In this document: one piece after another, positions 1 through 64,000 of the stretch
How the letters are laid out: the number at the start of each line of letters is the position of its first letter
Position numbering within the stretch: the stretch's first letter is position 1
Assembly (NCBI RefSeq): GCF_009882935.1
Contig: NZ_WTVA01000003.1
Span: forward strand, 346,715-410,714
Source of the DNA: Sneathiella chungangensis
Lineage (GTDB): Bacteria; Pseudomonadota; Alphaproteobacteria; Sneathiellales; Sneathiellaceae
DNA length: 64,000 nucleotides
Direction of reading: 5' to 3'
Notes under the pieces: generated by a model
What the model saw: the letters and a program-made list of their open reading frames with translations, nothing else
What the model was told of the DNA's origin: nothing
Databases searched by the model: none
Program-made: the position numbers and the translations under genes

Positions 1-63
1 CTTCATCTTGGCGGCCTGCGCGATTTCGATATCACTTTTGGGATTCTTATGTTGGTCCGTCAT
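1..63 (-). CDS. fhs: Formate--tetrahydrofolate ligase, N-terminal fragment
   Basis: Only the first 21 codons are in the window; the gene runs off the left edge. The visible peptide contains S-D-I-E-I-A-Q-A-A, the characteristic opening of formyltetrahydrofolate synthetases, followed by K-M-K. A purine-rich AGGGAGGG lies about 7 bases before the ATG, supporting this start. The family makes 10-formyl-THF from formate, ATP and THF in the cytoplasm. The gene diverges from the sarcosine oxidase operon, whose reaction also feeds the THF C1 pool, so shared control of the 237-base gap is plausible but inferred. The assignment rests on a short match. Confidence 0.75.
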   Translation of the reverse strand, partial: MTDQHKNPKSDIEIAQAAKMK

Positions 64-300
64 CGCTTGTCGCCCTCCCTCAAAAGCCGCTAACATCTGA
101 TATTCCAACCGTTTCAGTCACAGTGGCGGCAGGCCCGACCGGCGGCTATTCATAAAACGACATTTATTCTTCAACATGCGGAGCGGGCGCGGCGGAGAAA
201 AGCGAATGTCGCTAATTTTCTACTAAATGACCGTTTGCGACAGATATGCAGATCGTTAAGATGGCAGTTTCCGAAGGTCCGGACCGAGCGAGGAATCTCC
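64..300. promoter_or_regulatory. Divergent fhs/soxB intergenic region
   Basis: This 237-base gap separates the leftward fhs start from the rightward soxB start and must hold promoters for both. I see no strong palindrome or riboswitch-like fold. An in-frame ATG upstream of soxB (235) lies inside it but has no convincing ribosome site. Confidence 0.4.
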
Positions 301-1551
301 ATGGTGAAATATTCCATTTTCACGATCGCGCGAAATGCGCTGACCAGCCACAAGAACTGGCCGAAGCAGTGGCGCAGCCCGGAGCCGAAATCCTCCTATG
401 ACGTGATCATCATCGGCGGCGGCGGCCATGGCCTCGCGACGGCCTATTATCTCGCGAAGGAACATGGCATGCGCAATATCGCCGTGCTCGAAAAGGGCTG
501 GCTTGGGGGCGGCAATACGGCGCGGAACACGACCATTGTCCGCTCCAACTATCTCTGGGATGAAAGCGCGGCGATCTATGAGAAATCCTTGCAGCTCTGG
601 GAAGGGCTCGCGCAGGATATCAACTATAATGTGATGCTGAGCCAGCGCGGCGTGCTCAATCTCGCCCACAGCCTCGGTGATGTCCGCGAAGGGGTGCGGC
701 GGGTCAATGCCAACCGCCTCAATGGCGTCGATGCGGAATGGCTGGATGCGGAAGGGGTGAAGGACTTCTGCCCGATCATCAATATCTCCAAAACCGCGCG
801 CCATCCGGTCCTTGGCGCAACGTTGCAGCGGCGCGGCGGTGTCGCCCGGCATGACAGCGTGGCCTGGGGCTATGCCCGCGCGGCGGATGCCCTCGGCGTC
901 GACATTATCCAGAACTGCGAAGTCACCGGCATCAAGCGCGAGGGCGGCAAAGTGACGGGCGTCGAGACAACGCGCGGCGATATCGCGGCCAAGAAAATCG
1001 GCGTGGTCGCGGCGGGCCACAGCTCCGTCATTGCGGAGATGGCGGGCATCCGCCTGCCGGTCACTAGCCATCCCTTGCAGGCGCTCGTCTCCGAACCGAT
1101 CAAGCCGGTGATCGACTGCGTCGTCATGTCGGGGGCGGTGCATGTCTATGTCAGCCAGTCGGACAAGGGGGAACTGGTCATGGGGGCGGGGATCGACAGC
1201 TTCAATTCCTATGCCCAGCGAGGCAGCTTCCATGTGATCGAGCATCAGCTCGGCGCTTGCCTCGAACTCTTCCCGATTTTCAGCCGGGTCCGCATGATGC
1301 GAAGCTGGGGCGGCATCGTCGATACCTGCCCCGACGCCTCGCCGATCCTCTCCGGCACCTCCGTGGAGGGGCTCTATTTCAACTGCGGCTGGGGCACGGG
1401 CGGGTTCAAGGCCACGCCGGGATCAGGCTGGTGCTTCGCCTATACGCTCGCGAACGACGCGCCGCATCCGCTCAATGCACCCTTCAGCCTCTCGCGGTTC
1501 GAGAGCGGGGCGCTCATCGATGAACATGGCGCCGCCGGCGTCGCCCATTAG
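301..1551 (+). CDS. soxB: Sarcosine oxidase beta subunit
   Basis: This is the catalytic flavin subunit of heterotetrameric sarcosine oxidase (416 residues, usual family length). The enzyme demethylates sarcosine to glycine with O2, giving H2O2 and methylene-THF. An N-terminal FAD Rossmann motif (GGGGHG) lies near residues 39-44. An A-R-H-D segment near residue 184 matches the site where family members bind FMN covalently through histidine. The start at 301 is preferred over the longer in-frame ATG at 235 because it matches homologue length and begins M-V-K-Y-S as in many soxB proteins. It is first in the order B-D-A-G, followed 11 bases later by soxD. Confidence 0.95.
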
Positions 1552-1562
1552 GAGGGATAGAG

Positions 1563-1862
1563 ATGCTCAATATCGACTGCCCCTGGTGCGGCAAACGGCA
1601 TGAAACGGAATTCCGCTACGGCGGGGAGGCGCATATCGCCCGCCCGGAGGACCCTGCCAAACTTGATGATGCAGAATGGGCGGAGTTTCTCTTCATGCGG
1701 ACCAATACGAAAGGCTACTTCGCCGAACGATGGCTTCACAGCCACGGCTGTCGACGCTGGTTCAACGTGATCCGCCATACGGTCACCCATGAGATTGTCG
1801 GTTCCTACAAGATGGGCGAGAAACCGCCGAAGCTGCCGAAATCGGCCGGGGGCGCAAAATGA
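1563..1862 (+). CDS. soxD: Sarcosine oxidase delta subunit
   Basis: This 99-residue protein opens M-L-N-I-D-C-P-W-C-G, with a CxxC pair near residues 6-9, an H-S-H-G-C motif near residues 59-63 and W-F-N-V just after. These are the zinc-binding features of the small delta subunit, which has a structural role in the SoxBDAG complex. A strong GGAGGG site precedes the ATG. The stop overlaps the soxA start by four bases (ATGA), indicating translational coupling and stoichiometric synthesis. Confidence 0.95.
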   Translation: MLNIDCPWCGKRHETEFRYGGEAHIARPEDPAKLDDAEWAEFLFMRTNTKGYFAERWLHSHGCRRWFNVIRHTVTHEIVGSYKMGEKPPKLPKSAGGAK

Positions 1863-4800
1863 CACAAGCCTTTCGTACCACCTCCGGCGGGCGCATCGAC
1901 CGCAAGAAGGCGATCACTTTCACCTTCAACGGCAAGCCCTACATCGGCTATGAGGGCGACACACTTGCCTCGGCATTGCTGGCGAACGGTGTGCATCTTC
2001 TGGGACGGAGTTTCAAATATCATCGCCCGCGCGGCATTGTTGCGGCGGGCGCGGAAGAGCCGAACTCCATGGTCCAGCTCGGGGAGGGCGCGACGACCGA
2101 GCCCAATATCCGAGCCACGCAGATTTCCCTCTATGACGGGCTAACGGCGAGTAGCGTCAATGTCTGGCCGAATGTGGAATTTGATATCAGCGCGATTAAC
2201 GGCCTCTTTGCCAAGATCATGACGGCGGGCTTCTATAACAAGACCTTCATGTGGCCGCGGTCCATGTGGATGAAGCTCTATGAGCCGGTGATCCGACGCG
2301 CGGCGGGCTGGGGCAAGGCGCCAACGCAACAGGATCCGGATATCTATGATCATATGCATCTGCATGTGGAGGTGATGATTGTCGGCGGCGGTCCGGCGGG
2401 GCTGATGGCGGCGCTGGCGGCGGGGCGGGCAGGCGCGCGAGTCCTGCTGGTTGACGAACAGAGCGAATTCGGCGGCAGTCTCCTTTCCAGAAAGCGGCAG
2501 ATTGGTGCCAAGGACGAGGCGGGCTGGATCGCCGAAATGGTGGCGGAACTGGAGGCCATGCCCGATGTCACCTTGCTCTCCCGCTCGACCGCCTTCGGCT
2601 ATTACGATCATAACTATCTTTGCGTGCTGGAACAGAAAACCGATCATCTGCCTGCGGCTGAGCGTGTCGGTAAGGTGCGGCAGCGGGTCTGGCATGTCCG
2701 CGCGGGGCAGGTGGTGCTCGCCACCGGCGCCCATGAACGCCCGCTTGTCTTCGCCGATAATGACCGGCCGGGGATCATGCTGGCGGGGTCGGTGCAGACT
2801 TACGTGAACCGCTATGGCGTGCTGCCGGGCAAAAAGATGGCGCTGTTCACCAACAATGATGCGGCCTATGAGGCGGCGATCGATCTGCAGGCCGCGGGCG
2901 GCGATGTGGTTGCGATCATTGACTGTCGGAGCGAAGTGAGCGGGGAACTTGTCGATGCGGCCCGCGCCCTCGATATCGAAATTCTCGCGGGCCATGCCAT
3001 TACCGGCACATGCGGCGGCAAACGGGTTGAGAGCGTTGAGGTGCGTGCCATCCAGAAAGGCGCGAAGGTCTATACTTCTGCCGCCCGGCAGATCAAATGC
3101 GATCTCGTCGCCATGTCCGGCGGCTGGAGCCCGGTCGTCCATCTTTTCAGCCAGTCGCAGGGCCAGCTTGAATATGACGAGGAAAAGGCCTGCTTCCTGC
3201 CGGGAACGCCACGTCAGGCGCAGCAGGTGGCGGGTGCGCTTGCCGGAGAGTTCACGTTAAAAGACTGCCTCGCGGGCGGGTACAAGGCCGGGGCAGATGC
3301 GGCGCGCGCGACCGGCTTTACCCCGAAACGCAAGCCCGCCGCACCGGAGATTGACGAGCCGGACCTCAGCGGGATCGAGCCTTTCTGGATCGTGCCGGGA
3401 TCGCGTCCCATCGGGGAGGGGATGGCCAAACATTTCGTCGATCTGCAGAATGACACGACCGCCGCGGATATTGAGCTTGCCGTGCGTGAAGGTTTTGAAT
3501 CGGTCGAGCATATCAAGCGTTACACCCTGACCGGCTTTGGCACGGATCAGGGAAAAACGTCTAATATCAATGCTTTGGCCATTCTCTCGGGTATATTAGA
3601 TAAACCAATCCCGAAGGTCGGCACGACCACCTTCCGTCCGCCTTACACACCGGTCTCCTACGGCGCGCTGGCCGGGCGCAACCTTGGCGACTGGTCCGAT
3701 CCGGTGCGGGTCACCAGCATTCATGACTGGCATGTGGAGAATGGCGCGCTCTTTGAGAATGTCGGGCAGTGGAAGCGGCCCTGGTACTTCCCGAAAGCGG
3801 GGGAGACGATGCAGGACGCACTCAATCGTGAATGCCTGGCTGTTCGCAGTGGTGTCGGGGTTCTCGATGCCTCAACCCTCGGCAAGATTGATATTCGCGG
3901 GCCCGACGCGGCGGAATTCCTGAACCGTATCTATACAAATGCCTGGGCAAAACTCGGGATCGGGCGGGTGCGGTACGGCCTGATGTGTCATGAGGATGGC
4001 ATGGTGTTCGATGACGGCACAACGGCGCGTCTGGCGGAAGACCGGTTTCTAATGACCACCACCACGGGCGGGGCGGCGGGCGTTCTCGACTGGCTGGAGG
4101 AATATCTGCAGACCGAATGGCCGGAGTTGAAGGTCTATTGCAACTCCGTCACCGAGCAATGGGCGACCGTTTCCATCGCCGGGCCGAAGGCGGGGGCCGT
4201 GCTCAAAAAGCTCGCGCCTGATATGGACCTGTCGCAAGAGAATTTCCCGTTCCTCTCCTTCAAGGAAGGGGTGGTCGCCGGGATTGACGCGCGGGTCTTC
4301 CGTATCAGCTTTACGGGCGAACTCACCTACGAGATTAACGTACCCTGGACCTGCGGCCGGGTGCTCTGGGAGGCAGTGATGGAGGCGGGGGCGGAATTTG
4401 ACATCACGCCCTACGGTACGGAAAGCATGCATATCCTCCGCGCGGAAAAAGGCTTTATCATCGTCGGGCAGGAGACGGACGGCACGACAACGCCGCAGGA
4501 TCTCGGCATGGACTGGATCGTCTCCAAGAAGAAGCCGGACTTTATCGGCAAACGCTCCTTCACGCGGAGTGATACGGCCCGCGCGGACCGCAAGCAGCTG
4601 GTCGGGCTCCTCACCGATAAGCCGGATGACGTCCTGCCCGAAGGGGCGCAGCTCGTCTTCATTCCGCACTCGCCGAAGCCGATGCCGATGGCGGGTCATG
4701 TAACGTCGAGTTACTATAGCGCCACGCTTGGCCGGTCCATCGCGCTGGCGCTGGTGAAAGGCGGCCATGACCGGATGGGGCAAAAAATCTTTGCCCCGCT

Positions 4801-4876
4801 GGAAGGCAAAACCGTCACGGCGGAGATCGTCGATCCGGTGTTTTATGACAAGGAAGGGGAGCGATTGAATGGCTGA
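1859..4876 (+). CDS. soxA: Sarcosine oxidase alpha subunit
   Basis: The large subunit (1005 residues, normal length) has three visible parts. Residues about 20-100 form a ferredoxin-like N-terminal domain. A dinucleotide-binding Rossmann motif (GGGPAG) sits near residue 175, and a GcvT-type folate domain occupies roughly residues 600-1000. In the family this subunit binds NAD+ and THF, and the GcvT domain captures the methylene group released from sarcosine as 5,10-methylene-THF. It overlaps soxD by four bases at its start and soxG by eight at its end. No frameshift or missing segment is apparent. Confidence 0.95.
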   Translation: MTQAFRTTSGGRIDRKKAITFTFNGKPYIGYEGDTLASALLANGVHLLGRSFKYHRPRGIVAAGAEEPNSMVQLGEGATTEPNIRATQISLYDGLTASSVNVWPNVEFDISAINGLFAKIMTAGFYNKTFMWPRSMWMKLYEPVIRRAAGWGKAPTQQDPDIYDHMHLHVEVMIVGGGPAGLMAALAAGRAGARVLLVDEQSEFGGSLLSRKRQIGAKDEAGWIAEMVAELEAMPDVTLLSRSTAFGYYDHNYLCVLEQKTDHLPAAERVGKVRQRVWHVRAGQVVLATGAHERPLVFADNDRPGIMLAGSVQTYVNRYGVLPGKKMALFTNNDAAYEAAIDLQAAGGDVVAIIDCRSEVSGELVDAARALDIEILAGHAITGTCGGKRVESVEVRAIQKGAKVYTSAARQIKCDLVAMSGGWSPVVHLFSQSQGQLEYDEEKACFLPGTPRQAQQVAGALAGEFTLKDCLAGGYKAGADAARATGFTPKRKPAAPEIDEPDLSGIEPFWIVPGSRPIGEGMAKHFVDLQNDTTAADIELAVREGFESVEHIKRYTLTGFGTDQGKTSNINALAILSGILDKPIPKVGTTTFRPPYTPVSYGALAGRNLGDWSDPVRVTSIHDWHVENGALFENVGQWKRPWYFPKAGETMQDALNRECLAVRSGVGVLDASTLGKIDIRGPDAAEFLNRIYTNAWAKLGIGRVRYGLMCHEDGMVFDDGTTARLAEDRFLMTTTTGGAAGVLDWLEEYLQTEWPELKVYCNSVTEQWATVSIAGPKAGAVLKKLAPDMDLSQENFPFLSFKEGVVAGIDARVFRISFTGELTYEINVPWTCGRVLWEAVMEAGAEFDITPYGTESMHILRAEKGFIIVGQETDGTTTPQDLGMDWIVSKKKPDFIGKRSFTRSDTARADRKQLVGLLTDKPDDVLPEGAQLVFIPHSPKPMPMAGHVTSSYYSATLGRSIALALVKGGHDRMGQKIFAPLEGKTVTAEIVDPVFYDKEGERLNG

Positions 4877-5432
4877 GACACCCTGGATCACCCCCGCCGC
4901 CATCGCGGAGACTTTTCCGGAAGGCCTGAAAGAGCTTCCACCGAGGGCACAGGTCAATCTGCGAGGGAGTGTAACCGATTCGGCCTTTACCGATGCCGTG
5001 AAAGCGGGGACGGGGATCGCCCTGCCGGACACCCCGAACAAGACGGCCGCGGGCACGGACTTCAAGGCCCTCTGGCTCTCTCCCGATGAATGGCTGCTGG
5101 TGGGAGAGGGGGAGGCCGCTTCCCTCGTTCAGAAGCTGGAGGCGGCGCTCTCCGGGCAGCATGTCGCGGTCAATGATGTGAGTGCCAACCGCACCATATT
5201 CGAGCTGTCGGGCCCGCATAGCCACCCTGCGCTGATGAAAAGCTCGGAGTTTGATTTTCATCCCCGTGTTTTTGCCCCCGGCGATTGCGTTCAGACCCTG
5301 ATTGCGAAATCGCAGGCCATCGTCGAGCAGACCGGCGAAACCGCCTTCCATATCTACGTTCGCAGTTCCTTCAGCCGCTATGTCGGCGCCTGGCTCGCGG
5401 AGGCGCTGGCGGAGTATTCCGTGGCAGAATGA
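4869..5432 (+). CDS. soxG: Sarcosine oxidase gamma subunit
   Basis: The 187-residue gamma subunit completes the soxBDAG operon. Visible features are L-W-L-S-P-D-E-W-L-L near residues 60-70 and the C-terminal Y-V-R-S-S-F-S-R-Y-V-G-A-W-L, both typical of the family, which has a GcvT/YgfZ-like fold. It is structural and supports the folate end of the complex. It starts inside the last codons of soxA, implying coupled translation. A weak 5-bp hairpin spans its stop codon but lacks a good T-run. Confidence 0.92.
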   Translation: MAETPWITPAAIAETFPEGLKELPPRAQVNLRGSVTDSAFTDAVKAGTGIALPDTPNKTAAGTDFKALWLSPDEWLLVGEGEAASLVQKLEAALSGQHVAVNDVSANRTIFELSGPHSHPALMKSSEFDFHPRVFAPGDCVQTLIAKSQAIVEQTGETAFHIYVRSSFSRYVGAWLAEALAEYSVAE

Positions 5433-5546
5433 CCATATTATTTTGGTCCTTGTTGATTTAGTTGAATATCTTGCGGAAATTTGTGGAGAAGCGACGCGTC
5501 TGCTGCTATGAAGGGCCGAATAGTTCTTAAAGCGTCGCGTGAGATT

Positions 5547-6353
5547 ATGCCCAAACCCGATTTTATGGCGGCCCCGGTCGGGGGCGCATTGGCCGAAATG
5601 GCCGAATTCACCTGCTCGCTTGCGGGCGCCGCGGCGGCCGTCACCCGGTCCTATTTCCGCAAGCCCATCGACGTGATCCAGAAACTTGACAATTCCCCGG
5701 TCACCATTGCCGACCGGGAATGCGAGGCGCGCATCCGCGAGATGATTACGGAGCGGTATCCGGGGCACGGCATTCTCGGGGAGGAGCATGGCTTCGACGG
5801 CAAGGAGCTCTCCGATATCTGGGTGATCGATCCGATCGACGGAACCAAGAGCTTTATTTCCGGCCTGCCGCTCTATGGCACGCTTCTCGCCTTCACCAGG
5901 GATAATGATGTACGCATCGGCGCGATCTCGATGCCGGAGCTGGGCGAGTTCTGGATCGGCGTCGCCGGTGAGGGATGCTATTTCAATGGCACCCCCAGCC
6001 GGACGAGCGACTGCCGCGATCTCGGCGATGCCATCCTGATGACGACGGCGATTGAATATTTCTCGTCGGAGAACCGCGACAAATTTGCCGAGCTCCGCGA
6101 GAAAACCCGTATCCGGCGCTATGGCGGCGATTGCTACATCTATGCGATGGTCGCCTCCGGCTGGGCCGACCTCGCCGTCGAGACCGGCCTGAAAAGCTAT
6201 GACTTCATGGCCCTCGTCCCGGTGATCGAGGAGGCGGGCGGCGTCATTACGGACTGGTCCGGTAATCGGCCGGACATGAATTCCGACGGCACCATCGTTG
6301 CCGCGGCAACCAAGGAACTTCATCAACAGGCGCTTGAGATTCTAGGCCGTTAA
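5547..6353 (+). CDS. Inositol-monophosphatase-family phosphatase (HisN-like)
   Basis: This is a Mg/Li-sensitive sugar-phosphatase-fold enzyme of about 268 residues. The metal-binding motifs are complete: G-E-E-H-G near residue 77, D-P-I-D-G-T near residues 94-99, and a Y-D-F-M-A segment near 217 supplying the third acidic ligand. The sequence most resembles alphaproteobacterial HisN-type histidinol-phosphatases, although inositol-1-phosphatase or CysQ-like 3'-nucleotidase activity cannot be excluded. The start is uncertain: in-frame ATGs exist at 5481, 5508, 5547 and 5565, and none has a strong ribosome site. It lies between soxG and a GS-like ligase with no other histidine gene nearby, so context does not settle its substrate. 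Confidence 0.75.
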   Translation: MPKPDFMAAPVGGALAEMAEFTCSLAGAAAAVTRSYFRKPIDVIQKLDNSPVTIADRECEARIREMITERYPGHGILGEEHGFDGKELSDIWVIDPIDGTKSFISGLPLYGTLLAFTRDNDVRIGAISMPELGEFWIGVAGEGCYFNGTPSRTSDCRDLGDAILMTTAIEYFSSENRDKFAELREKTRIRRYGGDCYIYAMVASGWADLAVETGLKSYDFMALVPVIEEAGGVITDWSGNRPDMNSDGTIVAAATKELHQQALEILGR

Positions 6354-6391
6354 GGTAGGCTGACGACGGGCGCATCTACAAGGGGAATTAT

Positions 6392-7759
6392 ATGGACGCG
6401 CGTTTCGTCAAAACAGTAACCGATGCCCGCAGCATTATCGAAGATCGTGATCTTGATTTCGTCAAGGTGGGTGTTTTCGACATTGACGGTGTCCTGCGCG
6501 GCAAATATCTCAGCAAGGACAAGTTTTTCAGCATTCTCGAGACCGGTTTCGGCTTTTGCGACGTGGTGCTTGGCTGGGACGTCAATGATCAGCTTTACGA
6601 TACCGACAGCTATACCGGCTGGTCCAACGGCTATGCGGACGCCAAGGTGGTGCCGATCATCGATAGCTGCCGCGAATTGCCGCTTGAAGACAACATGCTG
6701 TTTTTCCAGTTGGAATTCGGCGACCGCGCCGCCCATGTCTGTCCGCGCCAGACATTGAAGCGTGTCCTCAAGCGGGCGGCGGATATGGGCATCCATGCGA
6801 CGGCGGCCTGTGAGTTCGAGTTTTTCATGTTCAACGAGACGCCGCATTCGGTGCGCGAGAAGAATTACCGCGGCATGACGAACTTCACGCCGGGTTTTTT
6901 CGGCTATTCCATGCTCCGCGCGTCGGTCGAGAATGATTTCTACGAACAGCTTCTCTCGCTCTGCCAGGAAATGGACATGCCGCTCGAGGGGTTGCATACG
7001 GAGACGGGTCCCGGCGTTCTCGAGGCGGCGATCGCCTATGACGAAGCGCTGAAGGCCGCCGACAAGGCGGGCCTGTTCAAGACCTTCACCAAGATACTTG
7101 CCGAGAAAAACGGCCTCATGGCGACCTTCATGGCGAAATGGTCGAAGGATTTCCCGGGCCAGAGCGGCCATATCCATCTTTCGCTCCAGGACAAGGACGG
7201 CAAGGGGTTGTTCTTTGACGAGAGCAAGGAGGATAAATTCAGCGACACCATGCGTCATTTCATTGGCGGTCAGCAGAAGCTGATGCCGGAACTGCTTGCC
7301 ATGATCGCGCCGACGATCAACAGCTATACCCGGATGATTCCCGGTTTCTGGGCGCCGACGGAGGCAAGCTGGGGGATCGAGAACCGGACCACGGCGCTTC
7401 GGGCCATTCCCGGATCGGATAAATCGCAGCGGGTCGAATACCGGATTGCGGCGGCGGATATCAATCCGCATATTGCGATTGCGGCGGCGCTCGGCTCCGG
7501 CCTCTGGGGGATCGAGAACAAGATTGAACCGACGGCGGCGGTTGTCGGCAACGCCTATACGCAGGAATTCCCGGACGAGCTCATGCTGCCGAAAACCCTC
7601 TGGGAGGCGGCACAGGCGCTCAAGAAATCGGCGGCGGCGCGGGATTTGTTCGGCGACGCCTTCGTCGATCACTATGTGGTCACCCGGGAATGGGAGGAAC
7701 GGGAGTTCCGCAAGGCGATCACCGACTGGGAACTGCAGCGCTACTTCGAGATTATCTGA
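6392..7759 (+). CDS. Glutamine-synthetase-family ligase (not housekeeping GlnA)
   Basis: A 455-residue protein with the GS catalytic fold: an N-terminal beta-grasp-like part (V-F-D-I-D-G-V-L-R-G-K), then A-C-E-F-E-F-F near residue 148, G-Q-S-G-H-I-H near 258 and R-T-T-A-L-R-A near 333. These are the metal, glutamate and ATP-binding elements. The N-terminus and short length match the PuuA/GlnT/gamma-glutamyl-amide ligase side of the family rather than GlnA. Such enzymes join glutamate to an amine. A good AAGGGGA site precedes the ATG. Downstream, after a regulator, lie an aldehyde dehydrogenase and an alcohol dehydrogenase, suggesting amine or amino-alcohol catabolism; the substrate is unknown. 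Confidence 0.8.
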   Translation: MDARFVKTVTDARSIIEDRDLDFVKVGVFDIDGVLRGKYLSKDKFFSILETGFGFCDVVLGWDVNDQLYDTDSYTGWSNGYADAKVVPIIDSCRELPLEDNMLFFQLEFGDRAAHVCPRQTLKRVLKRAADMGIHATAACEFEFFMFNETPHSVREKNYRGMTNFTPGFFGYSMLRASVENDFYEQLLSLCQEMDMPLEGLHTETGPGVLEAAIAYDEALKAADKAGLFKTFTKILAEKNGLMATFMAKWSKDFPGQSGHIHLSLQDKDGKGLFFDESKEDKFSDTMRHFIGGQQKLMPELLAMIAPTINSYTRMIPGFWAPTEASWGIENRTTALRAIPGSDKSQRVEYRIAAADINPHIAIAAALGSGLWGIENKIEPTAAVVGNAYTQEFPDELMLPKTLWEAAQALKKSAAARDLFGDAFVDHYVVTREWEEREFRKAITDWELQRYFEII

Positions 7760-8216
7760 GTGGCAGCGTGAGGAGCGGCAATTCGCGCGTCTCCTCCACC
7801 TCCGAGCGGCACCAGCCGATCTGCTTCGCGCCCATTTTCCGGTAGAAGCCGAGTGCATTGGGATCCGCCTCGATCCGGAGGGAGGGGTAGCGGAGCCGCG
7901 CCGCTTTCTCCGCCGCCTCGCGGATCAGCAGGCGGCCGTAACCCTTGCCCATGGCGAGCGGGGAGACATAGAGAAGCTGAAGTTCGGCCTCCTCCGGGTC
8001 GAAGGACAGCAGGTAAAATCCGGCGATCCCGTCGTCATCCTCAAGGACGCCGCTCTCCCATTCCGCAATCATCCGGGGCGTGACAGTCAGCACCGCCTCG
8101 CAGCCCGTCATGAAATCATCGTCATATCCCCAGAAGGCTTTTGACGTCAGCGCAAGTTCGGTCAGCGCCGGGCAGTCGCGCTCCGTTGCGGGCCTGATTT
8201 TCGGCGGCGAAGTCAT
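7752..8216 (-). CDS. GNAT-family N-acetyltransferase
   Basis: A 154-residue GNAT fold protein: an I-R-P-A-T-E-R-D opening, a central beta strand region G-F-Y-L-L-S-F, and the acetyl-CoA loop region M-G-K-G-Y-G-R-L-L near residues 93-101, which fits the R/Q-x-x-G-x-G/A motif with M-G-K at its start. The C-terminal A-L-G-F-Y-R-K-M-G-A is typical. The start at 8216 is preferred because an upstream in-frame ATG at 8234 is itself part of the GGAGGG ribosome site. The substrate cannot be deduced. Its 3' end overlaps the GS-like gene tail-to-tail by eight bases. Confidence 0.85.
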   Translation of the reverse strand: MTSPPKIRPATERDCPALTELALTSKAFWGYDDDFMTGCEAVLTVTPRMIAEWESGVLEDDDGIAGFYLLSFDPEEAELQLLYVSPLAMGKGYGRLLIREAAEKAARLRYPSLRIEADPNALGFYRKMGAKQIGWCRSEVEETRELPLLTLPLR

Positions 8217-8275
8217 CGGTGTATTTCCCTCCATCGGCCGGATACCGATGTGAAAGCGGGCTTAGCGCCGGAGGT

Positions 8276-9028
8276 TCAGGCAATCATGATCCGTTCCCGG
8301 CCAAGCTTGTCGATGATGCTTTGCGGCGGCGGCTGATCGGTGAGGAGGAGATCGACGGCGTCGAAATCGCAGACCTTGACGACGCCCGGCCGGTTGAATT
8401 TCGTGTGATCGGCGACGATGATGATGCTGGCGGCCTGCGGCAGGATCGCCCGCTTGAACTCCGCCTCACCAAGGTCGCAGTCGAGAAAGCCCTGATCGGC
8501 GCTGATGGCGGCAATCGACAGAATGGCGCGCTCGGTCGCGAATTGCCTGGCGAAATTCACCGCTGTCGGGCCGTAGGTCGCGCTGTCGTCGGCGCGGATT
8601 TCACCGCCTGCCATGAAAACCTTGTTGTTGTTGCGTCCGCATAGATCGCGGGCGACTTCCGTTGAATTGGTGACGATGGTCAGGTCGCGATGCTGGCTCA
8701 ACGCCTTGGCGACATAGCAGGACGTGCTGCCGTTATCGATAAGCAACGTCTCACCATCGACGATCAACGAGGCGGCAAGCTTGGCGATGCGCTGCTTCTC
8801 CCGCCGCTGCGCTTCCAGCCGGCGCAGGAACGGGGCCTCAAGCGCGGTATTGGGAAGCATGACGCCGCCGTGGATTTTCTCGACGGCGCCGAATTTCGCC
8901 ATCTCCTTGATGTCGCGGCGAATCGTCTCGTCCGAAACACCGAGTTTTTTCGCAAGTTCGATTATGCCGCAGGATTTTTCTACCTGCAGCATGTTCATGA
9001 TGGCCAGTTGTCGTTTTGTTTGTTTCAT
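8276..9028 (-). CDS. DeoR/GlpR-family transcriptional regulator
   Basis: A 250-residue repressor-type protein. Residues 1-60 form a winged helix-turn-helix with the DeoR signature (L-G-V-S-D-E-T-I-R-R-D-I). The rest is the DeoRC sugar-phosphate-sensing domain, with I-D-N-G-S-T-S near residue 95 and V-A-D-H-T-K-F near 215. The start at 9028 gives usual family length; a longer ATG at 9067 exists. It is transcribed away from the aldehyde/alcohol dehydrogenase pair, so it is the likely local regulator of that operon. DeoRC domains usually sense phosphorylated intermediates, which hints that the pathway includes one. Confidence 0.9.
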   Translation of the reverse strand: MKQTKRQLAIMNMLQVEKSCGIIELAKKLGVSDETIRRDIKEMAKFGAVEKIHGGVMLPNTALEAPFLRRLEAQRREKQRIAKLAASLIVDGETLLIDNGSTSCYVAKALSQHRDLTIVTNSTEVARDLCGRNNNKVFMAGGEIRADDSATYGPTAVNFARQFATERAILSIAAISADQGFLDCDLGEAEFKRAILPQAASIIIVADHTKFNRPGVVKVCDFDAVDLLLTDQPPPQSIIDKLGRERIMIA

Positions 9029-9104
9029 TTTTCCCGCCGGGCCTCCGAATTTATACGGACAATCCATCTTTTAACTAGCATGTCTTTGGCGAAAATTAAA
9101 TCAA

Positions 9105-9199
9105 AATGTGGAAATCAACATTCTGCGCCGCGAAAAATACCCAAACAGACACTTTTATACTCAAGGACCTGAAAAATTGATGTTGGAGTCTTGTGGAAA
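9105..9199. promoter_or_regulatory. Candidate operator repeats between deoR-type gene and ALDH operon
   Basis: An inverted repeat AATGT-N8-ACATT spans 9105-9122. The sequence TGTGGAAA occurs twice in this gap (9107-9114 and 9192-9199), the second copy about 40 bases before the ALDH start. They sit where a DeoR-type repressor controlling both directions would bind. This is inference from pattern only. Confidence 0.3.
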
Positions 9200-9238
9200 A
9201 ATGTTAGAACTTGGGAAATCTCAAATTGGATGGATTGA

Positions 9239-10630
9239 ATGTCGGAAAGCTTGAAAACGATCAGCCCGGTGGATGGCAGCCTCTATGTCGAGCGCGCCTA
9301 TACGCCGCCTTCGGAAATCGACGCCATGCTGACGCGGGCCCGCGCCGCGCAGCGGGATTGGCGCAGGAAATCCGTGGCGGAACGGGCCGCGCTACTCGCG
9401 AAATGCGTCGATGGTTTCGTCGCCCGGAAGGACCGGATCGTCGAGGAGCTGGCCTGGCAGATGGGCCGACCGGTGAAATTCGGCGCCGGCGAGGTCGGCG
9501 GCTTCGAGGAGCGGGCGCGGCATATGATTTCCATCGCCGAAGACGCCCTGAAAGAGATTGAAATTCCAAAAAAAGACGGCTTTACCCGCTATATCAAGCG
9601 GGAGCCTGTCGGGGTCGTTTTCACCATCGCCCCCTGGAATTTTCCTTACATGACGGCGGTGAATTCCATCGTTCCGGCGCTGATGGCGGGAAATGCGGTG
9701 ATCCTGAAACATGCGACGCAGACCCATCTCTGCGGCGAGCGAATGGTCGAGAGTTTTGTCGAGGCGGGGCTGCCGAAGGACCTGTTCCAGATTGTCGTCG
9801 CCAGCCACTCGGCGGCGGCGAAAATCATCCAGTCCGATCAGGTGGATTATGTCTGCTTTACCGGCTCGGTTCCGGCGGGCCGCGCCATCGAGGAGGCGGC
9901 GGTCGGTCATTTCCTCGGCGTCGGGTTGGAGCTCGGCGGCAAGGATCCGGCCTATGTGCGGGCCGATGCCGATGTCGCCTATGCCGCGGAAAATCTTGTC
10001 GATGGCGCCATGTTCAATTCCGGTCAGTCCTGCTGCGGGATCGAGCGGATCTATGTCCATGCCGATGTCTATGACGATTTCGTTGAAAAATTCGTCGAGG
10101 TGGTGAAGGCATACAAACTCGGCTCGCCCCTCGATCCGGAAACCACCCTGGGCCCGCTCGTCAATGCGGCGGCGGCGGATTTCGTCCGCGGCCAGGTCGC
10201 CGATGCGGTCAAGGTGGGCGCGAAATCCCTGATCGATCCCAAACTCTTCCCGGCCGACAAGCCCGGCACGCCCTATCTTGCCCCCGATGTCGTCGTCGAT
10301 GTCGATCACGGCATGCGGATCATGACCGAAGAAAGCTTCGGTCCCGTCGTCGGCATCATGAAAGTGGCCTCCGATGAGGAAGCGATCAAATTGATGAACG
10401 ACAGCGAATTCGGCCTGACCGCCTCCGTCTGGACGACGGACGAGGCGGCGGCCATCCGCATCGGCGATCAGGTCGAGACGGGCACCTGGTTCATGAACCG
10501 CTGCGACTATCTTGATCCGGCTCTGGCCTGGACTGGCGTCAAGAATTCGGGGCGTGGCTGCACCCTGTCATCGGTCGGCTATGAAAGCCTGACGCGGCCG
10601 AAATCCTATCATCTCAGAACAGCAATTTAA
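9239..10630 (+). CDS. NAD(P)-dependent aldehyde dehydrogenase
   Basis: A 463-residue ALDH-superfamily enzyme. The cofactor-binding P-W-N-F-P-Y motif is near residue 134, the general-base glutamate is in L-E-L-G-G-K near 230, and the nucleophile is the first cysteine of G-Q-S-C-C near residues 260-265. It oxidises an aldehyde to an acid; its similarity is to the succinate-semialdehyde/short-chain branch, but the substrate is not certain. It is first of a two-gene unit with an iron alcohol dehydrogenase starting 10 bases after its stop, so an alcohol-to-aldehyde-to-acid sequence is likely. The Shine-Dalgarno sequence is weak. Confidence 0.9.
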   Translation: MSESLKTISPVDGSLYVERAYTPPSEIDAMLTRARAAQRDWRRKSVAERAALLAKCVDGFVARKDRIVEELAWQMGRPVKFGAGEVGGFEERARHMISIAEDALKEIEIPKKDGFTRYIKREPVGVVFTIAPWNFPYMTAVNSIVPALMAGNAVILKHATQTHLCGERMVESFVEAGLPKDLFQIVVASHSAAAKIIQSDQVDYVCFTGSVPAGRAIEEAAVGHFLGVGLELGGKDPAYVRADADVAYAAENLVDGAMFNSGQSCCGIERIYVHADVYDDFVEKFVEVVKAYKLGSPLDPETTLGPLVNAAAADFVRGQVADAVKVGAKSLIDPKLFPADKPGTPYLAPDVVVDVDHGMRIMTEESFGPVVGIMKVASDEEAIKLMNDSEFGLTASVWTTDEAAAIRIGDQVETGTWFMNRCDYLDPALAWTGVKNSGRGCTLSSVGYESLTRPKSYHLRTAI

Positions 10631-10640
10631 GGACATATTC

Positions 10641-11822
10641 ATGGCAACAGACGCGAGCGCCCTCATCGGCAACTGGAACTACCCGACAGCGATGCGGTTT
10701 GGCGTCGGTCGCCTCAAAGAGCTTGGGGAAGCCTGCAAGACGCTCGGGATGACGAACCCGTTGTTGATCACCGATCCGGGCCTCGCGGCGCTTCCGATGA
10801 TCGCCGAGGCGAGGGAAGCCTGCAAGAAAGCCGGTATCGGCTGCGGCCTTTTCAGCGATATCAAGGCGAACCCGGTCGGCAAGAATGTCGATGACGGCGT
10901 CGCCGTTTACCGCGCCGGCGGTCATGACGGGGTGATCGCCTTTGGCGGCGGGTCGGGGATCGATGCGGCGAAGGCCGTCGCCGTCATGGCCAACCAGAAG
11001 GAAACCGTCTTCGGCTATATTGCCGGTGGCCGCGACTGGGAGGAGATTCCGGCCGCCGACGTTCCGCCGATCATTGCCATTCCGACAACCTCGGGCACGG
11101 GGTCGGAGGTCGGCCGCGCCTCGATCATCACCGATGAAGCCAATCATGTGAAGCGGATCGTCTTCAATCCGAAGATGATGCCCGCCATGGTCATTGCCGA
11201 TCCGGCACTCACCGTCGGCCTTCCCAAAGTGATTACGGCGGCCACTGGCATGGATGCGCTGTCGCATAATCTGGAAGCGTTCTGTTCGCCGCATTTCCAT
11301 CCGATGGCGGAAGGGATCGCCATCGAGGGCATCCGCCTGGTGAAGGAATATCTGCCGACGGCAACCTTCGAGGGCGGTGATCTCGTCGCCCGCAGCCAGA
11401 TGATGATTTCCTCCTCCATGGGGGCGACGGCGTTTCAGCGGGGCCTTGGCGGCATGCATGCGCTCGCCCATCCGCTGGGGGCGCTCTATGACGCGCATCA
11501 CGGCATGCTGAATGCCATCCTTATGCCCTATGTACTGATCCGCAACCGCGATGTCATCGCCGACCGGCTCGCGCGGCTGTCCGCCTACCTGGGTCTGGCC
11601 AAGCCGTCCTTCGATTCGTTCCTTGGCTGGGTTCTCGATCTGCGCAAGCAGCTCGGGATCCCCAACGATCTGGCGGCGCTCAACATTGATGCGGCGCAAG
11701 CGGCGCTTGTCGGGAAAATGGCCGTCGAGGATCCGTCCTCCGGCGGCAATCCGATTTCCCTCACAGCGGAGGAATACAGCCGTCTCTTTGAAAAGGCGGT
11801 GGCGGGCGATCTGGCGGCATGA
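10641..11822 (+). CDS. Iron-containing alcohol dehydrogenase
   Basis: A 393-residue group III alcohol dehydrogenase. The NAD-binding G-G-G-S-G-I-D-A-A-K segment is near residues 100-109, T-T-S-G-T-G-S-E near 152-159, and metal-binding histidines lie in G-G-M-H-A-L-A-H-P-L-G near residue 270 and in A-H-H-G near 285. The length is normal. AGGA lies 8 bases before the ATG. Paired with the upstream ALDH, it probably supplies that enzyme's aldehyde from an alcohol, or runs in reverse. The substrate is unassigned. Confidence 0.9.
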   Translation: MATDASALIGNWNYPTAMRFGVGRLKELGEACKTLGMTNPLLITDPGLAALPMIAEAREACKKAGIGCGLFSDIKANPVGKNVDDGVAVYRAGGHDGVIAFGGGSGIDAAKAVAVMANQKETVFGYIAGGRDWEEIPAADVPPIIAIPTTSGTGSEVGRASIITDEANHVKRIVFNPKMMPAMVIADPALTVGLPKVITAATGMDALSHNLEAFCSPHFHPMAEGIAIEGIRLVKEYLPTATFEGGDLVARSQMMISSSMGATAFQRGLGGMHALAHPLGALYDAHHGMLNAILMPYVLIRNRDVIADRLARLSAYLGLAKPSFDSFLGWVLDLRKQLGIPNDLAALNIDAAQAALVGKMAVEDPSSGGNPISLTAEEYSRLFEKAVAGDLAA

Positions 11823-11953
11823 TCCTTCCGTCAGCGGTTTTTGTGGAACTCTGCGCGAAAATTGTTGAAATTTTTGGATTTAAGCATCAATTCGTTTCCA
11901 GCCAGATATAATGGAAGCGGCAGGCGGCGAATTCAGTTGAAGGTACAGGCGTT

Positions 11954-13579
11954 TTGGACGGAACCATAGTTCTCATAAATCTGCTGGGAGGGGTCGCCCT
12001 CCTGTTATGGGGCCTGCGCATGGTCAGCACGGGCGTCATGCGCGCCTTCGGCCGCGAACTTGGTTTGTTCCTGAAATTCTGTCTGAAAAACCGCGTGCAG
12101 TCCTTTTTCGGTGGCCTGACCGTAACCATGCTCCTGCAAAGCAGCACGGCGACGGCGCTGCTGACCGCGACATTCGCGGGGCGGGGCCTGCTTCCGGCAA
12201 CGGCGGGGATCGCGATCATTCTCGGCGCCGATGTCGGCACCACCCTTGTCGCCCAGATCCTGAGCTTCGATCTCTCCTTCCTCGCGCCGGTGCTGCTGTT
12301 CGTCGGATTTGTCCGTCATGCAACCGCGGGCGCGACACGGGCCAAGAATCTTGGGCGTATCCTGCTCGGGCTCGGGATGATGCTGACGGCGCTGAAGATG
12401 CTGGCGCTCGCCTCCGAGCCGATCCGCGATTCCTCCGTCTCGCAATTCGTTCTCTCTTCTCTCTCCGGGGAGCCGGTCCTTGTCGTCCTGATCGCGGCGA
12501 TCATCACGCTCGTCGCCCATTCCTCGCTGGCGACGGTGCTGTTCGCGCTGTCGCTATCGCTGACCGGTCATTTTCCGATCGATGTCGCCTATGCGATGGT
12601 ACTCGGCGCCAATCTTGGCGGCGCCGCCCCGCCGATCATGGCGACCTTGAAGGCGGAGAAGGCGGCCCGCCGCGCGCCGCTTGCGAACCTGATCTGCCGT
12701 CTTGTGATTGTCGTCGCGGTCCTTCCCTTCATCGGACTGATCGAACCGCAGCTCGCGGCGTTTGAGGCCGAGCCCGCGCGCCAGATCGTCAATTTCCATA
12801 CGCTGGTCAATCTCGCCTGCGCGCTTGTCTTCCTGCCCTTTGTCGGGCCGCTTGGCCGCCTCACCGAACGGTTGCTACCCGAGGACGCGGAGGAGGACCC
12901 CAACGCGCCGCAACCGCTGTATCTTGACAAGGCCGCGCTTGAAAGCCCGCAACTCGCCATGGCCAATGCGGTGCGGGAAACGCTCCGGATGGGGGATGTA
13001 CTGGAGAAGATGTGCCGCTCCCTCCGTCAGACCTTCGGCGGCAATGATATCCAGATGTTCCGGCAGATCCGCGACGGCAACGACGCGATCAAGGATTTCG
13101 ACGGGGCGATCAAGGGCTACCTGACGAAGCTGGGCCGGGAATCGCTCGACGAGAAGGACGAGATGCGCTGCACGGAAATTCTGAATTTCACGACGGCCAT
13201 CGACCATATCAGCAACATTGTCGTCATGAACATGCTGGAAGTGGTGGAGACCTGCCATAAAAACCAGGTGGCGATTGCCGACGAGGATATCGAGGATGAA
13301 GTCCGGCTGCTCGATATGGTGCTGGTGAATTTGCGCATGTCGTTCAGTGTCCTGATGACGGAAAACGCCAATACGGCGCGCAACCTGATCAAGCGCAAGC
13401 AGGTCTTTCGCGAAGCCGAGCGCAAGGCGGTGAACGAGCATTTGAAAAGACTGCGCAGCGATCGGATGCTGGATCAGGAGGCAAGCGCCATCCATCTGAG
13501 CCTGCTGAGCGATATGCGGCGGATCAATTCGCTGCTGTCGTCAAATGCCTATCTCGTCGCCGGCCAGATCGAACAATAG
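11954..13579 (+). CDS. Na/Pi cotransporter family protein with PhoU-like tail
   Basis: A 541-residue membrane protein that begins with a TTG codon after a GAAGG site. Residues about 1-310 contain roughly eight hydrophobic segments in two inverted halves. The first has the family Q-S-S-T-A motif near residue 61 and the second a related A-H-S-S-L-A near residue 190. Residues about 340-541 are soluble, helical and PhoU-like. The family imports phosphate (or exports it, as YjbB does) with sodium. The lack of a canonical QSS in the second repeat is a small oddity. Downstream, the leftward GDPD gene converges with a 9-base gap. Confidence 0.88.
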   Translation: MDGTIVLINLLGGVALLLWGLRMVSTGVMRAFGRELGLFLKFCLKNRVQSFFGGLTVTMLLQSSTATALLTATFAGRGLLPATAGIAIILGADVGTTLVAQILSFDLSFLAPVLLFVGFVRHATAGATRAKNLGRILLGLGMMLTALKMLALASEPIRDSSVSQFVLSSLSGEPVLVVLIAAIITLVAHSSLATVLFALSLSLTGHFPIDVAYAMVLGANLGGAAPPIMATLKAEKAARRAPLANLICRLVIVVAVLPFIGLIEPQLAAFEAEPARQIVNFHTLVNLACALVFLPFVGPLGRLTERLLPEDAEEDPNAPQPLYLDKAALESPQLAMANAVRETLRMGDVLEKMCRSLRQTFGGNDIQMFRQIRDGNDAIKDFDGAIKGYLTKLGRESLDEKDEMRCTEILNFTTAIDHISNIVVMNMLEVVETCHKNQVAIADEDIEDEVRLLDMVLVNLRMSFSVLMTENANTARNLIKRKQVFREAERKAVNEHLKRLRSDRMLDQEASAIHLSLLSDMRRINSLLSSNAYLVAGQIEQ

Positions 13580-13588
13580 GCGGCGGCG

Positions 13589-14344
13589 TCAGAGATTCAG
13601 GGTCTCGAACATCCGGTCGGGAAAATCCGTGATAATCGCATCGGCGCCCCAGTCGAGAAGCCTTCGCGCCTCCTCCGGGTCATTCACCGTATAGACAAGC
13701 AGGTAATAGCCGGCATCCTTGATGGCCCGGGCATCGGCCGCCGTCAGGTAATGGCGTTCGCAATGCAGCGACGCGCAGCCATAGTCCGCCATCCGCGTCT
13801 GCCAGTCCGGCGGGACGGCGGAGGTAAGGTAGCCGAGCGGCAGCGCCGGGATATGGCGATGAACCTCGATCAGGCATTCCACGGCGAAGGAGGAGATCAG
13901 CAGCGGCAGCTTCGCCGGCCAATCGGCGAGAAGTTCCTTCGCCACTTGCTGCGCCGTCGGAATTTGCCAACCGACCGTCGGCTTGATTTCGAGATTGAGC
14001 CCGAGGTCGAGGCTGCGCAGCGTATCCGTCGCCTCTTTCAGGGTGGGGATCCGCTCGCCGGCGAATTCCGGCGCGAACCAGCGTCCGGCGTCGAGTTTCC
14101 TGACCTCCTCCAGTGTTTTCAGGAGGATCGGCCCGCTGCCGTCGGTGCAGCGCCGGACATCGCTGTCATGCTGGATGACCGCGACATCATCCTTCGTGAC
14201 CGTCACATCGATTTCAACGAAACTTGCGCCGGTTTCGGCGGCCTTGCGGATGGAGGCGAGGGTGTTTTCCGGCGCGAGGCCGCAGGCGCCCCGATGGCCG
14301 ACAATTTTCGGCAGTTTGCGAAAAACCGCGTCGGCGGACATCAT
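13589..14344 (-). CDS. Glycerophosphodiester phosphodiesterase
   Basis: A 251-residue GDPD-family TIM barrel that would cleave glycerophosphodiesters to glycerol-3-phosphate and an alcohol. The catalytic elements are intact: G-H-R-G near residues 16-19, P-E-N-T near 25-28, a metal-binding E-I-D near 42-44 and Q-H-D near 58. No signal peptide is seen, so it is probably cytoplasmic. Its ATG overlaps the TGA of ung (ATGATG), so the two are translationally coupled. It converges with the phosphate cotransporter gene, but no regulatory link is visible. Confidence 0.9.
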
Positions 14345-15030
14345 ACCAATTCTCCCACTGTCCAGTCGATCGGCGTCTGGCCGGTCTGCTTGAGATAATC
14401 ATTCGCCTTCGAAAAATGCCCGTTGCCGATAAAGCCGCGATGGGCAGAGAGGGGGGAGGGATGCGGGCTTTGCAGGACCAGGTGCTTCCCGCGGTCGATG
14501 AAGCTGCCCTTCTTCTGCGCATAGCTGCCCCAGAGCAGGAAAACGATATGCTCGCGTGTCTCGTTGAGGGCGGCGATAGCGGCATCGGTAAACTGTTCCC
14601 ACCCGCGGCCCTGATGCGAACCGGCCTTTGCCTGCTCGACGGTGAGGACGGCGTTCAGGAGCAGCACGCCCTGTTCCGCCCAGCTCATCAGATTGCCATG
14701 GCGCGGGTAGGGCAGGCCGAGATCGCGGTGCAGTTCCTCATATATATTGCGAAGCGACGGCGGGATCCGCACGCCCGGCGGCACCGAGAAGCTGAGCCCG
14801 TGCGCCTGGCCGGGGCCGTGATAGGGGTCCTGCCCGATGATGACCAGCTTGACCTTGTTGAAGGGCGTGCTGTTGAGCGCCGCGAAGATGTTTCCGCCCG
14901 CCGGGAATATCACCTTTCCCGCCGCCTTCTCGTTTAGCAGAAATTGCCTGAGTTCGCGCATATAGGGTTTGTCGAACTCCGGCCGGAGCTGTTCAAGCCA
15001 GCTTTTCTCAAGCTTAGGGTCCGGCCCCAT
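14341..15030 (-). CDS. ung: Uracil-DNA glycosylase
   Basis: A 229-residue family 1 UDG that removes uracil from DNA. The water-activating motif G-Q-D-P-Y-H is near residues 66-71, followed by G-L-S-F-S-V. The DNA-intercalation motif H-P-S-P-L-S is near residue 190, with A-H-R-G-F following. A GGGAA site lies before the ATG. The stop is shared with the downstream GDPD start. Confidence 0.96.
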
Positions 15031-15162
15031 CAGTCTGTTCCCTTTTGCGCGTTGCCAAGGACGGCGCGTCCTTCCGATTTTCGAATCTGTTTTATTATGA
15101 ATTTGTTTCTTTGCAAAATAATTATGGTCCCGCCGCGGGAATTCGCGGCCATCGGTCGCGGC

Positions 15163-16128
15163 TCAGCGGCGTTTTCCCTCGGTCAGCTTCTCAAGCGGCG
15201 TCGCCAGCAGGCCCTTGGGCAGCAGGACGACGCTGATCATGAAGGCGATGCCGAGGATCAGGATCCAGTAATCGCCGAAAATCTCCGAGAGCCAGCTTTC
15301 CGCCGTGCGCGTGAGAATGGCGCCGAGAAAGGCCGCGAGCAGCATCTCCTTGCCGCCGATGGCGACCCAGATGAGCGCCTCCGTCGACAGGGTGAAACCG
15401 ATCAGCGTCGGCGAGGCGAAGCCGTCGAGGGTGACGAACAGCGCGCCCGCGAGCCCGGCGATGGCAGCGCTTAAAGAGAAGACCGAAAGGCGGATATTGA
15501 GCACGCTGTAACCGAGCGAGGCGAGACGGTCGGGATGGGTCCGGCAGGCAGTGAGGCGAAGGCCATAGGCGGAATTGAGCAGCGCCGTCGTGCCGAAAAA
15601 GATAACAGCGACAACGATGAGGATGGCGTAAAAGGTCGGCACCCGGTCCCAGAGCTCAAAACTCGCGCCGAAGAAGGTGAGTTTGATCGGCGGCACGTTG
15701 AGAAGGCCGTTATAACCGCCGAGCCCGTACCAGTTATTCATCAGCCGTTCCAGCACCAGCGCGATGGCGAGGGTAATGATGGCGAGATAGGCGCCGCTGA
15801 TCCCGCGCCCCGCGAAGAGGAAATAGCCGAGCGCTAGCGCGAACAGCGCGGCCCCGGCCATCGCGGCGATGAGGCCGAGATAGCTGCTGGTGATATCGGG
15901 CAGGACCATTCCCTTGGTGATCACCGCCATGATATAGCCGCCGATCCCGAAAAACATCGCCTGGCCAAAACAGAGGATGCCGCCATAACCCCAGACGAGG
16001 GAGAGGGAAATCGCCAGCAGGCCGTAGACGAGATATCCGGTCAGCTGCCCGGTCCAGTATCCGCCGATCACCGGCGGCGCGGCGGCCAGCGCGGCGAAGA
16101 TGAGGAGGGCAATCAGGCTATTTCGCAC
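15163..16128 (-). CDS. livM: Branched-chain amino acid/amide-type ABC permease (LivM-like)
   Basis: A 321-residue inner-membrane permease with about ten hydrophobic segments and the LivM-type cytoplasmic coupling region (A-C-R-T-H-P-D-R-L-A-S-L-G near residue 197). It begins with GTG at 16128, overlapping the livH end by 11 bases. It is the last gene of the leftward livG-livF-livH-livM unit. The importer belongs to the HAAT family, whose substrates range from leucine to urea and short amides. Because the partner binding-protein operon encodes an amidase-fold enzyme, a substrate other than branched-chain amino acids is quite possible. Confidence 0.88.
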   Translation of the reverse strand: MRNSLIALLIFAALAAAPPVIGGYWTGQLTGYLVYGLLAISLSLVWGYGGILCFGQAMFFGIGGYIMAVITKGMVLPDITSSYLGLIAAMAGAALFALALGYFLFAGRGISGAYLAIITLAIALVLERLMNNWYGLGGYNGLLNVPPIKLTFFGASFELWDRVPTFYAILIVVAVIFFGTTALLNSAYGLRLTACRTHPDRLASLGYSVLNIRLSVFSLSAAIAGLAGALFVTLDGFASPTLIGFTLSTEALIWVAIGGKEMLLAAFLGAILTRTAESWLSEIFGDYWILILGIAFMISVVLLPKGLLATPLEKLTEGKRR

Positions 16129-16978
16129 GGCGTCCTCCCAATATGCCTTCGGGCTTGAGGCGGATGATCAGGATGGCGAGGATATAGACGGTGATCAGCG
16201 CCGCCACCGGCGAAATCCAGACGGCCAGCAAATTCCCGACGCCGCCGACAACCGCGCCGCCGACCAGTACGCCTGCCAGCGCCCCGGCGCCGCCGACGAG
16301 GATCGAGAGGAAGCCCGGCACCAGATAGCCGAGGCCCATCTGCGGATCGACGCTGATGATCGGCGCGACCAACGCCCCGGCAAGTCCCGCGAGCGCCGTG
16401 CCGATGACGAAGCTCCAGCGGTACATCCGCCGGGTATCGATGCCGAGGGTTGCCGCCGTCGTCGGCCGCGCAATCACGGCGCGCGCCATCAGCCCGAAAT
16501 CGGTGCGGATAAACAGCCAGAAGGTTCCGCCGATGAGAACGGCCGAGACCGCCATCAAAACAAGGCGATAGAGCGGATAGCTGAAGGCGCCGAGGGTCAG
16601 TGTGCCGTCAAGGGGCAGGGTGACACTCTGGGATTCCGGCCCGAAACTCAGCACGATGAGCTGCTTGAGGGCGATCGACAGGCCCCAGGTCGCAAGAATC
16701 GTATCGAGGGGACGGTGATAGATATGGCGGATCAGCGCCGTCTCGATCAGCAGGCCGAGAAATCCGACGACGAGAGGCGCGAGGACAAGGCCGGCGAGAA
16801 AGGGGAGGCCCGCGCCCTGAGCCGCGACCATCACAAAGGCGCCGATCATGAACAGCTCCCCATGCGCCATGTTGATCACGCCCATCATGCCGAACACGAT
16901 CATCAGCCCGAGCGCGACCAGCACGAGGATCAACACGTAGGAAGTCACATCGAGAAATACGGGAAGAAGTTCGCTCAA
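16118..16978 (-). CDS. livH: Branched-chain amino acid/amide-type ABC permease (LivH-like)
   Basis: A 286-residue permease with about eight membrane segments and the LivH signature G-V-I-N-M-A-H-G-E near residue 35. I place the start at a TTG at 16978, preceded by GGGAGG at 5-base spacing. The longer in-frame start at 17020 lies inside the livF coding end and would add a non-homologous leader. It forms the transmembrane heterodimer with LivM. Confidence 0.88.
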   Translation of the reverse strand: MSELLPVFLDVTSYVLILVLVALGLMIVFGMMGVINMAHGELFMIGAFVMVAAQGAGLPFLAGLVLAPLVVGFLGLLIETALIRHIYHRPLDTILATWGLSIALKQLIVLSFGPESQSVTLPLDGTLTLGAFSYPLYRLVLMAVSAVLIGGTFWLFIRTDFGLMARAVIARPTTAATLGIDTRRMYRWSFVIGTALAGLAGALVAPIISVDPQMGLGYLVPGFLSILVGGAGALAGVLVGGAVVGGVGNLLAVWISPVAALITVYILAILIIRLKPEGILGGRRAK

Positions 16979-16988
16979 TCCAGCCTCC

Positions 16989-17690
16989 CTATACCGACAG
17001 ATACCGATGCAACAGCGCATCGTCGCGGCGGAGCGTCGCGATATCGCAGCTTTCGCGGATCGCGCCGTTTTCCATGAACATCACCTGATCGGCGAGAATG
17101 CGGACCATCTCGACATTCTGTTCGACGACCAGGATGCTGAGCCCGGTTTCGCGGGCGATTTTCGCAAGCTGCAGGCCAATCTCCTGGACGATGCTCGGCT
17201 GGATGCCCTCCGTCGGTTCGTCGAGGAGGAGCAGCTTCGGTCCGGCGATCAGGGCGCGGGCAATCGCCAGAATCTGCTGCTGCCCGCCCGAGAAGGTCCC
17301 GGCGCGCTGTGTCTCCCGCTCCTTCAGGATCGGGAACCAGCCGTAGATTTTATCGAAGGGAAGGGCGGTCGCCGCGTCATGGCCCATCAGGCTGAGGCGA
17401 AGATTGTCGCGCACCGTGAAATCGTCGAAGATCTCACGCCCCTGCGGCACATAGCCGATCCCGGCGCGGGAAATCAGATGCGTCGGCCGTGTCTCGATCG
17501 ACGCGCCGTCGAAGTTGATCCGGCCCGACTGCGCCCGGATCAGCCCCATGATGGTTTTGAGCAGCGTCGTCTTGCCCATGCCGTTCCGCCCCATGAGGGC
17601 GGTGACCTGCCCTTTCGCGATCCGGCAGGAGACATCGCGCAGCACCAGCGCCTCACCATAGCCCGCCGAAAGCCCCGTGATCTCAAGCAT
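16989..17690 (-). CDS. livF: ABC transporter ATP-binding protein (LivF-like)
   Basis: A 233-residue ATPase. Walker A is G-R-N-G-M-G-K-T-T near residues 35-43, the ABC signature is F-S-G-G-Q-Q-Q near 133, and Walker B is L-L-L-D-E-P near 155. It is shorter at the C-terminus than LivG, as is normal for LivF. The start at 17690 overlaps the livG stop by eight bases (ATGCTTGA), which argues against the longer ATG at 17753. It works with LivG to energise uptake. Confidence 0.92.
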   Translation of the reverse strand: MLEITGLSAGYGEALVLRDVSCRIAKGQVTALMGRNGMGKTTLLKTIMGLIRAQSGRINFDGASIETRPTHLISRAGIGYVPQGREIFDDFTVRDNLRLSLMGHDAATALPFDKIYGWFPILKERETQRAGTFSGGQQQILAIARALIAGPKLLLLDEPTEGIQPSIVQEIGLQLAKIARETGLSILVVEQNVEMVRILADQVMFMENGAIRESCDIATLRRDDALLHRYLSV

Positions 17691-18402
17691 CGACGGTTTC
17701 CTCCGCGGTGCCGAAATAGAGTGCTTTGACGTCCGCATCGTTCCGGATTTCACTGAAATTACCGGATTTTAGTATCTTTCCCTTCGACATCACATGAACC
17801 GGACAGGCAAGATGTTCGATAAATCCCATGTCATGCTCAATGACCAGCACGGTCAGGCCGCGATCCCGGTTGATGCGATGGATCAGTTCCGCGGTTGCGC
17901 GGGTCTCCGGCGCGGTCATCCCGGCGGTTGGTTCGTCAAGGAGGATCAGCGCGGGTGCCTGCGCCAGCAGAAGACCGATCTCCAGCCACTGCTTCTGGCC
18001 ATGGGCGAGCTCTCCGGCCAGGGTATCGGCCTGATCTTCGAGATGGATTTGCGCAAGAATGTCAGCCTGCGCCGTCCGGTCGTTCTGTTTGCGGCTGGCG
18101 ACGATCAGATTTTCGCGCACCGTCAACTCGTCGAAGATGGCCGGAACCTGGAACTTGCGTCCGATGCCGAGGCGGGCAATCTCATGGGGCGGGCGGCCGG
18201 TGATATTCACCCCTGCAAACAGGACCTCACCCGAATCGGGGCGGATCGTACCGGTAATGAGGTTGAACAGCGTTGATTTCCCGCAGCCGTTCGGCCCGAC
18301 CAATGCATTGACGCTGCCCTTCGCGATATCGAGGGAGAAGCCGTCAACGGCGCAGAGGCCACCGAAATTCTTTGTCAGGGATTTCAACTCGAGAAATGAC
18401 AT
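17683..18402 (-). CDS. livG: ABC transporter ATP-binding protein (LivG-like)
   Basis: A 239-residue ATPase, the first gene of the leftward transport unit. Walker A is G-P-N-G-C-G-K-S-T near residues 36-44 and Walker B is L-I-L-L-D-E-P-T near 154. The C-terminal branched-chain-transporter extension ends in E-E-T-V-D-A. It lacks a textbook LSGGQ: the signature position reads L-A-H-G-Q-K-Q, a variant common in this subfamily. The promoter lies in the 252-base gap shared with the divergent binding-protein gene. Confidence 0.92.
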   Translation of the reverse strand: MSFLELKSLTKNFGGLCAVDGFSLDIAKGSVNALVGPNGCGKSTLFNLITGTIRPDSGEVLFAGVNITGRPPHEIARLGIGRKFQVPAIFDELTVRENLIVASRKQNDRTAQADILAQIHLEDQADTLAGELAHGQKQWLEIGLLLAQAPALILLDEPTAGMTAPETRATAELIHRINRDRGLTVLVIEHDMGFIEHLACPVHVMSKGKILKSGNFSEIRNDADVKALYFGTAEETVDA

Positions 18403-18435
18403 GCGACAATCCGGGTGATTCAGGTAATATTATAG

Positions 18436-18485
18436 GTATGCATACAAATGATGAACGTGCACATACAAAGTTTTAATATGTATAC
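18436..18485. promoter_or_regulatory. Clustered operator-like palindromes between livG and binding-protein gene
   Basis: Within the divergent gap (18403-18654) there are three related short sites. GTATGCATAC at 18436-18445 is a perfect 10-base palindrome followed by AAA. GTGCACATACAAA begins at 18457. ATATGTATAC lies at 18476-18485. The repeated GTAT/ATAC half-site resembles GntR- or LacI-type operators. No regulator gene is adjacent, so the binding factor is unknown. Confidence 0.4.
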
Positions 18486-18654
18486 GTTCGAATTTCCCGA
18501 TGAATTCGCCAAAATCCGGTTATTTTCTGAAAGCATAGCGGTAATTATTTGATTCTTCTACTGTAACTGGCATAACCATGCACAATTCATTTTACCGGAC
18601 AACTGTTTTGTCACGCCGCGATACCGGCCTATATATGAAAATGAGGACGACGAG

Positions 18655-19824
18655 ATGATTGATATTTCCAGACGACACTTCATGGGCGCCATGGGGGCCA
18701 CAGTTGCCGCCTCGGCCATCGGCATGCCGGCCATTGCGGCGGGGAAAACCATCAAGGTCGGCGCGGTACAGCCCTTCTCCGGCGGGCTGGAGCTGTTCGG
18801 CAACCAGGCAAAGATGGGCCTCGATCTGGCGGTCGCCGAGATCAATGCCGCCGGCGGCATTCTAGGCCATGATGTCGAAATCCTCTATGAAGACAACAAG
18901 ACCGATCCGAAAACCTCGGTCGAGAAGGCGAAGAAACTGATCGAACGCGATGAAGTCATTGCGATTTCCGGTCCCATCACCTCGGCCGGGCGCGATGCCA
19001 TGGCGGCGACGATGGAGCGGGGCAAGACGCCGCTTCTCTATGCGACGAACTATGAGGGCGGCATCTGCAACCGCTACCTCTTCTCCTTCAATACGGTGCC
19101 GAATCAGGACACGGCGCCGCTGATCCCCTATCTCAAGGAGGAAGGCATCGGCGACAGCTATTACATGTTCGGCGCGGATTATGTCTGGCCACGCAACATG
19201 TTCAAGACGGCGAAAGGGATTATCGCCGATATCGGGGGCAGCACGCTGGGTGAGGAATATACGCCCTTCGGCGTCAAGGATTTCGCCCCGATCATCCGCA
19301 AGATCGCCGATTCCGGCGCGAAGATCCTGCTGTTTGCGCTGCCGGGCGCGGACGGCATCACCTTCATCAAGCAGGCGGAGGAATTCGGCCTCACCAAGAC
19401 GATGAAGATCGCTTTTCTCGGTTTCGCCGAAACCTATCTCGGCGCCTTCGGCCCGGGCAAGGGCGAGGGGATGTATGCCGGGGTTCCCATGGTCGCCAGC
19501 TCGCCGGAGCCGGGCGTCCAGGATTTCGTCGCCAAGATCCGCAAAGCCGCGGGCGATGACGCGGTGGTTTCCTTCTATGTGATGACGCATTATAATTCGC
19601 TGATTGCGCTCAAGGGCGGAATTGAAAAGGCGGGCAAGGTGGACCGGGAAGCGGCCATCGACGGCATGGCCGGGCTCTCCTTCACCATTCCGACAGGCCC
19701 GGCGATGATCACCGAGGACGATCATCACACGGCCATGAATATGTATATTGCCAAGACCGAGGATGGCACGCTGAAGGTGGCCAAGGAACTCGGCCTGATC
19801 AAGCCCGCGCCGCAGTGCGGCTAG
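18655..19824 (+). CDS. Periplasmic substrate-binding protein of HAAT-type ABC importer
   Basis: A 389-residue type 1 periplasmic binding protein. The N-terminus has a twin-arginine-like leader (S-R-R-H-F-M-G near residues 5-11, then a hydrophobic stretch ending A-I-A-A near 31), suggesting Tat or Sec export. The mature protein starts with K-V-G-A-V-Q-P-F-S-G-G, the LivJ/AmiC-like opening. It diverges from livGFHM and must be the partner binding protein. It heads an operon with an isochorismatase-fold hydrolase and an alpha/beta hydrolase, indicating uptake of a compound that is then hydrolysed. The ligand cannot be read from the sequence. Confidence 0.9.
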   Translation: MIDISRRHFMGAMGATVAASAIGMPAIAAGKTIKVGAVQPFSGGLELFGNQAKMGLDLAVAEINAAGGILGHDVEILYEDNKTDPKTSVEKAKKLIERDEVIAISGPITSAGRDAMAATMERGKTPLLYATNYEGGICNRYLFSFNTVPNQDTAPLIPYLKEEGIGDSYYMFGADYVWPRNMFKTAKGIIADIGGSTLGEEYTPFGVKDFAPIIRKIADSGAKILLFALPGADGITFIKQAEEFGLTKTMKIAFLGFAETYLGAFGPGKGEGMYAGVPMVASSPEPGVQDFVAKIRKAAGDDAVVSFYVMTHYNSLIALKGGIEKAGKVDREAAIDGMAGLSFTIPTGPAMITEDDHHTAMNMYIAKTEDGTLKVAKELGLIKPAPQCG

Positions 19825-19837
19825 GCAAGGAGAGAAA

Positions 19838-20575
19838 ATGACGACCCGCGACCTGACCAACGATCTGGCAGCGGCGATGCCGCTCAGCTTCGCCGATTTC
19901 GACCCGAGAGCCGAGGGCCGGAAAGCGGGGCTGGTGATCGTCGATGAGGTCAACGGCTTCGCCACCGTCGGGGCCGGGGCACTTGCGCCGCCGGCACCGA
20001 ATGAGCAGGTCTCAACAATGGTATCGGAAACGGTCAGCCTCGCCCGGCATTTCACGGCGCAGGGCTGGCCGATCCTCGCCTTCCTCGACACCCATATCCC
20101 CGGCAAGCCCGAGCCGCCCTATCCGCCGCATTGCGAGGCGGGCACCGGGGAGGAGGAACTGGTGCCGGAGCTTAAATGGCTGGAGCAGGACGCCAATACC
20201 ACGCTCGTCAGAAAGGACTGCATCAACGGCTTTATTGGCGCGACGCGCGCCGATGGCACGAACGCGGTAGCCGACTGGGTCAAGGCGAACGGGATCACCG
20301 ACCTTCTGGTCGTCGGGATCTGCACGGATATCTGCGTGATGGATTTCGTCCTGACGAGCTTGAGCGCCCGCAATCACGACATGATGCCGGGATTGAAGGA
20401 TATCCATGTCTATGACAGGGGCTGCTCGACCTACGATCTGCCGCGGAGCGTCGCCGAGGAGATCGGCTATGGCGCCACCGCCGCCCATCCGCAGGACGTG
20501 ACCCACTATATGGGGCTTTATTTCATGGCGAGCCGCGGCGCGCAGCTTGTCAACAAGGTGCTGCTTCCCGCATAA
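19838..20575 (+). CDS. Isochorismatase-family cysteine amidohydrolase
   Basis: A 245-residue cysteine hydrolase. The catalytic triad is visible: D in V-I-V-D-E near residue 33, K in V-R-K-D near 126, and C in G-I-C-T-D-I-C near residues 161-167. Family members include nicotinamidase, N-carbamoylsarcosine amidase, RutB and maleamate amidase; the E-V-N-G-F and C-I-N-G-F segments recall nicotinamidase-like enzymes. An AAGGAG site precedes the ATG, 13 bases after the binding-protein stop. Its place between a transporter component and a lactonase-like hydrolase favours a catabolic amide over NAD salvage, but this is inference. Confidence 0.85.
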   Translation: MTTRDLTNDLAAAMPLSFADFDPRAEGRKAGLVIVDEVNGFATVGAGALAPPAPNEQVSTMVSETVSLARHFTAQGWPILAFLDTHIPGKPEPPYPPHCEAGTGEEELVPELKWLEQDANTTLVRKDCINGFIGATRADGTNAVADWVKANGITDLLVVGICTDICVMDFVLTSLSARNHDMMPGLKDIHVYDRGCSTYDLPRSVAEEIGYGATAAHPQDVTHYMGLYFMASRGAQLVNKVLLPA

Positions 20576-20611
20576 TGATCCCGCCCGTCCAAAAATAACA
20601 AGGGAGAGATC

Positions 20612-21400
20612 ATGACAATCACGGCAAATGGAATAGAGTTTGAAACCAGCTTCGAAGGGCCGGAGGATGCACCTGTCGTCACGATGAGCCATTCGCTTTG
20701 CTGCGATCTCACCGCCTGGGACGAACTCGCCGAAGACCTCAAGAAAGACTATCGCGTGCTTCGCTATTCCTTGCGTGGCCATGGCAAGAGCGCGCCCATT
20801 CCCGGACCCTATGATTTCGGCATGCTGGCGGCCGATGTGGCATCGATCCAGAATGTCTATGGCGTGACGAAAAGCCATTTCGTCGGCCTCTCCATTGGCG
20901 GCATGATCGCGCAGGAATTCGCGCTCCGCTATCCGGACCGGGTCGACAGGCTGGTGATTTCGAGCTCCCTCTGCGCATTGCCTGACGGCGCGGCGGCGCT
21001 CTGGCCGGAACGCATCCGCCTCGCGGCGGAGCAGGGACTGGCGGCGACGGTCGAGCCGACCATGTCCCGCTGGTTCGTCGAAGGATCGCTTGAGGGACGG
21101 CCCGAGCTTGACGCGCGGGTCCGCAAGATGATCCTTGACACCTCTGTTGAGGGATATATCGGCTGCTGCCACGCGATTGCCGGTATTGACCTCAAGGACC
21201 GCATTCCGGCGATCAAGAGAAAGACCCTCGTCATTGTCGGGCGGGAGGATATGGGCACGCCGCTCAGTTCATCGGAACTGATCCACCGGCAGATTGAAGG
21301 ATCGAAACTGGTGGTCGTCGACAACGCGGCGCATCAGCTCGCCATCGACAAGCCGGAGATCTTTAACAAGGAAGTCCGCAAGCATCTGGCCGACGCCTAG
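20612..21400 (+). CDS. Alpha/beta hydrolase, 3-oxoadipate enol-lactonase-like
   Basis: A 262-residue alpha/beta hydrolase resembling PcaD. The oxyanion H-S-L-C-C region is near residue 30, the nucleophile serine is in G-L-S-I-G-G near residue 95, an acidic residue is in V-G-R-E-D near 213, and the histidine is in N-A-A-H-Q-L near 240. PcaD itself belongs to the beta-ketoadipate pathway, but no pca genes are here. RutD- and NicD-like amide or lactone hydrolases share this fold and also pair with isochorismatases. Third gene of the operon, with a GGGAG site. It ends in a 4-base tail-to-tail overlap with fghA. Confidence 0.82.
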   Translation: MTITANGIEFETSFEGPEDAPVVTMSHSLCCDLTAWDELAEDLKKDYRVLRYSLRGHGKSAPIPGPYDFGMLAADVASIQNVYGVTKSHFVGLSIGGMIAQEFALRYPDRVDRLVISSSLCALPDGAAALWPERIRLAAEQGLAATVEPTMSRWFVEGSLEGRPELDARVRKMILDTSVEGYIGCCHAIAGIDLKDRIPAIKRKTLVIVGREDMGTPLSSSELIHRQIEGSKLVVVDNAAHQLAIDKPEIFNKEVRKHLADA

Positions 21401-22236
21401 GTCCCCGTCAAATGCGCCGCATGATGGCGGATATGATCTTCCATGAAAGTCTGGATGAAATAATAGCTGTGATCATAGCCGTCCTGCCGCCGGAGGGTGA
21501 GGGGCTGTCCCGCTTCCTTGCAGGCCGCCTCGAATATCTCCGGTTTTAGCTGCTCGCACAGGAACTGGTCGGCCGTTCCCTGATCGATCAGGATATGCGG
21601 GGCGCGCTTGCCGTTCTTGACAAGCGCCGTCGCGTCATACTCTGCCCAACTGGCTTGGTCGGTCCCGAGATAGCCGGTGAAGGCCTTTTGCCCCCACGGG
21701 CATTGCATGGGGGAGGAAATCGGCGCGAAGGCGGAGACGGATTTATAGAGTTCCGGATTTTTAAGCGCGATCGTCAATGCGCCATGCCCGCCCATGGAAT
21801 GACCGAAAATGCCTGTCCGGTCGGGATCGGCTGGAAATTTCTCGTTGATCAGCAGGCGAAGCTCGTCCCGGATATAGCTGTACATCCGGTAGCAGTCGGC
21901 CCAGGGCTCCATGACCGCATCGAGATAGAACCCGGCTCCGGTGCCGAAGTCCCAGTCATCTTCTTCCCCCGGCAGGCCGACACCGCGCGGGCTGGTGTCC
22001 GGCATGACCAGCATCAGACCATGCTCCGCCGCAACGCGCTGCGCGCCCGCCTTGATGGTGGCGGTTTCCTCCGTGCAGGTAAGGCCCGCAAGGTAATAAA
22101 GAACGGGCACGGAGGCCGATGTCGCCGCGGGCGGCAGATAGACGGCGAACCGCATCTCGGAGCCCGTCTCGGCGGAGTCATGGGCATAGAAGCCCTGAAT
22201 GCAGCCGAAGCAGGCCTGCTCGGAAAGGGTTTTCAT
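21397..22236 (-). CDS. fghA: S-formylglutathione hydrolase
   Basis: A 279-residue esterase-D-type alpha/beta hydrolase that releases formate and glutathione from S-formylglutathione. The nucleophile serine is in G-H-S-M-G-G-H near residue 146, and the C-terminal histidine is in G-Y-D-H-S-Y near 256. C-F-G-C near residues 9-12 is a feature near the family N-terminus. The start is ambiguous: ATG at 22236 (chosen) or an in-frame TTG at 22248. It directly follows adhC, forming the second step of glutathione-linked formaldehyde oxidation. Confidence 0.93.
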   Translation of the reverse strand: MKTLSEQACFGCIQGFYAHDSAETGSEMRFAVYLPPAATSASVPVLYYLAGLTCTEETATIKAGAQRVAAEHGLMLVMPDTSPRGVGLPGEEDDWDFGTGAGFYLDAVMEPWADCYRMYSYIRDELRLLINEKFPADPDRTGIFGHSMGGHGALTIALKNPELYKSVSAFAPISSPMQCPWGQKAFTGYLGTDQASWAEYDATALVKNGKRAPHILIDQGTADQFLCEQLKPEIFEAACKEAGQPLTLRRQDGYDHSYYFIQTFMEDHIRHHAAHLTGT

Positions 22237-22244
22237 CGCCGCGC

Positions 22245-23354
22245 TCAAAAAGTGACGACGCTGCGGATGGATTTACCCTCATGCATCAGGTCGAACCCCT
22301 CGTTGATTTTTTCAAGAGGCATGACATGGGTGATCAGGTCATCGATATTGATCTTGCCATCCATATACCAGTCGACGATTTTCGGAACGTCCGTGCGGCC
22401 CTTGGCGCCACCGAAGGCCGTGCCTTTCCAGACGCGTCCCGTCACCAGCTGGAACGGTCGGGTGGAGATTTCCTGACCCGCGCCCGCAACGCCGATGATA
22501 ATGCTCTCTCCCCAGCCCTTGTGACAGCATTCCAGCGCCTGGCGCATGACATTGACATTGCCGATGCATTCAAACGAGTAATCCGCGCCGCCCTTGGTGA
22601 GATCGACGAGATAGGGAACGATATCGCCTTCGACCTCTTTCGGGTTGACGAAATGGGTCATGCCGAACTTCTCGCCAAGCGCTTTTCGCGCGGGGTTAAG
22701 ATCGACACCGACGATCATGTCGGCGCCAGTGAGGCGCGCGCCCTGAATGACATTGAGGCCGATGCCGCCAAGACCGAATACGACCACGTTATCGCCGGGC
22801 TTGACCTTCGCCGTATTGATGACCGCGCCGATGCCGGTGGTGACGCCGCAGCCAATATAGCAGACCTTGTCGAACGGCGCGTCCTCGCGGATCTTGGCGA
22901 GCGCGATTTCCGGCACGACCGTATAGTTCGCGAAGGTCGAGCAGCCCATGTAATGGAAGACCTTCTCGCCATTGATCTTGAAGCGGCTGGTCCCGTCGGG
23001 CATCAGGCCCTGACCCTGCGTGACGCGGATCGCCTGACAGAGGTTGGTCTTGCCACTGGTGCAGTAATCACACTGGCGGCATTCCGGGGTATAAAGCGGG
23101 ATGACATGATCGCCTTTTTTCAGGCTCGTGACGCCCGGTCCCACATCGACGACGATGCCTGCGCCCTCATGACCGAGGATGGCGGGGAAGATGCCTTCCG
23201 GGTCTTCGCCCGACAGGGTGAAGGCGTCCGTATGGCACAGGCCGCTCGCCTTGATCTCGACCAGCACTTCGCCCTCGCGCGGGCCATCAAGCGTGACGGT
23301 TTCGATTGTAAGGGGTGCGCCGGCTTTATGGGCGACTGCCGCTTTTACATCCAT
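22245..23354 (-). CDS. adhC: S-(hydroxymethyl)glutathione dehydrogenase / class III alcohol dehydrogenase
   Basis: A 369-residue zinc MDR enzyme oxidising the formaldehyde-glutathione adduct to S-formylglutathione. The catalytic zinc ligands are C in G-L-C-H-T-D near residue 38, H-E in G-H-E-G near 60 and C in I-G-C-G-V near 168. The structural zinc cysteines are in C-R-Q-C-D-Y-C near 90-96. The NAD motif G-L-G-G-I-G is near residue 193. A GAGGGA site precedes the ATG. It probably detoxifies formaldehyde from the methylamine oxidases encoded in this window; that link is inferred. Confidence 0.95.
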
Positions 23355-23469
23355 TTCTCATTCCCTCGCGATTAGACTGATGTTTCCCCCGAGTTTGCAG
23401 ATTTAGGGCTGTCGAAGCAAGGCCTTTCCCGTTAAACTTCATGGGCTTTTCAAAGGGCAGGAGCGACGG

Positions 23470-24576
23470 ATGAAAATCGACGGAATACCCTATCGGAGTA
23501 TTTGGCTTAAGGATGACGGCTGGTCCGTCGGCATTATCGATCAGACACGGCTGCCCCATGAATTTCGCATTGAACGGCTGACGACGCTGGGGGACGCGGC
23601 CCATGCAATCAAGGCGATGCTGGTGCGGGGCGCGCCGCTGATCGGGGCGACGGCGGCCTATGGCATTTGCCTCGGTCTTAGAGCGGATACAGGGGATGCC
23701 GCCCTTGAGAACATGTCCGAGACATTGATCGCGACGCGACCAACGGCGGTCAACCTTCGATGGGCGATCCGCGCGATGCGGGAGTTGCTCCTGCCGCTGT
23801 CCGAAGCCGAGCGGGTCTCGGCGGCCTATGAGAAGGCGGCGCAAATCTGCGATGAGGATGTCGCGATCAACAGCGCCATCGGCGATCACGGGCTGGAGGT
23901 TTTTCGGCAAATTTGGGAGGCGAAGGGCAAGACGGGCAAGCTCAATATCCTGACCCATTGCAACGCGGGCTGGCTGGCGACGGTGGATTGGGGAACGGCA
24001 CTCTCGCCGATCTACAAGGCCCATGATGCGGGCATTCCAGTGCATGTCTGGGTCGATGAGACGCGGCCGCGTAACCAGGGGGCCCATCTCACCTGCTGGG
24101 AACTCGGCAAGCATGGGGTCGATCATACGCTCATCGTCGATAATGTCGGCGGCCATCTGATGCAGCATGGCCTCGTCGATCTCTGCATCACCGGCACGGA
24201 CCGGACGACGGCGGCGGGAGATGTCTGCAACAAGGTCGGCACCTATCTGAAGGCGCTCGCGGCGAAAGATAACAATGTGCCCTTTTATGTGGCGTTGCCG
24301 GGCCCGACCATCGACTGGGAGTTTGAGGACGGAGTAAAGGATATCCCGATTGAGATCCGCGACGGCCACGAGGTCGACTATATTCAGGGATTGGACCGAA
24401 CCGGCGCTGTCAGCGAAGTGCGGATATTGCCCGAGGAGAGTGGGTCCGCCAACTATGCCTTTGATGTCACCCCGGCGCGGCTGGTGACCGGTCTGATTAC
24501 CGAGCGCGGTGTCGCCGAGGCCTCGAAAGAGGGGCTCGCGCGTCTTTATGGTCAGTCGGTATATAAGGCGAGTTGA
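23470..24576 (+). CDS. mtnA: S-methyl-5-thioribose-1-phosphate isomerase
   Basis: A 368-residue enzyme of the methionine salvage pathway, converting methylthioribose-1-phosphate to the ribulose form. It shows R-G-A-P-L-I-G near residue 51, the catalytic cysteine in T-H-C-N-A-G near 160, the catalytic aspartate in T-G-T-D-R near 243 and N-K-V-G-T-Y near 254. CAGGAG precedes the ATG. No other mtn genes are present here. Its 3' end overlaps the convergent denD-like gene by 25 bases. Confidence 0.93.
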
Positions 24577-25547
24577 TCCTCGAGGTCGTCTTCGATAAAG
24601 GCACGAACCATCTCATCGAGACTGTCGTCCTTCTCGAAGCCGAGCTTTTCCGCACGCGCCGATTGCGTCGCTTTCGGCCAGCCATCGACGATTTTCTGGA
24701 TGGCGGGATCGGGCTGCCAGAGGATCTTTCCAAGCTGCCGGTTGCCCTTATGCCGCTCCACTGCTACCGCCATCTCGCCCGCCGTGATGGATATGCCGGG
24801 AAGCAGGAGGGAGCGGGTGGGCCCGAACGCCTCTGCCGGGAGCTCTTGGGCATGGATCAGGGCCGCAATAATCTTGGCGGGGGACATGCAGGCCATCGGC
24901 GTTGCCTCGCTCACCGGGCAGATGGCATCGCGGCCGCAAAGTGGCTCCCGGATCATCGAACTGGCCCAGGTTGAGGCCGCTTTGTTGGGAAGGCCGGTGC
25001 GCACGGAAATCGTCGGCAGGCGCAGCGACCGCCCGTCAATATATCCCTTGCGGCTGTAGTCCTGCACCAGCAACTCTCCCATCACCTTCGCCGTGCCGTA
25101 GGAGGTTTGCGGTACCTGCGCCGTCGCATCCGTCACCACATCGGGAAGGCCGCCGCCATAGGTCGCGACGGAACTCGTAAACAGGAGTTTCGGCGCATGG
25201 GGGAGGGCGCGCGCCGCCTCCAGCACATGGCGGGTGCCATCGAGATTGATGCGGTAGCCGAGATCGAAATCATCCTCCGCTTGGGCGCTCACCACGGCGG
25301 CGAGATGAAAGATGCTTGCTGTCTCCTCGTCGATCAGCCTCGTCACTGTCTCCGCATCAGAAATATCCCCGGAGATATAGCGGAGGCGGTCATCCACGAT
25401 ATCGATGTCCGGCGCGATATCGAAAAGGACCAGCTCCGTAATTTTTTCCTGGGTGCCTTCGGGACCAGTCAGGCGGCCGCGCGTCAGCAGGGATTTCGCG
25501 AGCCTTTTTCCGAGAAATCCCGCGCCGCCGGTGATCACGATCTTCAT
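24552..25547 (-). CDS. denD: NAD-dependent epimerase/dehydratase, D-erythronate dehydrogenase-like
   Basis: A 331-residue extended short-chain dehydrogenase. The NAD motif G-G-A-G-F-L-G is near residues 7-13, V-L-F-D-I near 38, H-L-A-A-V-V near 77, the catalytic serine region T-S-S-V-A near 120, and Y-G-T-A-K near residue 145 supplies Tyr and Lys. The overall pattern, including P-T-I-S-V-R and L-P-G-I-S-I-T, matches DenD, which oxidises D-erythronate in tetronate catabolism. An AAGGAAA site supports the start at 25547, which overlaps the upstream gene's stop (ATGA). No den/otn kinase partner genes are seen, so the role could differ. Confidence 0.75.
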
Positions 25548-26599
25548 GCGGATTTCCTTTCCCGGATGCGCCATTCAAAACAGTCGTCGCCATAATCCTG
25601 CCGCTGCAGGACTTCCAGCACCAGATAGCGGTTATGCACGGCAAGGGCCCCCTGCCAAAGCTGGTTCCAGCTATCGAAAACACTGGCCGGATGCGGGCCG
25701 GTGCCGCGCATCAGGCGCCAGCCTTTCTGCCGGACAATGAACGCATCGCCGTCCCTTGCCATCTCCACCTCGTCATCATGGCCGTCGATCATCCCGGCGA
25801 GATAGCGGGCAAAACCCTCGATGCTGTCGCCGGTGATGCCAAGGGTATCGGCGGTCTGGCGATAAAACTGCTTGCCGATCAGCTGCGCAGTGATGCCGCC
25901 AAAGGCGGTTGTTTCCATCGGGCCATACAGATCGCCCAGAACAATCAGGCTGTTCTTAACGTATTCCATGGAATAATTCCGATTGGCCTTTTGCAGCCGT
26001 TCCTCCGGCCAGGTGGAGGTGTCCAGCGTCGGCGCGGCGGAGGGGTCGAAGGGCGGCGCTATCTCGCCGGGCGCGAACTGCAATCTTTCCTCCGGCGTGA
26101 GGTCGTGATCGAAGACCTTGAAATAGCCGGCCATGCCATATTGCCCGTCCATATCCTGCGAGGTGCAGGCGAAGCCGAGACGCGAGTTTTTGAGGCTGAC
26201 GCCATTCTGGGCGTACCAGCCTTTCAGGTATCCGTGATTGACCTCCAGCGGGACGCCGCAAATGGCCGCCCCGTCGTAGATCCAGCGGGGATGACAGAAA
26301 TGCACCCAGGCTTTCTCATCGCTCTCATACATATATTCCACGGGCACGCCGCCGACCCCGTTGGAGAGATAATGATACTGCGCGCAGGCGACCGCGTCGG
26401 GCAGGTTCGAAAGCCCCAGCTTTTCGAAACTGGAGAGGAATTTTTCATGATGCTGGCGGCGGAAGACGTGGAAGGAGAGGTCCCCGGCGGCCGTATGGCT
26501 CTTACGGCTCGCAAGGGTGAGCAGCAACCCGGTGAAATAGGCGTGATACAGGGTGGCGACGGCTTCATACCTGTCTTTCTTGGTGGAGGTGTCCAGCAT
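25544..26599 (-). CDS. Unrecognised 351-residue protein coupled to denD-like gene
   Basis: I do not recognise this family with confidence. The protein is soluble, rich in aromatic residues (Trp, Tyr, Phe) and histidine, with no signal peptide or membrane segment. Notable pieces are F-H-V-F-R-R-Q-H-H near residue 43, W-V-H-F-C-H-P-R-W near 97, F-G-G-I-T-A near 232, and a C-terminal G-D-D-C-F-E-W-R-I. The conserved-looking C-terminal cysteine recalls the ends of ATC-hydrolase or 4VR-type domains, but that is weak. Its stop overlaps the denD-like start, so the two are co-translated and may act on one substrate. It diverges from paaA. Confidence 0.7.
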   Translation of the reverse strand: MLDTSTKKDRYEAVATLYHAYFTGLLLTLASRKSHTAAGDLSFHVFRRQHHEKFLSSFEKLGLSNLPDAVACAQYHYLSNGVGGVPVEYMYESDEKAWVHFCHPRWIYDGAAICGVPLEVNHGYLKGWYAQNGVSLKNSRLGFACTSQDMDGQYGMAGYFKVFDHDLTPEERLQFAPGEIAPPFDPSAAPTLDTSTWPEERLQKANRNYSMEYVKNSLIVLGDLYGPMETTAFGGITAQLIGKQFYRQTADTLGITGDSIEGFARYLAGMIDGHDDEVEMARDGDAFIVRQKGWRLMRGTGPHPASVFDSWNQLWQGALAVHNRYLVLEVLQRQDYGDDCFEWRIRERKSA

Positions 26600-26696
26600 G
26601 GCTTCATCCCGATCCGGTTATCGTTTTTATTCTTCAAGATGCGCAAATTATACATCGGCCACGGCTTTTCGCCAGTGGGGGGTGGGGATATAATTT

Positions 26697-26737
26697 ACGA
26701 TACAAAATGAATTGAAAAAATATCAAAAATGTATCAT
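26697..26737. promoter_or_regulatory. Inverted repeat upstream of paaA, candidate Paa regulator operator
   Basis: TAYGATACA occurs in inverted orientation at about 26697-26704 and 26730-26737, with the cores GATACA (26699-26704) and TGTATC (26730-26735) exact complements. TTGAAA at 26712-26717 between them could be a -35 element. The position, 33-70 bases before the paaA ATG, suits a PaaR/PaaX-type repressor. No such regulator gene is adjacent. Confidence 0.4.
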
Positions 26738-26769
26738 ATAGAGGGTAATCTGATTGGGAGAGATGATGT

Positions 26770-27729
26770 ATGGATGCAATCAACAAGGAGCCCGAGGCGC
26801 TTGAAGCCGCCTTTCAGGCCAAGGTCGACGCCGAGCAGCGGATCGAGCCCAAGGACTGGATGCCGGAGAAATACCGCCAGACGCTGATCCGGCAGATGTC
26901 GCAGCATGCGCATTCGGAAGTGGTCGGCATGCTGCCCGAGGGCAACTGGCTGACCCGTGCGCCAAGCCTGAAGCGCAAGGCCATCCTGATGGCGAAAATT
27001 CAGGACGAGGGCGGGCACGGCCTCTATCTCTACAGCGCGGCGGAAACCCTCGGTATTTCCCGCGACGAGATGTTCGAGCAACTGCATAGCGGCAAGGCGA
27101 AATATTCCACCATCTTCAATTATCCGACGCTGAGCTGGGCGGATATCGGCGCCATTGGCTGGCTGGTCGACGGCGCGGCGATCGTCAACCAAATCGCGCT
27201 CTGCCGTTGCTCATACGGGCCGTATGCGCGGGCGATGATCCGCATCTGCAAGGAGGAAAGTTTCCATCAGCGTCAGGGATACGAGATCATGATGACAATG
27301 GCGCAAGGCACAAAAGAACAACGGGAGATGGCGCAGGATGCGTTGAACCGCTGGTGGTGGCCGACCCTGATGATGTTCGGCCCACATGATCGGGAATCCG
27401 CCCATTCCGGCCAGTCCATGAAATGGAAGATCAAGCGCCAGTCCAACGACGATCTCCGCCAGAAATTCATCGATGCGACGGTGCCGCAGGCGGAATTCCT
27501 GGGCCTGAGGATTCCCGACGACAAGCTTAAATGGAATGAGGAGCGGGGCCATTATGATTTCGGCGAGATCGACTGGGAGGAATTCCGCAGCGTCGTGAAC
27601 GGCAACGGCCTCTGTAACCGCGAACGGCTTCAGGCCCGCGTTGATGCCCATGACGGCGGCCGCTGGGTGCGCGAGGCGGCGCTTGCCCATGCGGCGAAGA
27701 AGGAAGCCCGCAAAGTCGAAGCCGCGTAA
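26770..27729 (+). CDS. paaA: Phenylacetyl-CoA 1,2-epoxidase catalytic subunit
   Basis: A 319-residue ferritin-like diiron subunit that epoxidises the aromatic ring of phenylacetyl-CoA. Candidate iron ligands are in Q-D-E-G-G-H near residues 78-83 and E-E-S-F-H near 161-165. W-M-P-E-K-Y near 30 and the C-terminal lysine/alanine-rich tail are typical. A GGGAGAG site sits 8 bases before the ATG. It is first of paaABCDE, with paaB 13 bases after its stop. Confidence 0.96.
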
Positions 27730-27742
27730 GGAGATTTTTGAT

Positions 27743-28039
27743 ATGAGTAGCGAGACGAAAAGCGAGCTTCCGCTCTATGAGGTTTTCATCCGCAGCAAGA
27801 ACGGCCTCGATCACAAGCATGTCGGCAGCCTGCATGCGGCGGATGCGGAAATGGCGCTCACCAACGCGCGGGATGTCTATACCCGGCGCGGGGAAGGGGT
27901 CAGCATCTGGGTGGTGAAATCGACCGATATCGTCGCCTCCTCGCCGGAGGATAGGGGCAGCTTTTATGAGCCGAGCGACGACAAGCTGTACCGCCATCCC
28001 ACCTTCTTCAAGCTGCCCGACGAAGTCGGCCATATGTGA
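27743..28039 (+). CDS. paaB: Phenylacetyl-CoA epoxidase structural subunit PaaB
   Basis: A 98-residue subunit with Y-E-V-F-I-R near residue 11, the family motif H-K-H-V-G-S-L-H-A-A-D near residues 22-32 and a C-terminal H-P-T-F-F-K. The start at 27743 gives the usual length; a longer frame extends back into paaA but has no support. PaaB is needed for the epoxidase complex, probably as a bridge for the reductase. Confidence 0.95.
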   Translation: MSSETKSELPLYEVFIRSKNGLDHKHVGSLHAADAEMALTNARDVYTRRGEGVSIWVVKSTDIVASSPEDRGSFYEPSDDKLYRHPTFFKLPDEVGHM

Positions 28040-28047
28040 GGTGCGGC

Positions 28048-28806
28048 ATGACGGACCAGAAAATGCATTTCGATTATCTGCTGCGCCTTGGCGATAACAG
28101 CCTGATCCTCGGTCAGCGGCTCGCCGAATGGTGCGGCCATGCGCCGATGCTGGAGGAGGATCTGGCGCTGACCAATATCGGGCTCGACCTGCTGGGGCAG
28201 GCCCGGATGCTGCTCGCTTACGCGGGCGAAGTTGAGGGGAAGGGCCGCGATGAGGACAGGCTCGCCTTTCACCGCGATACCATGGCCTGGCGCAACCTTC
28301 TCCTGCTCGAACAGCCGAACGGCGATTTCGCCCACACCATGGCGCGGCAGCTCTTTTTTGATGCCTTCCAGTATCAGCAATTCGCAGGCCTCTGTTCGTC
28401 CTCCGATGAGCGGCTCGCCGGGATCGCGGCGAAATCCCTCAAGGAAATCACCTATCACCGCCGCCATAGCACCGACTGGGTCATCCGCCTTGGCGATGGC
28501 ACGGAGGAAAGCCATGAGCGGATGCAGCGGGCGGTCGATTCGCTCTGGGGCTATGTCCCGGAAATGTTTGACATGGATGCGGTCGATGACGCGATGGTCG
28601 CGGCCGGTATCGGCGTTGACGTTGCCGCCCTGCGCGGTGAGTGGGACCGCTATATCGACGAGGTCTTCGCCGAGGCAACCCTGTCCCGGCCGGAGGACAG
28701 CTGGTCCGTCCGCGGCAGCCGGGAGGGTAAACATTCCGAGCATCTTGGCTATCTCCTTGCCGAAATGCAGTTCCTGCCGCGCGCCTATCCGGATGCGAAA
28801 TGGTAA
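28048..28806 (+). CDS. paaC: Phenylacetyl-CoA epoxidase subunit PaaC
   Basis: A 252-residue ferritin-like partner of PaaA. Features are L-G-D-N-S-L-I-L-G-Q-R near residues 12-22, N-I-G-L-D-L-L-G-Q-A-R near 47-57 and E-I-T-Y-H near 137. In the family it is structural and lacks a working diiron site. I use the ATG at 28048, with GAGG at suitable spacing, rather than the in-frame GTG at 28036. The stop overlaps paaD by seven bases. Confidence 0.95.
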   Translation: MTDQKMHFDYLLRLGDNSLILGQRLAEWCGHAPMLEEDLALTNIGLDLLGQARMLLAYAGEVEGKGRDEDRLAFHRDTMAWRNLLLLEQPNGDFAHTMARQLFFDAFQYQQFAGLCSSSDERLAGIAAKSLKEITYHRRHSTDWVIRLGDGTEESHERMQRAVDSLWGYVPEMFDMDAVDDAMVAAGIGVDVAALRGEWDRYIDEVFAEATLSRPEDSWSVRGSREGKHSEHLGYLLAEMQFLPRAYPDAKW

Positions 28807-29288
28807 GCCTTGCCGCAAAGGACGATATCGCGAGTATTCTGGCGCTTGTGAAGGATCCGGAAATTCCGGTGCTGAGCGTCGCCGATCTCGGCATCATCCG
28901 CCGGATTGAGACCGGAGAAGACGGCCATCTTACGGTGGTCATCACGCCGACCTATTCCGGCTGCCCGGCAACCGAGGTGATCGAGGCCGACATCGCCAAC
29001 ATGCTGAAACTTCATGGGATTACGGATTTCACCATCAGGACGGAGATTTCCCCCGCCTGGACGACCGACTGGATCACGACGGAGGGCCGCAGGAAACTTG
29101 AGGAATATGGCATCGCGCCGCCCGCCAGTAAAGGCAAGGCGGCGTTGCTCGGGCATGAGGAGGTTATCTGCCCGCAATGCAAATCCCGCAATACGGAGCT
29201 GGTGAGCGAGTTCGGATCGACCGCCTGCAAGGCACAGTATAAATGCCGGGACTGCCTGGAACCCTTCGATTATTTCAAATGCGTGTAG
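28800..29288 (+). CDS. paaD: Phenylacetyl-CoA epoxidase assembly protein PaaD
   Basis: A 162-residue protein with an N-terminal DUF59/MIP18 domain (D-P-E-I-P-V-L-S-V-A-D-L-G near residues 19-31, T-Y-S-G-C-P-A-T near 60) and a C-terminal zinc-ribbon-like region with C-P-Q-C near 123 and C-R-D-C near 151. It is thought to help mature the iron centres of the epoxidase. It overlaps paaC, consistent with coupled expression. Confidence 0.95.
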   Translation: MVSLAAKDDIASILALVKDPEIPVLSVADLGIIRRIETGEDGHLTVVITPTYSGCPATEVIEADIANMLKLHGITDFTIRTEISPAWTTDWITTEGRRKLEEYGIAPPASKGKAALLGHEEVICPQCKSRNTELVSEFGSTACKAQYKCRDCLEPFDYFKCV

Positions 29289-29297
29289 GTTAGACGA

Positions 29298-30368
29298 ATG
29301 ACGAAATTCCATCCCCTCAAAATCAAGGATGTGGTGCGCGAGACGAAAGATGCGGTGTCGATCTCCTTCGACGTGCCGGAGAACTTGAAGACGGCCTACC
29401 GCTTCACGCAGGGGCAGCATCTGACGGTGAAAGAAATCCTCGACGGGGAGGAGGTGCGCCGCTCCTATTCCATCTGCAGCGCGGTCGGCGACCCTGATCT
29501 GCGCATTGCCGTGAAAAAAATCGCCGGCGGGAAGTTCTCGAGCCATGCGAACGAGAATATCCGGCCCGGCGCCGTCATCGAGGTGATGGAGCCGCAGGGG
29601 CGCTTTTTTACCCCGCTTGCGGCGGAGAACGCCAAGCATTATCTCGCCATTGCGGCGGGAAGCGGCATCACGCCGATCATGTCGATCATCAAGACGGTCC
29701 TGAAAACGGAACCGGGGTCGCGGGTGACGCTGGTCTATGGCAATCGGACCGTTTCGGGGATCATTTTTCTCGAGGCGCTTGAGGATCTGAAGAATAGCTA
29801 TCCCGAGCGGCTGAACATCATGCATATCCTGAGCCGGGAGCATCAGGATGTCGAGCTGTTCAACGGCCGCATCGATGCGGAAAAATGCGCGGCGCTATTC
29901 GACACTGTAATTGACGTCGCCACCCTCGACGAGGCGTTTCTCTGCGGTCCCGAGCAGATGATTCATGACGCGTCGGCGGCGCTTGAGGCGCGCGGGCTGG
30001 ACAAGGCCCATATCCATTTCGAGCTGTTCATCACCGATGCCGCGAAAAAGGCCGGCGTCGCACCGCCCATGCCCGAGGAAACCGGGCCGAAGCGCAAGGT
30101 CGGGATTATCCTTCATGGCCGCCGAAGTGAGGTTGAGGTGGCGGAGGACGGCAGTTCCATTCTTGATGTGGCACTGAAGCAGGGGATGGACCTGCCTTAC
30201 GCCTGCAAGGGCGGGGTCTGCTCCACCTGCCGCGCGAAGGTCGTGAGCGGAGAGGTGCGCATGGACCTTAACTACGCGCTTGAGGAGGCCGAGGTCGCGG
30301 AGGGGTTCGTCCTGACCTGCCAGTCACATCCGATGAGTGACGACGTCGTTGTCGACTATGATGCGTGA
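29298..30368 (+). CDS. paaE: Phenylacetyl-CoA epoxidase reductase PaaE
   Basis: A 356-residue electron-transfer subunit. The N-terminal FAD/NADPH reductase part has R-R-S-Y-S-I-C near residues 54-60 and G-S-G-I-T-P-I near 121. The C-terminal plant-type 2Fe-2S domain has C-K-G-G-V-C-S-T-C near residues 303-311 and a fourth cysteine near 340. It passes NADPH electrons to the diiron site of PaaA. It ends the operon; downstream paaF/G/J/Z and the CoA ligase paaK are not in the window. Confidence 0.95.
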   Translation: MTKFHPLKIKDVVRETKDAVSISFDVPENLKTAYRFTQGQHLTVKEILDGEEVRRSYSICSAVGDPDLRIAVKKIAGGKFSSHANENIRPGAVIEVMEPQGRFFTPLAAENAKHYLAIAAGSGITPIMSIIKTVLKTEPGSRVTLVYGNRTVSGIIFLEALEDLKNSYPERLNIMHILSREHQDVELFNGRIDAEKCAALFDTVIDVATLDEAFLCGPEQMIHDASAALEARGLDKAHIHFELFITDAAKKAGVAPPMPEETGPKRKVGIILHGRRSEVEVAEDGSSILDVALKQGMDLPYACKGGVCSTCRAKVVSGEVRMDLNYALEEAEVAEGFVLTCQSHPMSDDVVVDYDA

Positions 30369-30371
30369 GGC

Positions 30372-30704
30372 TCAGTAATTCCGGACGCCCGGTACGCGGC
30401 ATTCATAGGTCGTGTAGTTATCCATCGGGCGGCAGATATGATCCGTCTTGATGACGAGATTGCCCTTGCAGTCGTTGAACGAGACCCAGCGTTCGACCCG
30501 CTCGAGCCCTGAGCCCTGACGCGTATAGACATTGACGGAAAAGGCATCCTTGATCCGCTCCTTCGGGATGGCCAGCTGCGCCATGACCGCGTCGAACTGC
30601 GCCTCGCATCGGTCGGCAAATGCCGCCGTCGGGAGAAGGGCGGTGGCTGTCATGACGGCCATGAGGAGGGCGGGGGTAATAAGGGATTTCGAAAGACGAC
30701 GCAT
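30372..30704 (-). CDS. Small secreted four-cysteine protein, copy 1
   Basis: A 110-residue protein of unrecognised family. Residues 1-30 form a clear Sec signal peptide (positive start, hydrophobic core, A-F-A cleavage). The mature part has cysteines at 33, 79, 91 and 102 and ends E-C-R-V-P-G-V-R-N-Y. It is paralogous to the gene at 30823-31158: both share V-S-F-x-D-C-K-G-N-L, the I-P-x-x-R-I-K segment and the same C-terminus. Two disulfides in the periplasm or outside are likely. Function unknown. It converges with paaE. Confidence 0.75.
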   Translation of the reverse strand: MRRLSKSLITPALLMAVMTATALLPTAAFADRCEAQFDAVMAQLAIPKERIKDAFSVNVYTRQGSGLERVERWVSFNDCKGNLVIKTDHICRPMDNYTTYECRVPGVRNY

Positions 30705-30822
30705 AAGATTCTCCGGTCAATTCGGCAGCGGAAAAACCGATGCCATGGACGCCAACCTAGGGCGTTCATCGGCAAGAGGCCATGATCAGGATCAAAATTC
30801 TTGAATAGGCAGGCAGCGGAGG

Positions 30823-31158
30823 TCAGTAATTCTGGACGCCCGGCACCCGGCATTCATAGGTCGTGTAGATTTCCTGGAGCAGGCAGGCGTTGCTGATGCT
30901 GACGATCAGGTTGCCCTTGCAATCGGTAAAGGAGACCCAGCCTTCGATATGATCGACGCGGCCGCCGCCCTCGCCATTGCCGTCATAGATATTGAGGATT
31001 TCGACATTTTTGATCCGGTCATTCGGGATCGCGAGGCCGGCAATCTCGTTCTCGATTTCCTTCTGGCATCGCCCATTGACCAAATCGGCAAGGGCCACCG
31101 TCGCGAAGAAGAGGGAGGAAAGACAGGCAATTGTCAGCAGGGTGAGGGAACGTCGCAT
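30823..31158 (-). CDS. Small secreted four-cysteine protein, copy 2
   Basis: A 111-residue paralogue of the neighbouring downstream gene. A signal peptide covers residues about 1-24 (ending V-A-L-A). Mature cysteines lie at 31, 80, 92 and 103; the 12- and 11-residue spacings between the last three are identical to copy 1. The start at 31158 is chosen because the protein then begins with a proper signal peptide and CGGAG lies upstream; a longer frame to 31215 adds a non-signal leader. Tandem duplication with diverged middle sections suggests two retained roles. Function unknown. Confidence 0.75.
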   Translation of the reverse strand: MRRSLTLLTIACLSSLFFATVALADLVNGRCQKEIENEIAGLAIPNDRIKNVEILNIYDGNGEGGGRVDHIEGWVSFTDCKGNLIVSISNACLLQEIYTTYECRVPGVQNY

Positions 31159-31245
31159 GGCAAAACTCCGGTTAAGCTCTTTTCCTAGAGCTATGCCGGA
31201 ATTCGGGTGAGACAATAAGGCGCCGGTAATATTTTCGTGTGCGGC

Positions 31246-32793
31246 TCAAAAATCCGTCTTGACCCCGCCTTCGGCAATGCGCTTGTCGATAAACTCGTTC
31301 AACTCCTCCATCCGGGCCGGGTCATGCGCGGGCTCCTCATATTCCGCGAGAATGGCTTTGTAGATGGTGTTGGCCCGCGTCATCGCATCGGGCGAGCCAG
31401 CCTCCACCCAGCTTTCAAAATTCCGCCAGTCCGAGAGAATGGGCGTGTAGAAGGCGGTCTCATAACGTTCCTGCGTATGCTGGGTGCCGAAGAAATGACC
31501 ACCATGCCCGGCCTCCCGCATGGCATCCAGACCGAGGGATTCCGGTGAGGTATCAATGGGTTTCATCATTTCGATCATCATCTGGATCATCTCGACATCC
31601 ATGATCACCTTCTCGAAGCAGGCGCTGAGCCCACCCTCGAGCCAGCCCGCCGCATGCTTGACGAAATTGGCGCCGCCAAGCGCGACAGACCAGAGCGACA
31701 TCTCCGATTCATAGGCTGCCTGCGCATCCGGCGCGTTCGAGGCATTCACGTTCGAGGAGCGGAACGGGATGTTATAGCGCCGGATCAGCTGGCCGCTGGC
31801 GATCGTCGCCTTGGCATATTCGGGGGTGCCGAAGGCGGGGGCGCCGGATTTCATATCGACATTGGAGGTGAAGCCGCCATAGACGACCGGCGCGCCGGGC
31901 CGCACGGTCTGGGCAAGGCTCATCCCGGCGAGGGCTTCCGCATTCTGCTGGGCGAGCGCGCCCGCAAGCGTCACCGGGGCCATCGCGCCCGCAAGGGTGA
32001 AGGGGGTCAGCATCACCACCTGGCCATGGGCCGCCATCTCGATAATCCCTTCCAGCATCGGCTGATCCAGCATCAGGGGGGAGTTGGAATTGACGATGGT
32101 AAAAAGGCTCGGCTGGGTCAGCATCTCGTCCATCGTGATGCCGCGCATGATCCGCGCCATCTCGATCCCGTCAAGGTTCCGCTGCCGCCCGAGGGAGTAG
32201 ATATAGGGGACCTTCTCCGTCAGCGTCGCAAAATCCCGCCCGCATTCCAGATGCCGGATCGAGGCATGGATATCGACCGGTTCCACCGGATAGCCGCCGC
32301 TGGTGCCGAGGATATTGAGGCTCTGGGTCAGTTTCAGGAAGTTGCGGAAATCTATGCGGTTTCCCGTCCGCCGTCCGCCGTCCATATCCATGGCATTGGG
32401 CGTGCTGGCGACCATGGAAAACACGAGGTTGCGTCCGCCAACGGCCAGGTCGCACTCCGGGTTCGGGGCGTGCAACGTGAATTCGGAGGGCGCATGGGAC
32501 ATCGCCTCCATGACGAAATGCCGGTCGAAATAGACGATCTGCTTGTCCTCGTCGACCTTCTGCCCCGCTTTTTTCAGGATCTCGCGGGCGCGCGGCAGGC
32601 GCACCATGATGCCGATATTCTCCAGAATATCCATCGACGCGTTATGGATCGCCTCGACCTGGTCGTCGGAGATGATCTTCATCGGTTCGAAGCTGTTGAC
32701 GACCTTCTGCCGTGGCAGCTGCGTAAAGCTTGCCTTGACCCTGTGTCCACGTCGTGACCGGCGACCGGATGACCGTTCATTTGCTTCTGACAT
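31246..32793 (-). CDS. MttB-family corrinoid methyltransferase, non-pyrrolysine
   Basis: A 515-residue member of the trimethylamine methyltransferase superfamily (TIM barrel). Segments such as N-I-G-I-M-V near residue 60, T-S-G-G-Y-P-V-E-P near 164, and G-G-H-F-F-G-T-Q-H-T near 439 fit the family. The reading frame is continuous with no internal TAG, so it is not a pyrrolysine-type MttB. Non-Pyl members include glycine-betaine methyltransferases, and similar proteins in aerobic alphaproteobacteria lie beside dimethylglycine-dehydrogenase genes, as here. An AAGGAG site precedes the ATG. No corrinoid protein gene is visible nearby, so the methyl acceptor is unclear. Confidence 0.88.
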   Translation of the reverse strand: MSEANERSSGRRSRRGHRVKASFTQLPRQKVVNSFEPMKIISDDQVEAIHNASMDILENIGIMVRLPRAREILKKAGQKVDEDKQIVYFDRHFVMEAMSHAPSEFTLHAPNPECDLAVGGRNLVFSMVASTPNAMDMDGGRRTGNRIDFRNFLKLTQSLNILGTSGGYPVEPVDIHASIRHLECGRDFATLTEKVPYIYSLGRQRNLDGIEMARIMRGITMDEMLTQPSLFTIVNSNSPLMLDQPMLEGIIEMAAHGQVVMLTPFTLAGAMAPVTLAGALAQQNAEALAGMSLAQTVRPGAPVVYGGFTSNVDMKSGAPAFGTPEYAKATIASGQLIRRYNIPFRSSNVNASNAPDAQAAYESEMSLWSVALGGANFVKHAAGWLEGGLSACFEKVIMDVEMIQMMIEMMKPIDTSPESLGLDAMREAGHGGHFFGTQHTQERYETAFYTPILSDWRNFESWVEAGSPDAMTRANTIYKAILAEYEEPAHDPARMEELNEFIDKRIAEGGVKTDF

Positions 32794-32817
32794 GGAAATC
32801 TCCTTTCAGGGGTTGAT

Positions 32818-35235
32818 TCAGTCCCGCATGCGCTTCGCTTGCGGATCGAGCAGGGGGTCGAGTACCATTTTCGCGGGGCGCATCTCGCCGAGGATCTCGA
32901 TCTCGAAATCACCGCCGTCCTCGATCATCTCGGGCGGCGTGAAGCCGAGCGCCACGGATTTCTGTACGTAATGCGCATAGCCGCCGGAGGTGACGAAGCC
33001 GACGACCTTGCCGTCCTTCCAGATCGGCTCGTCGCCATGGACATCGGCATCCAGCGCCTCGACGACAAAGGTGGAAAGCTTGCGTTTTGCCCCCTCCGCC
33101 TTTTCCTTGAGGACAGCCGCCTTTCCGATGAAGTCGGCGGGCTTGTTATAGGCGACGAAACGGTCGAGGCCGGTTTCTTCGGGCGTGTAGTCGGGCTTGA
33201 ACTCGCGGAGCCAGGAGCCGAAGGATTTTTCAAGCCGCAAACTCATCATCGCGCGCATGCCGAACGGGGTGAGGCCGAATTCCTCCCCTGCCTCGGCCAG
33301 CACTTCATAAAGGCCGATCTGCTCATCGGCGGGCACATAGATTTCATAGCCGAGATCGCCCGTATAGGTGACCCGCTGGACAATCGCATCGGAAAGTCCG
33401 ACCCCCATGCGCTTCACCGCCATGAAAGGGAAAGCCTCTGTCGAGACATCCTCATAAGTGACCTTGGCGAGCAGGTCCCGGGCGCGTGGTCCGGCAATCT
33501 GGAACCCGATGCGTTTCAGGCTCACATTCTCGATCTCGACGCCCGTCTCGGGCAGGTGATCCCAGAACCAGCGAAGATGATACCCTTGCGCCCCGAAAGA
33601 CGCGGTGAGCTGGAATTCCTCGTCCGCCAGCCTTGCGATGGTGAAATCGCCGATCAGCTTGCCTTTGGGGCTCAGCATCGGGCTCAGGCTCATGCGGCCG
33701 ACCTTGGGCACGCGCCCGGCCATGATCATATCGATCCAGTCTGCCGCGCCGGGGCCCGTCACCTTATACTTGCCGAAGTTATGGATTTCGGTGATTCCGA
33801 CTTTCTCGCGCACCGCCCGGCATTCGGCGCCGACCGCCTCGAACGCGTTGGAGCGGCGGAAGGACGGTGTCTCGTGGAGCGGTTCGCCCTCCGGCGCGAA
33901 GTAATTGACCGCCTCCATGCCATAAGCCTGCCCGAAAACGGCGCGCTGCGCTTTCCAGATGGGATAGGCGGGCGTTGTCTGGAAGGGGCGCGCGGCGGGT
34001 AATTCCTCATTGGGGTAGGAAATGCTGAAGCGACGCTGGTAATTCTCGGTCACTTTCTTACGCGCGTAAGGGCGGGAGCAATAATCGCCATAGCGCGCCA
34101 CGTCCATGGCGAAGACATCGCGGGTGGGTTCGCCCTCGATCATCCATTCGGCAAGCGTCAGGCCGACGCCGCCGCCCTGGCTGAAGCCCGCCATCACTGC
34201 GCAGGCGGCCCAGTAATTTTTCAGCCCCGGCACCGGCCCGACCAGCGGATTGCCGTCGGGCGCGAAGGTGAAGGGGCCGTTGATCACATTTTTGATGCCG
34301 GCCTTGCCCAGCACCGGGAAGCGATTGAAGGCAAATTCCATGCTGTCCTCAATCCGATCAAGCTTGTTGGGCAGCAGTTCATGCCCGAAGTCGAGCGGCG
34401 TGCCGTTCACGCCCCAGGGATCGCACTCCTGTTCATAAAAGCCGATGACGAGGCCGCGCCCCTCCTGCCGAAGATAGCTTTCCCCCTCCGGGTCCATGAC
34501 ATGGGGATGCTCCCGCCCGAGTTCATAGATTTCCGGAATATCCTCTGTCACCAGATACTGATGCTCCATCGGATGGAGGGGGAGGAAGATGCCGACCATT
34601 TCGCCAAGCTCCCGCGCCCAGAGACCGCCGGCATTCACCACATATTCGGCATGGATCGTGCCGTCTTTTGTGACGACCTGCCAGCTGCCGTCGGTTTGCG
34701 GATTGAGTTCCAGAACCGGATTGCGGAGATAAATCTCGGCGCCGAGCTTGCGCGCGCACATGGCATAGGCATGGGTGGTGCCGGACGGATCGAGATGCCC
34801 GTCGAGTGGATCATAAAGCCCGCCGATGACCCCGTCGATATTGGTGATCGGCGCGAGCTTCTTGATCTCCTCCGGTCCGACCAGATGGGTATCAAGACCC
34901 ATGTAGCGATGCTTGGCGCGCTCGGTTTTCAGGTAATCCATGCGATCCGGCGTGCCCGCAAGCGTCATCCCGCCAACGTGATGCAGGCCGCAGGATTGCC
35001 CGGAGAGTTCCTCCAGCTCCTTGTAAAGCTTGATGGTATAGCCCTGCAGCGCGGCGATATTGGTATCGGAGTTGATGGTATGGAACCCGCCGGCGGCGTG
35101 CCAGGTGGAGCCGGAGGTCAGTTCCGACCGCTCGATCAGCGCGATATCGGTCCAGCCCAGCTTGGCCAGATGATAGAGGACAGAACAGCCGACGACCCCC
35201 CCTCCGATAACGGCGACTTTGACATGGGATTTCAT
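32818..35235 (-). CDS. Dimethylglycine/sarcosine dehydrogenase-like FAD and GcvT protein
   Basis: An 805-residue two-domain flavoprotein. Residues 1-400 are a DAO-type FAD domain with G-G-G-V-V-G at 11-16; histidine 46 in S-T-W-H-A-A-G matches the residue that carries covalent FAD in dimethylglycine dehydrogenase. Residues about 430-800 are a GcvT-type folate domain with F-G-K-Y-K-V-T-G and G-L-D-R-F-V-A-Y-N-K. The family oxidatively removes N-methyl groups and passes the methylene to THF. It lies between a SoxB-like oxidase and an MttB-family protein in the same direction, forming an N-methyl catabolic unit. Exact substrate unknown. Confidence 0.88.
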   Translation of the reverse strand: MKSHVKVAVIGGGVVGCSVLYHLAKLGWTDIALIERSELTSGSTWHAAGGFHTINSDTNIAALQGYTIKLYKELEELSGQSCGLHHVGGMTLAGTPDRMDYLKTERAKHRYMGLDTHLVGPEEIKKLAPITNIDGVIGGLYDPLDGHLDPSGTTHAYAMCARKLGAEIYLRNPVLELNPQTDGSWQVVTKDGTIHAEYVVNAGGLWARELGEMVGIFLPLHPMEHQYLVTEDIPEIYELGREHPHVMDPEGESYLRQEGRGLVIGFYEQECDPWGVNGTPLDFGHELLPNKLDRIEDSMEFAFNRFPVLGKAGIKNVINGPFTFAPDGNPLVGPVPGLKNYWAACAVMAGFSQGGGVGLTLAEWMIEGEPTRDVFAMDVARYGDYCSRPYARKKVTENYQRRFSISYPNEELPAARPFQTTPAYPIWKAQRAVFGQAYGMEAVNYFAPEGEPLHETPSFRRSNAFEAVGAECRAVREKVGITEIHNFGKYKVTGPGAADWIDMIMAGRVPKVGRMSLSPMLSPKGKLIGDFTIARLADEEFQLTASFGAQGYHLRWFWDHLPETGVEIENVSLKRIGFQIAGPRARDLLAKVTYEDVSTEAFPFMAVKRMGVGLSDAIVQRVTYTGDLGYEIYVPADEQIGLYEVLAEAGEEFGLTPFGMRAMMSLRLEKSFGSWLREFKPDYTPEETGLDRFVAYNKPADFIGKAAVLKEKAEGAKRKLSTFVVEALDADVHGDEPIWKDGKVVGFVTSGGYAHYVQKSVALGFTPPEMIEDGGDFEIEILGEMRPAKMVLDPLLDPQAKRMRD

Positions 35236-35265
35236 CTGCTTGCCCTCCCGCTTTGCAATTTTCCC

Positions 35266-36570
35266 TTATCCAAGGACGGTGAAGCTGCTGTCCTTGCTGA
35301 CCTCCCGGTTGCGTGAAAACGTGCCCATGGAAAGATCGTAATCAATATTCTCCAGATGGAAATGCACCGGATCCTTGTCGTGATCGCGGCCCGCCTCGCA
35401 TTCGCGGATCAGTTTTTCCATCATCCGCCCGGCAACCGGCGCATTCTTGAACTGGTTGCCGCTGGTGCCGATGGCGAGGTAATATCCCCCCAGGCTCGAC
35501 TTGTCGTAGATCGGCACCCAGTCCTTGGTCACGTCATAGAGCGCGACGACGCCTTTTGTCTTCCGTGGTATCCCCAGCGCCGGAAAACGCTGCGCAAGAC
35601 GCAGGACCTGCGCGTTCCACTGCTCGGTGAAATCCTCGTTGAAATTGTCCGGATCGACCCATTCCTGCGTGTCGCATTTCGGATCTTCCGAGCCGATCAG
35701 GATATGGTTGCCAAGCTCCGGCCGACAGTAAATCCCGGCATCGCTGTCCGACAGCACCACGCCGTCATTCTCGTAATTGAAATCTGCAGGCGAGGGGACA
35801 TGGGCAACCTCGTGACGGAGCGCCCGCGTCGTCATTTTCATCTCGCCAAGGATGCCTGCCATCTCGTTGACCTTGGAGGAATGCGGGCCCGCCACATTGA
35901 CGACGACGGGGGCGTCGATCTCGGTGCCGTCCTTCAGGGTGACGCCGATAACGCGGCCATTGCTTTTACGGATATCGACAACCTCGGCATTGAACTTGAA
36001 GGTTGCGCCATGGGCTTCCGCCGCGCGCTGCGCATTATGGGCGGCGAGCTGCGGATCGCTGACATAGCCGCCGCGCGGGAAAAAGACGCCGCCGGGGACG
36101 CTGTCGCCGGTCGGCTCGCCGAAGCCCGGATCCTCCGGCCGTTTGACCGGCGCGAACTGATGGGTATCGATGATCGGCAGACGCGCGCGCATCTGTTCCG
36201 GCGTCAGATGCTCATAGGGGCAGCCAATCTGGTCCATGAGGGTGCAGATCTTGCGCATATAGTCGTTATGCGGCGTCTTGACGATCAGCGCGCCGGTGTC
36301 GTGATACTTGATCAGGCCCTTTTCATCGGCGACGCCGACATAATCCTGCCAGTTTTTCCAGTAGAACCAGCCCTCATAGGCGAGCGCGCAGGTATCCAGC
36401 GCGGAATAATAGGTGCGGATAATGGCGCAGGACGCCGCTGTCGATCCGTAGCCGGAGGCGGGCAGGCGATCCAGCGACAGGGTCTTGCGTCCGGCTTTCG
36501 CGAGTTCATAGGCAATGCAGGCCCCGATCACACCCGCGCCGATTATGATGGCGTCATATCGATCGCTCAT
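35266..36570 (-). CDS. FAD-dependent oxidoreductase, SoxB-like amine oxidase
   Basis: A 434-residue DAO-fold oxidoreductase. G-A-G-V-I-G at residues 11-16 binds FAD, and Y-G-S-T-A-A-S lies near 41-47. It differs from the soxB at 301 and has no soxA, soxD or soxG partners, so it probably acts alone or with the adjacent DMGDH-like protein. The start at 36570 is preceded by GGGAGGGAG at good spacing; the longer frame to 36597 includes this ribosome site. It is first in the leftward three-gene unit with the DMGDH-like and MttB-family genes. Confidence 0.85.
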   Translation of the reverse strand: MSDRYDAIIIGAGVIGACIAYELAKAGRKTLSLDRLPASGYGSTAASCAIIRTYYSALDTCALAYEGWFYWKNWQDYVGVADEKGLIKYHDTGALIVKTPHNDYMRKICTLMDQIGCPYEHLTPEQMRARLPIIDTHQFAPVKRPEDPGFGEPTGDSVPGGVFFPRGGYVSDPQLAAHNAQRAAEAHGATFKFNAEVVDIRKSNGRVIGVTLKDGTEIDAPVVVNVAGPHSSKVNEMAGILGEMKMTTRALRHEVAHVPSPADFNYENDGVVLSDSDAGIYCRPELGNHILIGSEDPKCDTQEWVDPDNFNEDFTEQWNAQVLRLAQRFPALGIPRKTKGVVALYDVTKDWVPIYDKSSLGGYYLAIGTSGNQFKNAPVAGRMMEKLIRECEAGRDHDKDPVHFHLENIDYDLSMGTFSRNREVSKDSSFTVLG

Positions 36571-36887
36571 CGGCTTGTCTCCCTCCCTTGCGGACAACAG
36601 TTATTTTCATAACTATTTCACCCGCATCGGAGCCAGCGCAAGTAGAAACTGACCGTTCGGAGGGGATGCGCCAAAAAAAGCGGAAGCGATGTCGTTTTCA
36701 TAAAAAAGCGGGTCGGGCCGATATAAATTGCAAGTCTCGCGAAATCGGAGAAAATAGCCGCGACGACGGTTTCTTGGCGTGGCTGTAGAGAGAGTCGCAA
36801 AAGGAACAGGCGGAAAATACTCCCGCCGGCGGAAAAATCATGGCATAGTTGACATCTGATTGTATGGGTAAAGGGGGGCGGTCCCGA
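36571..36887. other. Intergenic region between SoxB-like gene and bax-like gene
   Basis: This 317-base divergent gap holds the ribosome sites of both flanking genes. It also contains a perfect 10-base palindrome CCGCCGGCGG around 36823-36832 and scattered A-runs. No gene, RNA or convincing promoter pair is seen. Confidence 0.4.
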
Positions 36888-37802
36888 ATGAAGGGATTTC
36901 GTGGAATAACCCGGGCGGGAAGCTGGGTTTTGGTAGCCGGGTTGCTGATGTTGAGCGCTGCATCGCTCCGGGCGGAGACCGTCACTATCCGGGATTTCGA
37001 TGAATTCGCCGACTTTTTCGACCGCAATGGCTATTCCATTCAGAAATGGAAGGCGCGCGAGCAGGACGTGCCGCCCTATGTCATTCTCGACATCCCGGAG
37101 GAATGGCGGAAGAAGGTCGCGCCGGAATTGCCGGTTGCCGAGAAGAAACGGACATTCCTGCGCCTGACGATCCCGCTTGCCTTCGTTGCCAATCACGCGC
37201 TTCGCCATGACCGCGAGAAGCTTGAGCAGATCCGGAAGGAGTTGCAGGCGGGCCAGACACTATCGCCACATGACGAAGCCTGGCTGAAACAGCAGGCGGC
37301 GGACTACGCACTCGCCAGCCATTCCCTCAACGATGAATTCTGGGCCGAGATGGCGCGGCGGATGGATGTGGTGCCGCCCTCGCTTATCGTCGCGCAGATG
37401 GTTGAGGAGAGCGGCTGGGGCACGTCGCGCTTTGCGGCGGAGGGAAACGCCCTGTTCGGGCAATGGAGCTACAAGGGCGGCATCAAGCCAGAGGAGCAGC
37501 GCAAGGCCAAGGGCGACTACCGTATCGAGGCGTTCAAGACGCCGCTCGATTCCGTCCGGGCCTATATGCTCAATCTCAATTCGCATGATGCCTATAAGGG
37601 CTTCAGGGAGCGTCGCGCGGCGATCCGGGCTGACGGCAAGCCGGTTACCGGCCCCGATCTCGTCGATACCCTGATCGCCTATTCGGAACGGCGGGAGGCC
37701 TATGTGCGGATTATCTCGGAAATCATGGAGCGTAACGGCCTTCCGCCGCTCGATCATGCGCAGATCGCCGCAAAGAAGGTCACCTATCTGGAGCTGGAAT
37801 AA
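36888..37802 (+). CDS. Bax-like N-acetylglucosaminidase-domain protein
   Basis: A 304-residue envelope protein. Residues about 1-30 form a signal peptide or anchor (hydrophobic segment ending L-R-A). The C-terminal half is a glucosaminidase/FlgJ-like domain, with E-E-S-G-W-G-T-S-R-F near residues 175-184 supplying the catalytic glutamate and N-A-L-F-G-Q-W following. The arrangement matches Escherichia coli Bax, a peptidoglycan hydrolase of poorly known role. The start at 36888 follows a GGGGGG run 9 bases upstream; in-frame ATGs at 36849 and 36864 are less likely. It converges with the glycosyltransferase gene, 6 bases apart. Confidence 0.82.
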   Translation: MKGFRGITRAGSWVLVAGLLMLSAASLRAETVTIRDFDEFADFFDRNGYSIQKWKAREQDVPPYVILDIPEEWRKKVAPELPVAEKKRTFLRLTIPLAFVANHALRHDREKLEQIRKELQAGQTLSPHDEAWLKQQAADYALASHSLNDEFWAEMARRMDVVPPSLIVAQMVEESGWGTSRFAAEGNALFGQWSYKGGIKPEEQRKAKGDYRIEAFKTPLDSVRAYMLNLNSHDAYKGFRERRAAIRADGKPVTGPDLVDTLIAYSERREAYVRIISEIMERNGLPPLDHAQIAAKKVTYLELE

Positions 37803-37808
37803 AGTCCG

Positions 37809-39041
37809 TCAGTCCGATGCGGCAATGCGGGAACTTGACAGCGCGGCGCGCCGCCGGTCGACCGCGCGGAAGCGCAGCCGGACCAGCCGGTTGAGGTTCG
37901 TCAGGCCGTCGAGCAGGCCGGGAATGACAATCTCCGACGGTTTTTTCTGCTGCGACAGATGACGGAGCGCCGTCAGCATGGTGTCGCTCCCGCGCTCTCC
38001 GTCATCGACGAGGACACCGATGAGCCCGGCCTCGGCGGCGCGGGTCGCGCGGATATATTGTTCGAGCCGCGGCACTGTGCGCGGGATGATCAAGGCCCGC
38101 TTGTTCATCGAGAGAACCTCGCAGAAAGTATTGTAGCCGCCCATGGCGACCACGGCGGAGGCCTCCTGCATCAGGCTTTCCATATGGCTGTCGAAGGTGA
38201 CGGCGCGCACGCGCGGCAGTTTCTGGATGCGCTCGCGGAAGCTGGCGCGGGTCTCCGGCGGCATGAAGGGCCCGAGAACGAAGAGGGCGTTGAGCGGCGG
38301 CTGCCTGTTCCCCTCATAGGCGCGCAGGACCCAGTCGGTCAGGACGTCGCCGTCGCCGCCGCCGCCGACGGTCACCAGCACATAAGGCTCCGTCATCTCG
38401 CTCAGGATCGCCGGGTCCGACACTGACGGCGCCGTGCGCGGCAGATATCCTGTATAAGTGATCTTGCGCTTCACATTGGCTGGAATTTCGAGGCCGGTGA
38501 GCGGATTATAGATCTGCTTGACGCCGAAGATCCAGATATCGTCATAGATATCCTCAAGCGCCGGCAGTACGTTCTTGCGCCGCCATTCCGGGGCGAGCAG
38601 GGCGGGATCATCGAGGACGTCGCGCAGCCCGAGCACGAGATGCGTGCCGCGCTCCTTCAGCATCGCGAGCGTTTCCGTGACTTCGCCCTTCAGGCCGTAG
38701 GGTTCCTTGTCGACGATGAAGATGTCCGGATCGAAGGTTTCCGCCGTATGCTGGATGATGGAGGCGCGCATCGCCAGCGTCTGTTCGGTATTGATATGCA
38801 GGCTGAGCGACGTGTATTCGCCGTTGCGCAGCTTGATGATACCGGGGATGCGGACGAAATCGACCCGCGCCTTGAAATCGAAGCTGCCGATGATGGGCGA
38901 GCCCGACAGGATCAGCACGGACAGGTTCTGGTTCTGCTCGACCAGGGAATTGGCCATGACCATACAGCGTCTCAAATGACCGAGGCCAAAAGAGTCGTGA
39001 CTATAAATCAGGATGCGTCTCGCGCTCTCGCCCTCGTTCAT
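37809..39041 (-). CDS. MurG-like glycosyltransferase family protein
   Basis: A 410-residue GT-B-fold protein. The N-terminal H-D-S-F-G-L-G-H-L-R-R-C near residues 15-26 is the glycine/histidine loop of UDP-sugar glycosyltransferases. The C-terminal half has V-T-V-G-G-G-G-D-G near 230 and M-G-G-Y-N-T-F-C-E near 313, equivalent to the UDP-GlcNAc site of MurG-like enzymes. No membrane segment is obvious. The start at 39041 follows GAGGG; two ATGs lie just upstream. Acceptor and donor are unknown. The upstream region contains a GC hairpin in an AT-rich gap shared with the Flp pilus locus. Confidence 0.75.
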   Translation of the reverse strand: MNEGESARRILIYSHDSFGLGHLRRCMVMANSLVEQNQNLSVLILSGSPIIGSFDFKARVDFVRIPGIIKLRNGEYTSLSLHINTEQTLAMRASIIQHTAETFDPDIFIVDKEPYGLKGEVTETLAMLKERGTHLVLGLRDVLDDPALLAPEWRRKNVLPALEDIYDDIWIFGVKQIYNPLTGLEIPANVKRKITYTGYLPRTAPSVSDPAILSEMTEPYVLVTVGGGGDGDVLTDWVLRAYEGNRQPPLNALFVLGPFMPPETRASFRERIQKLPRVRAVTFDSHMESLMQEASAVVAMGGYNTFCEVLSMNKRALIIPRTVPRLEQYIRATRAAEAGLIGVLVDDGERGSDTMLTALRHLSQQKKPSEIVIPGLLDGLTNLNRLVRLRFRAVDRRRAALSSSRIAASD

Positions 39042-39653
39042 CGTCCACCCTCGCATACTCACCCCGCATATACGGGGTTCAACAAATCAATTCAACTTTA
39101 TATCCGCGATGGGTCGTTTTTGCACGAAGATTAGCGTGATGCTTTGATGTCGATCAAAAGCAGCCGGTTGTAAATGGCTCCCTTTGTAATTCGTCGCTCG
39201 GATGAAATGATTCTTCAAATCTATCTATACGAGGAAATTTCAATGGAATATATACACTTAATAATAGCTAAAAAATAAATATATACAGTTTAAAGGGTAT
39301 TTTGGTCGTCGTTAACCATAAAAAATAACACCATTAACTATATTTACTATAAATTTTAGATGACTCTCGAATAAATTTTATTTATATCCGAAAAAAACGA
39401 AGTTCTAAAATAACAGGAAAAATAAGATGTTATAAATATATTAGAAAATCATCTTTTAAAAAAGATGTTTTCAGTTGCGTGAATAGCAAAAAAAACAGGT
39501 TGAGGCACTCGAAACTATTGCACGCGCTATTGAATTAGTTGCATGGTAACGGGCGGTATTTGCCAAAATCTGGATTAATAACAAGTAATAGTAGTGTATC
39601 GGCGGATGTTCATCCGCGCAAACACGTCAATTCCTGAATGGAGGGGTCATCAA
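39042..39653. other. AT-rich non-coding region before the Flp pilus locus
   Basis: This 612-base gap has no plausible gene. It begins with a GC hairpin (ACCCCG/CGGGGT at 39061-39078) in the leader of the glycosyltransferase gene. Most of 39200-39600 is strikingly A/T-rich compared with the rest of the window. A hairpin with arms CATCTTTT/AAAAGATG at 39450-39467 lies inside it. The pilin promoter must be near its right end, but I cannot assign boxes. AT-rich upstream DNA of this kind can bind nucleoid proteins or act as an UP element; this is inference. Confidence 0.5.
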
Positions 39654-39839
39654 ATGAAATCAATATTACAGAGGCTAATTTCCGATGAAAGCGGCGTTAC
39701 GGCCGTTGAATATGCCTTGATGGCGGCGGCTGCGGCGGCAGTCGTCGGCGTTGCCGGGACGGCCTTTTACACGAAACTGCAAACCGCCTTCAACGCCATC
39801 GATCTGTCCGGATCGGGTGGCGGCGGCAGCACCAACTAA
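39654..39839 (+). CDS. Flp-family type IVb pilin
   Basis: A 61-residue prepilin, the major subunit of the tight-adherence pilus. A short leader K-S-I-L-Q-R-L-I-S-D-E-S-G precedes the processing site G|V-T-A-V-E-Y-A-L, with the glutamate at mature position 5 and tyrosine at 6 (the Flp motif). A hydrophobic stretch follows, ending in a Gly/Ser tail. The start at 39654 has GGAGGGG upstream; an in-frame ATG at 39594 lies in the leader. It is 63 bases before cpaA and is probably the most highly expressed gene of the locus. Confidence 0.95.
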   Translation: MKSILQRLISDESGVTAVEYALMAAAAAAVVGVAGTAFYTKLQTAFNAIDLSGSGGGGSTN

Positions 39840-39902
39840 CCGATAAATTTAACAGTGACTTCCGGTTCGGGTGCGTACCGCCCGCCGGAAGGAACGGGCA
39901 CC

Positions 39903-40400
39903 ATGACAGCAATTTATCCCCTGCTTGCCATATTTCTCCTATGGCTTGGCGCATATACCGACGTCACACGGCGGATCATCCGCAACTGGGTGTCGCTGGC
40001 GATATTGCTGTTGTTCGTCCTTTATGCGGTTTTCTCGAAAAATCCGATCGAACCGGCCGCTCACGTTCTGTGGGCGGCTGGTTTGTTTGCGCTCATGCTG
40101 GCGGGATTTGCCGCGGGCAAGGTCGGCGGCGGCGATGTCAAGCTGGCGACGGTCACGATGCTGTGGGCGGGACCGGAGGCAGGACCTGCCTTCCTGATTA
40201 TTACGGCGCTCGCCGGCGGGGTACTCGCGCTCATTACCGTCATACCGGCGATGCGGATGATCCAGGACTGGGCCCTGGCGCCCTTTTCCCGATATATGGA
40301 TCCCGCGGCCGCCCTGTCGGTGAAATCCGTTCCCTATGGCGTTGCCATCGCGGCGGGCGGCACGGTCGCCCTCTATGGCCGTTACCTGGCGGGGGCGTAA
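39903..40400 (+). CDS. cpaA: Flp prepilin peptidase (TadV/CpaA)
   Basis: A 165-residue A24-family aspartic protease that cleaves the Flp leader in the inner membrane. Catalytic aspartates lie in A-Y-T-D-V near residue 20 and G-G-G-D-V near 78. About four to five hydrophobic segments are visible. It is shorter than bifunctional PilD, as expected for TadV. The start at 39903 follows AAGGAA. Confidence 0.93.
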   Translation: MTAIYPLLAIFLLWLGAYTDVTRRIIRNWVSLAILLLFVLYAVFSKNPIEPAAHVLWAAGLFALMLAGFAAGKVGGGDVKLATVTMLWAGPEAGPAFLIITALAGGVLALITVIPAMRMIQDWALAPFSRYMDPAAALSVKSVPYGVAIAAGGTVALYGRYLAGA

Positions 40401-40403
40401 GCG

Positions 40404-41255
40404 ATGAAAAGCTTCATCTTCATTCTTCTCTCAGCCCTGTTTCTTGGCTCCGCCGCCTATCTTGGGAACATGTTCCTGCTTCGCGGAGAAGATGGCGGCT
40501 CCGCCGTTTCCGCAGCGGCGCCCGCGCCGAAAATCCTCGCCCTTCGCCTGACAACGGACGCGGGCGCCGGCGATATGCTGTCAAAAGGGATGGTCGAATG
40601 GCGACCGCTTGCGGAGGCGGGCGATCCGCGCCATTTTCTCACCGATGCGATGACCGCGCTTGATAAGCTGGAAGGGGCTGTCCTGACCCGCGCGGTCGGC
40701 AAGGGACAGTATCTCGAGGCAACCCATATCCTCCGGCCCGGCGAGCCGGGATATTTCAAGGCGCTGCTGGGCGAAGGGATGCGCGCCCGGCCCGTCGAGA
40801 TCGGCAATCTCGACAAATTCGCGGCGCTTCGTCCGGGCGACCGGGTCGATCTCACGCTCACCTACAGGGTGCCGAGTCAGGCGCCAAAGGCAGGGGAGAC
40901 CGCCGTGCGGACCCTGCTTGAGAATGCCCGCGTCATCGAGGTGCAGGGCACCGGTGGGCCGGGAGACACCGGGGTGAAACCGGCGCGCCGGTCGCTGGTT
41001 CTCGCGCTGTTGCCAGCGGATGTCGAGCGGGTCTCGCTTGCCGAGGCGATTGGCGATCTGAGCATTGCCCTTGCCGGCAGCGGACCGGAGGCGAAAAGCG
41101 GAAGTTCAATCCAACCCGTTGCCTTTTCCGCAAGCGATCTGTTCCCCGATCTCAAGCCGCTCCCCGTTCCGGTCGTCGATGATGGCGCGCGCGCCGTCCG
41201 AATCATGCGCGGCGGCGAGATCACCGTGCAGACGCTCAACGACGGGAGGGATTGA
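40404..41255 (+). CDS. cpaB: Flp pilus assembly protein CpaB (RcpC)
   Basis: A 283-residue protein with an N-terminal membrane anchor (residues 1-25) and a SAF-type domain around residues 50-130, containing G-D-R-V-D-L-T near residue 151. The family is periplasmic and assists the pilus secretin. It starts three bases after the cpaA stop. Confidence 0.9.
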   Translation: MKSFIFILLSALFLGSAAYLGNMFLLRGEDGGSAVSAAAPAPKILALRLTTDAGAGDMLSKGMVEWRPLAEAGDPRHFLTDAMTALDKLEGAVLTRAVGKGQYLEATHILRPGEPGYFKALLGEGMRARPVEIGNLDKFAALRPGDRVDLTLTYRVPSQAPKAGETAVRTLLENARVIEVQGTGGPGDTGVKPARRSLVLALLPADVERVSLAEAIGDLSIALAGSGPEAKSGSSIQPVAFSASDLFPDLKPLPVPVVDDGARAVRIMRGGEITVQTLNDGRD

Positions 41256-41259
41256 GATC

Positions 41260-42663
41260 ATGCGGCTTCTCGTCCGGCGTTTGGGATATCTGGTCATGCT
41301 GCTGGCGGTACTCCTTCTCTTGTCGCCGCCTAAAGTCAACGCCCGCGAGACGGAGGCATCGGCACGCCTCTCGCTGGAGGTCAATCAGGGCCGTCTCTTT
41401 CCGCTGACCGTTCCGGTCACCGAGGTCCTGGTCACCAATCCCGAGATTGCCGATATCCAGCTGACCGCTTCGAACGGGCTGTTCGTCTATGGCAAGGCGC
41501 CGGGGCGGACCCATGTCATGGCCCTTGGCGCGGGCGGCGAAATTGCCTTCGACCAGTCCGTGACGGTCACCCGCGATCTTGAGGTGATTTCAGAACTCCT
41601 CACCGAACAGTTCCCCGAAAGCAACCTGACGGTCCAGTCAACCCCGGGCCGGCTTATCCTGTCGGGCTATGCCACATCGCCGGTGCAGGCAGAGCAAATC
41701 ATCTCCGTCGCCCGCGGTTTTCTTGGCGAGAAAGAGGAAATCGTCAACCGCATGGAGATGCTCGCGCCCTCGCAGGTGAATATCCGCGTCCGCATCGTCG
41801 AGATGAACCGGGAGGCATCGAAAAACCTCGGCATCAACTGGGATGTGCTGCTTAATCCGGGATCGCTCGCCATCGGGCTGATCACTAACCGCTGGCCGGC
41901 GGTCATCGGCAACCAGCTATTCCCAAGCTCGGCGAACAGCGGCACGGGAAGCAGCGGGCTTCTCGGCTACCGCGGGAGTGACGGATCCGCCTCCCTTATC
42001 ATCGATGCGCTGGCCGAGGAAAATCTGCTCACCATCCTGGCCGAGCCCAATCTGACCTCGCGCTCTGGTGAGACGGCAAGCTTCTTTGCCGGCGGCGAGT
42101 TCCCGATCCCGGTATCCGCGACCGACGAGCAGGTCACCATCGAGTTCAAGAAATTCGGCGTCATTCTCGATATCACGCCAACGGTGCTCTCGGATCAGCG
42201 GATCAGCATCCATATCCGCCCCGAGGTGAGCGAGATTTCCGAGATCGGCGCGGTCGTCGTCAATAATTTCCAGATCCCAGGCATCGCCGTCCGCCGGACG
42301 GAGGCGACCATCGAGCTTGCCAGTGGGCAGAGCTTCGCCGTTGCCGGATTGCTGCAGAACCAGACCCGCAATCTGGTGAACGAGGTGCCCTGGCTCGCCG
42401 ATCTTGCGGTGCTCGGCCCGTTGTTCCGCTCGACCCGCTATCAGAACCGCGAGACGGAACTCGTCATCATCGCGACGGCGAATATCGTCGCGCCGCGCGA
42501 CAATGTTGCCTTTACTAATCCTCTGAAAAACTACCGGCCGACGGATATGGCGGCGAAACTGACGACGGGCCGGCTGGCCGAGCCCATGCTCGCCCCGGAA
42601 ATCCCGTCAAGCCTCGGTCAGGAGGGGCTGACGCTCAAGGGCCCGGTGGGGTATATTTACTGA
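41260..42663 (+). CDS. cpaC: Flp pilus outer-membrane secretin CpaC (RcpA)
   Basis: A 467-residue secretin. A signal peptide spans residues about 1-28. A pilus N-domain (V-L-V-T-N-P-E-I-A-D-I) is near residue 60, and a BON-like repeat with I-L-S-G-Y near 130. The C-terminal secretin core has V-P-W-L-A-D near 380 and L-G-P-L-F-R-S near 388. It forms the outer-membrane pore for the pilus. GGAGGG lies 9 bases before the ATG at 41260. Its stop overlaps the cpaD start by one base. Confidence 0.95.
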   Translation: MRLLVRRLGYLVMLLAVLLLLSPPKVNARETEASARLSLEVNQGRLFPLTVPVTEVLVTNPEIADIQLTASNGLFVYGKAPGRTHVMALGAGGEIAFDQSVTVTRDLEVISELLTEQFPESNLTVQSTPGRLILSGYATSPVQAEQIISVARGFLGEKEEIVNRMEMLAPSQVNIRVRIVEMNREASKNLGINWDVLLNPGSLAIGLITNRWPAVIGNQLFPSSANSGTGSSGLLGYRGSDGSASLIIDALAEENLLTILAEPNLTSRSGETASFFAGGEFPIPVSATDEQVTIEFKKFGVILDITPTVLSDQRISIHIRPEVSEISEIGAVVVNNFQIPGIAVRRTEATIELASGQSFAVAGLLQNQTRNLVNEVPWLADLAVLGPLFRSTRYQNRETELVIIATANIVAPRDNVAFTNPLKNYRPTDMAAKLTTGRLAEPMLAPEIPSSLGQEGLTLKGPVGYIY

Positions 42664-43289
42664 TGTGGCGGCCCGCCCGATATATAAGAACCGCCGCGCT
42701 GTTGCTGCTTGCCTCAATGCTCGGCGGATGCCTTGGCGGCGAGACGCCGGAGACGTTGCCGGGAGATCTTGGGCGAAACCATATCGAGAGCAAAAGCTAT
42801 CTTGTCTCCTTTCATGAAAGCGGGACCGGAGAGGCGGTCACGCGGGACGGGCGCCCGCTTGTCGATTTCCTGACTGACCTCACGCGCGATCCGCCGGGAT
42901 ATGTCAGCCTGCAACCGGTCGGCGACGCCCTTCCGTCGGACAGGCTTCTCGATATCCTCTCGCGATCCGGCCTCATGGGGGTCAGTTCGGTCGGGCTTCT
43001 GGCCCCGGCTGCCGGATCGGATCGCCTTCTGGATATCGAGGTGACCTATTATTTCTACCGCCTTGCCGATTGCGGCGTCGACCTCTCCTATCGCAAGCTC
43101 GATCATATGGCGATGACGTCGCCCGGTTTCGGCTGCGCTGTTGAACGTAACCGGATGCTGAGCCTCGCGCGCCCCACCGACTGGTACGGGGGGCGCCGCC
43201 TCGCGCCGCCACTGGCGCAGATGGACGCCAAGGCCGTGACGACGCTTCATGACCGCGCGCCGGTCGCCTTTCCTCCGGCGGACCGATAG
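42663..43289 (+). CDS. cpaD: Flp pilus biogenesis lipoprotein CpaD
   Basis: A 208-residue lipoprotein. The lipobox L-G-G-C places the lipidated cysteine at residue 23. The mature protein shows the CpaD-type D-C-G-V-D near 138 and a G-F-G-C-A-V near 156, followed by D-W-Y-G-G-R-R-L-A-P-P. CpaD is thought to assist the secretin. It is the most divergent member of the locus, but position and motifs agree. Confidence 0.9.
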   Translation: MWRPARYIRTAALLLLASMLGGCLGGETPETLPGDLGRNHIESKSYLVSFHESGTGEAVTRDGRPLVDFLTDLTRDPPGYVSLQPVGDALPSDRLLDILSRSGLMGVSSVGLLAPAAGSDRLLDIEVTYYFYRLADCGVDLSYRKLDHMAMTSPGFGCAVERNRMLSLARPTDWYGGRRLAPPLAQMDAKAVTTLHDRAPVAFPPADR

Positions 43290-43304
43290 ACGAAAGAGGT
43301 GAAG

Positions 43305-44531
43305 ATGGCCGAGAAACCGCAGCCCGAGATTGTCACTTTCCCGACTACGGACAATAAAACCCTCGGCGCGGCGGCCTATGTCGCGGACCGGAAAACCGAG
43401 GCGCTGCTGCGCGACCTGCTGCCGAAATGGGGGTATGGCAACGCGCAGATCGGGCGCGGCGGCATTCGCGACGCGATCCGGGACTATGCGAAACAAGCCA
43501 TGCCGGACGTGCTGATCGTCGATATATCCGGCGTGTCGCTGCCGCTGTCCGATCTTCAGGAGCTGGCGAATATCTGTCCGCCACGGGTCCATGTCGTGGT
43601 GCTCGGTGATCGGGATAATGTCGGCCTGTACCGCGATCTGATCGATATCGGCGTCACCGATTATCTTGTCAAGCCGGTGCCGTCCGATCTTCTCTACCGG
43701 GCGGTGGCGAGGGCAAGCGGGCGGCTGGCGGCGCGTAGCGCGGAACCGAGGACCGGCAAGACGGTGGCGGTCTATGGTGTGCGCGGCGGGGCCGGCGCGA
43801 CGACGGCGGTTTTCAATACCGGCTGGCTGCTCGCCAATACCTTCAACCGCCATGTCATGCTCGCCGATCTGAACCTGGCGAACGGGTCCCTCGCGCTTGA
43901 AATGGGGCTGGAGCCCGCCTCCGGGCTTGCCGAACTGCTCACCACGCCGGAGCGGATCGACAATGTCGTCGTTGACCGCGCCACCCTGGAGGCCGAGGAG
44001 AAACTGAAAGTTCTTGCCTCCGAAGTCGAGCTTGGCCGCGATGAAAGCTATGATGAGGCCGCCGTCGCCCGCCTGATGACCCATCTGCGCAGCCGCTACC
44101 ACTTCATCCTGCAGGATATCGACCGCTCCCGGCCGGCGGTTGCGATGTCGATCCTTAAAAAGGCCGATGTGCGCATTCTGGTCATGGATGCGACCCTTGC
44201 CGCCGTGCGCGACTGCGCCCGCCTTCTCAGGTTCCTTGGTGAGGCGGACGAAAGCCGGGAGGTCATCATCGTTCTCAACCGTGCCCGGTCGCGCGGGGCG
44301 GGGGAGGTGCCGATGGACAGGATGACCCGCTTTATCGGCCGCCCCATCGATATCGTCATCCCGTTCGAGAAGAAAAAGCTCGCGGTTGCCAGCCTGAACG
44401 GCGCGCCGGTCGTGCGGGAAAAGGCGGCGATCACCGACGCCTATATTCGTCTTGCCGGCATGCTGGTCGGGCAGAAGGAGGGGGCGAAACGGTACCGGTC
44501 GGGCTGGTTTTCCTTCTTGAGGGGACGCTGA
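43305..44531 (+). CDS. cpaE: Pilus assembly protein CpaE/TadZ (ParA-like)
   Basis: A 408-residue protein. Residues about 1-140 are an atypical receiver-like domain; the rest is a ParA/MinD-type ATPase fold. The nucleotide loop reads G-G-A-G-A-T-T near residues 162-168, lacking the standard P-loop lysine, a deviation known in TadZ proteins. TadZ localises the pilus machine, often at the cell pole. The start at 43305 follows AGAGG; an in-frame GTG two codons upstream is possible. Confidence 0.92.
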   Translation: MAEKPQPEIVTFPTTDNKTLGAAAYVADRKTEALLRDLLPKWGYGNAQIGRGGIRDAIRDYAKQAMPDVLIVDISGVSLPLSDLQELANICPPRVHVVVLGDRDNVGLYRDLIDIGVTDYLVKPVPSDLLYRAVARASGRLAARSAEPRTGKTVAVYGVRGGAGATTAVFNTGWLLANTFNRHVMLADLNLANGSLALEMGLEPASGLAELLTTPERIDNVVVDRATLEAEEKLKVLASEVELGRDESYDEAAVARLMTHLRSRYHFILQDIDRSRPAVAMSILKKADVRILVMDATLAAVRDCARLLRFLGEADESREVIIVLNRARSRGAGEVPMDRMTRFIGRPIDIVIPFEKKKLAVASLNGAPVVREKAAITDAYIRLAGMLVGQKEGAKRYRSGWFSFLRGR

Positions 44532-44532
44532 G

Positions 44533-45885
44533 ATGTTCGGCCGGAAATCCGAAGACGGGAGTTTTACGGGCCTTGCCGAGGAGGCGGATCAATATGTGCC
44601 GCCGGCCGCGAAACCCCGAAAGGCGCCGGTGGCGCCCCCGGACCTGGTCGAGCGCGTGCGCAAGCAGTTTTTCAACCGGATCGATCCCACGGCCGCCTCG
44701 ACCATGCCGCCCGAGCAGCTCTCGCTTCGGATCACTGAGGCGGTTTCGAAAATCGTCGATGAGGAAAGGCTCCAGGTCAACTGGGTGGAACAGAGCGCCA
44801 TCGCCCGCGAGCTGTTCGACGATATCGTCGGCATCGGACCGATTGAGGCGCTTCTTTCCGACCCGAAGGTGACGGATATTCTCGTGAACGGTGCCGACAC
44901 GGTCTATGTGGAGCGGGGTGGCCGGCTCGAGCTGACGGACTACAAGTTCCGCGATGACGATCATGTGCTGGAGGTCGCGCGCCGGATTGCCGCCTCGGTC
45001 GGCCGCCGGGTCGATGAGGCCAACCCCATGGTCGATGCGCGCCTGAAGGATGGCAGCCGTGTCAATGTGATCGCGCCGCCGCTCTCCGTTTACGGCACCA
45101 TCATCTCGATCCGTAAATTCGCCAAGGACAAGATGGGCCTGGACGAGCTCTGCGCGGGCGGGTCTTTTTCCTCGCAGATGCGCGGGTTTCTCACCATCGC
45201 CGCCCGCTGCCGCCTCAATATCCTCATTTCCGGGGGCACCGGTTCAGGCAAGACGACGCTGCTCAACGCGCTGTCGGGCCTGATCGACGAGAACGAGCGC
45301 ATCGTCACGATCGAGGATGCCGCCGAGATCGCCCTGCAACGGCCGCATGTGGTGAGCCTTGAGACGCGGCAGCGCAATACGGAGGGAACGGGGGAGGTGT
45401 CGCAGCGCGATCTCCTGCGCAACAGCCTGCGCATGCGGCCCGATCGCATCATCATCGGCGAGGTGCGCGGCGCCGAGGTTTATGACATGCTGCAGGCGAT
45501 GAACACCGGGCATGACGGATCGATGTCGACGATCCATGCCAACAGCGCGCGCGATGCGCTTCTGCGGCTCGAAAACCTGATGCTCTCCTCGCTTGCCAAT
45601 TACCAGAGCCGCGGCGCGCGTCAGCAGATCGCCAGCGCCCTTGATCTCGTCATCCATGTCGAACGCGGGGCGAGCGGCCGGCGGTTTATCCGCACGATCT
45701 CCGAGATCGTCGCGATGGAGGCGGATGTCATCACCAGCCAGACGCTGTTCGATTTTGCCGGGGAGATGGAGGCCGGGGAGGGCCCGGATTCCGCCTTCCG
45801 CTATTCCGGCGCCCGCCCGCATTTCGAGGAAAAGGTGGCCCGTTTCGGGTTGCTCGCGGAGCTGCGGGAGGTGTTGCGGTCATGA
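44533..45885 (+). CDS. cpaF: Pilus assembly ATPase CpaF (TadA)
   Basis: A 450-residue secretion ATPase of the VirB11/TadA group that powers pilus extension, and in some species retraction. Walker A is G-G-T-G-S-G-K-T-T near residues 234-242. Downstream are I-E-D-A-A-E (Asp box), G-E-V-R-G-A-E (Walker B region) near 313 and T-I-H-A-N-S (His box) near 332. It starts one base after the cpaE stop and overlaps tadB by ATGA. Confidence 0.96.
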
Positions 45886-46832
45886 CCGGACTTTCCGCAA
45901 TTACCGGTATCGACCCGGTCGCGCTGTCTCTTTTCATATTTATCGCGAACGGTCTCGCGCTGCTCTTCCTGCTCTACCGCAAGGCCGGGGAGCGGGACCG
46001 CCGGCTCCGCACCCGCCTTGCCGGGTTGCTTGCGCAAGGGGAGGAAAGCGCGGGCGGTGCGCTGCCGGCGGTGATAACAACGCCGCTTTATCTGGAGCGG
46101 GAGGAGGGGAAAGACCGGCGGAAAGGGATGAGACGGAAAGCGGTGCTGTTGATCCTGATCCTTCTGATCGCTCTCGGGGGCGCGATCCCGGCGTTCCAGA
46201 CGGCGCCGACCCTTACCTCCAGCTTTCTTCTGGCGCTGGCCGGACTCGCGGGCGGCGTCTTCCTTGTCCAGCGGTACCGGAAGAAACGGCGCCAGCAGCG
46301 CTTTACCGAACAGCTGCCGGAGGCAATCGACATCATCATTCGCGGCGCCCGCGTCGGCATGTCGTTGCAGGAGAATTTCCAGGTGATTGGCGCCGAAATG
46401 CCCGATCCGGTCGGCGGGCTGTTCCGCATTCTGTCGGAAAAACTCAGCATCGGGATTGATCTCGAAACGGCGCTTGACGCGGCCGTCAAGGAGATCGGCG
46501 TCAAGGAACTGCAGTTCATGGCGACCACCCTGATCCTGCAGCGGCGCACCGGCGGGCAATATGCCGAGGTGCTGGAGAATCTCGCGCGGGTTCTCCGCGA
46601 CCGCCGGGCGCAATATCTGAAGGCGCGGGCCCTGACGTCGGAGGCGCGGACGTCGGCGCGCATTGTCACGGGGGTGACGGGCGTGATCCTCCTCATCCTT
46701 GCGGCGACCAACCGGGCGCAGTTCGATTTCTTGTTCGACGATCCGCTCGGGCAGAACCTGCTGATCTATTCCGCCGCGAGCATTCTGATCGGCTTCTTCA
46801 TCATGTCCCGCCTGCTCCGGAGGTTGAGATGA
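45882..46832 (+). CDS. tadB: Flp pilus inner-membrane platform protein TadB
   Basis: A 316-residue T2SSF-domain protein with an N-terminal membrane segment, a pair near residues 85-130 and C-terminal segments from about 260. The cytoplasmic F domain includes L-P-E-A-I-D-I-I near 145 and T-G-G-Q-Y-A-E-V-L near 223. With TadC it forms the platform driven by CpaF. ATGA overlaps occur at both ends. Confidence 0.94.
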   Translation: MTGLSAITGIDPVALSLFIFIANGLALLFLLYRKAGERDRRLRTRLAGLLAQGEESAGGALPAVITTPLYLEREEGKDRRKGMRRKAVLLILILLIALGGAIPAFQTAPTLTSSFLLALAGLAGGVFLVQRYRKKRRQQRFTEQLPEAIDIIIRGARVGMSLQENFQVIGAEMPDPVGGLFRILSEKLSIGIDLETALDAAVKEIGVKELQFMATTLILQRRTGGQYAEVLENLARVLRDRRAQYLKARALTSEARTSARIVTGVTGVILLILAATNRAQFDFLFDDPLGQNLLIYSAASILIGFFIMSRLLRRLR

Positions 46833-47791
46833 TAGCGCAGATGGATATTTGGCTTCTCGGCGGTCTGGCGCTCTGCGTCCTTGCGGCCTCTGTCCTGTTC
46901 GTGGCGGCAGTCGGCGCGCGGCGGCAGGAACTGATCGACCGGCGCCTTCGGCCCTTCGCGCCGGAGACGGAGCCGGAGAAACGCCCGGCGCTTCCGCCCG
47001 CGCGGATAGATCTTGAACGGCGCGATGCGGAGGAAAAACCGGCCGCTCCCGCGCTGCGGTTCCTCCGGCCGTTTCCGGGGGTGATGGGACGGCAGCCGCT
47101 TGCCCGCCGCTTGATCAAGGCCGGGCTCGATCCCGATCGCTGGCTGCGGCCCTTTCTCATCGCCCGGTTGCTGTGTTTCGCGGCCTATGTGATCCTGTCG
47201 ACGCTCCTGCTCGATATGCTGATGCCGGGCATGGCCACAACGGCGGGCGGGGTTGTATCGATTGGCTTTTCTGCGGCCGTTGGAAGTTTCCTGCCGCATA
47301 TCCTGCTGAACTACCGGATCAAACAGCGCCAGCGGCGGATCGAACAGGCGATGCCGGACATGGTCGATCTGCTGATCCTCTGTGTCGAGGCCGGCCTGAC
47401 GCTCGAGGTTGCGCTCGCCCGCGCGATCGAGGGATTGCAGCCCTTTGCCCCGGACGTGGCGGAGGAAATGCGCATCACCTTGAGCGAGCTGCGCATCCTT
47501 CCCGATAAATCCATGGCGCTCACCAATCTCGAGAAGCGAACCGCGTCGCGCAGCCTTAAATTTCTGGTGCTGTCGCTGCGCCAGTCGGAACGCTACGGCA
47601 CGTCGATCACCGGTGCGCTCAAGGCCGTCGCCGCGGAAAACCGCAAGCTGACCATGCTCGAGCTTGAAAACAACGCCGCCCGCATGCCGGCGCTGCTCAG
47701 CATTCCGCTGATCCTGTTCATTCTGCCGCCGGTTGTCGCGCTGTCCGCCGGGCCCGGCTTTGCGCTGATGATGCGCGCGATCGGAGGGTAA
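46829..47791 (+). CDS. tadC: Flp pilus inner-membrane platform protein TadC
   Basis: A 320-residue T2SSF protein and partner of TadB. There is a membrane segment near the N-terminus and others near residues 108-160 and 285-310. The F-domain features are M-P-D-M-V-D-L-L near 172 and L-R-Q-S-E-R-Y-G-T-S near 250. It overlaps tadB by four bases. Confidence 0.94.
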   Translation: MIAQMDIWLLGGLALCVLAASVLFVAAVGARRQELIDRRLRPFAPETEPEKRPALPPARIDLERRDAEEKPAAPALRFLRPFPGVMGRQPLARRLIKAGLDPDRWLRPFLIARLLCFAAYVILSTLLLDMLMPGMATTAGGVVSIGFSAAVGSFLPHILLNYRIKQRQRRIEQAMPDMVDLLILCVEAGLTLEVALARAIEGLQPFAPDVAEEMRITLSELRILPDKSMALTNLEKRTASRSLKFLVLSLRQSERYGTSITGALKAVAAENRKLTMLELENNAARMPALLSIPLILFILPPVVALSAGPGFALMMRAIGG

Positions 47792-47794
47792 AAG

Positions 47795-48616
47795 ATGACG
47801 ATCCGTCTTGCCATGGCGTTCCTGATATCCCTGTTCCTGTCGGGTTGCGCCCTCCCGTCGATGGACGGCGGGACGGGGACGCTGTTTACAGATACCGCCG
47901 AGCGGGAGAGGGCGCTCAAGATCGCCGATATCTCGGTGCAGTCCGGCAACTATCTCGCCGCCATCGATATCTATCATAAATTACTTCAGAAAAATCAGTT
48001 TGATACGGATGTTCTTTACGCGCTTGGGTCAACCTATCTGAAGGCCGGCGCCGGGGAGGAGGCGGTGTCGGTTTTTGAGACTCTCGAGGAGTTGTCGCCG
48101 GAGGATATCCGGCCCCGGCTCGGGCTTGGCCGGGCGCAGCTTTCTCTCTACCGGCCGGAGGCGGCGGCGCTCTATTTCGCCAGTGCCGCCGAACTCGAGG
48201 CGGAGAATATCGAGGCGCTCGGCGGTCTTGCCATCGCGAAGGATATGGCGGGCGCGCATGGGGCGGCGCGCGATCTCTATCATCGGGCGCTGGCCGTGGC
48301 GCCGGAAGATACCGCGCTTCGCAACAATCTCGCGCTGTCCTATCTGATGGCGGGAGAGTATGAGGCGGCGGTGGACGCCCTTTCCGACCTGGCCTTTGCG
48401 CCGCAATCGACAGCCGCCATCCGGCAGAATCTGGCCATGGCCTATGGTCTCAAGGGCGACCGGGAGGCGGCGGCGCGGATCGCGCGCATCGATCTTGACG
48501 CCGCGACGGTGGAAAACAACCTCAAATTCTACGGCCTGCTCCGGCGGATGCAGGACAAGGATCTGCTCCGGCGCTATCTGCTGCGGTCGGCACCGGACGG
48601 CGTGGCGGGATCATGA
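47795..48616 (+). CDS. tadD: TPR lipoprotein TadD
   Basis: A 273-residue lipoprotein with lipobox L-S-G-C (Cys 18) and several tetratricopeptide repeats between residues about 45 and 230 (for example A-L-G-S-T-Y-L-K-A-G and L-S-Y-L-M-A-G-E-Y-E-A-A). TadD proteins are pilotin- or scaffold-like helpers of Tad secretion. It sits between tadC and the pseudopilin genes, overlapping the next gene by ATGA. Confidence 0.9.
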   Translation: MTIRLAMAFLISLFLSGCALPSMDGGTGTLFTDTAERERALKIADISVQSGNYLAAIDIYHKLLQKNQFDTDVLYALGSTYLKAGAGEEAVSVFETLEELSPEDIRPRLGLGRAQLSLYRPEAAALYFASAAELEAENIEALGGLAIAKDMAGAHGAARDLYHRALAVAPEDTALRNNLALSYLMAGEYEAAVDALSDLAFAPQSTAAIRQNLAMAYGLKGDREAAARIARIDLDAATVENNLKFYGLLRRMQDKDLLRRYLLRSAPDGVAGS

Positions 48617-49113
48617 GGATTGACCACCAGTTGATCCGCCGGGCCATGGCGGATAGCCGCGCATCCCTGCCGGTGGAGCTTGCGGTGATCCTGCCGCTCG
48701 TTTTCGCGCTCATTTTCGCTATTGTGGACGCGAGCCGGTTGCTGCTCGCGCGCAGCCTCGCCGATGCCCTCGCGGTCGCCCTGTCGGAGGATATAAAACT
48801 GGAGACCCCGCCGGCGGTCCGCGCCGGCCTGACGGTCGCGGCGATCGAGGGGGAACTCGCCGCCCTGGTGCCCGCCTTCGCCGGGACGTTGATCGATGCC
48901 TCGCGCGTCCGCCTCACCGTGCAGAGCTATGACGATCTCGCGGCGCTTGCAGGGGGCAGTCCGAACGCCGGGGCGGCCCCCGGTGCGGCCGGCGGGATTA
49001 CCGCCTACCGGCTGGATTATACCGTGCCGCTCATCACGCCCTTCGTGAATTATCTCTACAACTCCGGCGACGTGACCGGGACGGCTACCGTGGTGGTGAA
49101 GAATGGCCCGTGA
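48613..49113 (+). CDS. TadE-family pseudopilin, first copy
   Basis: A 166-residue minor pilin-like protein. A short leader precedes S-L-P-V-E-L-A-V-I-L-P-L near residues 17-28, a TadE-type processing and hydrophobic region with the usual glutamate. The rest is a periplasmic domain. It is likely processed by CpaA and required for pilus assembly. It overlaps the second TadE/F-like gene by 11 bases. Confidence 0.85.
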   Translation: MRIDHQLIRRAMADSRASLPVELAVILPLVFALIFAIVDASRLLLARSLADALAVALSEDIKLETPPAVRAGLTVAAIEGELAALVPAFAGTLIDASRVRLTVQSYDDLAALAGGSPNAGAAPGAAGGITAYRLDYTVPLITPFVNYLYNSGDVTGTATVVVKNGP

Positions 49114-49669
49114 GACGCCGCGGATCGGCCTTTCGTCCTTCCCCGCCGATCGCGGCGGCAGCGTCATGGTGGAGGTAGCGCTGTTCGTCCCGGCGATCAT
49201 GTTCCTCCTGCTGGCCGGGGTGACGATGGTGAATGCGGTCATGCTTGTCCGGGCGACGGATCGCGCCGTCGCGCTGATTGCCGATGAATTCAGCCAGCGG
49301 CCCGCCATCGCCGACGCCGATATCGATGACGCCCTGACGGCGGCGATGGGGATGACCGGAACGGGAGGGTATCCGCTCGGCCTCCGGCTCGATATCCGGG
49401 CGGTCGAAATCACCCCGGACGCGACCTCTCTTCTCTGGTCCCGCAGCCGGGCGAGCGGCGGCAGTGCCTGCGCGCCCGCCGATGCGGCTTTTTCCGCGCC
49501 GGAGGGGGGCTATTCCGGCAGCGGGGTGCTGTATCTGCTGCAGGTCGATCTCTGCGCGACGCCGGGCGTCGGATTCTATCTCGCGGGCGCGCTCGGCGCT
49601 GCCGGTTTTACCGCTCACGGGCGCGCCGTCGCCATTGGCCGGACGGCGGCGCTTCGCGCCCTGAATTAG
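49103..49669 (+). CDS. TadE/TadF-family pseudopilin, second copy
   Basis: A 188-residue protein with the leader R-G-G-S-V-M-V-E-V-A-L-F near residues 14-25, again with glutamate at the pseudopilin position, and a hydrophobic stretch to about residue 46. Cysteines near 120 and 152 may form a disulfide. It overlaps the preceding gene and is followed 9 bases later by the TadG-like gene. Confidence 0.85.
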   Translation: MARETPRIGLSSFPADRGGSVMVEVALFVPAIMFLLLAGVTMVNAVMLVRATDRAVALIADEFSQRPAIADADIDDALTAAMGMTGTGGYPLGLRLDIRAVEITPDATSLLWSRSRASGGSACAPADAAFSAPEGGYSGSGVLYLLQVDLCATPGVGFYLAGALGAAGFTAHGRAVAIGRTAALRALN

Positions 49670-49678
49670 GCCTTCCAT

Positions 49679-50998
49679 ATGCCTTTTCTCGCCCATATCC
49701 GGAGATTTCAGCGCGCGGAGGACGGCACCGCGCTGCTGATTTTTGCGCTCGCCCTTTTTATCGTCATCGGGGGAATCGCCTTTACCCTCGATATGTCGCG
49801 CTTTCTCGCCGTCAAGTCGCGGCTGGCGATCGCGAGCGAAATGGCGGCGGTGGCGGCGGCGAAAAACCTCCGTTTCCTTGAGGCAGCGGAGGTGCAGCAG
49901 CTGGCGATCGAGACCGTTCAGGCCAATTTCCGGAATGTCAATCTGCTCGGCTATGCGGGCGAGACGCCGCCGCCGCCTGTCGTTCTCGTGACACCCGATC
50001 TTGCAAGCGGGGAAGTGACGGTGAGCGCGCAGGCGGCGGTGACGACGACCCTCCTGCGGGCGCTCTATTTTTTTGATGACGTCACCGTCGCGGCGGCGGT
50101 GACCGCGCGGCAGGACCGGCCGGAGGCGGAGATCGCCCTTGTGATCGAGGCATCGGATGCCTTTGCCGCCTCCGGCGCACTCACCGAAGTAACATCGGCG
50201 GCGCGCGACGTCATTGCCGCGCTCGAAGCCGGGACGGCAACCGGCGAGGCGATAAGCTGGGCCCTCGTGCCCTTCGGCAATGCCCTGGTCAATGTCGCCC
50301 CGCATAAGGAGTGGGTGACGCCGGGATTATGGCCGCTCAGTCTCCCGCCCGATATCCCGGGAACGACGGCCTGGACGGGCGACCTTGCGGAGGATCGCTG
50401 GTGCGTGGCGCCGCGCGCGGGCGCGAGCGGGGAGGAGGCGACACCGCCCGCCGGCGCGCCCTTTCCGCTGATCCTGACGCTCGATAGCGAGATCGATGCC
50501 GCTACGGGGCTTCCACATTTCACCAATGTAACGACGGCGGACTGCCGGGCGGAGCCTATTCTTTCGCTCGGCGCTGCGGCGGCGGTGAGTGCGGAACTCG
50601 GCCTCCTTGGCGGCAACGGCGATGCGGCCTATGGGCGCGCGATGCTGTGGGCGGAACGGCTGCTGTCGCCGCTCTGGCAGGGGATCTGGACCGCCGATCC
50701 GGCCCATCCGGCGGCCTATGACGCCGCGGATATATCAAAGGTTGTTTTGCTCATCGCCGGGTCCGCCGCGACGGATACGACGGAGAATGCCCGGCTCGCG
50801 TCGGTCTGCACCCGGATGAAGGGGAACGGCATCACGATCTATGTCATCGACTATCTGGCGCCGGAGCCGGCGGCCACGGTGTTTGCCGCCTGCGCAACGA
50901 CGGCGGGGCATTATTTTCGCGTCTCCGATGCCGCAAGCCTTCGAAACGCCGCCTTTTCAATCGCCAAGTTTCTGACTGTCGTGCGCTTTCCGGGCTAG
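49679..50998 (+). CDS. TadG-like pilus protein with degenerate VWA domain
   Basis: A 439-residue protein with a TadG N-terminus: E-D-G-T-A-L-L-I-F-A-L-A near residue 14 begins the single membrane segment. A long periplasmic part has a von Willebrand A-like fold beginning I-A-L-V-I-E-A-S-D near residue 150. The MIDAS motif DxSxS is absent (E-A-S-D-A in its place), and the later loop reads L-I-A-G-S rather than the usual T-D-G. So metal-dependent adhesion of the classical kind looks unlikely. Its 3' end overlaps the convergent DUF1853 gene by 42 bases. Confidence 0.85.
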   Translation: MPFLAHIRRFQRAEDGTALLIFALALFIVIGGIAFTLDMSRFLAVKSRLAIASEMAAVAAAKNLRFLEAAEVQQLAIETVQANFRNVNLLGYAGETPPPPVVLVTPDLASGEVTVSAQAAVTTTLLRALYFFDDVTVAAAVTARQDRPEAEIALVIEASDAFAASGALTEVTSAARDVIAALEAGTATGEAISWALVPFGNALVNVAPHKEWVTPGLWPLSLPPDIPGTTAWTGDLAEDRWCVAPRAGASGEEATPPAGAPFPLILTLDSEIDAATGLPHFTNVTTADCRAEPILSLGAAAAVSAELGLLGGNGDAAYGRAMLWAERLLSPLWQGIWTADPAHPAAYDAADISKVVLLIAGSAATDTTENARLASVCTRMKGNGITIYVIDYLAPEPAATVFAACATTAGHYFRVSDAASLRNAAFSIAKFLTVVRFPG

Positions 50999-51895
50999 CG
51001 CGGGCCAGTCGTTGGGGGTGATGAAATAGCGTCCGGCGTTGGCGAGGATTTCACCGCCCTCATCACGGAACAGCGCGACAAGTTGCGGCGCGGACCGCCG
51101 TCCGAACGCCGCCTGCATGGCGGTGGCCAGCCGGTCCGGGCCGCCGGACATCGCCTCGTCCCGGTAAAACCAGGGGGTGATCCAGCGTTTCTTCTCCAGC
51201 AGGAGGAAGTGATCGAACCCGGGCAGGGCGCCGCTCCCAATCTCCGGCAAAGTCAGCCAATGGCCGGAAAAACTATCGGGCGCGATGCGGTCGGGCATTT
51301 GCGGCGCTGCGCGCAGGCGGGCCAGCGGATGGAAGAGGCACCCCTTGACGAAGGGCTGCGAGAGAACCGTTTCGATCCCGAGGCGCGAGAGGGTGGATTT
51401 CGTCGCCGCGCGTTCGGGAAGTGTGAGCTGATGGCCGAACAGCCGGTCGAGTTTCCGATCCAGCCTGTCCTTCAGCATCGGGCCCATATAGCTCGCCTCG
51501 TTCCCGCCATTCCCGATATTGAGGTAGAATTTGACGGCCAGCTCCCAATGATAGGCGACGGCGCCATGAAGAAACAGGAGATCGATCTCCCCAAGGGTCC
51601 GCTTGTCGTCCGAGATGCGGATATTGCTGCCGAGAAGCGTGACGGCCGGCAGGTTTTCCAGCCAGAAAATCATCAACCTCTCGAAATAGCGCCCGAGATT
51701 GAGCGGGCCCGCCGCCTCGAGATATGCGAGCAGGGGCGCGGGATCGGCGGTGAGGCGGGCCAGGAGTTCCCCGGTTTCCGGCAGCGCTGCAAGGGCGGGC
51801 TCTGGCGGGGATTTCAGCAAAAAGGGCGCGGAAATCACCCATTCAAGATCGCGAAGGGCGAAGGGAACGAGGGTGCCGGGCCGCTCCGTCATCAT
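50957..51895 (-). CDS. DUF1853 family protein
   Basis: A 312-residue cytoplasmic protein recognised by its DUF1853 pattern: R-D-L-E-W near residue 16, L-G-R-Y-F-E near 67, and G-E-I-D-L-L-F near 102 followed by W-E-L-A-V-K-F. The spaced E-x-D...E-x-K residues resemble a PD-(D/E)xK nuclease-like core; that is inference. No function is established. The start shares bases with the stop of the upstream TSUP gene (ATGATG), so it is the last gene of a coupled operon. Confidence 0.85.
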   Translation of the reverse strand: MMTERPGTLVPFALRDLEWVISAPFLLKSPPEPALAALPETGELLARLTADPAPLLAYLEAAGPLNLGRYFERLMIFWLENLPAVTLLGSNIRISDDKRTLGEIDLLFLHGAVAYHWELAVKFYLNIGNGGNEASYMGPMLKDRLDRKLDRLFGHQLTLPERAATKSTLSRLGIETVLSQPFVKGCLFHPLARLRAAPQMPDRIAPDSFSGHWLTLPEIGSGALPGFDHFLLLEKKRWITPWFYRDEAMSGGPDRLATAMQAAFGRRSAPQLVALFRDEGGEILANAGRYFITPNDWPALARKAHDSQKLGD

Positions 51896-52728
51896 CCATA
51901 AAGGCTGTAGAACATGCGGAGCGAAGTGACGAACAGGAAGAAGGCGAAAGCCTTTTTCAGCAGGTTCGCATTGATCTGATGGGCGATTTTCGCACCCAGC
52001 GGCGCACAGAGGGCGGCGAGCGGAAAGATCATCAGAAAGCCGAGGATATTGACATAGCCGATATTCCCGGGCGGCAGGTTGTCCGCATCCAGCCCCGAGA
52101 TCAGGAAACCGATGGTCCCCGGCACCGCGATGATCAGGCCGATGGCCGCGGCGGTGCCGACGGCCTTGCGGATAGGGTAGTTGAAGATCGTCAGTACCGG
52201 AACGGTAAAGGTGCCGCCGCCGATCCCCATCATCGCCGAGAATCCGCCGATAAAGAGGGCAATCAGTTCCTTGATCGGGGATTTCGGCAGGCCGTCGGCG
52301 AGATGCGCATTTTCGGGGCGGAACGCCATATTCGCGGCGACCAGCAGCGCGAGGACCGCAAAAACGAGGGTCAGTACGCCCGCGTTCGAAAAGCTCGCCG
52401 TCACCGTGCCGATGATGACGCCGATGAAGATGACCGGCCCCCAGCTTTTCAAAAGCGCCATGTCGATCGCGCCCTTCTTGTAATGGGAGCGCGCGGAGGA
52501 GATCGAGGTCGGGATGATGGTCGCGAGCGAGGTGCCGATGGCGACATGGATGCGGATCGCGTCGTCAACGCCAAAAAACGGCAGGATATTATAGAGCACC
52601 GGCACGATGACGATGCCGCCGCCGACGCCGAGCAGCCCGGCGAGCAATCCCCCGAGAATGCCCGTCGCCGCCATCCCGGCAAGAAGACCGATCAGCAGCG
52701 GCGTCGAGATATCCGCGAAGATGGTCAT
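51892..52728 (-). CDS. TSUP (TauE/SafE) family membrane permease
   Basis: A 278-residue membrane protein with about eight hydrophobic segments and the repeated TSUP motifs G-L-L-G-V-G-G-G near residue 32 and G-G-F-S-A-M-M-G-I-G-G-G near 162. The family exports sulfite, sulfoacetate and other organic anions. It lies between a VWA protein and DUF1853, overlapping both by four bases (ATGA). The substrate is unknown. Confidence 0.9.
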   Translation of the reverse strand: MTIFADISTPLLIGLLAGMAATGILGGLLAGLLGVGGGIVIVPVLYNILPFFGVDDAIRIHVAIGTSLATIIPTSISSARSHYKKGAIDMALLKSWGPVIFIGVIIGTVTASFSNAGVLTLVFAVLALLVAANMAFRPENAHLADGLPKSPIKELIALFIGGFSAMMGIGGGTFTVPVLTIFNYPIRKAVGTAAAIGLIIAVPGTIGFLISGLDADNLPPGNIGYVNILGFLMIFPLAALCAPLGAKIAHQINANLLKKAFAFFLFVTSLRMFYSLYG

Positions 52729-54176
52729 GAGCTTTTCAACAGGTCGCGGATCACCAGCTCCAGCTTGTTGAGGCTATTGCAGGTCTCCGCCTTCGTGCAA
52801 TAGGGCGCGATGCGGAGCATTTCCGAATCTCCCGAACCCCAGATCGATTTCCGCTCCGGATTGAGCCAGATGACGCGTTTCGCCCGCTGCTTGATCTCCT
52901 TCAGGATATCGATGCGCGGATCGGCGCCATTGGACCGCCCGTCGCCGAGGAAGATGACGGTCGTGCGGTTGTCGATATCATCGAAGCAGAGTTCCTTGAA
53001 ATCCTCGAGCGCGCGGCCGTAATCCGTGGAGCGACCGCCGTATTTGTCGATGGCGAGGGGTATCGCCTCTTCCGGTCCGAGGCGGTCGAATTCGCCGGTA
53101 ATCTCGCCGAGATCGCCGGAAAAGGCGAAGGAGCGGACCTTCGGCAGCACCTCGTTGAGGCTGTAAAGGAAGAGCAGCAGGAAGCGGGCGACCGAGGCAA
53201 CGGAGCCGGAAACGTCGCAGATCGCCAGCACCTTCGGGCGGTCCTTGTGCTTCTGCTTCCAGTGGGTTTCGAACAGGATGCCGTCATAGGCGACATTGCG
53301 CCGCATCGTCTTGCGGATATCGAGATGGCCGCGGTTCTTCACCTTGCGCACCCGCGAATTGAGGTCGGTCAGCCGCTTCGCCATGCGCCGGACCAGATCG
53401 CGCATATATTTGAAATCGCGATGCTCGACCGCCGACAGCCGGACATTTTTGAGGATATCCTGACGGAACTGCTTGGCCTTGCCGCTGCTGGTGAAGGCGA
53501 GCTGCCGGTCGACCAGATCGCGGACGGAATCAAAGAGGATTTCGAGCCGGCCGGCGAGGCCATCGGCGCCGTCCTCATCGCCCTCCTTGCGGCGGCGGAA
53601 GATTTCCCGGTTAACCTCCTCAAGGCCCATGCTCTCCATAATGCGCCGGGTAAAGAGCCCGCGCTGGGTCATGAGAACGATATTACGAAGATTGACGGCG
53701 TTGGCCGCCGCCGTCATCGCCAGGGTGAGTTCCGTGCGGTCGTTGCGTTCCAGCATAACGAGCAGGGACGCCGCTGAGGCGCCCTGGCTCTGCTCGCCTG
53801 AGAGGCCGCCGCCACCTTCACCGCCGCCCGATACCGGATTGGCGCTTGCCGGATCGTTGTTCGGATCGCTGCCCTCCGGCGGTGTCTCCCCGTTTTCGGG
53901 CGAAGGCGGGCTGTCCTCCGCCGTGTCCTCCGCCTGCGCCCCGGGGGCGAGATCGGGATCGATATTGTAGCTGAAAAACTCGTCGAAGCAGCGGTCGAAA
54001 TTCTCGTGCTCCTCGATGGTTTTCGCCATCACCTGGGCAAGCGCCACCTTCAGGAGGCCGCGATCCTTGTAGCCGAACAGCCGCACCGTCTCGGCGGCAT
54101 CGACGCTCTCGCTGATCGATACCGGCACATCGGAATAGCGGAGCATCTCGACAAAATCGGCGAGCGCCTTGTCCAT
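52725..54176 (-). CDS. VWA domain protein, CoxE-like
   Basis: A 483-residue cytoplasmic protein. Residues about 100-150 are acidic, Pro/Gly/Ser-rich and probably disordered. The C-terminal VWA domain has an intact MIDAS: D-V-S-G-S near residue 322, followed by S-T-D-Y-G near 387 and L-G-D-G-R near 415. Such proteins work with MoxR AAA ATPases, as CoxE does with CoxD in CO-dehydrogenase cofactor maturation. No cox structural genes are here. It overlaps the MoxR stop by one base (TGATG) and the TSUP start by four. Confidence 0.9.
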   Translation of the reverse strand: MDKALADFVEMLRYSDVPVSISESVDAAETVRLFGYKDRGLLKVALAQVMAKTIEEHENFDRCFDEFFSYNIDPDLAPGAQAEDTAEDSPPSPENGETPPEGSDPNNDPASANPVSGGGEGGGGLSGEQSQGASAASLLVMLERNDRTELTLAMTAAANAVNLRNIVLMTQRGLFTRRIMESMGLEEVNREIFRRRKEGDEDGADGLAGRLEILFDSVRDLVDRQLAFTSSGKAKQFRQDILKNVRLSAVEHRDFKYMRDLVRRMAKRLTDLNSRVRKVKNRGHLDIRKTMRRNVAYDGILFETHWKQKHKDRPKVLAICDVSGSVASVARFLLLFLYSLNEVLPKVRSFAFSGDLGEITGEFDRLGPEEAIPLAIDKYGGRSTDYGRALEDFKELCFDDIDNRTTVIFLGDGRSNGADPRIDILKEIKQRAKRVIWLNPERKSIWGSGDSEMLRIAPYCTKAETCNSLNKLELVIRDLLKSS

Positions 54177-55123
54177 CAGCGGACTTCTTTTTGCGCCGCC
54201 GCGATGAATTTCGGGACTTCGCTATGCATATTGTCGATATCCTCCTCGAACTTGAGCAGCATATTGAGCGTATTGCGCACCAGATCGGTGTCCAGCTTCT
54301 CCGCATGCAGAAGGAGCAGCGTGCGCGCCCAATCGATTGTCTCGCTGACCGCCGGAAGTTTTTTGAGATCCTGCGTGCGAAGCTGCTGGACGAAGGAGAC
54401 GAGCTGGTTGCGCAAATTCTCTTCCAGTTCCGGCACCCGCGTCTGGATGATCCGCCGTTCCAGCGCCGCATCGGGGAAGGGGATATAAAGATGCAGGCAG
54501 CGGCGTTTCAGCGCGTCGCTCATCTCGCGGGTATTGTTACTGGTGAGGAAGACGAGCGGCTTGGTTTTTGCCTTGATCGTGCCGATCTCGGGCACCGAAA
54601 TCTGGTAATCGGAGAGGATTTCCAGCAGATAGGCCTCGAACTCATGGTCCGACTTGTCGATCTCGTCGATCAGGAGGACGGTCTTCACCTCCGATTTCAG
54701 CGCCTGCAGCAGCGGCCGCGCCTCCAGGAATTTTTCCGAATAGAAACTGTCGCCGAACTGGTGCAGCTTGTCCATGGATTGCTCGAGCCCGACCGCATCC
54801 TCTAAAAGATCGCCGAGTTTTTCCTTCAGGATCTGGGTATAGAGCAGCTGCTTGCCGTATTTCCATTCATACAGCGCCTTGGATTCGTCCAGCCCCTCAT
54901 AGCATTGCAGGCGGATCAGCGGCGCGCCCAGAATTTCCGACGCGGCCTTCGCGAGTTCCGTCTTGCCGACGCCGGGCGGCCCCTCGACCAGGATCGGCTT
55001 GTCCAGCTTCTGCGATAGATAGATGGACGTGGCGATATGACGATCGCAGATATAGCCTGCTGTCTCAAATCCGTCTTTGATCAGGTCGATGGCGGTTGTG
55101 GGGTCTTTATCTATGAATGTCAC
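54176..55123 (-). CDS. MoxR-family AAA ATPase, CoxD-like
   Basis: A 315-residue AAA+ chaperone-type ATPase. Walker A G-P-P-G-V-G-K-T is at residues 48-55, Walker B L-L-I-D-E-I-D near 149, and sensor 1 L-T-S-N-N-T near 197. It starts with GTG after CGGAAC. It is first of the leftward four-gene unit and diverges from alaS. With the VWA protein it probably remodels or activates a client protein that is not encoded in this operon. Confidence 0.92.
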   Translation of the reverse strand: MTFIDKDPTTAIDLIKDGFETAGYICDRHIATSIYLSQKLDKPILVEGPPGVGKTELAKAASEILGAPLIRLQCYEGLDESKALYEWKYGKQLLYTQILKEKLGDLLEDAVGLEQSMDKLHQFGDSFYSEKFLEARPLLQALKSEVKTVLLIDEIDKSDHEFEAYLLEILSDYQISVPEIGTIKAKTKPLVFLTSNNTREMSDALKRRCLHLYIPFPDAALERRIIQTRVPELEENLRNQLVSFVQQLRTQDLKKLPAVSETIDWARTLLLLHAEKLDTDLVRNTLNMLLKFEEDIDNMHSEVPKFIAAAQKEVR

Positions 55124-55309
55124 GTCGCAGTTCCGTTGTTATTCTTATTGTTCGTTCTGTAAAAAAGATTACCTATTCCATAGCAGGCTCGCCCGCGCTT
55201 TGCCAGTGCTATCCAACTGGACAGGCGGGGCGGGGCGCTGTAAAACAGCGGGCCTGACTTGATTAACGGAAAAATTGGCGCCCCGGCCCAAGGTGATGGT
55301 GTTCGCAAG

Positions 55310-57991
55310 ATGAGTACAACTAAAGAAATCCGCAGCTCCTTTCTGGACTATTTCGCGAAGAACGGCCATGAAAAGGTGGAGAGCTCGCCGCTGGTGCCGC
55401 GCAATGATCCGACCTTGCTGTTCACCAATGCCGGCATGGTGCAGTTCAAGAATGTCTTCACCGGACAGGAAAAGCGGCCCTATAACCGCGCGGTAACGAC
55501 GCAGAAATGCGTCCGCGCGGGCGGCAAGCATAACGACCTTGAAAATGTCGGTTATACCGCGCGCCATCACACCTTTTTCGAGATGCTGGGGAACTTCTCC
55601 TTCGGCGATTATTTCAAGGATCGCGCGATCGAGCTTGCCTGGAACCTGCTCACCAGGGAATTCGGCCTGCCCAAGGATAAGCTGCTGGTCACCGTCTATC
55701 ATGACGATGACGAGGCGGCGGGGCACTGGAAAAAGATCGCCGGCCTGCCGGACGAGAAAATCATCCGCATCGCCACCTCCGATAATTTCTGGTCGATGGG
55801 CGATACCGGTCCGTGCGGGCCTTGCTCCGAGATTTTCTTTGATCACGGAGAAGGGATTCCCGGCGGCCCGCCCGGCAGCGCCGATGAGGATGGGGATCGC
55901 TTCATCGAGATCTGGAACCTCGTGTTCATGCAGTTCGAGCAGTTCGCCGAGGGGCGCCGCGAGAATCTCCCGCGTCCGTCCATCGACACCGGCATGGGGC
56001 TGGAGCGGATTACCGCCGTCCTCCAGGGCAAGCATGACAATTACGATATTGACCTGATGCGCCATATCATCGAAGCCTCGGCGGAGGTATCGGGCGTCGA
56101 TCCGGACGGGGAGTTCAAGGTCTCCCACCGGGTGATCGCCGATCACCTGCGCTCGTCTTCCTTCCTTGTCGCCGATGGCGTGCTGCCATCGAACGAGGGA
56201 CGGGGATATGTGCTCCGCCGGATCATGCGCCGCGCCATGCGCCATGCGCATATGCTGGGCGCAAAAGACCCGATGGTCTATAAACTCGTGCCGACGCTGG
56301 TGGACGAGATGGGCGATGCCTTTCCCGAACTCAAACGCGCGCAGTCGCTGATTACCGAAACCTTGAAGCTGGAGGAAAGCCGCTTCAAGGAAACCCTCGA
56401 TCGCGGTTTGAAACTGCTCGGCGATGCGACGGGCAAGCTGGGCGGGAATGATCCGCTTCCGGGCGATGTCGCCTTCAAGCTCTATGATACCTACGGCTTC
56501 CCGCTTGATCTCACGAAGGATATCCTGCGCGGCCAGAACCGCGACCTTGATGAGGCCGGCTTCGATGCCGCCATGAAGAAACAGAAGGAGGCCGCCCGCG
56601 CCGCCTGGTCCGGCTCCGGCGAAGCCGCGACGGATGCGCTCTGGTTCGACCTCCATGAAAAGCTCGGCGCCACCGAATTTCTCGGCTACCAGACAGAGGT
56701 TGCCGAGGGCAAGGTCCAGGCGATCATCAAGGACGGCGAAGAGGTTGAGAAGGCCGCCCAGGGTGATGAGGTGAAAGTCGTCCTCAACCAGACGTCCTTC
56801 TACGGCGAGAGCGGCGGTCAGGAAGGCGACCACGGGATGCTCAAGATCCAGGACGGTTTCGCCATGGTCGTCAAGGACACCCAGAAGAAACAGGACCTGT
56901 ATATCCATGTCGGCCAGATCGCCAAGGGCGAGCTGACGGTCGGCGACGTCGTCGAAACCCATGTCGATCACCGCCGCCGGTCGCGCCTGCGCGCCCATCA
57001 TTCGGCGACCCATCTGCTGCATGAGGCGCTGCGCCAGACGCTTGGGCCCCATGTGACGCAGAAAGGCTCGCTGGTGGCCGAGGACCGCCTGCGCTTCGAC
57101 TTTTCGCACCAGAAGCCGGTGACGGAGGCCGAACTGGCGGAGATCGAGCGGGCGGTGAACGACCGCATTCGCCTCAATGCCGATGTCGAGGTTCAATTGT
57201 CGACGCCGGAGGAGGCGATCAAAGCCGGTGCGATGGCGCTGTTCGGCGAGAAATACGGCGATGAAGTGCGCGTTGTCTCCATGGGCGGGCCGGATGCGCA
57301 CAAGGGGGCGGGCCGGAATTACTCGACGGAACTCTGCGGCGGCACCCATGTCGGGCGCACCGGCGATATCGGCTTTCTCAAGATCGTCAGCGAAGGCGGC
57401 CTTGCCGCCGGCGTCCGCCGGATCGAGGCCGTGGCAGGAGAAGCCGCACTCGACTATGTCAATGCCCGCGAGAAACTGCTGAGCGAGGCGGCGGCGACCC
57501 TGAAAATCGCGCCGCAGGAACTTGGCAACCGCCTTCACGGCCTTCTGGAAGAACGCAAGAAGCTGGAGCGCGAACTCGCCGATACCCGCAAGAAGCTGGT
57601 GAGCGGCGGGGGCGGCGGCGCAGCGGAGGCACCCGAGCAGGTCGGTGATGTCGCCCTGATGGCGCGGCTGCTCTCCGATGTGCCGCCGAAGGACCTGAAG
57701 CCCATGGCCGACGAGATCAAGAAGCAGCTGAAAAGCGGCGTCATCGTCCTGATCAGCAGCAACGAGGGCAAGGCCTCCATCGTCGTCAGCGTGACGGAGG
57801 ATCTGACCGGGCGGATAAGCGCGGTCGATCTGGTGCGCGCGGGCTCCGAGGCGCTGGGCGGCAAGGGCGGCGGTGGCCGTCCCGACATGGCGCAGGCCGG
57901 CGGACCGGACGCAAGCAAAGGCGAGGATGCCGTCACCGCAATCAAGGGCCTGATCGCGAAACAGGCGTCCGGCGAAGTTGCGGCGGGCTGA
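55310..57991 (+). CDS. alaS: Alanine--tRNA ligase
   Basis: An 893-residue class II synthetase, normal length. Motif 1/2 region [13 protein letters not shown] is near residues 30-42. The editing domain has H-S-A-T-H near 563 and the zinc/cysteine motif L-C-G-G-T-H near 674. The C-Ala domain ends with a Gly-rich [15 protein letters not shown] segment. The start at 55310 (M-S-T-T-K-E-I-R) matches homologues; a longer frame begins at 55259. Confidence 0.97.
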
Positions 57992-58010
57992 CGCTCAGGA
58001 ATAATGGACA

Positions 58011-58047
58011 AATAAAAAAATCCGGCAGGCGCGTGTCCCGCCGGATT
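58011..58047 (-). terminator. Rho-independent terminator, leftward
   Basis: The arms AATCCGGCAGG (58019-58029) and CCCGCCGGATT (58037-58047) form an 11-bp stem with one mismatch. On the minus strand the hairpin is followed by TTTTTTTATTT. On the plus strand it follows alaS but lacks a T-run, so the orientation favours ending a leftward transcript. It may still weakly terminate alaS. Confidence 0.6.
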
Positions 58048-58165
58048 GTACGCGACCGGTTAATCGACAATGCTGCCCCGCGTCCATCGGGGTAGAATGG
58101 GGCGGGGCAGCACGCCTCCCTTTGACTTGCCGGCAGCCAGTAACTCTCTGACTAACCGGTAAAGC
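58011..58165 (-). ncRNA. Candidate structured small RNA with intrinsic terminator
   Basis: In the alaS-htpX gap, the minus strand shows nested inverted repeats. An outer 8-bp stem pairs 58160-58153 with 58062-58055 (ACCGGTTA/TAACCGGT). An inner perfect 11-bp stem pairs 58112-58102 with 58081-58071 (TGCTGCCCCGC/GCGGGGCAGCA), with a palindrome TGCCGGCA between. They are followed on that strand by a terminator hairpin and T-run. No open reading frame fits. I do not recognise an Rfam family; the 5' end and promoter are not determined. Confidence 0.45.
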
Positions 58166-58242
58166 GCCATTTGATGGTTGGTTGTGGCCAAAAAGGGGCG
58201 TTTTCGAGGTTATTTTATGACGCCCAAATTTCGCGACGCCGC

Positions 58243-58272
58243 TTGATATCGGGCGAAATCACTACATATAAA
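58243..58272 (+). promoter_or_regulatory. Probable htpX promoter
   Basis: TTGATA (58243-58248) and TATAAA (58267-58272) are separated by 18 bases, about 34 bases before the htpX ATG. The sequence CTTGAT...CATATA also resembles a heat-shock sigma factor (RpoH) promoter, which would fit htpX. Confidence 0.5.
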
Positions 58273-58305
58273 AGACGCCTGTAAAGGGTTGTTTGGGGTT
58301 GTGTG

Positions 58306-59280
58306 ATGAACTATTTCAAGACCGGATTACTGATTGCCGCGATAACGGCGCTGTTCCTGGCTGTCGGCTTTCTGCTCGGCGGGGCGCAGGGCATGCTGAT
58401 CGCCCTCGTGATCGCGATCGCCATGAACGGCTTCGCCTACTGGAATTCCGACAAGATGGTCCTCAAGATGTATGGCGCCCGACAGGTGACCATGAGCGAC
58501 GCGCCGGAGCTTGTCGGCCTGGTCAAGGAGCTGGCGGATCGTGCGGGCCTGCCGATGCCGAAGGTCTTCATCATGGACAATCCGCAGCCCAACGCCTTCG
58601 CGACGGGGCGGAACCCGGAGAATGGTGCCGTTGCCGTCACCCGCGGTATCCTGAAAATCCTGACCCGGGAGGAGCTCGCCGGCGTTCTCGCCCATGAGCT
58701 TGCGCATATCAAGAACCGCGATACCCTGACCATGACGGTGACCGCGACGATCGCCGGCGCGATCAGCATGCTCGCCAATTTCGCGTTTTTCTTCGGCGGC
58801 AGTCGCGATAACCGCGGCGGGATCATCGGCACCCTCGCCATCATGATCCTCGCGCCGCTCGGCGCCATGCTGGTGCAGATGGCGATCAGCCGGACGCGGG
58901 AATATTCGGCCGACCATACAGGCAGCGAGATTTGCGGAAATCCGGAATGGCTGGCAAGCGCGCTTCAGAAACTGGAGCGGGGCGCGCGCGGGATCGAGAA
59001 TGTCCAGGCGGAGCGTAATCCGGCCTCTGCCAGCCTGTTCATTGTCAATCCGTTGCATGGACAGGGGGCGGATAACCTGTTCTCGACCCATCCCGCGACG
59101 GCGAACCGCGTCGCCCGGCTGATGGAGCTGGCGAAAACGATCGTGCCGACCCGGACAAGCCGCCCGTCGGCAAGCCGCTACGCGAGGCCCGACAGCGGCG
59201 GAACATCTGCGCCGCGCGGAACGACGCCCTATACGGACAGACCGGCGGGCAAGGCACCGAAGAAGGGGCCCTGGGGCTGA
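58306..59280 (+). CDS. htpX: Membrane zinc protease HtpX
   Basis: A 324-residue M48 metalloprotease of membrane quality control. Two hydrophobic segments occupy residues about 5-45. The zinc motif H-E-L-A-H is near 132-136, and a second pair of hydrophobic segments lies at about 145-190. R-E-Y-S-A-D-H near residue 198 supplies the third ligand. The C-terminus is longer than usual, with a basic, Pro/Ser/Arg-rich tail after residue 280. ATG at 58306 is chosen over the adjoining GTG. Confidence 0.94.
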
Positions 59281-59913
59281 TTACTTGATTGTTTTCGGCG
59301 ATTTCACGAGCGCGCGCGTCAGGAAGCGGCTTAAGTGGTTGACATATTCCTCCCGGCTCTGTCCCTTGCGGTAGGCCATCGGCGCGGAGAACTGGATCAA
59401 TCCCATCATCGCATGGCCGATCAGGTCCGGATCGATATCCTCATATAGTTCGCCATTCTTGCAGCCATTTCGCAGTTGCCCGATAAAGCCGGCGGCGAAG
59501 CGGCTGCGGACTTCCTTCGAGGTCGAGTCCGTCGGGTCGAACACCTTGGTATCGACAAGGGCGGAGCGCAGCAATCCCGGGTTCTGTTCGGCAAACTCCT
59601 GAATGGCGGTCAGGCTGTAGCGGATATATTCCTCGAACGTATCGACCTTCGGAATGCGCGAATGCACATAGGAATGCAGATCCTCCTGCGCGCTACTGGC
59701 GAAGGCGAGGAAGATTTCCCGCTTGTCCGTATAATGACTGTAAAAGGTGCCATGGGCGACATCCGCCTCCTTGGCGATATCCTGCGGCCGCGTTTCGTGA
59801 TACCCTTTACTGACGAAGAGCTTGCGGGCCGCCGCCAGCAGCCGGTTGCGCTTCTCTTCTTTTCTCTTGCTGGCTCGGTCGGTTGCCACCGCGACGTCTG
59901 TAGAATGGTTCAT
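59281..59913 (-). CDS. TetR-family transcriptional regulator
   Basis: A 210-residue regulator. The N-terminal helix-turn-helix covers residues about 20-65: A-A-R-K-L-F-V-S-K-G-Y, then V-A-H-G-T-F-Y-S-H-Y. The ligand-binding C-terminal part is not diagnostic. The start at 59913 has AAGGTGG at 8 bases; an in-frame GTG upstream overlaps that site. It diverges from the acyl-CoA ligase operon and is its probable repressor, perhaps sensing an aromatic or acyl-CoA. Its stop lies immediately after the htpX stop. Confidence 0.9.
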   Translation of the reverse strand: MNHSTDVAVATDRASKRKEEKRNRLLAAARKLFVSKGYHETRPQDIAKEADVAHGTFYSHYTDKREIFLAFASSAQEDLHSYVHSRIPKVDTFEEYIRYSLTAIQEFAEQNPGLLRSALVDTKVFDPTDSTSKEVRSRFAAGFIGQLRNGCKNGELYEDIDPDLIGHAMMGLIQFSAPMAYRKGQSREEYVNHLSRFLTRALVKSPKTIK

Positions 59914-59963
59914 GGCGCGTTCCACCTTGTTATTTTTTTATTTTTTTCGCGTCTACTGCTGGC

Positions 59964-59983
59964 AATTGTGACGACAATTTGTC
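59964..59983. promoter_or_regulatory. Palindromic operator candidate for the divergent TetR regulator
   Basis: AATTGT-GACG-ACAATT (59964-59979) is a perfect 6+6 inverted repeat. It overlaps a second palindrome, GACAA-T-TTGTC (59973-59983). It lies in the 136-base AT-rich gap between the TetR gene and the CoA-ligase gene, where autoregulation and operon control would both be possible. Confidence 0.5.
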
Positions 59984-60049
59984 AATATTCCAACAATAAC
60001 AGTCCGAACTATAAAATAGAACAAAAAAAACACGGAGTTTGTTCACCAT

Positions 60050-61957
60050 ATGCCGTCAACTATACCATTTCGGCCATTTCATCGGCCGTCGCCGGATATT
60101 TCGGTCACCAGTAACCGCGATGGAAGCCGGGTTGTCAAGAGCAATATCCCGCTTGGCGAGTATGAATCCAACATTGCCATGTATTTTCGGCGGGCTGCGT
60201 CGGCGTTTCCGGACCGCGCCTTTCTGGTGCAATGCTCGCCGGACGGTAACTGGCCGGAGCTGAGCTACCGGAAAATCAGGGAGGAGGCGGACCGCATCAG
60301 CAGCCATCTGCTGGCCCGCGGATTCGGGCCGGAGAAATCCGTGATGATCCTTTCGGGCAACAGTTTCGCCCATGCGGCGCTGAAAGTCGGCGCGGTGCAG
60401 GCGGGCATTCCCGTGACCGCCGTTTCCCCCTCCTATTCGCTGCTTGGCGCCGATTTCACGAAGCTAAAATATTCCGTGGAATTAACTGAGCCGGGCCTGA
60501 TCTTCGCCGAGGATGGCGATATGTATGAGGCGGCGCTGTCGGCGCTCGATCTTTCCGGGATCGAGGTGGTGACGGTGACCGGCAATCCCCATGGCGGCCT
60601 CCGCTACAGCGATATGCTCGGCGCGCTTGACGCGGCGGCGGTCGAGGCGGCCTTCTCGGCGGTGACGCATGATACGCTCGCCATGATCCTCTTTACCTCC
60701 GGCTCCACCGGCATGCCGAAGGCGGTGCCGAACACCCACCGGATGCTCTGCGCGGCTCAGAAGACGCTGGAACTGATCTCGGAGGCGCCGGACCCGGTAA
60801 ACGATCCGGCCCGCGTGCTCGACTGGCTGCCCTGGCATCATACCTATGGCGGCACGGTCAATTTCTTCAGCATTGCGCGTTCCTGCGGGACTTTGTTCCT
60901 CGATGACGGCAAGCCGACGCCGGGCCTTTTCGGCCGCACCATCGAGAATTTGAAGAAGATCTCGCCCTCGCGCTTCAGCACGGTGCCGGCGGCCTACAGC
61001 TATCTCGCCGACCGCATGGAGGAGGATGAGGAACTCGGCCATGCCTTCTTCAAGAACCTCAAGATTTGCCAATATGGCGGCGCGGCGCTGTCGCAGGAAA
61101 TGTTCGAACGGATGCAGCAGCTGGCCATCAAATACACCGGCTTGCGTATTCCCTTCGGTACCGGCTGGGGCTCGACGGAGACAACGGGGACCGGCACGGC
61201 GGTGCATTGGAACAGCGAGAAGGTCGGGCTGATCGGCCTGCCGACGCCGGGCATTACCGTGAAAATCCTCCCCGTCGGCGAGAAGCTCGAAATCCGCATC
61301 AAGGGGCCGAATGTCCATACGGGATATTACAAGCGGCCCGACCTGACGGCGCAATTTTTTGATGAGGAAGGCTACTATTGCATCGGGGATGCGGTGAAAT
61401 GGGTCGATCCCGACAAACCGGAGGCGGGCATGGTGTTCGACGGCCGCGTCGCCGAGGATTTCAAGCTGGCGAACGGCACCTGGGTCAGCACGGGCTCGCT
61501 CCGGCTGTCGCTGATCGATGCGCTCAATCCGCTCGCGCGCGACGTGGTGATCGCCGGGCATGACCGCGACGAGATCGGCATCATGATCCTGCTGACCGAG
61601 GCGGTGCAGGCAAAATATACGGCGCGCGACGGCGCGATTTCCGCCGATGGCAAACGGATTATCGCGCCCGCGCTGATTGAGGCTGTTCAGGAGAAACTCA
61701 GTCGCTATAATCAGGACAATCCGTCCCCGAGCCGGCGGGTGGGAAAAGCCCTGATCATGGCGGAACCGCTTTCGGTGGATAAAAACGAGATAACGGACAA
61801 GCAATATATCAACCAGGGAGCCGTTCTTTCACATCGTGCCGATCTTGTCGCCCGCCTGTTCGTCGATACCCTCGACCAGGATATAATTAACCTAAATAAA
61901 AACATAGAGATGAAAGGCATTTCAAATGTCAGCAATGAACAAGCAAATCCTGCTTAA
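60050..61957 (+). CDS. AMP-forming acyl/aryl-CoA ligase, feruloyl-CoA synthase-like
   Basis: A 635-residue ANL-superfamily ligase. The AMP-binding motif T-S-G-S-T-G-M-P-K is near residues 215-223. W-L-P-W-H-H-T-Y-G-G near 260-269 and G-W-G-S-T-E-T-T-G near 375 form the adenylate pocket. Overall length and the D-R-A-F-L-V...L-S-Y-R-K-I opening fit feruloyl-CoA synthases, which activate hydroxycinnamates. The adjacent genes are not the classical hydratase-lyase/vanillin dehydrogenase pair, so another carboxylic acid is possible. It overlaps the next gene by 32 bases. Confidence 0.82.
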   Translation: MPSTIPFRPFHRPSPDISVTSNRDGSRVVKSNIPLGEYESNIAMYFRRAASAFPDRAFLVQCSPDGNWPELSYRKIREEADRISSHLLARGFGPEKSVMILSGNSFAHAALKVGAVQAGIPVTAVSPSYSLLGADFTKLKYSVELTEPGLIFAEDGDMYEAALSALDLSGIEVVTVTGNPHGGLRYSDMLGALDAAAVEAAFSAVTHDTLAMILFTSGSTGMPKAVPNTHRMLCAAQKTLELISEAPDPVNDPARVLDWLPWHHTYGGTVNFFSIARSCGTLFLDDGKPTPGLFGRTIENLKKISPSRFSTVPAAYSYLADRMEEDEELGHAFFKNLKICQYGGAALSQEMFERMQQLAIKYTGLRIPFGTGWGSTETTGTGTAVHWNSEKVGLIGLPTPGITVKILPVGEKLEIRIKGPNVHTGYYKRPDLTAQFFDEEGYYCIGDAVKWVDPDKPEAGMVFDGRVAEDFKLANGTWVSTGSLRLSLIDALNPLARDVVIAGHDRDEIGIMILLTEAVQAKYTARDGAISADGKRIIAPALIEAVQEKLSRYNQDNPSPSRRVGKALIMAEPLSVDKNEITDKQYINQGAVLSHRADLVARLFVDTLDQDIINLNKNIEMKGISNVSNEQANPA

Positions 61958-62960
61958 ATCGCGCCCCGTCGGGGAACCGACTGCCGATAATTTCCAATTG
62001 GTGGAAACGCCGGCGCCGACGCCCGGTCCGGGCCAGTTCCGCGTCAAGGTCATCTATATGTCGCTCGACCCCTATATGCGTGGCCGGATGGGCGCGGAGA
62101 AAAGCTATGCCGCCAATGCGGAGCTTGGCCAGGTCATGGTCGGCGGCGGCGTTGGTGTTGTCGAGGACTCCAATAACGACCAGTTCAAGACCGGTGATTA
62201 TGTGATGTGCGGAACCGGCTGGCAGAGCTATTGCCTGTCCGACGGCACCGGGGTGATGAAGCTCAATCCGGATCAGGCGCCGATCTCGACCGGTGTCGGG
62301 GTTCTCGGCATGCCGGGGCTTACCGCCTATTACGGCCTGCTGGAGATCGGCAAGCCGCAGGCAGGCGAGACGGTGGTGGTCGCCGCCGCATCGGGCGCGG
62401 TCGGCAGCGTGGTCGGCCAGATCGCCCGGATCAAGGGCTGCCGCGCCATCGGCATTGCCGGATCGGCGGAAAAATGCGCCTTCGTGGTCGATGAACTCGG
62501 CTTCGATGCCTGCCTCAACTACAAGGACGCGGATTTTAAGGAAAAGCTCGCCGCCGCATGCCCGGACGGGATCGACGTCTATTTCGAGAATGTCGGCGGC
62601 AAGGTGTTCGAGGCGGTGCTGCCGTTGCTCAATGATGATTCCCGCATGCCGGTCTGCGGCCTGATCTCGCAGTATAACATGACGGATTTGCCGCAGGGCA
62701 CGAACATGCTGCCGGCGCTGATGCGCTCGGTTCTGACCCATCGGATCCTGATCCAGGGTTTCATCATTTCCTATCACTTCCATCATCTGCCGGCCTTCCT
62801 CAAGGATGTCAGCGGCTGGATCCGGGAGGGGAAACTCAAATACCGCGAGGATATCGTCGAGGGCATCGAGAAGGCGCCGGAGGCCTTCATGGGCCTGCTC
62901 AAGGGCAAGAATTTCGGCAAGCTGCTGGTCCGGGTCTCCGACGATCCGACACGAAAATAA
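61926..62960 (+). CDS. NADP-dependent MDR oxidoreductase, CurA-like
   Basis: A 344-residue zinc-free MDR enzyme of the CurA/leukotriene B4 dehydrogenase group. D-P-Y-M-R-G-R-M near residues 48-55 and A-A-S-G-A-V-G-S-V-V-G near 152-162 (NADP loop) are diagnostic, with V-Y-F-E-N-V-G-G near 219. Such enzymes reduce alpha,beta-unsaturated carbonyl bonds. Between a CoA ligase and a hydratase/dehydrogenase, it may saturate an enoyl side chain. It starts within the ligase coding end. Confidence 0.88.
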   Translation: MSAMNKQILLKSRPVGEPTADNFQLVETPAPTPGPGQFRVKVIYMSLDPYMRGRMGAEKSYAANAELGQVMVGGGVGVVEDSNNDQFKTGDYVMCGTGWQSYCLSDGTGVMKLNPDQAPISTGVGVLGMPGLTAYYGLLEIGKPQAGETVVVAAASGAVGSVVGQIARIKGCRAIGIAGSAEKCAFVVDELGFDACLNYKDADFKEKLAAACPDGIDVYFENVGGKVFEAVLPLLNDDSRMPVCGLISQYNMTDLPQGTNMLPALMRSVLTHRILIQGFIISYHFHHLPAFLKDVSGWIREGKLKYREDIVEGIEKAPEAFMGLLKGKNFGKLLVRVSDDPTRK

Positions 62961-62999
62961 CTGGTCAGACAAGAAACCGTAAAAAGAAGGAATAGAAAA

Positions 63000-64000
<1,001 letters not shown>

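Follow-up and report, generated by a model that had tools for sequence, protein, structure and literature searches.

The gap downstream of alaS in Sneathiella chungangensis very probably encodes a small non-coding RNA that has escaped cataloguing and is kept across most of the genus. Its conserved structure, its likely strand, its place beside alaS and its conserved core motif all emerge from genome comparison: a structured RNA lies next to alaS in 19 of the 21 alaS-bearing Sneathiella genomes (10 with one form, one of them decayed, and nine with a second), alaS itself having been found in 21 of the 24 genomes of the genus. To judge from sequence, this is a genus-level small RNA family, which would add to a little-studied genus a family absent from Rfam 15, in two diverged forms that share one core. 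We consider it, on balance, probably a leftward sRNA of ~130–190 nt that would end at an intrinsic terminator and act in trans as an Hfq-type regulator via its purine-rich core. The earlier note had proposed a leftward small RNA in the window (the whole stretch of 64,000 nucleotides that was analysed); comparison bears out a short leftward unit, and lends no support to the outer stem, the antisense role or the argument from the terminator that came with it.

The alaS–htpX gap measures 311 bp, alaS ending at 57991 and htpX starting at 58303 (GTG) or 58306 (ATG), as read from the sequence and its open reading frames (Table 1). Of the span 58011–58300 first assigned to the small RNA, only the left half is filled by it, the right half holding the likely htpX promoter, which was not picked up by a consensus promoter scan and might be of the heat-shock type. 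The RNA was also supposed to be antisense to both flanks, which is wrong because it lies between the two coding sequences and overlaps neither; it could pair only with the alaS 3' UTR or with alaS–htpX read-through RNA.

Table 1. Features of the alaS–htpX region, in window coordinates
Feature	Position	Strand	Basis or remark
Structured RNA as matched by R1; 5' end could be further upstream	58009–58168	−	covariance model R1
5' hairpin H1, CCGGU 58159–58155 with GCCGG 58134–58130	58130–58160	−	group A alignment
Core AAGUC-AAA-GGGAGG, unpaired in group A consensus fold	58115–58128	−	core pattern in 18/18 intact copies
Hairpin H2, 11-bp perfect arms	58071–58112	−	covariation in group A
Linker, including 3' arm of outer repeat (58055–58062) and GUCGCGUA	58048–58070	−	alignment A1
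Intrinsic terminator, 11-pair stem 58047–58019, T7 58014–58020	58014–58047	−	window sequence and group A alignment
Conserved CATAAAATAACC-like block upstream of RNA, possible −10 region	58208–58219	−	alignment of 10 group A gaps
alaS	55259–57991	+	convergent neighbour of RNA; Pfam PF01411, E 1.2e-221
htpX	58303–59280	+	divergent neighbour of RNA; Pfam PF01435, E 1.3e-38
Likely htpX promoter, TTGATA-N18-TATAAA, outside RNA	58243–58272	+	sequence and conservation in group A gap alignment

The nested inverted repeats claimed for the gap are there, and both are exact: the outer 8-bp arms pair ACCGGTTA (58055–58062) with TAACCGGT (58153–58160), and the inner 11-bp arms pair TGCTGCCCCGC (58071–58081) with GCGGGGCAGCA (58102–58112). 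Dinucleotide shuffles of the gap produced a perfect inverted repeat of at least 11 bp once in 300, and one of at least 8 bp 117 times in 300, so the outer repeat alone carries little weight. The strong hairpin with a T-run on the minus strand only was likewise confirmed, since the leftward hairpin carries seven T and no plus-strand run of at least five T occurs in the gap. Among the three terminator-like sites detected in 57500–58800 (shuffle mean 1.3), this leftward one ranks first. The step from a terminator alone to a transcript is not supported. On the minus strand, 58010–58165 folds at −74.7 kcal/mol (z −5.22, with 0/200 shuffles as good), and over 58010–58220 the z-score is −4.77 on the minus strand versus −2.55 on the plus strand.

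Gaps extracted from 18 htpX-bearing genomes were sorted into group A (n = 9: G000, G001, G002, G007, G012, G019, G020, G021 and G022), with which G017 aligns as an apparently decayed copy, and the founding set of group B (n = 5: G004, G008, G011, G014 and G023); the gaps of G010 and G013 fit neither group well, and in G003 alaS was absent from the stretch taken around htpX. Group A RNAs are built of H1, an open core, H2, a linker and a terminator. In H1, ACCGGUUAG is invariant in all nine sequences and 95.6% of cells are paired, with zero pairs showing a double change. H2 is different in kind, 8 of its 10 consensus pairs being changed on both sides, and the terminator stem is 98% paired with double changes in 6 of 11 pairs; compensatory change, a test set beforehand, is thus found in both the inner hairpin and the terminator. 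Excluding the terminator, group A has 91.7% of cells paired and eight double-change pairs (each reached by 0/500 shuffles), all eight in H2 and none in H1. As a conserved element the 8-bp outer stem fails: it has no double-change pair, and its pairs 11/168 and 14/159 are broken in seven and four of the nine sequences, respectively. The minimum-energy fold of the S. chungangensis RNA (G000) includes this outer stem, which competes with H1. The linker GUCGCGUA reads GUAGCGUA in several relatives in alignment A1. As a side observation, the G012 copy (L017 1713–1930) has an additional insert, itself forming a stem, that separates H2 from the linker.

The group B architecture consists of P1, a mini-hairpin around AGUC, P2 and a terminator. 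Without the terminator, 90.8% of its cells are paired (0/500 shuffles) and six pairs show double changes (1/500), counts that, as in group A, are favoured because these alignments, read on the minus strand, also served to predict the structures. Slid controls score lower on every measure in both groups. Single-sequence minus-strand z-scores lie between −4.25 and −6.27 in group A and between −4.63 and −7.71 in group B; when the last 45 nt are removed they become −4.07 to −5.34 in group A and −0.97 to −3.56 in group B, where four of nine lie above −2, and much of the group B folding signal is the terminator. What unites the two forms is the core, which reads AGUC-N(2-3)-GGGAG in the nine group A copies and AGUC-[A/U]-CUCGGAGG in the nine group B copies, so that AGUC followed by GGGAG or CUCGGAGG is present in 18/18 intact copies; G010 shows GGUCACAGGGAG. 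The decayed G017 copy (L016 2627–2785) has lost the core and the T-run, and its body has ceased to fold better than shuffles (z −0.71; whole copy −3.32), a joint loss that is expected if these parts form one unit. Common descent of groups A and B is probable, judging from their shared core and terminator and their common position next to alaS, and is not proven because neither of the covariance models built on them convincingly finds the other form.

These models, R1 (nine group A sequences) and R2 (five group B sequences), define the spread of the RNA within Sneathiella. A similarity search found similar DNA in 11 of 60 genomes (the window's own among the 60), all of one genus, the match in G011 being only 40 bp long and away from its alaS. 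R1 scores at least 73 bits in 10/24 genus genomes, with G017 lowest, and 147.9 bits on the window RNA (G000:C14:404723-404882, one of R1's own nine rows); below these come G013 at 26.3 bits and then several weaker matches restricted to the model's terminator end. R2 reaches at least 64 bits in 9/24, among them the additional G018, G006, G003 and G016, and below these lie a match on another contig of G006 (33.7 bits) and G010 (22.3 bits). Since the model-building sequences match by construction (9/10 for R1, 5/9 for R2), the five remaining matches are those from outside the models. The second R2 match in G006 (L090, G006:C131:374-492, 33.7 bits) resembles coding sequence by eye.

The gene alaS adjoins all 19 strong matches. 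In a tree of AlaS fragments (midpoint-rooted, with G001 and G008 partial), group A plus G013 forms a supported set (97/99), and group B is not shown to be a single clade. Some lineages seem able to do without the RNA, because G013 keeps little besides a terminator (26.3 bits with R1, 17.5 with R2) and G010 only a weak version (22.3 bits with R2, body z −0.25). On the other side of the RNA the neighbourhood varies. The intact copies face htpX directly in 13 of 18 cases; a search for htpX at E <= 1e-30 gave nothing in G018 (99% complete), G006 (84%) and G016 (56%), in all of which the RNA is kept beside alaS, and in G003 htpX is separated from the RNA, which again stays beside alaS. A leftward gene lies upstream of the RNA in G003 and G016 (thiC) and in G018 and G006 (tetR-type), and a leftward frame is seen by eye in G023. 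In G003 a TPP riboswitch (L024 1265–1374, minus strand, 70.6 bits) precedes thiC, the leftward gene that lies between htpX and alaS. In G008, alaS was matched as two overlapping pieces in different frames (L121/L122), which points to a frameshift or an assembly error.

No Rfam family accounts for the RNA. Rfam 15 gave no match in the window at gathering score, and a permissive search (to E 10) gave seven sub-gathering matches, none supporting a family at the RNA locus; at E <= 1, the 17 relative loci yielded the TPP riboswitch (L024) and a sub-gathering MS2 match (L026), neither at the RNA. The best-ranked weak match, anti-hemB (Burkholderia RNA 7, RF02837), shares hairpins and a U-tail with the alaS-adjacent RNA; it scores 16.9 bits against a gathering cut-off of 49.5 (E 0.16) and is not among the matches of the 17 relative loci at E <= 1. 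The 6S RNA (RF00013), above cut-off in 20/24 genus genomes, is similar in length and likewise a stand-alone structured RNA, but it has no match in the window and occupies a separate locus (G000:C14:21189-21347), and was rejected as a candidate.

Searches in genome, viral and plasmid contigs and in 337 genomes of the class found no convincing relative outside Sneathiella. An exact pattern scan of genome contigs returned seven stretches, taken as the loci of G012, G019, G002, G020, G021, G007 and G001. Viral contigs and plasmids gave no match. Over the 337 class genomes, run with stricter filters that lose weak matches, R2 matched three genus genomes only and R1 gave four non-genus matches at E <= 0.001: in L072 it is chiefly the linker and terminator that match, in L073 the match sits on the end of a protein-coding frame, and the remaining two are confined to the terminator end (model positions 109–154 or 118–154). 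R1 does not match the alaS locus (L120) of G024, which represents the sister genus; by eye a leftward coding frame occupies the place of the RNA there. A literature search, with most subscription journals outside its scope, returned no report or RNA-seq of this RNA, and text searches in PMC3927594 and PMC2873474 (no occurrence) and in PMC2704228 (two passages) turned up nothing on it.

How might such an RNA work? It is a conserved structured intergenic RNA with an intrinsic terminator, as trans-acting sRNAs are, and Hfq is encoded in 22/24 genus genomes. The RNA would be transcribed leftward over ~130–190 nt from its own promoter and end at the terminator, which lies immediately beyond the stop codon of alaS; Hfq would bind its U-tail, H1 and H2 would hold the purine-rich stretch open, and this stretch (AAGUC..GGGAGG) could then pair in trans with pyrimidine-rich sites in target mRNAs. 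By analogy, it resembles the Hfq-dependent trans-encoded sRNAs of alphaproteobacteria (AbcR etc.), which are also intergenic, terminator-ended and endowed with a conserved single-stranded stretch. AbcR-like sRNAs carry C/U-rich anti-Shine–Dalgarno stretches, unlike the alaS-adjacent RNA, whose conserved stretch is purine-rich and which matches no family; such a core would be unusual beside them. Natural decay in G017 and near-loss in G013 make the function of the RNA directly testable.

The alternative that survives best, a possible though doubtful one, is that the leftward RNA acts in cis by pairing with the alaS 3' UTR or with alaS–htpX read-through, tuning mRNA ends or read-through. The constant presence of convergent alaS beside all 19 strong copies fits this idea, as does the lack of a rightward run of five T in the window's gap, but simple synteny may explain the linkage to alaS, genomes with htpX unmatched still have the RNA, and full antisense pairing needs neither the fold nor the core motif that are conserved. 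It is less likely that the hairpin merely terminates stray leftward transcripts or those of a leftward gene upstream, the rest being a by-product. Such a gene is found upstream in 5 of the 18 intact copies (G003, G016, G018, G006 and G023), G013 keeps the terminator nearly alone and group B bodies fold only modestly; against this, the other 13 intact copies face htpX directly, H2 covaries and no intact copy lacks the core. Rather improbable, though of wider reach, is a Shine–Dalgarno mimic, in which GGAGG would act on CCUCC-bearing RNA generally, that is, on the anti-SD end of 16S rRNA or, as a sponge, on C/U-rich anti-SD-type sRNAs; if true, this would make the RNA a genus-specific global regulator of translation.

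On sequence evidence the minus strand is the likely functional one. Because a G-U pair turns into an A-C mismatch when the opposite strand is read, an excess of G-U points to the strand in use, and G-U outnumber A-C cells by 23 to 3 in group A (10 to 2 in H2 alone, 6 to 1 in the terminator) and by 23 to 6 in the nine group B sequences, counts that prediction on the minus strand also favours. Quite unlikely, then, is a functional plus strand (an alaS 3' UTR element or an htpX leader), for which it can be said that both strands fold better than shuffles, that the plus z is slightly lower than the minus in 4/18 intact copies (G021, G019, G002 and G008) and that the group A consensus energies are near-equal (−40.12 minus, −39.45 plus). 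The group B energies are not (−42.36 minus versus −32.99 plus), the T-run in the window is on the minus strand only and genomes with no htpX match retain the RNA next to alaS.

A small protein, with GGAGG as its ribosome-binding site, is very unlikely: there is a 43-aa minus-strand frame at 58060–58191, but by eye an early stop cuts the matching frame short in G019, G007, G021 and G022, the G008 frame after GGAGG ends after three codons, and the changes in the hairpins preserve pairing. Titration of CsrA via the GGA motif, for which the conserved GGGAG or GGAGG would speak, is refuted as far as the search reaches, with CsrA (PF02599) in 0/24 genus genomes and the same search positive in 3/14 control genomes.

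As for the 5' end, no convincing sigma-70 promoter pair is present in the window's own form and none recurs convincingly among the nine of ten group A genomes scored (G001 left out), where conservation upstream of the RNA is limited to a CATAAAATAACC-like block. Among the 10 sequences of group B plus G010, a promoter-like TTGAT[A/C]-N16/17-TAGCTT ends 9–11 nt before the modelled RNA in three (G003, G016 and G010), TAGCTT having been admitted as a −10 word after being seen, and by eye G011 offers TTGTTC-N17-TAGCTT.
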